DNA of 37,271 nucleotides. Origin: Gammaproteobacteria bacterium (lineage in GTDB: Bacteria > Pseudomonadota > Gammaproteobacteria > CAIRSR01). The position numbers were made by a program, and so were the translations under genes. Location of the stretch: positions 1-37,271 of the forward strand of contig CAUYTY010000187.1 in NCBI GenBank assembly GCA_963575655.1, written 5' to 3'. Shown here piece after piece: positions 1 to 37,271 of this stretch. Under the pieces are notes generated by a model that was not told the DNA's origin, did no database searches, and was given only the letters and a program-made list of their open reading frames with translations. Positions within the stretch are counted from its first letter, which is position 1. Each line of letters starts with the position of its first letter.

Positions 1-189
1 TATAGAATGTTTTTGTCGTAGCGTAGGTTAGGTCAACGTAAGGCACCACCAGAAAATCGAGGACGATAAATTTCTTCAATAATCCAAACGATTGGCACGA
101 CGATGCTCGGCCTTTTGGGGATTGCCAGGTTACTAACGAACATGCCCGCTAGAGGCGGGCATGCAGCAAAAAATGGGTGAGATCGACCT
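1..189. other. Left-edge intergenic region with hairpin and a repeated 24-bp motif
   Basis: No coding region is recognised here. Bases 141-163 form a perfect 9-bp stem (CATGCCCGC, loop TAGAG, GCGGGCATG) just beyond the 3' end of the minus-strand smg gene, so it could end that operon, although no T-run follows it on that strand. Bases 28-51 match, with one mismatch, the reverse complement of a stretch at about 11078-11101 next to a decayed transposase tail. This suggests the left edge carries an end of the same insertion element. Confidence 0.4.
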
Positions 190-666
190 TTAGTGAAGAT
201 AACCGTGGGTCTCGTTAAACACCATATCTTCCATCCAGGCTAAGGCGGCTTCGTGACCGGGCTGATTGAATAGGACCATAAGCACTACCCACTTTAATTG
301 ATCCAGGTCAATATCGTCCGTTTCCAGAGCCATAATGCGGTCAATAATCAATTCACGGGTAGTGGGGTCGAGCACCCCAATCTGCTCTAGGAACAGAAGA
401 AAACCGCGACTTTCTACGTTCAAGCGCTCCAATTCATGGTCGGTATACACCCGCAACGAATGGTTAAGGGCGACGGGCAGAGTACCGCGCTGCTCGGAAA
501 GTCCTTCGAGCCACAGAAAGGCTTTACCGACTTCTGCCTCGGAAAAGCCAGCCTCGATGAGTTCCATTCGCAAAGATTCTTCGTCAGTGCTGAGGTCTGC
601 ATCTGCATCCATATAATTGTCGAAGAGGTACATGAGCACATCCAGGACTGTTTCTTTCATGGCCAA
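190..666 (-). CDS. smg: Smg family protein (DUF494)
   Basis: A 158-residue acidic protein matching the Smg/DUF494 family along its full length. Visible family hallmarks are the N-terminal [12 protein letters not shown] block, the central [16 protein letters not shown] block, and the C-terminal [14 protein letters not shown] block. Its molecular role is not established; in gammaproteobacteria it sits beside dprA and often topA. It begins 4 bases after the dprA stop on the same strand, so the two are almost certainly cotranscribed. The start could be the first or third codon (M-A-M-K); the annotated start is the first. Confidence 0.93.
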
Positions 667-669
667 CCC

Positions 670-1761
670 TCACGTGGCGCGGGTGTAGAGGCCGCCCGAC
701 TGTGCGGCAACGAGTCCCCGAAGCTCCAGGAGCAGGAGCATGGAGGAAACAGCGGCTGGCGTCAATCCGCTTTGTTCTACCAGTGCATCTATGGGGAGGG
801 GATCGTAACTAAAACACTCCAGAAGCTTGCGGTAATCACCATCCAGGGGCGATTCGCTCACAATTGTGGTGGAGGTGGCAACTGCCGCCCGCAATGGCGC
901 CAGTTCTTCCAGGATATCTTGGACCGTTTCCACCAGTTTTGCCCCCTCGCGGAGGAGGGCATGGCATCCGCGTGCCAAGGGGTTGTGGATGGAGCCAGGG
1001 ATGGCGAAGACCTCGCGCCCTTGTTCCAAGGACTGGCGGGCGGTGATCAGGCTACCGCTGTGGATAGCCGCTTCTACGACCAGCGTGCCGATGCTGAGTC
1101 CGCTGATGATGCGGTTGCGACGTGGAAAATTGGCGGGCAAGGGGGGCGTTCCCTGCGGGTATTCGGAGACCAGCGCCCCGCGCTCTAGGATGCGATGGGC
1201 GAGTGCTCGGTGGCGGGCGGGATATACCTGGTCTAGGCCGGTACCGGCCACTGCTACGGTGATGCCTCCATCGGCAGCCAGGGCGCCTTCATGTCCTGCG
1301 CTATCGATGCCATGGGCAAGTCCGCTGGTGATGATTAGCCCCGTTGTGGCTAGGTCGCGGGCAAAATCGCGGGCTGTGTCGTGCCCTAGCGGACTCGGAT
1401 TGCGACTGCCAACAATGGCGATCTGCGGCCGCCCAAGGACCGTGGGGTCCCCGCGTACAAAGAGGATTGGCGGCGGGTCAGAGATTTGGGCAAGAAGATG
1501 GGGATAACGAGGGTCGCTACGGCTGAGGATCAGGTGGCCTGGGCGTTGTGCCCATTCCAGATCGGCATCGATTGCGCTCCAGTCGGGTGCGGTCAGATAG
1601 GCCAGCGTTGTCGCTGTCAAACGTCCCTCGGCCTTTAGCGTTGAGGCCGTAGCAAGTACCGCCGCCGCTGTGCCAAAACGCGACATGAGATTCTGGAATA
1701 AAACCGGCCCCACCCCCGGTGCTCGGTACAAAGCCAAGGCACAACGTAGCTCGTCGTCCAT
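670..1761 (-). CDS. dprA: DNA-processing protein DprA (Smf)
   Basis: A 363-residue DprA. The family loads RecA on incoming single-stranded DNA during natural transformation. The order seen is an N-terminal helical region with a helix-hairpin-helix-like stretch (YRAPGVGPVLFQNL), then the Rossmann-like core from about residue 115 with GSRNPSPLG, TSGLAHGIDSAGHEGAL, GTGLDQVYPARH and the NFPRRNRIISGLS and EA...SGSLITA motifs. A C-terminal winged-helix-like segment starts at about residue 300. The ATG start begins MDDELRCALALYRAPG, as expected for the family. It lies between lysM (52 bases upstream) and smg (4 bases downstream) in one minus-strand operon. No defect is visible. Confidence 0.96.
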   Translation of the reverse strand: MDDELRCALALYRAPGVGPVLFQNLMSRFGTAAAVLATASTLKAEGRLTATTLAYLTAPDWSAIDADLEWAQRPGHLILSRSDPRYPHLLAQISDPPPILFVRGDPTVLGRPQIAIVGSRNPSPLGHDTARDFARDLATTGLIITSGLAHGIDSAGHEGALAADGGITVAVAGTGLDQVYPARHRALAHRILERGALVSEYPQGTPPLPANFPRRNRIISGLSIGTLVVEAAIHSGSLITARQSLEQGREVFAIPGSIHNPLARGCHALLREGAKLVETVQDILEELAPLRAAVATSTTIVSESPLDGDYRKLLECFSYDPLPIDALVEQSGLTPAAVSSMLLLLELRGLVAAQSGGLYTRAT

Positions 1762-1813
1762 TGTCTTGATTTATCTTTAGAGGTTTCTTGATTTTCTTTG
1801 GTTTACCCTTTTC

Positions 1814-2863
1814 CTAGGGTTGTGGGGTGCGCACCACTGCGAAGAGTTGCATTTCTTGTTGGGCCTCTAGGACTAAGGCGTAGCTGACCCGGTCGAAGAC
1901 ACGGAATACCATCAATAATCCCGCACGCTCTTCCGGTAGCATTATCGATTCCTTGGTGACGGGGTCTTGGATCATTGCCCCAGATTGGTTAATCACCAAT
2001 ACATGGCCCACCTCTAATCCATCCTCGAGGCCCCGATCAATTACTACGGTTTGCAGGCGAGCGACCCGTGATAATCCGCCCATGACATCAATAATGCGGG
2101 CTTCTACCGGAAAATCGGGGGCGTGAGGCATAAAGTTGCGGTTGAAAACCTGTGATTCTTCGGGCAACAAGCGATCCCCAGAGAGAATTTCACTGGAGGA
2201 TTGGGTGACCAATAGTGTGGCGGGGTCGCCGGGTCGTGTTAATTCCGCTTCGCCCAGGGAGATCGCCTCAAAGCCGAGTAAGAGGGGGTCGTCTGTTCCC
2301 ATTTTCCGATAATAGGGGCGACCCGCACGGTAGATACCGTAGCGAGTTGGAGGATCGGAGGCGATACCTCGTGCGTAGAGATGGTCGCCGGTGACGGAGG
2401 CAAGGCGTCGTTCGGCTTGACCAATGACGTAGGCCGCACTTTTCATCTCACTCACCGAGGTAACCCGTGCCCGATTTAGGAATGGTTGAATAGCATCCAG
2501 GGGGATGGTGGGGATCGATTGGACCAGGCTGCTCTCCCGGATGGTGGGGGAGAGCTTGAGGGTTGCCCCCCCTCGGGTGAGTCCGGTCACCAGTCGACCG
2601 TTCACGAGGTAGATGCTGATCACGTCGCCGGGGTAGATGAGATGCGGGTTCTCGATCTGGGGATTCCTACTCCACAGGTCTTTCCAGTGCCAGGGATGGG
2701 TGAGAAAACGTCCGGCGATATCCCACAGGGTATCGCCCGGTACCACCACGTAGCGGTCGGGGTGCTGGGGATTGAGTTCCGGGGTATTTTCCGCCGTCTC
2801 GGCACCTGTCGAGGCCAGCAGCGTGCTGAAGAGGATGATGCCAAGCAACTTTTTGATAAACAT
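1814..2863 (-). CDS. Secreted LysM-domain protein
   Basis: A 349-residue exported protein. Residues 1-22 look like a signal peptide (FIKKLLGIILFSTLLASTGA). Residues 38-85 are a LysM peptidoglycan-binding domain (YVVVPGDTLWDIAGRF ... LIYPGDVISIY). The remaining 260 residues form a family-specific C-terminal region found in LysM proteins encoded next to dprA in many gammaproteobacteria; its function is unknown. It is the first gene of the lysM-dprA-smg operon, transcribed divergently from def. A cell-envelope role is inferred from the LysM domain and signal peptide only. Confidence 0.9.
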   Translation of the reverse strand: MFIKKLLGIILFSTLLASTGAETAENTPELNPQHPDRYVVVPGDTLWDIAGRFLTHPWHWKDLWSRNPQIENPHLIYPGDVISIYLVNGRLVTGLTRGGATLKLSPTIRESSLVQSIPTIPLDAIQPFLNRARVTSVSEMKSAAYVIGQAERRLASVTGDHLYARGIASDPPTRYGIYRAGRPYYRKMGTDDPLLLGFEAISLGEAELTRPGDPATLLVTQSSSEILSGDRLLPEESQVFNRNFMPHAPDFPVEARIIDVMGGLSRVARLQTVVIDRGLEDGLEVGHVLVINQSGAMIQDPVTKESIMLPEERAGLLMVFRVFDRVSYALVLEAQQEMQLFAVVRTPQP

Positions 2864-3257
2864 CGTCGTCTGTATCCCATCACGAGGAGGCGTGCAGTCT
2901 AGCCCAAGCGGCGGTTCGCGGGGATACTGAGTTGATGGTAAACGAGGCCTCCTGCCAGCAGTGGTTGGGTAGGATGCCCAACAAAGTAAGTGATTTCTCG
3001 TCCGGTGTCAGTGAAGGTAACACCTAGCAGCTAACCCGTTGATAATCTCCCATGAGTGATCATGTGAAGCGTCGGACGGCTGTGAGGTATGGTTGATTTC
3101 TTCATGTCTAGCAATAAGTTGACACCTTTTTGTGTTACCTATATCTTGGCCGGTTTCATAATATAAATTCGTTTGCTCGTACCCCAATTGCTTACCGTTG
3201 GGCGAGGGAGTGAACGATTACAGAGATTCAAAGTTTTTTCCAACTCCTGGATTTACT
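2864..3257. other. Divergent lysM/def intergenic region
   Basis: About 390 bases between the divergent lysM and def genes, expected to hold promoters for both. No open frame or RNA gene is recognised. The best promoter candidate on the def side is listed separately. Confidence 0.6.
3119..3147 (+). promoter_or_regulatory. Candidate sigma-70 promoter for def
   Basis: A perfect -35 hexamer TTGACA (3119-3124) is followed 17 bases later by TATCTT (3142-3147), 4/6 to the -10 consensus. An overlapping TATATC reading gives 15-bp spacing. This lies about 110 bases upstream of the def start. Confidence 0.45.
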
Positions 3258-3761
3258 ATGGCCCTGCTCAACGTTCTTCGTTATCCCGATCCGCGCCTTC
3301 GTCAGCGGGCTCAACCTGTAGAAACCATCACCCCCGATATTTTGCGTCTGATCGATGATATGTTTGAGACTATGTATGCCGCTCCCGGTATTGGATTGGC
3401 AGCAATTCAGGTCAACGTTCCGGTGCGTGTAATTACCATTGATGTTACAGAAGGTCAAAATCAGCCCTTATGTCTCATTAATCCCAAGATTCTGACGCAG
3501 AGTGGTAGTGAACGCATGGATGAGGGGTGTCTCTCTGTTCCTGGTATCTACGAGCCTGTGGAACGCGCTACCCACATTATTTTCCAGGCGCTAGATCGCA
3601 ATGGTCAGATTTTCAAGCGGGATAGCCACGGGTTGCTCTCGGTTTGCGTCCAGCACGAAATAGATCACTTGGAGGGGAAACTCTTCGTTGATTACCTTTC
3701 GGAGCTGAAGCGCAATCGCATTCGCAAGAAACTAGAAAAACAGGTGCGACAGACCTTCTAA
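3258..3761 (+). CDS. def: Peptide deformylase
   Basis: A 167-residue deformylase, removing the formyl group from N-terminal fMet of nascent proteins with a catalytic metal. All three family motifs are present: GIGLAAIQ (44-51), EGCLS (89-93, metal ligand Cys91) and HEIDH (133-137, ligands His133 and His137, catalytic Glu134). The reading frame extends 20 codons further upstream, but the ATG at 3258 gives the standard [14 protein letters not shown] start. There is no strong Shine-Dalgarno before it. The usual downstream partner fmt is absent; a zorA-like gene follows instead. Confidence 0.97.
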
Positions 3762-3769
3762 TAACTGAT

Positions 3770-3845
3770 CAAAATTGCTGCCTATGCGGTAAAAAACGAA
3801 AAAGCCCCTCTCCTGGAGGGAGAGGGGGGAAAAGATTTCGCGCTC
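3770..3845. repeat. Degenerate copy of the TAACCC-end repeat family (family A)
   Basis: The segment reads CTGCCTATGCGGTAAAAAAC and then a hairpin CCCCTCTCC-TGGA-GGGAGAGGGG. This is the interior of the repeats at 16286-16378 and 21206-21298, but the terminal TAACCCAAGTTGCCACCT ends are eroded. The hairpin directly follows def and could act as a transcript end. Confidence 0.6.
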
Positions 3846-3892
3846 GACGAGTGGTGCCCCACTTTTCTGATTGTCCTCCTTCAATTCCTCTC

Positions 3893-5566
3893 ATGGAGAT
3901 TGCGGTGCCTCTTACTCTGGACGAAATTGCTTTATCTGCCACCGCTCCTGCAAATGCGTGGTATTTCAGCGGTACGATTATTATTCTGGCGCTCTTGGCC
4001 TTTATCAGCTTTCGTTGGCGTATCGCACCGTTGATGGCAGAGATGCGAGAAGCCTGTGGCATGATTGAGGCATTGCCCGACACCCAGGCATTGATCGATC
4101 ATCTGCCCGAATTAGATGCCAATCTCGGTACCTGGTTGCTATTGGGTCCACCGTGGCGAGAGTTTCGGGCGACATTGGTAACCCCCGAACCCGGAGAGCC
4201 CCCCCAATTGTTGGCTACTCGTGACCCGGCGCAGGTCTTTCCCGGGGGACGGTTATTGGCGGCACATCTTAATCTGCGATTTTATCTTGCGATGCCCAAT
4301 ATGTTAGTGGGACTCGGGATTCTTGGTACCTTCGTGGGATTGTTATTTGGCATTCATGTCGCGAGTAAAGGATTGGCTGCACCAGATATGGCGGTAGCGC
4401 GGGGGGCGTTGCAGGGATTGTTGTCCGCAGCCGCCTTGAAGTTTTCCACTTCGGTGGCAGGGTTGCTGGCCTCACTCCTTTTTTCTTGGCGTGAAAAGCA
4501 GTGGACCCATCGTTTCGAGGCACTGACCGGTCGTTTTACCGCAGCCCTGGAGGTGCGCCTGGTGCGGGTGACCTCCGAGGCGATTGCGTTGGCCTCACTA
4601 CGTGCCGTGGCGCGCCAGGGGGTGTTGTTGGAGAACCTGCCGCTACGTTTTGGCGAGGCGGTGGCGGCGCATTTGGCGCCGCAACTTGCCGCGTTGGTAA
4701 CCCACGTGGAGACGCGTGAGACCGGGGTGACGGAACGCCTGGAGCGTCTCGGTCGTGACTTTTCGCGGGCCTTGTCCGGGGCGGCCGGTGAGGAGACGAC
4801 ACGCCTGGCTACCACCCTCGAACGGGTCGGGGCCGCCTTGGAGATTCACAGTGCGGGATTGCGGAATTCCTCGGGCGAGGCGGCGCGGGAGTTGTCTAGC
4901 AGCTTTCGCGAGGGCGGCGACGTGATAAAACAAGAGGTAACGCAGGCACTTACGACAATGCTCGGGCGTCTATCGAGTGCCATCGAGACGATGACCGGCC
5001 AACTCGCTGCAGCGGGGGCAATTGCCGCCCGAGACTTAAGCCGCGCTGCCGGTGGGGTTGATGCGGCTGGCGGACGACTCGCTACTGCGTTGGGGGGAAT
5101 GGAAACGACGGCAGAGACTTTTACTCGCTTCGGTGGTGAGGTTGAACACCTAATTATGGGATTGCGTGAGGTTCATGGTAGTTTTGCAGCGGTTGCCGCA
5201 CCCGTGGCCGAGGCGGCGGGTGCTTTTCGTAGTAGCGCGGCGCGTGTAGAGGGGATTGCGGTGCGGGTACAGGAGGCTACCGAGGGGTTGCGGGCTACGG
5301 TGAGTGAGCTATCACGGATGGAGGGCCAGGTTTGTGGTCAGTGGCGAGAATACGAGGAGCGTTTTGCCCATGTCGATGCGGCCTTAGCCAATACCTTTCA
5401 CGAATTGGATGCTGGTCTGGCGCGCACAACGGCAACGGTGCGGGAATGGGTGGATGGATTAGATCGTCACACCGCCAGTATTGTTCGGGATTTGGCGGCC
5501 GCGACCGGGGAATTACGTGAGACGGTGGCAGAGCTTGCCGAGGTTCTGACGGAAGTGCGGAAATGA
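3893..5566 (+). CDS. ZorA-like MotA/TolQ/ExbB-family channel protein with long tail
   Basis: A 557-residue protein from the ATG at 3893; a GTG at 3851 would add 14 residues, and neither start has a clear Shine-Dalgarno. Three membrane segments are visible: about 24-41, 134-154 (contains GLGILGTFVGLLFGI, typical of MotA/ExbB stators) and 175-197. A long Ala/Arg/Glu-rich helical tail (about 200-557) follows, probably a cytoplasmic coiled coil. This layout matches ZorA of Zorya anti-phage systems, where ZorA and ZorB form a proton-driven motor. The next gene, overlapping by 4 bases, is a ZorB-like protein. Effector genes zorC/D, zorE or zorF/G are not seen, so defence function is uncertain. ExbB/MotA-type use in another process is the alternative. 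Confidence 0.78.
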   Translation: MEIAVPLTLDEIALSATAPANAWYFSGTIIILALLAFISFRWRIAPLMAEMREACGMIEALPDTQALIDHLPELDANLGTWLLLGPPWREFRATLVTPEPGEPPQLLATRDPAQVFPGGRLLAAHLNLRFYLAMPNMLVGLGILGTFVGLLFGIHVASKGLAAPDMAVARGALQGLLSAAALKFSTSVAGLLASLLFSWREKQWTHRFEALTGRFTAALEVRLVRVTSEAIALASLRAVARQGVLLENLPLRFGEAVAAHLAPQLAALVTHVETRETGVTERLERLGRDFSRALSGAAGEETTRLATTLERVGAALEIHSAGLRNSSGEAARELSSSFREGGDVIKQEVTQALTTMLGRLSSAIETMTGQLAAAGAIAARDLSRAAGGVDAAGGRLATALGGMETTAETFTRFGGEVEHLIMGLREVHGSFAAVAAPVAEAAGAFRSSAARVEGIAVRVQEATEGLRATVSELSRMEGQVCGQWREYEERFAHVDAALANTFHELDAGLARTTATVREWVDGLDRHTASIVRDLAAATGELRETVAELAEVLTEVRK

Positions 5567-6270
5567 GTGTCGATTCGTCTCTGCCCGAAGAATCTGGGGA
5601 TTATCTGGTCTCGTTGGCAGATTTGATGGCTGGGCTTTTATTCGTGTTTATCATTACGCTTATGGTCTTTGTCATGACGTTTCAGGGAGCGACCACCGAA
5701 TTAACGAATACCGAGCGTCTGCGTACCGGAATGTTGCAACAAATCGCTGAGGAGTTATCGAAGCGTGGGGTACGAGTGCTACTGGTGGAGAATAATGGGG
5801 TGCTGCGCTTGACCGAAAACGAGATCTTGTTTGCGTCCGGGTCGGCTGAATTGCGCGAGGAGGATATGGCGCACATCGCAACGTTGGGAGAGGTGCTAGA
5901 GGGCGTACTCTCCTGTTACGCGGAACGTATCGGTGATTCACATCGTCCAGCCAACTGTCATGATGAGGCATCATTTAGGCGTATCGAGGCGGTTTTTCTG
6001 GAAGGACACACCGACAATGTACCGGTACATGGAGGACGCTTCGAGGATAATTGGCTTCTTTCTGCCCAGCGTGCCCTGTATACCTATCGTGCCCTATTGC
6101 GGGCACGTCCCGGATTGGGGGCGTTGGTGAATAATCGTGGTCAACCGTTATTTTCCGTGAGTGGCTATGGGGATGGTCGCCCCGTGGTGGCTTATACCAC
6201 GCCGACCCCAGAGCCACGCAACCGTCGTATCGATCTGCGTTTTGTTATGGTTCCACCTCGCCAGGATTAG
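5563..6270 (+). CDS. ZorB-like OmpA/MotB-domain protein
   Basis: A 235-residue protein with a short N-terminus, one membrane helix (about 21-40, LMAGLLFVFIITLMVFVMTF) and a periplasmic OmpA/MotB-type peptidoglycan-binding domain. Asp20 in SLADLMAGLLF sits where MotB and ZorB carry the essential proton-carrying aspartate. OmpA hallmarks are ILFASGSAEL, FLEGHTDNVPV, NWLLSAQRA and NRRIDLRF. The start overlaps the end of the upstream zorA-like gene (ATGA), so the pair is translationally coupled and likely makes one stator-like complex. The stop codon is only 4 bases before a 101-bp MITE, so any further operon genes could have been lost to rearrangement. Confidence 0.85.
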   Translation: MSVDSSLPEESGDYLVSLADLMAGLLFVFIITLMVFVMTFQGATTELTNTERLRTGMLQQIAEELSKRGVRVLLVENNGVLRLTENEILFASGSAELREEDMAHIATLGEVLEGVLSCYAERIGDSHRPANCHDEASFRRIEAVFLEGHTDNVPVHGGRFEDNWLLSAQRALYTYRALLRARPGLGALVNNRGQPLFSVSGYGDGRPVVAYTTPTPEPRNRRIDLRFVMVPPRQD

Positions 6271-6274
6271 ACAT

Positions 6275-6375
6275 TAGACCTTATCGGAAACCTCCTCATC
6301 ACCCACCACAGTCAATATAAATCATGAGGTTGCGTTGTCCGGCAGAGCTAGGTAGGGGGTTTCCGATAAGGTCTA
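6275..6375. repeat. 101-bp MITE, family B (copy 1)
   Basis: Ends are TAGACCTTATCGGAAACC and its inverted complement GGTTTCCGATAAGGTCTA. The terminal TA probably represents the duplicated target, as for IS630/Tc1-type transposition. The sequence is identical, in inverted orientation, to 11458-11558 over the full 101 bp. It encodes nothing. The resident IS630 at 9870-11013 has different ends, so another transposase must have moved it. Confidence 0.9.
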
Positions 6376-6474
6376 TTATTCGAACTCCATCCACTTTCCT
6401 CTCCTTTTGGGAGAGGGGTTGGGGGTTGAGGGTGAAGCGGTTATCATAAGTCTGTGCGTTACTGAATTTCTCTT

Positions 6475-8139
6475 CTATCCGTGGTCCGAATACTTGGATC
6501 GACTCTCCCAGACCTTGCTCAGGGAAGCAGCCTTGGCCTGCCAATGTAGATGTTCATTCGACAGGACATCTAAAAACTCTGACAGTGTTTTGGACCTTGC
6601 CACGGTGTATAAAGTCAGTAAACCGGTAGGGATCATAACAAGGAGGAAAAAAATGATTCTTGCAAAAAGTGGATTGTCGGCCGCACTAAATAGATTCATC
6701 CCCAGGAAGCCAGTAGTCACCGTACCAATAATGCTGAGTGTCATCACTACGGTGAGTCGCACCACGGTTTCCGCCTGGCGACGTAGATCATCGCCTTCCA
6801 GGTATTGATTCATCTCGCGTACCGCCTCACTGATGTCGCGATAGATCTGTTCTGTCCCCAATTGATCGGTCAACATCTTGAATAGATCCCGAGCCTGGGC
6901 CTGATTAGAGACTTCGTGAAACCAATAGCGATGGGTAAATCTCAGGAAGGTCGAGAGAATCTTGCGGATATCACGTTTGAACTGTTTGAGCGATTCAACC
7001 TGATAGATATCCAGGTGACTGATTGCCGTAATCAATTGCTCTGAGAACAGGTGAAGGGCCGCCTTGTGGAAATGCGGGATAAGACACATCAGAAAATACT
7101 GGCGACGAAATTGACCAAGTAACCCGATTTCTGGATCGATAAAAAATGGGTCACCGGCTTTGCCCACCAAGAGGAAGGCGTGACCACAACACAGGTAACG
7201 GCTATTGAGCATCCCGTGTGCAGCGTGAGGATCCCAAAAGCGGTCATAGCAATACTGCTGTTCAAAGTCAATCAGTGATGCCTCTGAGTATGGTAACTGG
7301 TTGGAATCTCCTGGTCGGGTCACCAACGCCAATCGCACAAAATCCGCACGAGTTAGTTCGCGTGGGTCGTCTACGGTCAGATAGGCCATCAAGGGCATAC
7401 GATGGTATTCAATTTGCCGATAACGCAATACCGCAGGAGTCGTCGCCTGGTGGAGTGTCAGGGGCCGCAATAGATATTCCCAGTGTCTGGCGATGGCTGG
7501 TGCCCGATATTTCCCAACACTGTCGAGATATTTCTCGCGATCTTCGTAATCGGATTCTGCCAATACCTGCCCGTTACGCCCCAACCATTCTACACGTTGG
7601 AAACACTGTCCCGCCTGCCCACTGCTATCCCAAAAGGCGGGGTAGGTTCTCCCGAATTTAAAGAGGACTTCCTGGGCCACGGGTAGTGGTAGGTCATGAC
7701 CCACCACCTCGACTACCAGGATAATGATGTCAATATCATAGAAGAATAATAGGTTGGCCTGTTGCACCGCCAATGTCAGTGCTGGGGTTTCTGAATTAGG
7801 TGTTAAGCGAACTTGGGTCACTTCTCGATGGCGGAATACCCGGATCGGTGAGTTACCATAGCCAGTGATTCCCCGGTTCTCGCCGTATAGGAATCTTTGC
7901 ACGTAGGGAAGAAAGGTTACGAATTCTTTATAGTACTGTTCCTTGAAAGTATGCGGATCACTACTGAAGGCGCTTGGCATTTCTTCCCAGGGGTTTTGCT
8001 CGGTGATATTCTTAAGGAATTCCCAGTGATTGCCATTGACGGTATGTTCGGGTTGCTCTGGGATAACTTGCAACGGCCAAAACAAGATCTCATGGAGGTG
8101 TCGAACGAGTGGTGAGGAATTATGTGTCAATGGATACAT
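6475..8139 (-). CDS. CorA-like membrane protein with large N-terminal domain
   Basis: A 554-residue protein. The C-terminus resembles CorA magnesium/cobalt channels: a helix (about 458-479) ending in GFLGMN, where GMN (480-482) is the CorA signature, a short loop, a second helix (about 491-511), and a charged tail. The first 450 residues are much longer than in classical CorA (about 316 total) and include a long helical stretch before the first membrane segment. No N-terminal domain is recognised. It is convergent with the zorAB-like pair and ends about 100 bases from the MITE. A candidate SD (AGGATC) lies about 10 bases before the ATG. Divalent-cation transport is inferred only from the C-terminal motif. 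Confidence 0.7.
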   Translation of the reverse strand: MYPLTHNSSPLVRHLHEILFWPLQVIPEQPEHTVNGNHWEFLKNITEQNPWEEMPSAFSSDPHTFKEQYYKEFVTFLPYVQRFLYGENRGITGYGNSPIRVFRHREVTQVRLTPNSETPALTLAVQQANLLFFYDIDIIILVVEVVGHDLPLPVAQEVLFKFGRTYPAFWDSSGQAGQCFQRVEWLGRNGQVLAESDYEDREKYLDSVGKYRAPAIARHWEYLLRPLTLHQATTPAVLRYRQIEYHRMPLMAYLTVDDPRELTRADFVRLALVTRPGDSNQLPYSEASLIDFEQQYCYDRFWDPHAAHGMLNSRYLCCGHAFLLVGKAGDPFFIDPEIGLLGQFRRQYFLMCLIPHFHKAALHLFSEQLITAISHLDIYQVESLKQFKRDIRKILSTFLRFTHRYWFHEVSNQAQARDLFKMLTDQLGTEQIYRDISEAVREMNQYLEGDDLRRQAETVVRLTVVMTLSIIGTVTTGFLGMNLFSAADNPLFARIIFFLLVMIPTGLLTLYTVARSKTLSEFLDVLSNEHLHWQAKAASLSKVWESRSKYSDHG

Positions 8140-8192
8140 GTGGCAGAGATCCTGCGGTCATATGGGCGTTATTATTAATTCAAGTTGCTATC

Positions 8193-8341
8193 TAACCCAA
8201 GTTGCCACCTATTCAAAATTCGGGATCGCATCCAATCGTCCCCCCTCAATCTCCCCGTAAACGGGGGGAGGTCTGCGGCCTACTCCCTCCCCGTTTACGG
8301 GGAGGGCTGGGGAGGGGGCAAGTAGGTGGCAACTTGGGTTA
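8193..8341. repeat. Family A inverted-repeat element (copy 1, long form)
   Basis: Ends are TAACCCAAGTTGCCACCT and, inverted, AGGTGGCAACTTGGGTTA. The interior holds two facing CCCCGTAAACGGGG / CCCCGTTTACGGGG palindromes. A closely related long form lies at 13977-14131. A degenerate half-end (CAAGTTGCTA) occurs just to the left at about 8181. It directly abuts the omega-RNA region of the iscB locus. Confidence 0.85.
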
Positions 8342-8347
8342 TCTAGT

Positions 8348-8647
8348 GTCTGATGGGAAACACGTCAATCACCCCAGGCTAAAGCCCGAGGCTTGTGAAA
8401 GCAAGCCCGAGATTGACCAGCCTTAGTCCGAGAAATCGGACTACGTTGCAACGAAGTACAAGACTCACCTTGGGGCGCTTCCTCAACTCCAAGCTCTGAA
8501 AGCAGCAGAAGCAGACACGCGACGGGTACGCACGAAACGGTCTGCTGCAAGGTTCGCAAGAATCGAAGCTGCGTTGCAACATTGGCGAGGGGAGCGAGCC
8601 GAAAGGCTCCGTCACTAGGCGCGTAAGCGCATTTTTTGAGAAGCAAA
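8348..8647 (+). ncRNA. Omega-RNA (HEARO) of the IscB locus, with 5' guide
   Basis: The region between the repeat and iscB is densely structured. GTCAATC (8364-8370) pairs with GATTGAC (8411-8417), enclosing GGCTTG/CAAGCC (8390-8407). AGTCCGA-GAAA-TCGGACT (8425-8442) forms a perfect hairpin. A 36-base block at 8464-8499 (CACCTTGGGG ... CTCCAAGCTCTGA) matches 31949-31984 in 26 of 36 positions, including a compensated pair change in the CTTGG/CCAAG stem. In known IscB systems the omega-RNA lies directly upstream of the nuclease gene and the roughly 16-base guide is at its 5' end. By that rule the guide would be 8348-8363. Exact ends are inferred. Confidence 0.8.
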
Positions 8648-9889
8648 ATGGCCGTTTTTGTATTAGACAAACGAAAGAATCCATTAATGCCGTGCAGCGA
8701 GAAGCGGGCTAGGAAGCTATTGAAAGCAAAGCGAGCGCGGGTGCATCGGCTTATCCCTTTCACAATTCGTGTTGTTGATCGCAAAGTAAGCGATTGTAAG
8801 CTGCAACCGCTTGAGATCAAGATTGATCCAGGCAGCAAAATCACAGGTATCGCAGTCGTGCGTAAAAGTGAAACGGTTGATACGAAAACCGGAGAAGTCG
8901 CCACTACTGCGAACGTAGTCAACCTGTTTGAGCTAACTCACCGTGGCCGTCAGATCAGTGAAGCATTGACATCACGGCGGCAAATGCGTCGGCGTAGACG
9001 TGGAAACCTACGTTATCGTGCTCCACGGTTCCTGAATCGTACCCGGCCTGCGGGGTGGCTTGCCCCAAGCTTCCAGCACCGCGTAAATACGACTCGATCA
9101 TGGATTGATCGTTTACAGCGATTAGCTCCTATTACATCTATCGCACAAGAACTTGTGCGTTTTGATATGCAGAAAATGGAGAATCCTGAGATTTCAGGAG
9201 TTGAGTATCAGCAAGGTACGTTAGAGGGCTACGAAGCCCGCGAATATTTATTAGAGAAATGGGCGAGCGAATGCGCTTATTGCGGAAAGAAGGATGTTCC
9301 GCTGAATATTGATCATATCCACCCAAAAGCAAGAGGGGGCAGCAATCGCATCAGTAATCTGACGTTGGCGTGCCATCCTTGTAACGAACAGAAAGGATCG
9401 CAAGATGCCAAAGTATTTCTTGCAAAAGATCCAAAGAGGTTAGAGCGGGTTTTGGCGCAAGCCAAGCGCCCATTGAAAGATGCAGCAGCCGTCAACGCCA
9501 CTCGTTGGACGTTGTTTCATTCGCTGAAGGAAACTGGCATGCCAGTTACCACAGGGTCAGGATGCCTGACTAAATTCAATCGGACAAGGTTATCGATACC
9601 GAAGACACACGCTCTTGATGCGGTATGTGTTGGAGAATTAAACGCTGTTGAGAATTGGCGGAAACCTACTCTAGCGATTAAAACTACTGGACGGGGAAGC
9701 TATCAACGTACTAGGTTAGATTCTTACGGATTTCCGCGTGGATATCTTACTTGGGAGAAACATATCAAAGGATTTCAAACTGGTGACATGGTTATTGCCA
9801 CGGTGACAAAAGGAAAGAAAGTTGGAATTCACCAGGGGCGGGTAGCTGTCCGAGCCGTCGGTAGTTTTACTAACCTGCGCGTTGGTTAG
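8648..9889 (+). CDS. iscB: IscB RNA-guided nuclease, 3' end replaced by IS630 insertion
   Basis: A 413-residue reading frame of the IscB family, ancestors of Cas9. Domains in order: PLMP motif (12-15), RuvC-I with Asp60 (KIDPGSKITGIAVV), arginine-rich bridge helix (about 109-130, RRQMRRRRRGNLRYR), RuvC-II with Glu168, HNH domain with zinc cysteines 209/212/242/245 and Asp222-His223, and RuvC-III with His321/Asp324 (KTHALDAVCVG). The ATG at 8648 gives the standard MAVFVLDKRKNPLMPC start. Native sequence stops at about residue 407 (GRVAVRAVGSF). The last residues (NLRVG) and stop codon are encoded by the IS630 end, so the usual terminal segment of the target-adjacent-motif-interacting domain is missing. 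All catalytic residues remain; activity is uncertain. Confidence 0.92.
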   Translation: MAVFVLDKRKNPLMPCSEKRARKLLKAKRARVHRLIPFTIRVVDRKVSDCKLQPLEIKIDPGSKITGIAVVRKSETVDTKTGEVATTANVVNLFELTHRGRQISEALTSRRQMRRRRRGNLRYRAPRFLNRTRPAGWLAPSFQHRVNTTRSWIDRLQRLAPITSIAQELVRFDMQKMENPEISGVEYQQGTLEGYEAREYLLEKWASECAYCGKKDVPLNIDHIHPKARGGSNRISNLTLACHPCNEQKGSQDAKVFLAKDPKRLERVLAQAKRPLKDAAAVNATRWTLFHSLKETGMPVTTGSGCLTKFNRTRLSIPKTHALDAVCVGELNAVENWRKPTLAIKTTGRGSYQRTRLDSYGFPRGYLTWEKHIKGFQTGDMVIATVTKGKKVGIHQGRVAVRAVGSFTNLRVG

Positions 9890-11013
9890 GGGACAAGCAA
9901 GTAAAAATAATCTATTATTAGTCCAACCAAAAAATAAGACATGAAATTGCTAAAATTATGAAAAATTCTGATGGACGTTCTCTCGATCACTCTACCCTTG
10001 AGTATATAAGGCTTCAAGCAGTAAAAGCTGTACGTAAAGGAATGTCTCCTAGGGAGGTGGGCGAGATTTTCGGTATGCACCGATCGAAGGTGTACGAATG
10101 GGTGAAGAAGGCAAAAGAGATGGGTCTAGCTACGTTAAATGCGAAACCTGTCCCTGGAAGAAAATCCTTCATCAATGAACAGCAAGAAGGAATACTCGTA
10201 TTCTGGCTGTGCGCATTTACCCCATTGGATTTTGAATTCTCGACAGTCTTATGGACAACTGAAATGATAAAGACATTAATAGAGAGGAAATTTTCTATTT
10301 ACATGAGTCGTTCCGCGGTGGGCCGTTTTTTGCGCCGCATTAATTTAACTCCACAACGGCCAGTATATCGTGCGATAGAGAGGGACCAATTTTCAGTAGA
10401 TAATTGGATTAACAAAGAGTTTCCTAGAATCAAAGAGTTGGCAAGTAATGAGGGTGCTATAATCTATTTTCTTGATGAGGCTGGGGCGCGCACCGATTAT
10501 CACGCGGGTACAACTTGGGGGCTAGAAGGTTTAACTCCCATAATTCCCTCCACTGGTGGACGTTATCGCATAAATATGATCGCTGCGATAACTTCTGAAG
10601 GAAAGATGCATTTCCAAATAGGTCCCTCATCGCTCAATGGTGGTGCGTTTGTTGAATATCTAAAAATTTTGGCTCAAGAGAATTCATGCCCCATCTATAT
10701 TGTAACAGACGGGTATTCTGCCCATCATGCAAAAGTAGTTAAGGAATATCTGGAGACGACAAATGGAAAGGTTAAAATATTCTTTCTTCCCACCTATTCT
10801 CCACACCTTAATCCTGTCGAGCTAGTATGGAGCAATATTAAGACACAAGGAATTGCGCGTCACCTTATTCGTAATGTGGAGGAGTTAAAAAATAAAGCTA
10901 CTCAACTTTTAGAGGATTTAAAAAAATCGCCAGAGAAAGTCAGAGAACTTTTTAAAGAAGAATCCGTCCAATATGCTATTTAGCTGGAGTCCCCTAACCA
11001 ACGCGCAGGTTAG
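9870..11013 (+). mobile_element. IS630-family insertion sequence, intact ends
   Basis: An 1144-bp element bounded by perfect 25-bp terminal inverted repeats, 9870-9894 (begins CTAACCTGCGCG, ends TTAGGGGAC) and 10989-11013. Both ends are flanked by TA (9868-9869 and 11014-11015), the target duplication typical of IS630. It contains one transposase gene. The left terminal repeat overlaps the end of the iscB reading frame and supplies its stop codon, so the insertion came after iscB. AT-rich composition contrasts with the neighbouring core genes. Confidence 0.93.
9958..10983 (+). CDS. IS630-family DDE transposase
   Basis: A 341-residue transposase. The N-terminal helix-turn-helix (about 15-60, MSPREVGEIFGMHRSKVYEW) binds the ends. 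The catalytic DDE triad is visible as Asp173 (YFLDEAG), Asp251 (IVTDGYSAHH) and Glu288 (SPHLNPVELVW), the last motif being diagnostic for IS630. Length and motifs are complete, with no frameshift, so it may still be active. It lies inside a well-bounded element with 25-bp ends. Confidence 0.95.
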   Translation: MKNSDGRSLDHSTLEYIRLQAVKAVRKGMSPREVGEIFGMHRSKVYEWVKKAKEMGLATLNAKPVPGRKSFINEQQEGILVFWLCAFTPLDFEFSTVLWTTEMIKTLIERKFSIYMSRSAVGRFLRRINLTPQRPVYRAIERDQFSVDNWINKEFPRIKELASNEGAIIYFLDEAGARTDYHAGTTWGLEGLTPIIPSTGGRYRINMIAAITSEGKMHFQIGPSSLNGGAFVEYLKILAQENSCPIYIVTDGYSAHHAKVVKEYLETTNGKVKIFFLPTYSPHLNPVELVWSNIKTQGIARHLIRNVEELKNKATQLLEDLKKSPEKVRELFKEESVQYAI

Positions 11014-11088
11014 TAAATCAGAAAGTTTTCTCTCCCATTCTAATAACGTATTTTTTGCTATTCCAAAAAGTCGGTGGTGTCTTACGTT

Positions 11089-11266
11089 GACCTAACTGGC
11101 AGAGCGGGAAAGGAAATCCACTCATGAATTGTCCAAACATGATCGGTAAGACCAGCAGCCATGGCTGGTGTTCGATCTTTCCATTTTTCACGATCATCCT
11201 TAATACGCAGTGTTCGCACAGGCCAGCGGAAATTGTAGCTGAGTGCTACAAAGTATGTCATTGCAT
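11089..11266 (-). pseudogene. C-terminal remnant of another transposase
   Basis: The minus strand encodes about 60 residues ending WKDRTPAMAAGLTDHVWT plus a short tail. The TPAMAAGLTDHVW pattern is a recurrent C-terminus of DDE transposases with an integrase-like core; the exact IS family is not certain. The 5' part is missing and replaced by a MITE that begins at 11267. Bases just past its stop (about 11078-11101) share a 24-bp motif with 28-51 of this window, suggesting a common element end. Confidence 0.6.
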
Positions 11267-11435
11267 TAGACATTATCGGAAACCTCACCCCCCGCCCCCC
11301 TCTCCTTAACAGGAGAGGGGGAGAATTATTCCGTTGTTATGCTTAACTCCTCGACGGAACAGGCAAAAAATCTCCCTCTCTCCTGTTAAGGAGAGAGGGT
11401 CGGGGGGTGAGGTTTTGGGTTTCCGATAATGTCTA
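11267..11435. repeat. 169-bp MITE, family B' (copy 1)
   Basis: Ends are TAGACATTATCGGAAACC and its inverted complement, differing by one base from the 101-bp family B ends. The interior contains facing CTCTCCTTAACAGGAGAG-type palindromes. It is inserted at a TA inside the decayed transposase. From TTATCGGAAACC onward it is identical to 11559-11721. Confidence 0.88.
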
Positions 11436-11457
11436 ATATCTAACCTATTCTGTTTAA

Positions 11458-11558
11458 TAGACCTTATCGGAAACCCCCTACCTAGCTCTGCCGGACAACG
11501 CAACCTCATGATTTATATTGACTGTGGTGGGTGATGAGGAGGTTTCCGATAAGGTCTA
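11458..11558. repeat. 101-bp MITE, family B (copy 2, inverted relative to 6275-6375)
   Basis: Full-length copy with ends TAGACCTTATCGGAAACC / GGTTTCCGATAAGGTCTA. Its reverse complement is identical to 6275-6375 at all 101 positions, implying recent mobility or gene conversion. It lies between two family B' copies, its right terminal TA being shared with the third element. Confidence 0.9.
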
Positions 11559-11721
11559 TTATCGGAAACCTCACCCCCCGCCCCCCTCTCCTTAACAGGA
11601 GAGGGGGAGAATTATTCCGTTGTTATGCTTAACTCCTCGACGGAACAGGCAAAAAATCTCCCTCTCTCCTGTTAAGGAGAGAGGGTCGGGGGGTGAGGTT
11701 TTGGGTTTCCGATAATGTCTA
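11559..11721. repeat. MITE, family B' (copy 2, left end clipped)
   Basis: Identical to the interior and right end of 11267-11435, but the first bases (GACA of the terminal repeat) are missing where it joins the central 101-bp MITE. The three elements form a compound array upstream of uvrB. Confidence 0.88.
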
Positions 11722-11872
11722 TTCTACTGATGCGGGCATTCAGCCCTTTGATATACCTCTTTGTCGTTCCTGGGGTGTTACTACAGGTTGATATAAAATC
11801 GCGCCGTTGAGCTACCTGAGTAGTTACACTATTTATAATTCATAATCTCACTCTACACTGTCGGAAAGAGTA

Positions 11873-13909
11873 ATGGATAGTCATCGTCCTTTTGTGCTTC
11901 ACAGTAATTTTCCTCCGGCTGGTGATCAGCCTGAGGCGATCCGTGCCTTGGTTTTTGGTTTACAGAACGACGGTTTGGAGGCTCTTACCTTGCTGGGGGT
12001 GACCGGTTCTGGCAAAACCTATACCATGGCCAATGTGGTTGCGGCACTTCAGCGCCCCACCTTGGTCCTCGCCCCCAATAAAACGTTGGCTGCCCAGCTC
12101 TATGGAGAATTCAAAGAGTTCTTTCCGCGCAATGCGGTGGAGTATTTTGTCTCCTATTACGATTACTACCAACCCGAGGCCTACGTTCCTTCTAGCGATA
12201 CCTACATCGAGAAAGACTCATCCATTAACGATCACATTGAGCAGATGCGTTTATCAGCCACTAAGGCTCTTTTGGAGCGACGCGATACCCTGATTGTGGC
12301 CTCGGTCTCGGCCATTTATGGCCTAGGTGACCCTAATTCCTACCTGCATATGATTCTGCATCTGGTGCGCGGTGACCGGGTTGATAGCCGAGCCATCTTG
12401 CGCCGTTTAGCGGAGCTTCAGTACACCCGCAACGACCTCGAATTGCGCCGTGGTACTTTCCGAGTACGCGGAGATGTGCTTGATATCTTTCCGGCAGATT
12501 CAGAGAAAGAGGCGATTCGGGTCGAGACTTTTGATGATGAGGTTGATTCTCTGAGTTTTTTCGATCCGTTGACGGGCGAAGTGCTACGTCGTGTGCCGCG
12601 CGTCACGATCTATCCAAAAACCCACTACGCCACCCCCCGCGAAACGGTACTCGCTGCTGTTGAGCAGATCAAAGAAGAATTGCGCGAACGATTGGTGCAG
12701 CTCTACGCCGCCAATAAATTGGTCGAGGCGCAACGGTTGGAACAGCGCACGCTCTTTGATCTGGAGATGATGGTAGAGCTTGGTTACTGCTCAGGTATCG
12801 AAAATTACTCGCGCTATTTGTCCGGGCGGGCTGCGGGCGAACCCCCGCCGACCTTATTTGAATATCTGCCGGCCGATGCACTACTCTTCATTGATGAATC
12901 CCACGTTACCATTCCTCAACTCGGAGGGATGTATCGGGGTGATCGGGCCCGCAAAAAGACGTTAGTGGCATACGGTTTTCGTCTACCGTCCGCGTTGGAT
13001 AATCGCCCATTGCGTTTCGAAGAATTCGAGCATTTTTCCCCACCCACGGTGTATATCTCCGCCACGCCTGGACCCTATGAGATCGAACATTCGGGAACAG
13101 TGGTCGAGCAGGTGGTGCGTCCTACTGGGTTAATTGAGCCGATCGTGGAGATACGCCCCGCTCGTACTCAGGTGGACGATCTCCTCTCTGAGATTCGACG
13201 TACGACCAGTGTCAGTTTCCGTGTATTGGTCACCACGCTCACTAAACGTATGGCCGAGGATCTTACTGAATATCTGGGAGAGCATGGGGTGCGGGTGCGT
13301 TACCTCCACTCTGATATTGATACCGTCGAGCGCGTGGAGATCATTCGTGACCTGCGACTGGGGGTCTTTGACGTATTAGTTGGGATCAATCTATTACGCG
13401 AGGGGCTGGATATTCCTGAGGTCGCTTTGGTAGCCATTCTGGATGCCGACAAAGAGGGTTTTCTCCGCTCCGAGCGTTCTCTAATTCAGACCATTGGTCG
13501 GGCCGCTCGCAATATTTTGGGTCGTGCCATTCTCTACGCTGATAAAGTAACGGATTCTATGCAGCGTGCTTTGGAAAAGATCGAGGCTCGTCGTCTCCGC
13601 CAACAGGCATACAACGAAACTCATGGCATTATTCCGCGTGGAATAGAAAAGGCTGTCACTGCCATCCTCGAAGAAAGTGGCGATACTTCGCTTCCTGCGA
13701 AAAGACACCCCACCAAAACTTCCGAATCATTGGCATTGGCAACTGCAGACGCCGAATATGCCAGCCTTTCACCGATCAAATTGGCGCAGCGCATTAAGAA
13801 GCTCGAACAAGAAATGTATCGCCACGCCCAGAATTTGGAATTCGAGGAAGCCGCCCGTTTGCGTGATGAGATCCGACACATCGAGCGGACGTTCAAGCAG
13901 GATTTATAA
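11873..13909 (+). CDS. uvrB: Excinuclease ABC subunit UvrB
   Basis: A 678-residue UvrB, the damage-verifying helicase-like subunit of UvrABC nucleotide excision repair. Visible features: Walker [11 protein letters not shown] near residue 41-50, the [10 protein letters not shown] hairpin that inserts between DNA strands, the DESH box ([20 protein letters not shown]), the helicase motif [10 protein letters not shown], motif [11 protein letters not shown], and a C-terminal UVR motif ([13 protein letters not shown]) that contacts UvrC/UvrA. Length is normal for the family. A purine-rich GGAAAGAG precedes the ATG. It stands alone, between the MITE array and the dcw cluster. No convincing LexA box is seen upstream, though the region is AT-rich with a TATAAT at 11834-11839. 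Confidence 0.98.
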
Positions 13910-13924
13910 ATTCGAACGGACAAT

Positions 13925-13947
13925 ATTCCGGCAATCTTTGCCGGAAT
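13925..13947. terminator. Perfect 10-bp hairpin after uvrB
   Basis: ATTCCGGCAA, loop TCT, TTGCCGGAAT starts 16 bases after the uvrB stop. It resembles a common REP-type ATTCCGGC palindrome. No T-run follows, so termination would be weak or Rho-assisted. Confidence 0.5.
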
Positions 13948-13976
13948 GACGGATCGGTAGCAACTTGGTTAGTTAC

Positions 13977-14131
13977 TAACCCAAGTTGCCACTTATTCGA
14001 AATTCGGTATTGCATCCAATCAGCCCCCCTCAATCCCCCCCCCCCCGTAAACGGGGGGGGAGGTCTATGGTTTACTCCCTCCCCGTTTACGGAGAGGGCT
14101 GGGGAGGGGCAAGTAGGTAGCAACTTGGGTT
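13977..14131. repeat. Family A inverted-repeat element (copy 2, long form)
   Basis: Starts TAACCCAAGTTGCCACTT and ends AGGTAGCAACTTGGGTTT. The interior is close to the 8193-8341 copy (ATTCGAAATTCGG..., then facing GTAAACGGGG/CCCCGTTTAC palindromes), with a longer C-run. A degenerate half-end (GGTAGCAACTTGGTTA) precedes it at about 13957. Confidence 0.83.
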
Positions 14132-14387
14132 TACTACCGCCCTTGCCATTCTCCCCGCTGTTCGGATGTGCCCACCACATCAGTTCCGGCCGCTTCTGCT
14201 CTTGTTCTGATCGGTAAAATATGATTATTCGTAGGTTACCGAAACATCGTCACCTTGTTTATTAGGATAGTGCCGTATCTTGATGACTTATATAGAGAAG
14301 CATTGCACTTAAAGTATGTTCTTCGCTAATTGTCTTAACCAGCGGTGATCGAAAGGTTTGTCTTGAATTCGGCGAATTTTCCAGGAC

Positions 14388-14417
14388 TTGACAAGCTCGT
14401 CAACGCCTACCTATAGT
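14388..14417 (+). promoter_or_regulatory. dcw cluster promoter (Pmra)
   Basis: TTGACA (14388-14393), 18-base spacer, TATAGT (14412-14417) is the best sigma-70 match in the window. Position 60-90 bases before mraZ corresponds to the main promoter of the dcw cluster in E. coli. The -10 overlaps the first TGGG box of the MraZ operator. Confidence 0.8.
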
Positions 14418-14441
14418 GGGAAAAAGTGGGTCAAAGTGGGG
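14416..14441 (+). promoter_or_regulatory. MraZ operator: three TGGG boxes with 10-bp spacing
   Basis: TGGG occurs at 14417-14420, 14427-14430 and 14437-14440, each preceded by G and separated by A/T-rich pentamers (GTGGGAAAAA GTGGG TCAAA GTGGG in sequence). This is the known MraZ binding pattern (TGGGN repeats, one per helical turn), placed over the start of transcription. It implies autoregulation of the mraZ-led operon. Confidence 0.85.
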
Positions 14442-14477
14442 CGGAGTAGCGCCCTAGTGGGCTTCCGGGGGGCTCCA

Positions 14478-14927
14478 GTGTTTCGAGGTGTCACGCCGCT
14501 AAATTTGGATGCCAAGGGGCGCATGGCCATGCCAGCGCGCTACCGTGAGCGGCTGGAGAAATCCTGCGGTGGGCAGTTGATCCTCACCCTTAATCAAGAA
14601 GACCGTTGTTTGTGGTTGTATCCCTTGCCAGAGTGGGAAGAGATCGAGCGTAAGCTCACCGAATTGTCGAGCTTCGACCGTCATACGATGCGTCTCAAGC
14701 GGTTACTCATCGGTCATGCCAGCGAATGTGACCTGGATAGCGCCGGGCGTATCTTGATGCCGGTGGTCTTGCGTCAACTCGCGGGGATTGAGCGGTCGCT
14801 GGTGTTGCTTGGTCAGGGTAATAAATTCGAGGTTTGGGATGCTGCGAGCTATGAGCGGAAGGTAAGCGACTGGCTGAGCGAGGACCTTGGTGAGGCCTCG
14901 GAGGCTGTGAAGTCCTTGTCCCTATGA
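14478..14927 (+). CDS. mraZ: Transcriptional regulator MraZ
   Basis: A 149-residue MraZ from the GTG at 14478, giving the canonical (M)[23 protein letters not shown] start, with GGGGGG 5-10 bases before. The frame upstream of this runs through the promoter and is not coding. MraZ is a ring-forming AbrB-fold DNA-binding protein that represses its own operon. Two SpoVT/AbrB repeats are visible, each with a DxxGR motif: [10 protein letters not shown] and [10 protein letters not shown]. Its operator boxes lie just upstream. It overlaps rsmH by 4 bases. Confidence 0.96.
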
Positions 14928-15877
14928 GTATGGAACATACCGAATCCGCAATGGGGCATCGTCCGGTGCTGTTGGCAGAGGTGATTGCCGGATTGCGATT
15001 GCGTGCGGATGGCATCTATGTAGACGCCACCTTCGGGCGTGGCGGCCACGCGGGGGCAGTGTTGCAACACCTGGGGGCGACAGGATGCCTCCTCGCCCTG
15101 GACCGGGACCCAGAGGCGGTGCAGGTCGCACAGGACCGTTTTGGCAAAGATGCGCGCTTCGCCATTGAGCAGGTACGCTTTTCTGTGCTAGGGGAGCAGG
15201 TAGCGGCGCGAGGTTGGCAGGGGCGGGTGGATGGCATTCTGCTCGACTTGGGGGTGTCTTCTCCCCAGCTCGACGACCCGGTGCGCGGCTTTGGCTTCAC
15301 CCGAGCGGGTCCATTGGACATGCGCATGGATCCGACTACGGGAGAAAGTGCAGCGACCTGGCTGGCCCATGCTTCAGAGGGGGATATCGCGGAGGTGTTG
15401 CGGGAGTTCGGCGAGGAGCGTTATTCCAACCGGATCGCTCGAGCCATCGTCGCCGCCTGCCGGGAGAGTTCCCTTACTACCACCGCAGAACTGGCGGCCG
15501 TGGTAGCACGGGCCAATCCTCGTTGGGAACGAGATAAACACCCGGCGACGCGCACCTTCCAGGCCATTCGGATCTTTATTAACCAAGAATTGACCGAGAT
15601 TGCGTCGGTACTGCCCCAAGCGTTGACGGCCCTTGCCCCGGGCGGGCGGTTGGTGGTGGTGAGTTTTCATTCCCTGGAGGACCGCATCGTGAAACGTTTC
15701 ATCCGCCGCGAGGCGCGCGGTGAGTCATTACCCAGAGATTTGCCGGTAATGGCGAGCGCCTTTCACCCTCGTCTACGAGAGCTAGGCGGGGCGGTGCGGC
15801 CAACGGCAGCAGAGGTGGTGAGTAACCCACGCGCCCGCAGTGCTGTATTGCGAATTGCCGAGCGTCAGGAGGGTTGA
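14924..15877 (+). CDS. rsmH: 16S rRNA (cytosine-1402-N4)-methyltransferase RsmH
   Basis: A 317-residue RsmH (MraW), which methylates N4 of C1402 in 16S rRNA using S-adenosylmethionine. Seen are [11 protein letters not shown] at the N-terminus, the SAM-binding motif [23 protein letters not shown], the [19 protein letters not shown] block, [36 protein letters not shown] and [13 protein letters not shown]. All are family signatures and length is normal. ATG at 14924 overlaps the mraZ stop; a second ATG 6 bases later is possible. Confidence 0.98.
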
Positions 15878-15878
15878 G

Positions 15879-16148
15879 GTGGAGCGGCAAGTTTGGGGAT
15901 GGTCTCTGTTGGTGGCCGCTGTATTCAGTTCTGCCATGGGAGTGGTGTATGCCCGACACATTAGTCGTCAACTCTATGGTGAGCTTCAGCACCTACAAAT
16001 CGTGCGGGATAACCTCCAAGTGGAGTGGGGCAAGCTCGAACTTGAGGAGAGTACCTGGGGTACCCATCCGAGAATTGAGCGTATTGCCCACAGCCGCCTT
16101 GAGATGCAGCTTCCACCGCAGGAGCAGATCGTGGTGATTACACCATAA
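15879..16148 (+). CDS. ftsL: Cell division protein FtsL
   Basis: An 89-residue FtsL from the GTG at 15879, chosen because AGGAGG (15867-15872) lies 6 bases before it. A short cytoplasmic tail is followed by one membrane helix (about 6-27, WGWSLLVAAVFSSAMGVVYA) and a periplasmic coiled-coil region (YGELQHLQIVRDNLQVEWGKLELEE). FtsL forms the FtsQLB divisome subcomplex. Position between rsmH and ftsI is canonical, one base after the rsmH stop. Confidence 0.93.
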   Translation: MERQVWGWSLLVAAVFSSAMGVVYARHISRQLYGELQHLQIVRDNLQVEWGKLELEESTWGTHPRIERIAHSRLEMQLPPQEQIVVITP

Positions 16149-16157
16149 AACGATAAA

Positions 16158-16249
16158 AACACGCGGTAGTAATACCACAGAAAAACATTAGAGGATTTTT
16201 CTTTTACGTGGCAAAGAGAGATTCTTTAATGTTTTTATTTTTGCGTGTT
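16158..16249. repeat. Nested inverted-repeat hairpin after ftsL (family C copy 1)
   Basis: AACACGC (16158-16164) faces GCGTGTT (16243-16249), and inside it AAAAACATTA (16181-16190) faces TAATGTTTTT (16227-16236). The central 34 bases (GATTTTTCTTTT...AAGAGAGATTCTTT) match 28 of 34 bases in the centre of the hairpin after lpxC. It may end or attenuate the mraZ-rsmH-ftsL transcript. Confidence 0.6.
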
Positions 16250-16285
16250 AATGGCGCATTCCATTATTTAATCCAAGTTGCTGCC

Positions 16286-16378
16286 TAACTCAAGTTACCA
16301 CCTATGCGGTGAGAAACGAAAAAGTCCCTCTCCCCCGGGAGAGGGGGAGAAAAACGCGCCAGGTGGCAACTTGGGTTA
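16286..16378. repeat. Family A element (copy 3, short form)
   Basis: Starts TAACTCAAGTTACCACCT, ends AGGTGGCAACTTGGGTTA, with interior ATGCGGTGAGAAACGAAAAA and a CTCTCCC/GGGAGAG hairpin. A truncated half-copy (ATCCAAGTTGCTGCCT) lies immediately left. It separates ftsL from ftsI, which are adjacent in most dcw clusters. Confidence 0.85.
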
Positions 16379-16429
16379 TTTAATTTTATCCCTCGTTTCT
16401 TTTAGAGTGACAAAACCGAGCACCTTTTT

Positions 16430-18184
16430 ATGTTGCATCTGCATCTTCGGCCTCTTCCCAGCCTTGAGAGTTTAGTGGAGCCCGCAACCAGCAGGCCACT
16501 GACGCGCCGTATTCTATTGCTGGGAATACTTGCCGTAGCGGCGTTAGTATTGGTCGCGCGCGGTGTATGGTTGCAGGTGTTGGATCGGGATTTTCTCCAG
16601 GGGCAAGGCGAGGCGCGGGCGGTACGTACTGTTTCTATTCCTGCGCATCGCGGGATGATTACCGACCGTTTCGGAGAACCCTTGGCAGTGAGTGCCCCGG
16701 TAGATTCGGTGTGGGCCAATCCGCAAGAATTACTCAAAGCGGAAAACCGTTTTTCGGATCTGGCGCGGTTATTGGGCATGAGCACGCCAGAGGTGAAACG
16801 TCTGGTGGAGGAACGCAAGGAAAAGGAATTCATGTATCTGGCACGACGGATCCATCCGGATCTGGCCCGAGCGATTAAAGACCTCGGTCTGCCTGGAATA
16901 TCTTTGCAGCGTGACTATCGTCGCTTCTATCCGAATGGAGAGGTGACTGGCCAGATTCTGGGATTTACCGATATTGATGATGTGGGTCAAGAAGGGCTCG
17001 AACGGAGTTTAGATCCAATGCTGCAGGGGGTTGCAGGGGCTCGTCGGGTTATTAAGGATCGCCTTGGGCGTATTGTCGAGACGGTGGAGCATGTGACCGA
17101 ACCGCGACCGGGAAAGGATGTGCGTTTATCTATTGACCGACGCCTCCAATACCTCACCTACCGTGCGATCCAGGAGCAAGTAGAGAAATTTAAGGCTAAG
17201 GCTGGTACCGCAGTAATCTTGGACATCAAGACTGGCGAGGTGTTGGCTATGGTCGGCATACCCAGTTTCAATCCCAACGCAGTGGCCCGTGACCCTAGTC
17301 GTTATCGTAACCGTGTCGTTACCGATACCTTTGAACCTGGTTCCACCATGAAGGTGTTTACCATTACGGCCGCTCTGGAGAGTGGGCGTTATAAACCAGA
17401 AACCCCGATCGACACCCGCCCTGGTACCTTCCATGTGGGTTCCAAGACGATTACGGATGTCCACCCTTGTGGTTTGATCGATGTCGCGCGAGTTGTACAG
17501 AAATCGAGCAACGTAGGGGCGAGTAAGATTGCCCTTTCGCTGCCCGCTGAGCGGTTGTGGAGCATCTTTTCTCGGGTAGGTTTTGGGCACCTTACCAGTA
17601 GCGGTTTTCCTGGGGAGGTGGCTGGTTATCTACCCAATCACCGGCGCTGGAAAGAGATCGAGCAGGCCACGATGTCCTACGGCTATGGTATCTCGGTGAC
17701 GACTCTGCAACTTACCCGTGCCTATGCCGCACTCGGTGATGGCATCATTCGTCCGGTTACCTTCTTGGCCCAGGATGCCCCCGTGGCTGGAGAGCGGGTA
17801 GTGGACGAGCACATTGCCTCGCAATTACGCACCATTATGGAGATGGTGGTGGGACCTGGTGGTACGGCGACTAAAGCGCGTGTCCCTGGTTATCGAGTCG
17901 GTGGTAAAACCGGTACGGCACGCAAGGCGGGACGTGGTGGCTATATCGATAAGAGTTATCTGTCGCTGTTCGTTGGATTGGTACCCACGACGAATCCGCG
18001 CTTAGCGATGGGCATAGTGATCGACGAGCCCACGCAGGGCGCCTATTACGGTGGTGAGGTAGCGGGTCCGGCATTCTCGGCAGTGATGGGGGGAGGATTA
18101 CGTCTGATGGATGTGGCCCCTGATGATCTGCCATCCCTCGGGCGCCAAGTCATGGCCCTGAGCGACGAAAAGGAGGAGCCGTGA
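16430..18184 (+). CDS. ftsI: Peptidoglycan transpeptidase FtsI (PBP3)
   Basis: A 584-residue septal class B penicillin-binding protein. One membrane helix (about 27-50), an N-terminal dimerisation-like domain (RGMITDRFGEPLAVSAPVDSVWANPQ), then the transpeptidase domain with the active-site STMK (Ser305), SSN (359-361) and KTGT (493-496). FtsI crosslinks septal peptidoglycan together with FtsW. The 280-base gap upstream, filled by two repeat elements, is unusual. No clear Shine-Dalgarno precedes the ATG at 16430. The stop overlaps murE by 4 bases. Confidence 0.97.
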   Translation: MLHLHLRPLPSLESLVEPATSRPLTRRILLLGILAVAALVLVARGVWLQVLDRDFLQGQGEARAVRTVSIPAHRGMITDRFGEPLAVSAPVDSVWANPQELLKAENRFSDLARLLGMSTPEVKRLVEERKEKEFMYLARRIHPDLARAIKDLGLPGISLQRDYRRFYPNGEVTGQILGFTDIDDVGQEGLERSLDPMLQGVAGARRVIKDRLGRIVETVEHVTEPRPGKDVRLSIDRRLQYLTYRAIQEQVEKFKAKAGTAVILDIKTGEVLAMVGIPSFNPNAVARDPSRYRNRVVTDTFEPGSTMKVFTITAALESGRYKPETPIDTRPGTFHVGSKTITDVHPCGLIDVARVVQKSSNVGASKIALSLPAERLWSIFSRVGFGHLTSSGFPGEVAGYLPNHRRWKEIEQATMSYGYGISVTTLQLTRAYAALGDGIIRPVTFLAQDAPVAGERVVDEHIASQLRTIMEMVVGPGGTATKARVPGYRVGGKTGTARKAGRGGYIDKSYLSLFVGLVPTTNPRLAMGIVIDEPTQGAYYGGEVAGPAFSAVMGGGLRLMDVAPDDLPSLGRQVMALSDEKEEP

Positions 18185-19716
18185 GTAGTACTTGCGCGTT
18201 TTCTTCTGCGGACCGAGCAGAAACGCGTATCTCTTTGGCAGAGTTGTTCGATGGAATCATTTCGTTGCCTGCTGGTGCTGACCTGTCCGTGACGGGGATC
18301 GCTTTGGACAGCCGTCGGGTATGTCCGGGCGATCTTTTTTTTGGGTGTGCGGGTAGCTGCGTCCACGGTGCACAATTCATCGATGATGCCATTACTCGGG
18401 GCGCGGCGGTGGTAGTCGTTGAGGGGGAGAGGGATGGTGTTGATTACCCTCGGCAAGGCGTGCCGGTGATCAGTCTGCCAGGCCTTACGCATCACTTGGG
18501 GCGGATCGCGGCCCGTTTCTACGGTAACCCTTCGCATCAGCTAACGGTGGTAGGGGTCACGGGGACCAATGGCAAGACCTCGGTTACCCATCTTTTGGCA
18601 CAGGTCTTGAACCGTAGCGAGGCCCCTTGTGCGGTGATCGGGACCGTCGGTGCTGGTCTCTATGGACAACTCGCCCCTGCTACCCATACCACCCCGGATG
18701 CCGTGGACCTGCAAGAGTTGCTTGCCGACCTGACCGCCCAGGGGGCGCGTTGGTTGGCCATGGAGGTTTCCTCTCATGCCTTGGACCAAGGTCGGGTGGA
18801 GGGAGTTGCCTTCGATGTGGCGGTATTCACCAACCTCACCCGCGACCACCTCGACTATCACGGCGATATGGTGGCCTACGGTTTGGCCAAGCAGCGCTTG
18901 TTTCAGTTTCCAGGTTTGAGGTATGCGGTAGTCAATAGCGACGACCCGTTTGGTAGTGCGCTGTTGCGAGAACTACCGGCAGGGGTGCAGGCAATAGGGT
19001 ATGGCCTTTCCCCGATGGATGAGGTGGGAGAACACTGCTTACAGGTCCTGGGTAGTGGGTTGTGCCTCTCTGCGGCGGGATTACGCATGACGGTGACTAC
19101 TCCGTGGGGTAACGGAGTCTTGGAGAGTTCGCTGGTGGGGCGTTTCAACGCAGCGAATCTATTGGCGGTGCTCGCTACTCTGGGAGCGCTGGGGATGCCA
19201 TTGGATGAGGCCTTGTCGGCACTGGCGCGCGTCCGTAGCGTTGCTGGTCGGATGGAGGCGTTTGGCGGTGGTCCTGCTGCGCCTCTGGTGGTGGTGGATT
19301 ATGCCCACACGCCGGATGCCTTAGAACAGGTCTTGCTTACCCTGCGTGAGCACACCACGGGCCGGTTGTGGTGCGTCTTTGGCTGTGGTGGTGAGCGCGA
19401 TCGTGGCAAGCGTCCGCTGATGGGGGCGGTGGTCGAACGTCTGGCGGATGTGGCGATCGTGACCAACGACAATCCTCGTAGCGAAGAGCCAACCGATATC
19501 TTTCGCGCCATCCTCGACGGTATTCAAACCCCTGAACAGGTCACGGTGATCCCCGAGCGGGCAGCGGCGCTTCGTTACGCCATTACTTCCGCAAAGTCGG
19601 GAGATGTGGTGTTGGTAGCGGGAAAGGGGCACGAGGATTACCAGCAAATAGGAGCGATTCGCCTGCCCTTTAACGACCGCGCCGAGGTGGAGCAGTTGAT
19701 CGCGATACGAAATTGA
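18181..19716 (+). CDS. murE: UDP-MurNAc-tripeptide synthetase MurE (meso-Dap-adding)
   Basis: A 511-residue Mur ligase starting at GTG 18181, overlapping the ftsI stop, with AGGAG upstream. It adds meso-diaminopimelate to UDP-MurNAc-L-Ala-D-Glu with ATP. Seen: ALDSRRVCPGDLFF in the N-terminal UDP-binding domain, the P-loop GTNGKTS (128-134), HTTPDA, EVSSHALDQGRV, FTNLTRDHLDYHGDM, and in the C-terminal domain DYAHTPDALE and DNPRSEEP. The DNPR motif is the recognised determinant of meso-Dap specificity, consistent with a Gram-negative cell wall. Confidence 0.98.
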   Translation: MSSTCAFSSADRAETRISLAELFDGIISLPAGADLSVTGIALDSRRVCPGDLFFGCAGSCVHGAQFIDDAITRGAAVVVVEGERDGVDYPRQGVPVISLPGLTHHLGRIAARFYGNPSHQLTVVGVTGTNGKTSVTHLLAQVLNRSEAPCAVIGTVGAGLYGQLAPATHTTPDAVDLQELLADLTAQGARWLAMEVSSHALDQGRVEGVAFDVAVFTNLTRDHLDYHGDMVAYGLAKQRLFQFPGLRYAVVNSDDPFGSALLRELPAGVQAIGYGLSPMDEVGEHCLQVLGSGLCLSAAGLRMTVTTPWGNGVLESSLVGRFNAANLLAVLATLGALGMPLDEALSALARVRSVAGRMEAFGGGPAAPLVVVDYAHTPDALEQVLLTLREHTTGRLWCVFGCGGERDRGKRPLMGAVVERLADVAIVTNDNPRSEEPTDIFRAILDGIQTPEQVTVIPERAAALRYAITSAKSGDVVLVAGKGHEDYQQIGAIRLPFNDRAEVEQLIAIRN

Positions 19717-19856
19717 AAGTCAACGCAAAAGAATTGGAATATTTCTCTGTTGAGATTAATTAGCGGCCACCGGTGTGAAGTGGCGCGTCTCGATAATACT
19801 GGATTACCGTGCCAATGCTAACGACGCAAGATCCATCCCGCACTGCGGGGATCAAG

Positions 19857-21200
19857 ATGAGATTGTCCGACGCTGCCCATTGCCTAGCGGGTCGTTGGGT
19901 TGGGGCCGATGTTGAATTTCATGGGGCGGTTAACGATACCCGAAAGCTACCAGCCGGGGCGCTTTACGTTGCCCTCCCTGGAGAACGCTTTGATGGTCAC
20001 GATTTTGTGAGCACTGCGCGTACGGCAGGGGCTGTTGCGGCTCTAGTGGGAAGAGTTGTAGATGATCCACTCCCTCAAATCGTTGTCGACGACCCACGAT
20101 TGGCCCTGGGACGCTTGGCGGCGGCATGGCGGGGACGATTCAGCGGTCCATTGGTGGCGATTACCGGTAGCAATGGTAAGACCACCGTTAAGGAAATGGT
20201 ACGTGCCATCTTGGCCCAGAATGGACCAACGTTGGCCACCATCGGTAACCTCAACAACGATATTGGCGCACCCTTGACGCTCTTGCGTCTAGAGCCGGGT
20301 TTTCACCACGCTGCTGTTGTGGAGGTGGGGGCTAATCATCCCGGTGAGATCGCTTTCATTGCGGGGTTGGCGTGTCCGACGGTGGCGGTGGTCAATAACG
20401 CGGGTCCTGCTCATCTGGAGGGTTTTGGTTCAGTGGCAGGTGTGGCGCAGGCCAAGGGAGAGATCTACGGCGCACTGTCTACGGATGGGGTGGCCGTCAT
20501 TAATGCCGATGATCCCCACGCCTCGTTGTGGCGCAAGCTGGCCAAGGGACGCAATCTGTTGGACTTTGGTCTGACTCAACCAGCGGCGGTTTCGGCGCAA
20601 ATCGTGGAAGTGCTGGGAGCTGCGGGTGGTACCCGTATTCGGCTGTACACGCCGGTGGGCGCGACCGAACTGACGGTTCCCCTACCGGGGCGGCACAATG
20701 TAATGAATGCCCTGGCCGCTACTGCGGTGGCTCTGGGGGCGGGGGTATCGCTCACGGCGGTGATTGCCGGGCTGGCGGTAGTGGATGGAGTGGCGGGTCG
20801 TTTACGTCCCTGTCCGGGGCGCAATGGTACGCAGATCATCGACGATACCTACAATGCCAATCCGGCCTCGTTGCGTGCTGCCCTGGAAGTGCTCGCGACT
20901 TTTCCGGGCGAGCGTTGCCTGGTTTTGGGGGATATGGCCGAATTGGGGCCGGGAGCGGTAGTGCTGCACGCTGAGGTTGGAGACTTGGCGCGAAATTTGG
21001 GTATCGAGATCTTGTTTGGTTGCGGCAGTCTCAGCCGGGAGGCGGTCTCTGTTTTTGGACCCGGTGCGGGACACTATGCCGATGTCGGGACCCTGGTTAC
21101 GGCGTTGGAAGAAAAATTGCGTCCGGGCCTAACAGTGTTAGTAAAGGGATCACGGAGTGCGGGAATGGAACGGGTGGTGCGTCTTCTCGCCGCTGGATAG
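19857..21200 (+). CDS. murF: UDP-MurNAc-tripeptide-D-Ala-D-Ala ligase MurF
   Basis: A 447-residue MurF from ATG 19857 (MRLSDAAHCLAGR), preferred because GGGG lies 6 bases before and this matches family N-termini; in-frame GTG 19809 and ATG 19815 are upstream alternatives. It attaches D-Ala-D-Ala to UDP-MurNAc-tripeptide. Seen: NDTRKLPAGALYVALPGERFDGHDF, P-loop ITGSNGKTTVKEM, GNLNNDIGAPLTLL, EVGANHPGEI, NNAGPAHLEGFGS, INADDPHA, PGRHNVMNALAA and DDTYNANPASLRAAL. It follows a 140-base gap after murE in which no feature is recognised. Confidence 0.97.
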   Translation: MRLSDAAHCLAGRWVGADVEFHGAVNDTRKLPAGALYVALPGERFDGHDFVSTARTAGAVAALVGRVVDDPLPQIVVDDPRLALGRLAAAWRGRFSGPLVAITGSNGKTTVKEMVRAILAQNGPTLATIGNLNNDIGAPLTLLRLEPGFHHAAVVEVGANHPGEIAFIAGLACPTVAVVNNAGPAHLEGFGSVAGVAQAKGEIYGALSTDGVAVINADDPHASLWRKLAKGRNLLDFGLTQPAAVSAQIVEVLGAAGGTRIRLYTPVGATELTVPLPGRHNVMNALAATAVALGAGVSLTAVIAGLAVVDGVAGRLRPCPGRNGTQIIDDTYNANPASLRAALEVLATFPGERCLVLGDMAELGPGAVVLHAEVGDLARNLGIEILFGCGSLSREAVSVFGPGAGHYADVGTLVTALEEKLRPGLTVLVKGSRSAGMERVVRLLAAG

Positions 21201-21205
21201 ATAAC

Positions 21206-21298
21206 TAACCCAGGTTGCCACCTGTGCGGTGAGAAACGAAAAAGCCCCTATCCCTCCGGGAGAGGGGAGAAAAGCGCGCTAGGTAGTAACTTGAGTTA
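21206..21298. repeat. Family A element (copy 4, short form)
   Basis: Starts TAACCCAGGTTGCCACCT and ends AGGTAGTAACTTGAGTTA, with interior GTGCGGTGAGAAACGAAAAA and a CCCTATCCCTCCGGGAGAGGGG hairpin region. It begins 5 bases after the murF stop, between murF and mraY. Confidence 0.85.
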
Positions 21299-21375
21299 TT
21301 TACTAAAGAGTTAAACTGCTTCCATTGAATATTGTGGGAGTCGTCAATTGAACCAATGATGTCAGGAAAACCATC

Positions 21376-22458
21376 GTGCTGCTACCTCTTGCCGAATTCC
21401 TAGAAAAATATTTTAGCGCCTTTCGCGTTTTCCAATACTTGACGCTACGTGCCATTCTGGGTGCGTTGACGGCGTTAGTGATCTCTTTTTTGGTGGGGCC
21501 GGAGATGATTCGGCGTCTATCTTTCCACCAAATTGGACAAAATGTGCGTAACGATGGTCCGCAAAGTCACCTTTCCAAAGCCGGTACCCCAACGATGGGT
21601 GGGGCGTTGATCTTGGTGGCGGTTTTTTCCTCTACTCTATTGTGGGCCGATCTGCATAACCACTATGTGTGGGTAGTACTGATCGTAACTCTTGCCTTTG
21701 GGGCGATCGGTTGGCTTGATGACTACAAGAAGTTAGTGCAACGTCAATCAAAAGGACTCTCGGCGCGCGCCAAAATTTCTTGGCAGCTCATTGCAGGTAG
21801 TGCCGCAGCGATCTTTTTGTATACGAGCGCGACGGCATCAGTTGAGACTCAGTTCATCATTCCCATCTTCAAGAATGTTTATTTCGATATTGGCTTGTTT
21901 TATATCCCTGTGACGCTCTTTGTGATTGTCGGGTCAAGTAATGCGGTTAATCTTACGGATGGTTTGGATGGTCTCGCGATTATGCCTACTGTGATGGTTG
22001 GGGGGGCGCTTGCGATATTTTCCTATGCGGCAGGGCACGCCACCTTTGCCAATTATTTGGGGATCCCGCATGTTCCGGGGGTCGGCGAGGTAGCCGTCTT
22101 TTGTGGTGCGTTGGTGGGGGCAGGGCTGGGATTCTTGTGGTTCAATGCCTATCCCGCCCAGGTATTTATGGGAGATGTTGGGGCACTTGCCCTGGGTGCG
22201 GCACTCGGGATTGTAGCGGTAGTGGTGCGTCAGGAAATAGTGTTGTTCATTATGGGCGGGGTATTCGTTATGGAGACTGTCTCGGTGATTCTCCAGGTCG
22301 CTTCTTTCAAGCTCACCGGGCGACGCATCTTCCGTATGGCACCTATTCACCATCACTTTGAATTGAAAGGGTGGCCGGAGCCACGCGTGATTGTACGTTT
22401 CTGGATTATTACGGTGATTTTGGTTTTAGTGGGATTGGCGACGTTAAAGATTCGTTGA
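21376..22458 (+). CDS. mraY: Phospho-MurNAc-pentapeptide transferase MraY
   Basis: A 360-residue polytopic membrane enzyme starting at GTG 21376 with AGGA about 10 bases before. It transfers phospho-MurNAc-pentapeptide to undecaprenyl phosphate to form lipid I at the inner face of the inner membrane. About ten membrane helices are apparent. Signatures: [18 protein letters not shown] (the DDxxK catalytic aspartates), [27 protein letters not shown] and [12 protein letters not shown] with the conserved histidines. Length equals the E. coli protein. Confidence 0.98.
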
Positions 22459-22566
22459 ACTGATTACGATGACCGACAGTGCCGTAGACGATCCTGAATC
22501 GGCTTGAATTTGGTGAGCACTGCCGCACTGTTTATAAGATTCGCGTAGTCGTTTTGGAGAAGGCGA

Positions 22567-24039
22567 ATGGTAGGTTCAAAACCTCTTACGCTGGTAGTGG
22601 GCTTGGGTGCCACGGGGTTGTCCTGTGCGCGTTTTCTGGCGCGTCGCGGGACACCGTTGGCTGTGGCTGATAGCCGTGTGGAGCCGCCAGGGTTAATCCG
22701 TTTACGTGAGGAGTTGCCTGACGTAGCGGTATTCGTGGGAGGTTTCGACGCCAAGGTGTTCGAGCGTGCTGAGCAATTGGTGGTGAGTCCGGGAGTATCG
22801 CTCTCCGAACCACTGATCGCGGCGGCTATGGCCCGAGGAGTGCCGGTATTAGGCGATATTGAATTATTTGCCCGTCAGGTCCGGGCGCCGGTGGTGGCTA
22901 TTACTGGTTCCAATGGCAAGAGTACCGTGACCACTTTGGTTGGGGAGATGGCGCGTCGAGCGGGGCGTCATGTTGTGGTGGGTGGCAACCTGGGTACCCC
23001 AGTATTGGATCTGCTTGATTCGCATAATGATTCCGCCCCTCTCTACGAAGAGTCGGATAAAGGTCAGGAAGGTGGCCAGGAGTGCGGGGTTGCGCGTTTG
23101 GTGGATCTGTATGTTTTGGAGCTTTCCAGTTTCCAACTCGATACCACCCACACCCTGGATGCCCAGGCAGCGGTTGTGCTCAACATTAGCCCGGACCATC
23201 TGGATCGGCATGGCGATATGGCCCATTACGTCGCGGCCAAGTCTCGGGTCTATCGCGGTAAAGGCAGGATGGTGATTAACGCCGATGACCCGCTGGTTGT
23301 GGCCATGGCCGACCCCGAGCGGCAGAGGTGTTGTTTTACCTTGGGAGAACCCGCTGGCCTAGGTGATTATGGAGTGCGTTCGGGGTCGGGTGAGGACTGG
23401 GTTGCCCGAGGCGAGAGGTTGCTGATGCCTACCGCCGAGATGCGCATGATTGGTCGCCACAATCTGGCCAATGCCTTGGCAGCGCTTGCTCTGGCGGAAG
23501 CGGTGGGATTGCCGGTGGATCCTTGCCTGGAAACGTTGCGCGAATTCACCGGACTGTCTCACCGTTGCCAATTTGTAGCGGAAGTAGACGGGGTGGCCTG
23601 GTACAACGATTCTAAAGGAACCAACGTTGGGGCAACCGAGGCGGCCTGCGCGGGGCTGACGGGTCCGCTCATCTTAATTGCTGGAGGGCAGGGGAAGGGG
23701 CAGGATTTTACACCCCTGCGTGCGGCGCTTGCGGGAAAGGCTCGGGCGGTAATTTTGATTGGGGTAGATGCTCCGCAGATTCGTGCCGTTTTGGAGGGCG
23801 TCGTACCTTTAGTGGATGCACTTGACTTGCACACCGCCGTGGGTCGTGCGCGGGAATTAGCCCAACCAGGGGATCGCGTACTGTTATCCCCGGCCTGTGC
23901 CAGTTTCGATATGTTCCGCGACTATGTGGACCGAGGAGAGAGTTTCATGCGGGAGGTTCACCGGTTAATGGCATCAGTAACCACGTCGGCATCGGGCGTG
24001 AAAACGAAGAAAGCTAAAAATAATGGGTATCATAATTAA
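22567..24039 (+). CDS. murD: UDP-MurNAc-L-alanine:D-glutamate ligase MurD
   Basis: A 490-residue MurD with GGAGAAGG before the ATG. It adds D-glutamate. Seen: GLGATGLSCARFL, VVSPGVSLSEPL, P-loop ITGSNGKSTVTTL, GGNLGTPVLDLL, YVLELSSFQLDTTHTL, NISPDHLDRHGDM, GRHNLANALAALALA, NDSKGTNVGATEAAC and LLSPACASFDMF. It is longer than usual (about 440-450): about 25 extra hydrophilic residues (HNDSAPLYEESDKGQEGGQE) lie between GGNLGTP and YVLELSSF, and a Lys-rich tail follows the usual end. The TAA stop is the first three bases of the family A repeat at 24037, so the repeat defines the present C-terminus. Confidence 0.96.
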   Translation: MVGSKPLTLVVGLGATGLSCARFLARRGTPLAVADSRVEPPGLIRLREELPDVAVFVGGFDAKVFERAEQLVVSPGVSLSEPLIAAAMARGVPVLGDIELFARQVRAPVVAITGSNGKSTVTTLVGEMARRAGRHVVVGGNLGTPVLDLLDSHNDSAPLYEESDKGQEGGQECGVARLVDLYVLELSSFQLDTTHTLDAQAAVVLNISPDHLDRHGDMAHYVAAKSRVYRGKGRMVINADDPLVVAMADPERQRCCFTLGEPAGLGDYGVRSGSGEDWVARGERLLMPTAEMRMIGRHNLANALAALALAEAVGLPVDPCLETLREFTGLSHRCQFVAEVDGVAWYNDSKGTNVGATEAACAGLTGPLILIAGGQGKGQDFTPLRAALAGKARAVILIGVDAPQIRAVLEGVVPLVDALDLHTAVGRARELAQPGDRVLLSPACASFDMFRDYVDRGESFMREVHRLMASVTTSASGVKTKKAKNNGYHN

Positions 24040-24173
24040 CCCAAGTTGCTACCTACATTGAGTAGTTTTTTGATCGCCCTCCTCCAATCTCCCTCCCGTT
24101 GGAAGGAGGGCGATCAAAAAATTACCTGTCTGGAAAGAATTACCGCTTGAGATTTAGGTGGCAACTTGGGTTA
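24037..24173. repeat. Family A element (copy 5, divergent interior)
   Basis: Starts TAACCCAAGTTGCTACCT and ends AGGTGGCAACTTGGGTTA. The interior differs from the other copies: TTTTTTGATCGCCCTCC faces GGAGGGCGATCAAAAAA, a strong hairpin. The terminal TAA is the murD stop codon. The hairpin with flanking T/A runs could serve as a bidirectional terminator after murD. Confidence 0.83.
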
Positions 24174-24331
24174 ATTAATCAAAACAGCCGTCCACTCATG
24201 GAAATACCGAGATAGCAAATAGATAGCAACTGGGATGGGTAGAAGATTCGTTGAAGAAAAGAGATAGGGTAATCTAAGATCATCGACTTTACCCGTTACT
24301 GACAAATGATGCGATTTGGGAGGTAACAGTG

Positions 24332-24971
24332 ATGAGTGACGATTACGACAGTCCCTGGAAAGAAATCCTGGAGTATTTTCTTCCGCATTTCATGGCGTTC
24401 TTTTTTCCTGTGGCCTATGCCGATATCGATTGGGGTATGGGTTTTGTTCCCTTGGATAAGGAACTTCAGCAGGTGGTGCGTGACGCTACCACTGGTCGTC
24501 GCTACGTTGACAAATTAATGAAGGTGCAGCGTCGTGGTGGGCGCGAGAGGGTTGATAGTGGCGAGATTTTGGTATTTGCTCATATCGAGATCCAGGGCGA
24601 TGATGATGTGGTCTTTGCGGAACGGATGTATCTCTACAATTATCGAATCTATGATCGTTGTCGTTGCCCGGTAGCGAGTTTGGCGGTGTTAACTGACGGA
24701 AATTCAAAATGGCGACCCGATAGATTTAGTCAAGGAATATGGGGCAGTTGTTCTCAGTCTAGTGGTTTTGAGTCTTACCATATATGTAGGTAGAAATGAT
24801 GAGGAGATGCACCAGTACCGTGCATTACTTAAGCGTATTCTGGTATATCGCTTTGCTTCATTACCAGTATGGGCGTTGGATCGATTGGACAAAGCTAATG
24901 TGATTGAATTGAAGGTGTGGATGGATATTGCTTTAGATGCACCGGATCTGAAGTCTATTTTTAGTTCATAG
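24332..24971 (+). pseudogene. Broken Rpn/PD-(D/E)XK-like family gene with DUF4351-like tail
   Basis: The first part (24332-24735, SD GGGAGG 8 bases before ATG) encodes YDSPWKEILEYFLPHFMAFF, ELQQVVRDATTGRRYVDKLM, FAHIEIQGDDD and FAERMYLYNYRIYDR ... LAVLTDGNSKWRPDRF. These are the hallmarks of a widespread Rpn-like (putative nuclease/transposase-associated) cytosolic family. After about residue 130 the frame breaks. A second frame, up to the stop at 24971, encodes LLKRILVYRFASLPVWALDR and LDAPDLKSIF, resembling the DUF4351 C-terminus of the same family. The middle (about 100 residues) is missing. It is a foreign insert between murD and ftsW. Confidence 0.7.
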
Positions 24972-25031
24972 AAACCAGAAGAATTCCTACTGATTTTGTT
25001 AACCTGTTTGCCTGTTGGAGAGTTATCTTCC

Positions 25032-26195
25032 GTGAGTGATGCCTCGATCTTGCTACGTCGTCCACCTCTGGACCTGCCTCTATTGGTTGGAGTGCTGGGA
25101 GTGCTGTTGCTAGGCATAATTATGGTGGGATCTGCTTCGATCACCATCGCTGCTGACCACAGTGGTAACCCCTTTAGCTTTCTGATCCGGCAGGGGATCT
25201 ATGTGGGCTTGGGATTGCTCCTAGGTTGGCAGGTGTTGCGATTGCCGCTCCGCTTTTGGGAGCGACTTGGGCCATACCTGTTGTTGTTTAGCATGGGGCT
25301 GTTGGTCATTGTGCTAATACCGGGAATAGGGCGTAATGTCAACGGAAGTTCTCGTTGGATCGGAGTCGGACCATTAACTGTCCAGCCTTCGGAGTTGGCG
25401 AAACTATTTTCGATTGTGTATCTGTCAGGATATGTGGTACGCCGGAGTCATGAGGTGCAACGTTCGGTCTGGGGTTTTGTTAAACCGTTGCTGGTATTGG
25501 GAGTTATGGCATTTCTGCTGTTACTTGAACCAGACTTTGGAACTTCTGTGGTGGTTTTGACTACCAGTATGGGGGTACTATTCCTGGCGGGGGTACGGGT
25601 ATGGCAGTTTGTGGTGCTGTTGTTCCCAGTGGTGTTTGGTTTGATGGGGCTGGCAGTGGTGGCGCCATATCGATTACAGCGAGTGTTGTCCTTTCTTGAT
25701 CCCTGGCAAGATGCCTTCGGTAAAGGTTATCAGTTGACTCAGGCGCTGATTGCGTTTGGGCGCGGTGAGTGGTTAGGGGTGGGATTAGGAGCGAGTGTTC
25801 AGAAACTACACTATCTGCCCGAGGCCCACACCGATTTCCTTTTCGCAGTGATCGCCGAAGAATTAGGATTGGCAGGTGTTTTGCTGATCATTGGGTTGTT
25901 TTCTTTCGTAGTGTGGCGGATTTTCTACATTGCGGAACGGGCCGAGCAGGCCGGTAATCCATTTGCTGCCTATCTGTGTTACGGCGTGGCGTTGTGGATT
26001 GCATTCCAGGCATTCATTAATATTGGGGTGAATATGGGGATTTTGCCTACTAAGGGATTGACGCTGCCGTTGATGAGTTATGGTGGTTCTAGTGTCACGA
26101 TTACCTGCATGACAATGGCTCTGATTTTACGTGTGGCAGGGGAACTGGGTTTGGTAACTCAGGATCACCGTGCTGCGAGCCGAGGTGTGGCATGA
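25032..26195 (+). CDS. ftsW: Lipid II polymerase / divisome protein FtsW
   Basis: A 387-residue SEDS protein with about ten membrane helices, the septal peptidoglycan glycosyltransferase working with FtsI. The GTG at 25032 is chosen as start because GGAGAG lies 9 bases before; an in-frame TTG at 24996 would add 12 residues. Seen: GIGRNVNGSSRWIGVGPLTV, QPSELAKL, LLLEPDFGTS with the conserved acidic residue, GKGYQLTQALIAFGRGEWLG, LPEAHTDFLFAVIAEELG and GILPTKGLTLPLMSYGGSS. It overlaps murG by 4 bases (ATGA). It follows a broken gene rather than directly following murD. Confidence 0.96.
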   Translation: MSDASILLRRPPLDLPLLVGVLGVLLLGIIMVGSASITIAADHSGNPFSFLIRQGIYVGLGLLLGWQVLRLPLRFWERLGPYLLLFSMGLLVIVLIPGIGRNVNGSSRWIGVGPLTVQPSELAKLFSIVYLSGYVVRRSHEVQRSVWGFVKPLLVLGVMAFLLLLEPDFGTSVVVLTTSMGVLFLAGVRVWQFVVLLFPVVFGLMGLAVVAPYRLQRVLSFLDPWQDAFGKGYQLTQALIAFGRGEWLGVGLGASVQKLHYLPEAHTDFLFAVIAEELGLAGVLLIIGLFSFVVWRIFYIAERAEQAGNPFAAYLCYGVALWIAFQAFINIGVNMGILPTKGLTLPLMSYGGSSVTITCMTMALILRVAGELGLVTQDHRAASRGVA

Positions 26196-27346
26196 GCGAT
26201 GAGACATCCTTCCAGCCCCAACCGACGCCTCGAGCGCGGGTGAAACGTGTCCTGGTGATGGCGGGTGGTACCGGTGGTCATGTCTTCCCGGCCTTGGCTG
26301 TGGCTGGGGAGCTGCGCTTGTTAGGGATTGACGTGGTATGGATGGGCACCCGCGCTGGTTTGGAGTCACGCTTAGTGCCGGAGGCTGGTTATCCCGTGGA
26401 GTGGGTGACGGTGGCAGGGTTGCGTGGCAAGGGTCCGATAAGTTGGGTGGCCGCCCCGTGGCGTCTGATCCGTGCCCTTTGGGAGGCCCTGGCGGCGGTG
26501 CGTCGGGTAGCCCCTGATGTGGTTCTGGGGATGGGGGGATTTGCCACAGGTCCTGGTGGTCTAGCCGCGTGGTTGCGGCGGCGGCCGTTGGTGATTCACG
26601 AACAAAACTCAGTGGCGGGACTCACCAACCGATTGCTGGCGCGTTTGGCGGTTCGAGTGTTGGAGGCATTTCCCGATACTTTTCCTGCGAGGTTCGGTGC
26701 CGTACTGACCGGTAACCCGGTACGCCCTGAGATCGCTGCACTGGCAATGAAGGTGCGTGGCGAAGAGATTTCTTCAGCGGGGGGGGGCGGAGTGCAGGAA
26801 GAAAGACCCTGGCACTTGTTGGTGTTGGGGGGCAGCCAGGGGGCGGCGGCCCTTAATGCGACGTTACCCGCCGCACTGGCGCGTCTGCCGGTTCAGGTAC
26901 GGCCCGAGGTCTGGCATCAGAGTGGGGCACGCCTCCTGGAGCAGACTCAGACTGCCTACCGTGAGGCGGGAGTGACCGGGCGTATTGAGTCCTTTGTGAC
27001 CGATATGGCGGCGGCCTACCAGTGGGCTGACCTAGTGGTGTGTCGGGCAGGGGCACTGACTGTGGCAGAGGTCGCCGCGGCGGGGAGGGCCTCAGTATTG
27101 GTGCCCTATCCCCACGCGGTGGACGACCACCAGACCCACAACGCCCGCCTTTTGGTCGATGCTGGGGCGGCAATATTGTTACCCCAAGGAGAATTGGGGG
27201 CGGAACGATTGGCGGAGATTTTGCGTCGTTTCGGAGAAGAGCCGGCACGTTTGCGGGCGATGGGGCATTCTGCGCACACCGTGGCCCGCCCTGCGGCTAC
27301 CGCTGAGGTGGTGGCGCGGGTATTGGTCGCGGGACGTAAGGCGTAG
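26192..27346 (+). CDS. murG: UDP-GlcNAc:lipid I GlcNAc-transferase MurG
   Basis: A 384-residue GT28 glycosyltransferase converting lipid I to lipid II at the inner membrane. Seen: N-terminal glycine-rich loop MAGGTGGHVFPALAVA, GMGGFATGPGGLAAW, HEQNSVAGLTNRLLA, second G-loop VLGGSQGAAALN and CRAGALTVAEVAAAGRASV followed by PYPHAVDDHQTHNA. It is about 30 residues longer than E. coli MurG because of a 16-residue N-terminal extension and a Gly/Glu-rich insertion (EEISSAGGGGVQEE) before the second domain. It overlaps ftsW. Confidence 0.97.
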   Translation: MSDETSFQPQPTPRARVKRVLVMAGGTGGHVFPALAVAGELRLLGIDVVWMGTRAGLESRLVPEAGYPVEWVTVAGLRGKGPISWVAAPWRLIRALWEALAAVRRVAPDVVLGMGGFATGPGGLAAWLRRRPLVIHEQNSVAGLTNRLLARLAVRVLEAFPDTFPARFGAVLTGNPVRPEIAALAMKVRGEEISSAGGGGVQEERPWHLLVLGGSQGAAALNATLPAALARLPVQVRPEVWHQSGARLLEQTQTAYREAGVTGRIESFVTDMAAAYQWADLVVCRAGALTVAEVAAAGRASVLVPYPHAVDDHQTHNARLLVDAGAAILLPQGELGAERLAEILRRFGEEPARLRAMGHSAHTVARPAATAEVVARVLVAGRKA

Positions 27347-27566
27347 TCGTTCGTTGCTGGCATTCAATACCATATCTATGATCAAAAAAGGATTTTGTTC
27401 CACGTTGCGCCGAACAGGGTGCAGGAAATGGTGGGGATAAAATTTGAGCCAAACAACGATGAAAGCGCCATTGCCACGAACCATCAGGGTTGCGTCATAA
27501 AAAAGCCAGAATCGGCTGCGATAAATCCGAAATTCCTACGTTTCTAGTCTACCAGCGGGGTATACG

Positions 27567-29009
27567 ATGGCTGGAAGAGAGGTTGAATTGCCGTTATCGG
27601 CCCCCCCCGCCATGGGGCGGATTCGTGCGATCCACTTTGTGGGGATCGGCGGGGTCGGTATGGGTGGCATTGCCGAGGTGTTGCTGAACCTTGGCTATCA
27701 GGTCAGCGGATCGGACCTCAAAGAAAATGCGATGACGCGCCACCTGACGGCATTGGGTGCGCGAATTGGGGTTGGTCACTCTGCGGTCCAGGTGGCGAAC
27801 GCTGATGTTGTGGTGATTTCGAGCGCCGTCTGTCCCGATAATCCCGAGGTGTTGGAGGCGCGGGCGCGGCGTATTCCGTTGGTGCCGCGTGCGGAGATGT
27901 TGGCGGAGTTGATGCGTTTCCGCCACGGCATCGCGATCGCGGGTACCCATGGCAAGACCACCACGACCAGTTTGATTGCCTCGATTCTGGCGCGAGGCGG
28001 GCTCGACCCGACCTTTGTTATTGGGGGGCGGCTTAATAGTGTGGGTACCAATGCGCGTCTGGGGGCGGGTCATTATCTAGTGGCCGAGGCAGATGAGAGT
28101 GATGCCTCATTCCTGTACCTTACGCCGATGATGGCCGTGGTGACCAATATCGATGCCGACCACATGGAAACCTATGGCGGTGACTTTAGTCGGTTGCGCC
28201 ACACCTTCGTAGAATTTCTTCATCATCTGCCTTTTTACGGTCTGGCGGTGTTGTGTGTGGATGATCCTGGGGTACGCGACATCTTGCCAGAGGTTACGCG
28301 TCGAGTACTGACCTATGGCCTGGACGACAGCGCTGATCTGTGGGCGAGGAATGTGCATCAGGAGGGGGCTCGGACGCGCTTTCAAGTGCTGCGTCGGGAA
28401 GGGGTGTGTCTGGAAGAGGTAACCCTCAATCTTCCGGGGCGTCACAATGTCTTGAATGCGCTCGCGGCAATTGCAGTGGCCCACGAGGTAGGGGTAACGG
28501 ATGAGGCGATTGGTGCGGCACTCGCGTCTTTTGATGGGATCGGGCGTCGTTTTCAACTCTACGGGGAATTAACCACACCGTCGGGTAAGGTATTGCTCAT
28601 CGACGATTACGGTCACCACCCTCGGGAGATGGCCGCGACGATTGCCGCCATTCGCGGGGGTTGGTTGATGCGGCGCTTGGTTGTGGCCTTTCAGCCCCAC
28701 CGTTATACCCGTACCCGTGACCTATTCGAGGATTTTTCCGCAGTGTTGGCTGAGGTTGATGCCCTGGTGCTTACCGAGGTCTATTCGGCGGGTGAGACTC
28801 CTATCCCTGGGGCAGATGGGCGCACTCTGTCGCGGGCGGTGCGGTCGCGAGGCTATGTAGACCCGGTGTTCGTGGAGCGAGTGGCGGACTTGCCGGTTGC
28901 CCTGGAAGGAGTGTTGCGGGAGGGCGATGTCCTACTCACCCTCGGTGCGGGAGATATCGGTGCCGTGGCGGCGGGATTGGCGGCGCGTTGGGCAGCGGAG
29001 AACGGATAG
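27567..29009 (+). CDS. murC: UDP-N-acetylmuramate:L-alanine ligase MurC
   Basis: A 480-residue MurC with GCGGGG 6 bases before the ATG. It adds L-alanine to UDP-MurNAc. Seen: [45 protein letters not shown]-loop [63 protein letters not shown] and [16 protein letters not shown]. The 220-base gap after murG contains no recognised gene; it is AT-rich and might hold a promoter. The stop abuts the murB start. Confidence 0.98.
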
Positions 29010-29915
29010 ATGTCTGTGGACCGGCCCTTGCGCGGAGAATTGCGTCGTAATGTACCGCTCTCTGGTTACACCACTTGGCGTGTAGGCGGACCAGCCGATC
29101 TGATCTATTTCCCAGCGGACGTGGAAGATCTGGCGCTCTTTCTGGCCCAATTGCCAGAAAATGAACCCCTACTGTGGTTGGGTCTAGGCAGTAACCTGCT
29201 GGTGCGAGATGGTGGTTTCCGGGGCACGGTGATTGCCTTGCATGGGACGTTGGCGGATATGGAGCGATTATCCGAGACGCAGGTGCAGGTGGGGGCTGGG
29301 ATAACTTGTGCGCGACTTGCGCGTTTTTTGGCCCATCAAAAACTGACCGGTGGGGAGTTTTGGGGGGGGATTCCGGGGACGCTGGGTGGGGCACTGGCAA
29401 TGAATGCGGGAGCCTTCGGTGGTCAGACCTGGGATTTGGTGGAGAAGGTGACCACCATTGACCGCATGGGACGGTTGCGTATCCGTACTCCTACTGATTT
29501 CCGAATTGCCTACCGTGAGGTACAGTCGGCGATAGTACGTAGCCCAGAATGGTTCGTCGCGGCGTTGCTGCATCTCCAATCGGCGCTAGATGAGAGTGGT
29601 ACTGAGCGGATTCGCGCACTGTTGGAGCGTCGTGCCCGTACCCAACCGATCGGAATGGCGAGTGCAGGTTCTACCTTTCGTAACCCAGAAGGGGATTATG
29701 CGGCCCGTCTCATCGAGGTCAGTGGCCTTAAGGGATTGTGTGAAGGCGGGGCGTGTGTCTCTCCGGTACATGCCAATTTTATTGTCAATACCGGAAACGC
29801 CACGGCGCAAGATATCGAAACACTCATCGAGCGCGTTCAGTCTCAGGTAGAGCGATTACACGGGATACGATTGTTACCAGAGATACATGTGGTGGGAGAA
29901 TCTCTCACGGGCTGA
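29010..29915 (+). CDS. murB: UDP-N-acetylenolpyruvoylglucosamine reductase MurB
   Basis: A 301-residue FAD enzyme reducing UDP-GlcNAc-enolpyruvate to UDP-MurNAc with NADPH. Seen: TTWRVGGPADLIYFP, LGLGSNLLVRDGGF, GIPGTLGGALAMNAGAFGG, AYREV, the catalytic-serine region AGSTFRNPEGDYAARLIE, GGACVSPVHANFIVN and a C-terminal LLPEIHVVG with the conserved glutamate. Its 301-residue length and position next to murC fit the shorter type II MurB, unlike the long E. coli enzyme. ATG directly follows the murC stop. Confidence 0.97.
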   Translation: MSVDRPLRGELRRNVPLSGYTTWRVGGPADLIYFPADVEDLALFLAQLPENEPLLWLGLGSNLLVRDGGFRGTVIALHGTLADMERLSETQVQVGAGITCARLARFLAHQKLTGGEFWGGIPGTLGGALAMNAGAFGGQTWDLVEKVTTIDRMGRLRIRTPTDFRIAYREVQSAIVRSPEWFVAALLHLQSALDESGTERIRALLERRARTQPIGMASAGSTFRNPEGDYAARLIEVSGLKGLCEGGACVSPVHANFIVNTGNATAQDIETLIERVQSQVERLHGIRLLPEIHVVGESLTG

Positions 29916-29951
29916 GTTGGGTCTTGTAGCGAATGGTGTATGGTAGGATTA

Positions 29952-29996
29952 GCTAAAAGAGCAAATCGAAATATTCTAAAGGGCCTTTCTTTTAGC
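29952..29996. terminator. Weak hairpin between murB and ddl
   Basis: GCTAAAAGA (29952-29960) faces TCTTTTAGC (29988-29996), with an inner AAAGGGCCTTT palindrome. There is no downstream T-run, so a termination role is uncertain. Confidence 0.3.
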
Positions 29997-30057
29997 CTTA
30001 TTGATGTTGTGATGATTCTATTTTTCTGATTTCTGTCTTGACTTGGTGAGCTAAATA

Positions 30058-31005
30058 ATGGGCACTTCCCAATCGACAATCTCCAATCCTGATTTAGGGC
30101 GCGTTGCGGTATTGATGGGCGGCCAATCTGGTGAGCGTGCGGTATCACTTAATAGTGGTGGGGCGGTTCTGGCGGCGTTACTGCGTCGCAAGGTGGATGC
30201 GATTGGCATCGATGCGGGGCGTGACGTACTGGATCAGCTTGCCCGAGGCAATTTTGACCGAGTCTTTATTGCCCTCCATGGCCGAGGAGGTGAGGATGGA
30301 ACCTTGCAAGGGGGATTAGAGATATTGGGGCTGCCTTACACCGGGAGCGGTGTATTGGGTTCAGCTTTGGGGATGGATAAGTGTCGGGCCAAGCAACTTT
30401 GGGCTGGGGTTGGTTTGCCCACCCCGGCGTTTCGAGTGCTAACGGTGGAGACCGATCTGGATGGCGTGGTCGAGGAGTTGGGGTTACCGCTTGCGGTTAA
30501 ACCATCACGGGAGGGCTCGAGTTTGGGGGTGGCGCGGGTGGACGACGCGACCGCTTTGGCCGCTGCCTACGCGCAGGCCGCAGCCCTGGACCCAGAGGTC
30601 ATTGCCGAGCGTTGGATTGTGGGTCGCGAATACACCGTGGGACTCCTCGGGGGAATGGCCTTGCCGGTCATTGAGCTAGAGGTGGCGCGGGGCTTTTACG
30701 ACTACCATGCCAAGTATGAGGCAAATGACACTATCTATCGTCTGCCGTGTGGACTGTCTGAGGCGGAAGAGGCGATTTTGCAGCGTTTAGCCGTGCGTGC
30801 CTTTGCTGCACTTGGTTGTAGTGGTTGGGGTCGAGTGGACATTATGCGCGACGCAACGGGTACCCCCTGGTTGCTGGAGGTCAATACCGCGCCGGGAATG
30901 ACCGACCACAGCCTGGTACCGATGGCGGCTCGTGCCGCAGGGATCGAGTTTGACGAATTAGTGGTCCGCATTCTGGAGATGGCCGGTCATGGCCAAGCCG
31001 GTTGA
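30058..31005 (+). CDS. ddl: D-alanine:D-alanine ligase
   Basis: A 315-residue ATP-grasp ligase making D-Ala-D-Ala for MurF. Seen: VAVLMGGQSGERAVSL with the conserved glutamate, ALHGRGGEDGTLQGGLEILG, YTGSGVLGSALGMDK, KPSREGSSLGV, the omega-loop YDYHAKYEANDT whose tyrosine marks D-Ala-D-Ala rather than D-Ala-D-lactate specificity, and LLEVNTAPGMTDHSLVP with the metal-binding Glu and Asn. It is of DdlB type by location between murB and ftsQ. Confidence 0.97.
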   Translation: MGTSQSTISNPDLGRVAVLMGGQSGERAVSLNSGGAVLAALLRRKVDAIGIDAGRDVLDQLARGNFDRVFIALHGRGGEDGTLQGGLEILGLPYTGSGVLGSALGMDKCRAKQLWAGVGLPTPAFRVLTVETDLDGVVEELGLPLAVKPSREGSSLGVARVDDATALAAAYAQAAALDPEVIAERWIVGREYTVGLLGGMALPVIELEVARGFYDYHAKYEANDTIYRLPCGLSEAEEAILQRLAVRAFAALGCSGWGRVDIMRDATGTPWLLEVNTAPGMTDHSLVPMAARAAGIEFDELVVRILEMAGHGQAG

Positions 31006-31035
31006 GCATAACCGGATGGTTGGGGGAAGACGCGG

Positions 31036-31836
31036 ATGATACCCAGGATCGCCGGTGCTTATAGCCCTGCGCCCTCGGCGCGGAAGAGTTGGAAGCTGTT
31101 CCGGCGTCGGCAGAATCGTCGCCGAGGGCTCAAGATCGTCCTGCTGTGGTGGATTCCGTTGGAGCTGGCGTTGGTAGCGCTTGTCACCTGGGGGCTGGAT
31201 ACCGGAATACGGATGCTTGCCGATCCGATGACGCTGCCGGTTAATGAGGTGCGCGTGGTGGGGGCACTCAAGCACCTCGACTCGGCACTCTTGGAGCAGG
31301 CGGTGATTCCGGCGGCCACTGGAGGATTTCTACGGGTGGACATCCTTGAGGTGCGTAAAGCTGCCATGGCCCTGCCCTGGGTAGACGATGCCCATGTGCG
31401 TCGCCTATGGCCGGATACCCTGCGCGTCACTGTGGTAGAGCAGGTGCCGGTGGCACGTTGGGGGGCAGGGGGATTGGTGAATGGGCGTGGCGAGGTTTTT
31501 ACCCCCGACCCGGCGACCTACCCCGAGGGGTTGCCCAATCTGAATGGGGCGCAGGGTAGTTCTGCAGATATGCTGGGTCATCTGCGTCGTTTGGACCAGG
31601 TTTTTGCGTCCCTTAAGCTCTCAGTGACCGCACTTCAGATAGACGAGCGGCGGGCCTGGACTATTACCTTGAGCAATGGAATCCAATTACTGCTGGGGAA
31701 AAACGATCTAGACAATCGATTGGCGCGTTTCTTACGCGTGTATCCTTCCGCTTTAGCGTCTCAGGCCGAGCGTATCGGGCGCGTCGACCTCCGCTACTCG
31801 AACGGTTTTGCTGTGGGATGGAAGCACGCCGCCTGA
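31036..31836 (+). CDS. ftsQ: Cell division protein FtsQ
   Basis: A 266-residue bitopic divisome protein: basic cytoplasmic tail (KLFRRRQNRRRGLK), one membrane helix (about 36-54), then a POTRA domain (about 66-136, VNEVRVVGALKHLD ... LWPDTLRVTVVEQVPVARW) and the FtsQ beta domain (LNGAQGS ... RIGRVDLRYSNGFAVGW). It forms FtsQLB with FtsL. It starts 30 bases after ddl. Unusually, it is separated from ftsA by 528 bases carrying an orphan omega-RNA. Confidence 0.95.
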   Translation: MIPRIAGAYSPAPSARKSWKLFRRRQNRRRGLKIVLLWWIPLELALVALVTWGLDTGIRMLADPMTLPVNEVRVVGALKHLDSALLEQAVIPAATGGFLRVDILEVRKAAMALPWVDDAHVRRLWPDTLRVTVVEQVPVARWGAGGLVNGRGEVFTPDPATYPEGLPNLNGAQGSSADMLGHLRRLDQVFASLKLSVTALQIDERRAWTITLSNGIQLLLGKNDLDNRLARFLRVYPSALASQAERIGRVDLRYSNGFAVGWKHAA

Positions 31837-31866
31837 GTTGAGTCGCCGCCTAACTTTTCAACCTAG

Positions 31867-32105
31867 CGGAATCCATTCTGCTGGCTGGAAAGTTTGAGAT
31901 TCAACCAGCCCGCCGAAGGGCAGCCGACAAGAAGAGAAGCGAAAGCGAGTCACCCTGGGATGCTTCTCCAGTCCCAGGCTCTGACGACGAAAGGAATGAC
32001 GGTCGAGACGGTACAAGACCCAATCCTTAGTCTGAACAAACTTCCTGCTCTGGGCGAGGAGACCTTGACTGGCGTAAGCCAAGTTACTCTTACGGGTTGA
32101 CAGCC
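31867..32105 (+). ncRNA. Stand-alone omega-RNA (HEARO-type) between ftsQ and ftsA
   Basis: GGCTGG (31883-31888) pairs with CCAGCC (31905-31910), with an inner TTGA-GAT-TCAA stem-loop. Downstream, 31949-31984 (CACCCTGGGA ... GTCCCAGGCTCTGA) matches the block at 8464-8499 of the iscB locus in 26 of 36 bases. The CCTGG/CCAGG stem here replaces CTTGG/CCAAG there, a compensated pair. The block also resembles the CACCCTGGGAT...CCAGTCCC core I recall from the characterised OgeuIscB omega-RNA. By analogy the guide would be the 16 bases 31867-31882. No iscB/isrB frame follows. The 3' end is approximate. Confidence 0.72.
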
Positions 32106-32143
32106 GGGAAAGATCGGCATTTTTACAGAAATGTCAAAGGCCG

Positions 32144-32254
32144 GTGGGCAGGCTGAACCTCAACGACAGCGGCTTCAGAATTGTCCTCGCGTCCTCAGCT
32201 CCATTACATTGTGCAACCGGACTGGGGGACGTCTCACTCCCGGTGCTCCTTTGA
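32144..32254 (+). pseudogene. Possible 3' relic of a formylglycine-generating-enzyme-like fold gene
   Basis: The frame encodes GRLNLNDSGFRIVLASSAP and about 17 further residues before a TGA. The NDSGFRIVLA pattern is typical of the end of FGE/SUMF1-like domains, including variable proteins of diversity-generating retroelements. No upstream domain remains. A GC-rich inverted repeat ACCGG/CCGGT (32216-32220, 32240-32244) lies inside its end. Identification rests on a short motif only. Confidence 0.35.
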
Positions 32255-32285
32255 GGAAGAAACCACGCGGTAAACGGTTGATCCA

Positions 32286-32314
32286 TTGATTTTCTATATC
32301 CATTTGGGTATAAA
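32286..32314 (+). promoter_or_regulatory. Candidate ftsA promoter
   Basis: TTGATT (32286-32291), 17-base spacer, TATAAA (32309-32314), 51 bases before the ftsA start. It lies just right of the inserted omega-RNA region, and could supply ftsA-ftsZ transcription independent of the upstream operon. Confidence 0.55.
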
Positions 32315-32364
32315 AAACACCTGTTGGTTATATTAGACACGTCACCCCACACGAAACACAGGCT

Positions 32365-33600
32365 ATGTCCAGGAAATCTGAAAAGAAGCTCATCGTTGCT
32401 CTCGACGTTGGTACCTCCAAGGTTGCCGCGATTGTCGGAGAGGTGGATGGGGATGGCGCGGTAGAGGTCCTTGGAGTTGGTACACATCCCTCCAGGGGGT
32501 TACGCAAAGGCGTGGTAGTTAACATCGAGTCTACCGTACAGAGTATTCAACGCGCCGTAGAGGATGCTGAAGCGAAATCTGGTTGTCAGATCCATTCGGT
32601 GTATACGGGGATCACCGGTAGCCATATCCGTAGCTTCAACTCTCATGGTGTGGTGCCCATCCGGGAAAAAGAGGTTACTGCCCTAGATCTGGATCGAGTC
32701 ATCGACGCCGCGCGTGCGGTAGCAATCCCGGCTGACCAGAAAGTTCTTCAAATTCTTCCCCAGGGTTTCATTATCGATAAACAAGAAGGCATCCGTGACC
32801 CAGTGGGCATGTCCGGGGTGCGTCTTGAGGCGCGGGTTCATATTATTACTGGGGCCGCGAGCGCCGCTGAGAATATCGTTAAGTGTGTGCAGCGTTGCAA
32901 CCTAGAGGTTGATGATATCATTCTCGATCAAGTGGCATCGAGCTATGCAGTACTTTCCGAGGATGAAAAAGACCTGGGGGTATGCCTGGTGGATATCGGC
33001 GGGGGTACTACTGATATCGCGGTGTTCACCGATGGTTTTATTCACCATACCGCAGTGATTCCCATTGCGGGTGACCAAGTAACCAATGATATTGCGGTCC
33101 ATCAGCGTACACCGACTCAAAATGCTGAAGAGATTAAGGTGCGTTACGCCTGTGCGCTGGCAAGCCTGGCAGACCCAGAGGATTCCATTGAAGTTCCCAG
33201 CGTTGGTGATCGCCCACCTCGGCGTTTACTCCGTCAGTCATTGGCGGAGGTGGTTCAGTGGCGTATGGATGAATTGCTCCGACTGGTTCAATCAGAATTG
33301 CAACACAGTGGCTTCGAGGATCTTATCCCTGCGGGGTTAGTATTCACCGGAGGTTCCTCACGGATGCAAGGGATCCTGGAATTAGCGGAACAGATCTTTA
33401 AAATGCCGGTGCGTTTGGGGGTACCCCAACAGGTAACCGGCAGTGAAGAGGTAATAGGTAATCCTGCTTACGCAACAGGAATAGGCCTATTAATGTTTGG
33501 GGCAGCAGCACGCAATGCCGTTATCCCTGAGCCGATTGGAGATGTTGGTGTGCGAGGTGTATTGCAGCGTATGAAAGGATGGTTCCAGGGAAATTTTTAA
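32365..33600 (+). CDS. ftsA: Cell division protein FtsA
   Basis: A 411-residue actin-like protein tethering FtsZ to the membrane. Seen: phosphate-1 LIVALDVGTSKVAAIVGEV, the family-specific 1C domain, LVDIGGGTTDIAVF phosphate-2, GLVFTGGSSRMQGILELAE adenosine motif, and a C-terminal amphipathic helix (MKGWFQGNF) for membrane binding. A short CAGG precedes the ATG. A 267-base gap to ftsZ contains no further gene. Confidence 0.97.
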   Translation: MSRKSEKKLIVALDVGTSKVAAIVGEVDGDGAVEVLGVGTHPSRGLRKGVVVNIESTVQSIQRAVEDAEAKSGCQIHSVYTGITGSHIRSFNSHGVVPIREKEVTALDLDRVIDAARAVAIPADQKVLQILPQGFIIDKQEGIRDPVGMSGVRLEARVHIITGAASAAENIVKCVQRCNLEVDDIILDQVASSYAVLSEDEKDLGVCLVDIGGGTTDIAVFTDGFIHHTAVIPIAGDQVTNDIAVHQRTPTQNAEEIKVRYACALASLADPEDSIEVPSVGDRPPRRLLRQSLAEVVQWRMDELLRLVQSELQHSGFEDLIPAGLVFTGGSSRMQGILELAEQIFKMPVRLGVPQQVTGSEEVIGNPAYATGIGLLMFGAAARNAVIPEPIGDVGVRGVLQRMKGWFQGNF

Positions 33601-33735
33601 CGTTCATAGTGGGAATCGGGTGGAATGATCGTGATGTTTGCCTTGGGTATGCCCAGATTTCGCCAGTTTGGTCTTTATGTAAATCTTAGAGTCTGGGCGC
33701 ACAGCGCGCATCGTGCAATCTGAAGATGCAGGTCT

Positions 33736-33763
33736 TTGAAAATAACTCATTTCCCGATATGAC
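33736..33763 (+). promoter_or_regulatory. Candidate ftsZ promoter
   Basis: TTGAAA (33736-33741), 16-base spacer, TATGAC (33758-33763), 105 bases before ftsZ. This is a moderate sigma-70 match in the 267-base ftsA-ftsZ gap; dedicated ftsZ promoters in or near ftsA are common in gammaproteobacteria. Confidence 0.35.
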
Positions 33764-33867
33764 CGATTTTTAAATAGCGTAGGTTACTATGGTGCTCAAC
33801 GGGGTCTGTTTGGAGTCCATATCGATTACCAAAAACCAGAATCCATCACTGACGAGGTTTGTAAATT

Positions 33868-35013
33868 ATGAAATTTGAACTCACCGATACTTTCAATCAA
33901 GACGCGGTCATCAAGGTAATGGGTGTGGGTGGTGGCGGCGGGAATGCTGTGCATCACATGTTAACGTCCAACATTGATGGCGTGGATTTCATTTGCGTCA
34001 ATACCGACGCCCAGGCGCTCAAGGGTTTGAATAAGTCTGAGCGACTGACTCAGCTTCAGATCGGCGCCAACCTCACTAAGGGTTTGGGGGCTGGGGCTAA
34101 TCCCGAGGTTGGGCGTCAGGCGGCTGGTGAAGATCGCGAGCGCATTATGGAGGCCATCGAGGGCGCCGACATGCTCTTCATCACTGCGGGTATGGGTGGT
34201 GGTACCGGTACCGGTGCGGCTCCAGTAATGGCCCAATTGGCGCGCGACATGGGAATTCTCACCGTTGCGGTGGTGACCAAACCCTTCCCCTTCGAGGGGC
34301 GTAAACGTATGGAAGTGGCCCATGAGGGGATTCGCCAACTTACCCAGTACGTAGATTCCCTGATCACCATCCCCAATGAGAAGCTGCTCAGCGTACTCGG
34401 TAAAGGCGTGAGTCTGTTGGAGGCCTTCAAAGCCGCCAACAACGTTCTGCTTGGGGCGGTACAGGGCATCGCCGATCTCATTACGTGTCCGGGCCTCATC
34501 AACGTTGACTTTGCTGACGTGCGCACGGTCATGGCCGAGATGGGTATGGCCATGATGGGGACCGGTCGGGGTACAGGTGAGGATCGTGCCCGTTTAGCAG
34601 CAGAGGCCGCAGTGGCAAGCCCACTGTTGGACGATATCAACCTGCGTGGCGCCCGGGGGATACTGGTGAACATTACCGCCGGTATGGACCTCTCCATCGG
34701 TGAGTTCGAGGAAGTGGGTAACATCATCAAGGAATATGCCTCCGATACCGCCACCGTGGTCGTAGGCACCGTGATCGAGGCTGACTTGAATGATGAGATG
34801 CGGGTCACAGTGGTGGCTACCGGTCTCGGTCAAGAGTCCGCCAAGCCCCACATTGTTGTTGATAACCCTGCCCGCGAGCGTTATCACCACGAGCGTCCTG
34901 CCGGAGGGCGGCGTGCGGTGAACGACCGCCTCAGCGTGGTGCATAACGAGGCCAGCACCAATAGCATGGATTATCTGGATATCCCGGCATTCTTGCGGCG
35001 CCAGTCGGATTGA
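33868..35013 (+). CDS. ftsZ: Cell division GTPase FtsZ
   Basis: A 381-residue tubulin homologue. Seen: GVGGGGGNAVHHM, the tubulin signature GGGTGTGAAPV (about 109-119), the T7 synergy loop NVDFADVRTVM, and the conserved C-terminal peptide MDYLDIPAFLRRQSD that binds FtsA and ZipA. The linker before it is Arg/His rich. GAGG lies 11 bases before the ATG. Confidence 0.99.
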   Translation: MKFELTDTFNQDAVIKVMGVGGGGGNAVHHMLTSNIDGVDFICVNTDAQALKGLNKSERLTQLQIGANLTKGLGAGANPEVGRQAAGEDRERIMEAIEGADMLFITAGMGGGTGTGAAPVMAQLARDMGILTVAVVTKPFPFEGRKRMEVAHEGIRQLTQYVDSLITIPNEKLLSVLGKGVSLLEAFKAANNVLLGAVQGIADLITCPGLINVDFADVRTVMAEMGMAMMGTGRGTGEDRARLAAEAAVASPLLDDINLRGARGILVNITAGMDLSIGEFEEVGNIIKEYASDTATVVVGTVIEADLNDEMRVTVVATGLGQESAKPHIVVDNPARERYHHERPAGGRRAVNDRLSVVHNEASTNSMDYLDIPAFLRRQSD

Positions 35014-35161
35014 TGATGTAGCAGATTCCAGCCTGTAATGGGACATCGTTCGTCATTTCGGCCACCTCCACGCCTCCTCTCCATGGTCGGAAAGGAACCT
35101 CCGCCCCTTTCTTCTCGTCATGGTGAAAGAGGTGGAGGGATGGAGTTCAGTAGCAAAAGAC

Positions 35162-35192
35162 TTGCTGAGATAGGCCAAGAATGTGCTAGGAT
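35162..35192 (+). promoter_or_regulatory. Candidate lpxC promoter with extended -10
   Basis: TGCTAGGAT (35184-35192) is an extended -10 (TGn then TAGGAT). A poorly spaced TTGCTG lies 19 bases upstream at 35162-35167. It is 42 bases before lpxC in a 220-base gap after ftsZ. Confidence 0.4.
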
Positions 35193-35233
35193 TCCCACCG
35201 AGGCCTTAACTCATTACTAATGGTGGGGACATA

Positions 35234-36148
35234 ATGATAAAACAACGCACGTTGAAGAACGTGATCCGGGCCACCGGGGTTGGACTGCACACAGGGAACA
35301 AGGTTTACATGACCTTGCGCCCTGCGGCAGCAGATACGGGTATCGTCTTTCGGCGTGTCGATCTGGATGTCCCCGTCGAGATTCCGGCACGCAGTGAGTA
35401 TGTTGGTGATGCCCGATTATCCACCACCCTAGTGAGGGGTGATGTCCGCATCTCGACCGTAGAACATCTGCTGTCGGCGATGGCGGGATTGGGGATCGAT
35501 AATGCCTATATCGATCTCAGTGCCCCGGAGGTGCCCATCATGGATGGGAGCGCGGGTCCCTTCGTATTTCTCATCCAGTCGGCAGGGATTGAGGAGCAGA
35601 ATCGTTCGAAACGCTTTATCCGAATTAAGCATCCGGTTCAGATTAAGGAAGGGGATAAGTGGGTTCGTTTCGAACCCTACGATGGTTTTAAGGTCTCCTT
35701 CACTATCGACTTCGACCATCCAGCCTTTAAAGGGCGTCATCAGGAAGCGACCCTGGATTTTTCCACTACCTCTTTTGTCAAGGAGGTGAGTCGTGCCCGC
35801 ACTTTTGGCTTTATGCGTGATATCGAACGCTTGCGGGAGAATAACCTCGCTTTGGGAGGCAGTCTTGATAACGCCATCGTCGTGGACGATTACCGCGTCC
35901 TTAACGAAGATGGATTGCGCTATGAAGACGAATTCGTCAAGCACAAGGTTCTGGATGCGGTTGGTGACCTTTACCTCCTTGGTCACAGTCTGATCGGATC
36001 TTTCTGTGGCTACAAATCCGGCCACGCCCTGAATAATCGGTTATTACGGGCGCTGATTGCGGACATCCGAGCCTGGGAAATTGTTACCTTTGATGATGAT
36101 TCCCACCAGCAGGTCCCGCCAGTTTTTCTCCGGCCTGCCTTTGGTTGA
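35234..36148 (+). CDS. lpxC: UDP-3-O-acyl-N-acetylglucosamine deacetylase LpxC
   Basis: A 304-residue zinc deacetylase, first committed step of lipid A synthesis. Seen: [10 protein letters not shown], the zinc-ligand region [48 protein letters not shown] and [14 protein letters not shown], where His and Asp are the remaining zinc ligands, plus [18 protein letters not shown] precedes the ATG by 5 bases. Its presence establishes a lipid A-bearing outer membrane. It closes the dcw cluster as in E. coli. Confidence 0.98.
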
Positions 36149-36176
36149 GAGCGTGAGATTTTCGGGGTTAGGCATC

Positions 36177-36254
36177 GGCCCCAAAGGAAAACGACGAAAA
36201 GATTTTTCTTTTGAGCGCAAAAGAGAGATCCTTTCGTCGTTTTTCTTTGGGGCC
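36177..36254. terminator. Long 24-bp-arm hairpin between lpxC and plsY (family C copy 2)
   Basis: The left arm (36177-36201, GGCCCCAAAGGAAAACGACG...) faces the right arm (36231-36254, ...CGTCGTTTTTCTTTGGGGCC) almost perfectly. Inside, CTTTTGAGCGCAAAAG makes a second hairpin. The T-rich right arm and location between convergent genes suggest a bidirectional terminator. The central 34 bases match the post-ftsL hairpin in 28 positions. Confidence 0.75.
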
Positions 36255-36288
36255 TTTGCTAGAAGAGCGACGAGTGGTGTTGGTTCCA

Positions 36289-36882
36289 CTAATGAGGTTG
36301 ATTCTGGCGATCTTTACGGCTGGCGAGCAGGCTGCGGATATTGCTTTGGTGGCGCCAGATCAGAAACATCGTCATGATGAAAGCGGTAGCAACGAGTGGT
36401 GTCGGGACCAACCACCAGGCGTAGAAAGGCGTGAAGAGCGCCGCTATTAGCGCTGCGACGGCTGATATGCGGGTGATAGCAAAGACAGCGAGCCAGGTAG
36501 CCGCAGCCCCCAGACCGAGGAGCGGAGCGAATCCGAGTAACACCCCTAGCGCGGTAGCTACTCCCTTGCCCCCCTTAAAACCGAAAAAGACCGGGTAGAG
36601 GTGACCGAAAAAGGCGGCAAGGGCTACCAGGGCCTGAACCTCGGGTGAGGTCTCTAGGGATCGGGCCAGGATCACCGGTAGCAAACCCTTGAGACTGTCG
36701 CCGAACAGGGTGAGGGCCGCCGCTTTTTTGTTGCCCAGGCGTAAGACGTTGGTGGCACCGGGATTGCCGGAACCCTGAGTGCGCGGGTCAGGTAGTCCCA
36801 TCAGCCGAGAGACAACGATCGCTGTGGCCACTGAGCCGAGCAGGTAGGCAAAAATAACAAGGAGGAAGGTAGTGACGTTCAT
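36289..36882 (-). CDS. plsY: Glycerol-3-phosphate acyltransferase PlsY
   Basis: A 197-residue membrane enzyme using acyl-phosphate to acylate glycerol-3-phosphate, first step of phospholipid synthesis. The ATG at 36882 (MNVTTFLLVIFAYLLGSVATAI) is chosen; the frame extends 28 codons further without family similarity. Seen: SQGSGNPGATNV-type motif as TQGSGNPGATNVLR, then LKGLLPV, FGHLYPVFFGFKGGKGVATALG, and about five membrane helices. It is convergent with lpxC. Confidence 0.96.
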   Translation of the reverse strand: MNVTTFLLVIFAYLLGSVATAIVVSRLMGLPDPRTQGSGNPGATNVLRLGNKKAAALTLFGDSLKGLLPVILARSLETSPEVQALVALAAFFGHLYPVFFGFKGGKGVATALGVLLGFAPLLGLGAAATWLAVFAITRISAVAALIAALFTPFYAWWLVPTPLVATAFIMTMFLIWRHQSNIRSLLASRKDRQNQPH

Positions 36883-37271
36883 GGCGCTATTGGAAACCGA
36901 CCAGCCCCCCGGGGTCAAGCCTTTCCTGCTGGACGAATTCGCCACATGTTTGCTGAGGAACTCCAACTCTACCGAGAGGTATCAACCTACCTAAGCGGGA
37001 CGATCTGCTGGCTATCCAGAGTGGTATCCCAATGCCTTGACGGTGGAAACCATGGACGCCAATAGCGTCACCTGCAATGAAACCCTGATCAACCTATTGA
37101 GCCGCTATTTTCCCGCCGACCTCTACGAATACTTCGGTTTGATCATCATATTCTACGCCAACGAGCCCGCGTAGATACCGTCTTGCCTGTCAATGGGGGG
37201 GGGAAATGTTTAAAATTTTATAGCAAAGCCACCATAAAATGATTACGCATAATTTGCGAAGACTTCCTCGG
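36883..37271. other. Right-edge region with unassigned short frames
   Basis: No gene is confidently recognised. On the plus strand, 36946 onward encodes MFAEELQLYREVSTYL before losing similarity to anything I know, and 36995-37174 encodes a 59-residue frame ending in LINLLSRYFPADLYEYFGL and ANEPA. These may be relics of a decayed gene, or chance frames in the plsY upstream region. Confidence 0.3.

Follow-up and report, generated by a model that had tools for sequence, protein, structure and literature searches.

The window, by which we mean the whole stretch of 37,271 nucleotides analysed here, carries intact ftsQ and ftsA genes separated by a gap of 528 bases (Table 1). The first-pass annotation of this DNA had placed within this gap the core of an IscB omega-RNA (HEARO) with no nuclease gene beside it, and both points are borne out, as is the match of 26 bases out of 36 with the iscB-linked omega-RNA at 8464-8499, which is exact. 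The boundaries proposed at that time, 31867-32105, have to be widened: BLAST against the window's own genome and an alignment of copies with unrelated flanks put the true start at 31837, directly 3' of the ftsQ stop codon, and the true end at 32252. The suggested check of related genomes for an empty gap also gave such a site. In the sister species G001, which belongs to the same genus, ftsQ stops at the same codon and is followed by an element-free gap of 90 bases before ftsA; accordingly, ftsQ is not truncated in the window, and the element either inserted after the split from G001 or was lost in G001. The element was not found at the ftsQ-ftsA junction in any of the three family relatives (G001, G002 and G003), and its lack in G001 argues for a mobile insertion rather than for a domesticated ftsA leader.

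Table 1. Positions in the window of the features discussed in the text
Feature	Position	Strand	Basis or remark
Omega-RNA of subfamily A, iscB-linked	8364-8630	+	Rfam HEARO, 106 bits at 8364-8600
A-type iscB	8654-9889	+	NCBIfam guided_IscB, 451 bits; sole A-type iscB found in the genome
ftsQ, intact	31036-31836	+	Stop codon placed as in G001, the sister species
Putative guide, ~17 nt, GGAAGCACGCCGCCTGA	31820-31836	+	Left flank; 3' end of ftsQ with its stop codon
Complete non-autonomous element of subfamily B, ~416 bp	31837-32252	+	BLAST against own genome; alignment of copies with unrelated flanks
Guide adaptor hairpin	31837-31905	+	Rfam alignment, fold, covariation
Nexus pseudoknot hairpin	31951-31983	+	Stem 31954-31961/31971-31978, loop 31962-31970; Rfam alignment, covariation
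Candidate pseudoknot strand UCUCC	31965-31969	+	Could pair with GGAGA at 32058-32062; read from the sequence
Orphan-type 3' module, ~65 bp	32062-32126	+	In place of iscB
Terminator-like hairpin GCCGG-GAAAGA-TCGGC with ATTTTTA	32103-32124	+	Core of a 22-nt motif also present in phages
Right end of the element	32127-32252	+	~90% identity with the 3' end of the parent that carries iscB
Predicted TAM GAGGA (NNGG, mostly followed by A)	32253-32257	+	Right flank
ftsA, intact	32365-33600	+	

Two further observations concern this operon. Between the element and ftsA, within 32285-32320, stands the pair TTGATT-17-TATAAA, which a consensus scan did not list and which could be a candidate promoter letting ftsA tolerate an upstream terminator. 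In this part of the operon, G001 carries another, distinct orphan HEARO, which lies immediately 3' of ftsA in the same orientation (L069/L170, G001:C77:26492-26784).

Structure and constraint of the RNA

The Rfam HEARO model (RF02033) aligns over all of its 211 positions to the plus strand at 31837-32069, with an E-value of 1.7e-9 for 601 bases; the score of 51 bits lies under the gathering score of 83. This threshold does not separate real members of subfamily B, since one of the iscB-linked parents in this genome reaches just 50.5 bits, the subfamily as a whole ranging from 44 to 55. We therefore class the window RNA as an IscB omega-RNA on the grounds of its structure and parentage rather than of the Rfam threshold, and its carrier as a non-autonomous IscB element.

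The first stem had been read as GGCTGG/CCAGCC, but in the Rfam alignment and in the fold alike these strands belong to separate helices. The true outer stem of the guide adaptor hairpin joins GTTGAGTC (31837-31844) to GATTCAAC (31898-31905), and six of its eight pairs change on both sides. The compensated stem noticed at the outset is real and corresponds to the 8-bp stem of the nexus hairpin, in which 7/8 pairs show changes of both partners when relatives are compared. Taking both helices together in 17 distinct relatives, 13 of the 16 pairs covary and 94.5% of the cells are paired, a level reached by none of 500 shuffles and to be compared with at most 52% in slid controls; the rows were chosen partly by requiring pairing of the first stem, which favours that stem, and the nexus hairpin was not so chosen. 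The putative UCUCC/GGAGA pairing is nearly invariant among subfamily copies, leaving little to covary within the subfamily, and the position of UCUCC agrees with the nexus pseudoknot of the OgeuIscB omega-RNA (PMC9640706).

The 290-nt RNA folds with a z-score of -3.3. Among 14 B orphans, nucleotide diversity (pi) is 0.041 for the HEARO core and 0.046 for the 3' module as against 0.103 for the right end, the RNA part being 2.5-fold less variable, and variable columns account for 56/292 positions of the RNA part versus 54/130 of the right end (p = 4e-6). The constraint thus spans ~290 bases and drops near the RNA end; the same trend, weaker, is seen in subfamily A (p = 0.055). It could be argued that this constraint stems from the needs of transposition or from gene conversion instead of guide function.

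Copies, iscB-carrying parents and the orphan 3' end

When the gap was searched by BLAST against its own genome, ~17 other near-full-length copies with 91-93% identity emerged, along with many partial ones (genome-wide copy counts are taken from the search tools). The copies begin with GTTGAGTCGCCGCC and most of them finish with ..GTGCTCCTTC (CTTT in the window copy), lie mostly in intergenic gaps and have unrelated flanks, except for a few (L024, L025) whose flanks are common because they sit inside a larger duplicated stretch. The same genome contains two intact 1.71-kb IscB parent elements (C195:20996-22709 and C186:20632-22345), which have in common with the orphans ~225 bases on the left and ~130 on the right, with iscB in between. 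The encoded protein of 446 amino acids matches NCBIfam guided_IscB with 430 bits and is related to solved IscBs. Since the first ~230 bases of the window copy are 94% identical to the omega-RNA of the parents (e.g., the intact B-type L009), with 93-98% for all copies, the window element is best described as the nuclease-less form of an IscB element. Both element ends gain support from the C186 parent copy, which interrupts a radical-SAM gene: excising GTTGAG..CTTC gives an open frame in which the Radical_SAM domain spans the junction, free of gaps there when aligned with a paralogue and with a G002 homologue. Hence the features of a non-autonomous element are found together, namely many copies with the same ends and unrelated flanks, an autonomous parent in the genome, and an empty site seen both in a relative and by gene reconstruction.

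A simple internal deletion of the parent is ruled out as the origin of the orphans, since ~65 bp after orphan position ~225 are not in the parent. This module reads CCC[GT]TA[AC]GGGYTGACAGCCGGGAAAGAYCGGCA, follows immediately after the HEARO 3' end and is common to the orphans of subfamilies A, A' and B and to orphans of G001 and G002. It was not found within 7-9 mismatches in the iscB-linked elements checked (L009, L010, the A element of the window, four in G001 and G002, and 29 relatives from other genomes). Allowing one mismatch, a 25-mer of the module occurs 63, 109 and 40 times in G000 (the window genome), G001 and G002, respectively; the remaining 271 genomes of the class gave no match. 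As all aligned full-length orphans have the same junction and module, the nuclease was lost once, before the copies spread.

The module contains a 22-nt motif, TGACAGCCGGGAAAGACCGGCA, at window positions 32098-32119, with one C-to-T change in the window copy. Exact matches to the motif occur in at least 120 viral-contig stretches (none for the reversed-letter control) and in ~10 unrelated annotated phages of E. coli, Klebsiella, Cronobacter, Pseudomonas, Acinetobacter and Stenotrophomonas, mostly in intergenic positions and sometimes beside tRNA genes (L171-L188, L219-L306). A run of T follows it in the B orphans and in many orphans of G001, for which reason the hairpin would be a terminator, and is missing from most phages. 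In the window copy the hairpin is weak, with one G-U pair, and the terminator scan stayed near chance (2 found versus 1.1 expected). No convincing, above-threshold Rfam match was obtained at the motif, and its 16-nt core was not printed in the literature searched. An orphan HEARO carrying this 3' module also lies on the minus strand of a contig filed as viral in IMG/VR (L177, 2966-3216, 110 bits), where 7.6 kb contain no iscB.

It is tempting to speculate that the orphan omega-RNAs are a functional class apart, marked by a 3' end of their own: several unrelated HEARO subfamilies would have taken up one module around TGACAGCCGGGAAAGACCGGCA, and their RNAs would be processed or bound by some factor also used by phages and would jointly act in trans on a few shared IscBs. 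The exact recurrence of the motif in many unrelated phages would point to such a common factor, and we put forward this broader proposal tentatively. The common 3' hairpin in any case ties the orphan RNAs to an unnamed phage sequence motif that matches no Rfam family.

The imbalance between RNAs and nucleases is genome-wide. G000 has 70 HEARO matches versus three intact and two truncated iscB genes, and the ratio is higher in the sister species G001, with 119 matches versus one or two iscB genes (one near-complete, one internally shortened); G002 has 32 matches and two iscB genes, G003 none of either. Under stricter filters, HEARO occurs at E <= 1e-6 in just 10 of the 274 genomes of the class. 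Family genomes with 70, 119, 32 and no omega-RNA matches could therefore serve to test the retention of nuclease-less elements by their guide RNAs.

The window also holds a subfamily A element with its iscB. The A and A' orphans of G000 measure 378 and ~394 bp, and their right flank is ATGA (33-34/35 per position), a second TAM-like motif. Subfamily A orphans end with CTCGGGGACACTG, then ATGA, and in 11 copies (L029-L038, L122-L156) the ATG starts the next co-oriented frame, which suggests that the GGGGAC of this subfamily may act as a ribosome binding site. With a crude gene caller, A orphans are co-oriented with the downstream gene in 24/28 cases and with the upstream gene in 20/28, and B orphans with the upstream gene in 9/11, which fits a need for read-through; for subfamily A the bias might arise by motif choice alone, as ATGA often supplies the ATG with which the following gene begins. 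Window positions 8201-8341, which precede the A-type iscB element, form a G+C-rich inverted-repeat stretch that recurs with 98% identity in L038 and is probably another small repeat element.

Guide, TAM and proposed mode of action

In IscB complexes the omega-RNA begins with a guide of ~17 nt, to which the guide adaptor hairpin is directly joined, and the target is flanked by the TAM, which for OgeuIscB is NNRR (PMC9640706). Since each copy should have a guide of its own, the segment 31867-31882, formerly proposed for that role, is rejected: it belongs to the element and hardly varies among the copies. Across 15 copies the left flanks differ by insertion site and are free of any motif, while the right flanks read NNGG in 15/15, compatible with NNRR, with a subsequent A in 12/15. 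Together with the known position of the IscB guide (PMC9640706), this flank pattern suggests that the guide should be the 3' end of ftsQ (31820-31836) and predicts GAGGA as TAM. A 15-mer of this ftsQ-derived guide, AAGCACGCCGCCTGA, has one exact match in the genome, at its own site; other genomic targets were sought and set aside, as just matches with two mismatches turned up, at the control rate.

Our favoured reading, to which we assign a probability of roughly three in four, is that of a guide-RNA-only, non-autonomous element of the IscB family that is moved by a transposase acting in trans, loads a shared B-type IscB and so retains its insertion site. The element is mobile and multicopy, with recognizable ends and parentage, its RNA is conserved and covaries, and intact IscB genes are present at other genomic sites; the steps from transcription through loading in trans to cleavage at the empty site are deduced, as is the transposase. 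Such an element would have kept both ends and the full omega-RNA and swapped iscB for a short module ending the RNA in a terminator-like hairpin, and a transposase supplied in trans would have put it into the ftsQ-ftsA gap. Read-through of the division operon would then yield an RNA with the 3' end of ftsQ, the guide, at its 5' end, followed by the omega-RNA, and this RNA may load IscB from one of the two intact B-type elements. The complex would cut just those chromosomes lacking the insertion, where the end of ftsQ adjoins GAGGA, and repair from an element-bearing copy would restore the element; the occupied site would be spared because the element parts the guide target from the TAM. With dozens of copies and few intact nucleases, it seems reasonable that the copies probably borrow a shared IscB to hold their insertion sites. 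A guide acting in trans for an IscB elsewhere is also the best of the three readings originally offered, since the omega-RNAs linked to two intact iscB genes at other sites are 93-98% identical. If orphans do act in this way, a single IscB would work with dozens of guide-RNA genes, every one of them directed at the place where it is inserted, and this separation of nuclease and guide would be a step required in models that derive CRISPR-Cas9 from IscB.

As to mobilization, six Y1_Tnp matches, several of them fragments, were recorded in the genome, none shown to be linked to the element ends, and the search for plasmid relatives gave one partial match, in Methylobacter. Insertion into palindromes was considered and discarded: four of 16 flank pairs resemble inverted repeats, which is too weak (permutation p = 0.04).

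The main competitor holds that these are ordinary MITE-like elements, the omega-RNA being passive cargo within a left end needed for transposition, with no function in trans. Their multicopy, non-autonomous and mostly intergenic nature would suit this explanation, as would the view of the Limnospira authors, who discounted HEARO copies, regarding them as post-mobility intron remnants (PMC8400943). We nevertheless regard it as possible but unlikely, since a constraint of ~290 bases that falls off near the RNA end far exceeds a transposon end, and three subfamilies have the same stand-alone 3' end, absent from iscB-linked copies. The essential operon, the co-orientation, the terminator-like hairpin and the different orphan HEARO 3' of ftsA in G001 might rather evoke the domesticated regulatory RNA of the ftsQ-ftsA leader suggested initially, one that would control ftsA or ftsZ expression; the junction is element-free in three family relatives, including G001, ~17 other sites carry the same element and the window copy has no unique feature, making such a role very improbable.

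The third initial suggestion, the remnant of a lost IscB element, was right in that the element derives from one and has both ends in common with the iscB-carrying parent. Taken as the decay of a single local insertion whose nuclease was deleted at the site, it is contradicted by the same junction structure and 3' module in all aligned full-length orphans: what has multiplied is a form without nuclease that has acquired a 3' end of its own and whose RNA is under constraint, which is not decay, and we give next to no credence to this account. Many diverse guides for few nucleases formally resemble a CRISPR array, and one might imagine the orphan guides as a scattered defence against phages or plasmids; as the guides are flanks of the insertion sites, and the only exact genomic match of the window guide is its own site, this idea is scarcely credible.

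Comparison with known systems

The favoured reading, a guide-RNA-only IscB element, relates to several known systems. Like the IscB omega-RNA/HEARO family (RF02033), the window RNA has a guide adaptor hairpin at its left end, a nexus hairpin with a conserved CACC..GCUUC..CUG core and a possible pseudoknot pairing (architecture: PMC9640706). It departs from that family in that subfamily B scores under the cut-off of 83 even when iscB-linked, and the orphans end in a 3' module unseen in iscB-linked copies. Stand-alone or orphan HEARO RNAs were reportedly noted in other genomes by Weinberg et al. in 2009, and Altae-Tran et al. are said to have described orphan omega-RNAs in Ktedonobacter racemifer in 2021; as in those accounts, many omega-RNA copies here accompany few iscB genes per genome. 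What seems to be added here is the description of element ends, predicted TAMs, parents, differential constraint and the orphan 3' module. Orphan omega-RNAs as such have reportedly been described before; the combination of a stand-alone 3' end, constraint and scale seems new.

MITE-type derivatives of the IS200/IS605 family likewise keep both ends, lose the gene and presumably spread in trans, and as with them target duplication was not seen; the kept interior, however, is here a constrained RNA gene and not filler. A parallel in mode of action is IscB/TnpB-assisted transposon retention, reportedly established by Meers et al. in 2023, in which, as proposed for the window element, the guide corresponds to the left flank and the TAM is restored at the empty site alone. 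The difference is that in the present case the RNA and the nuclease would come from different loci.
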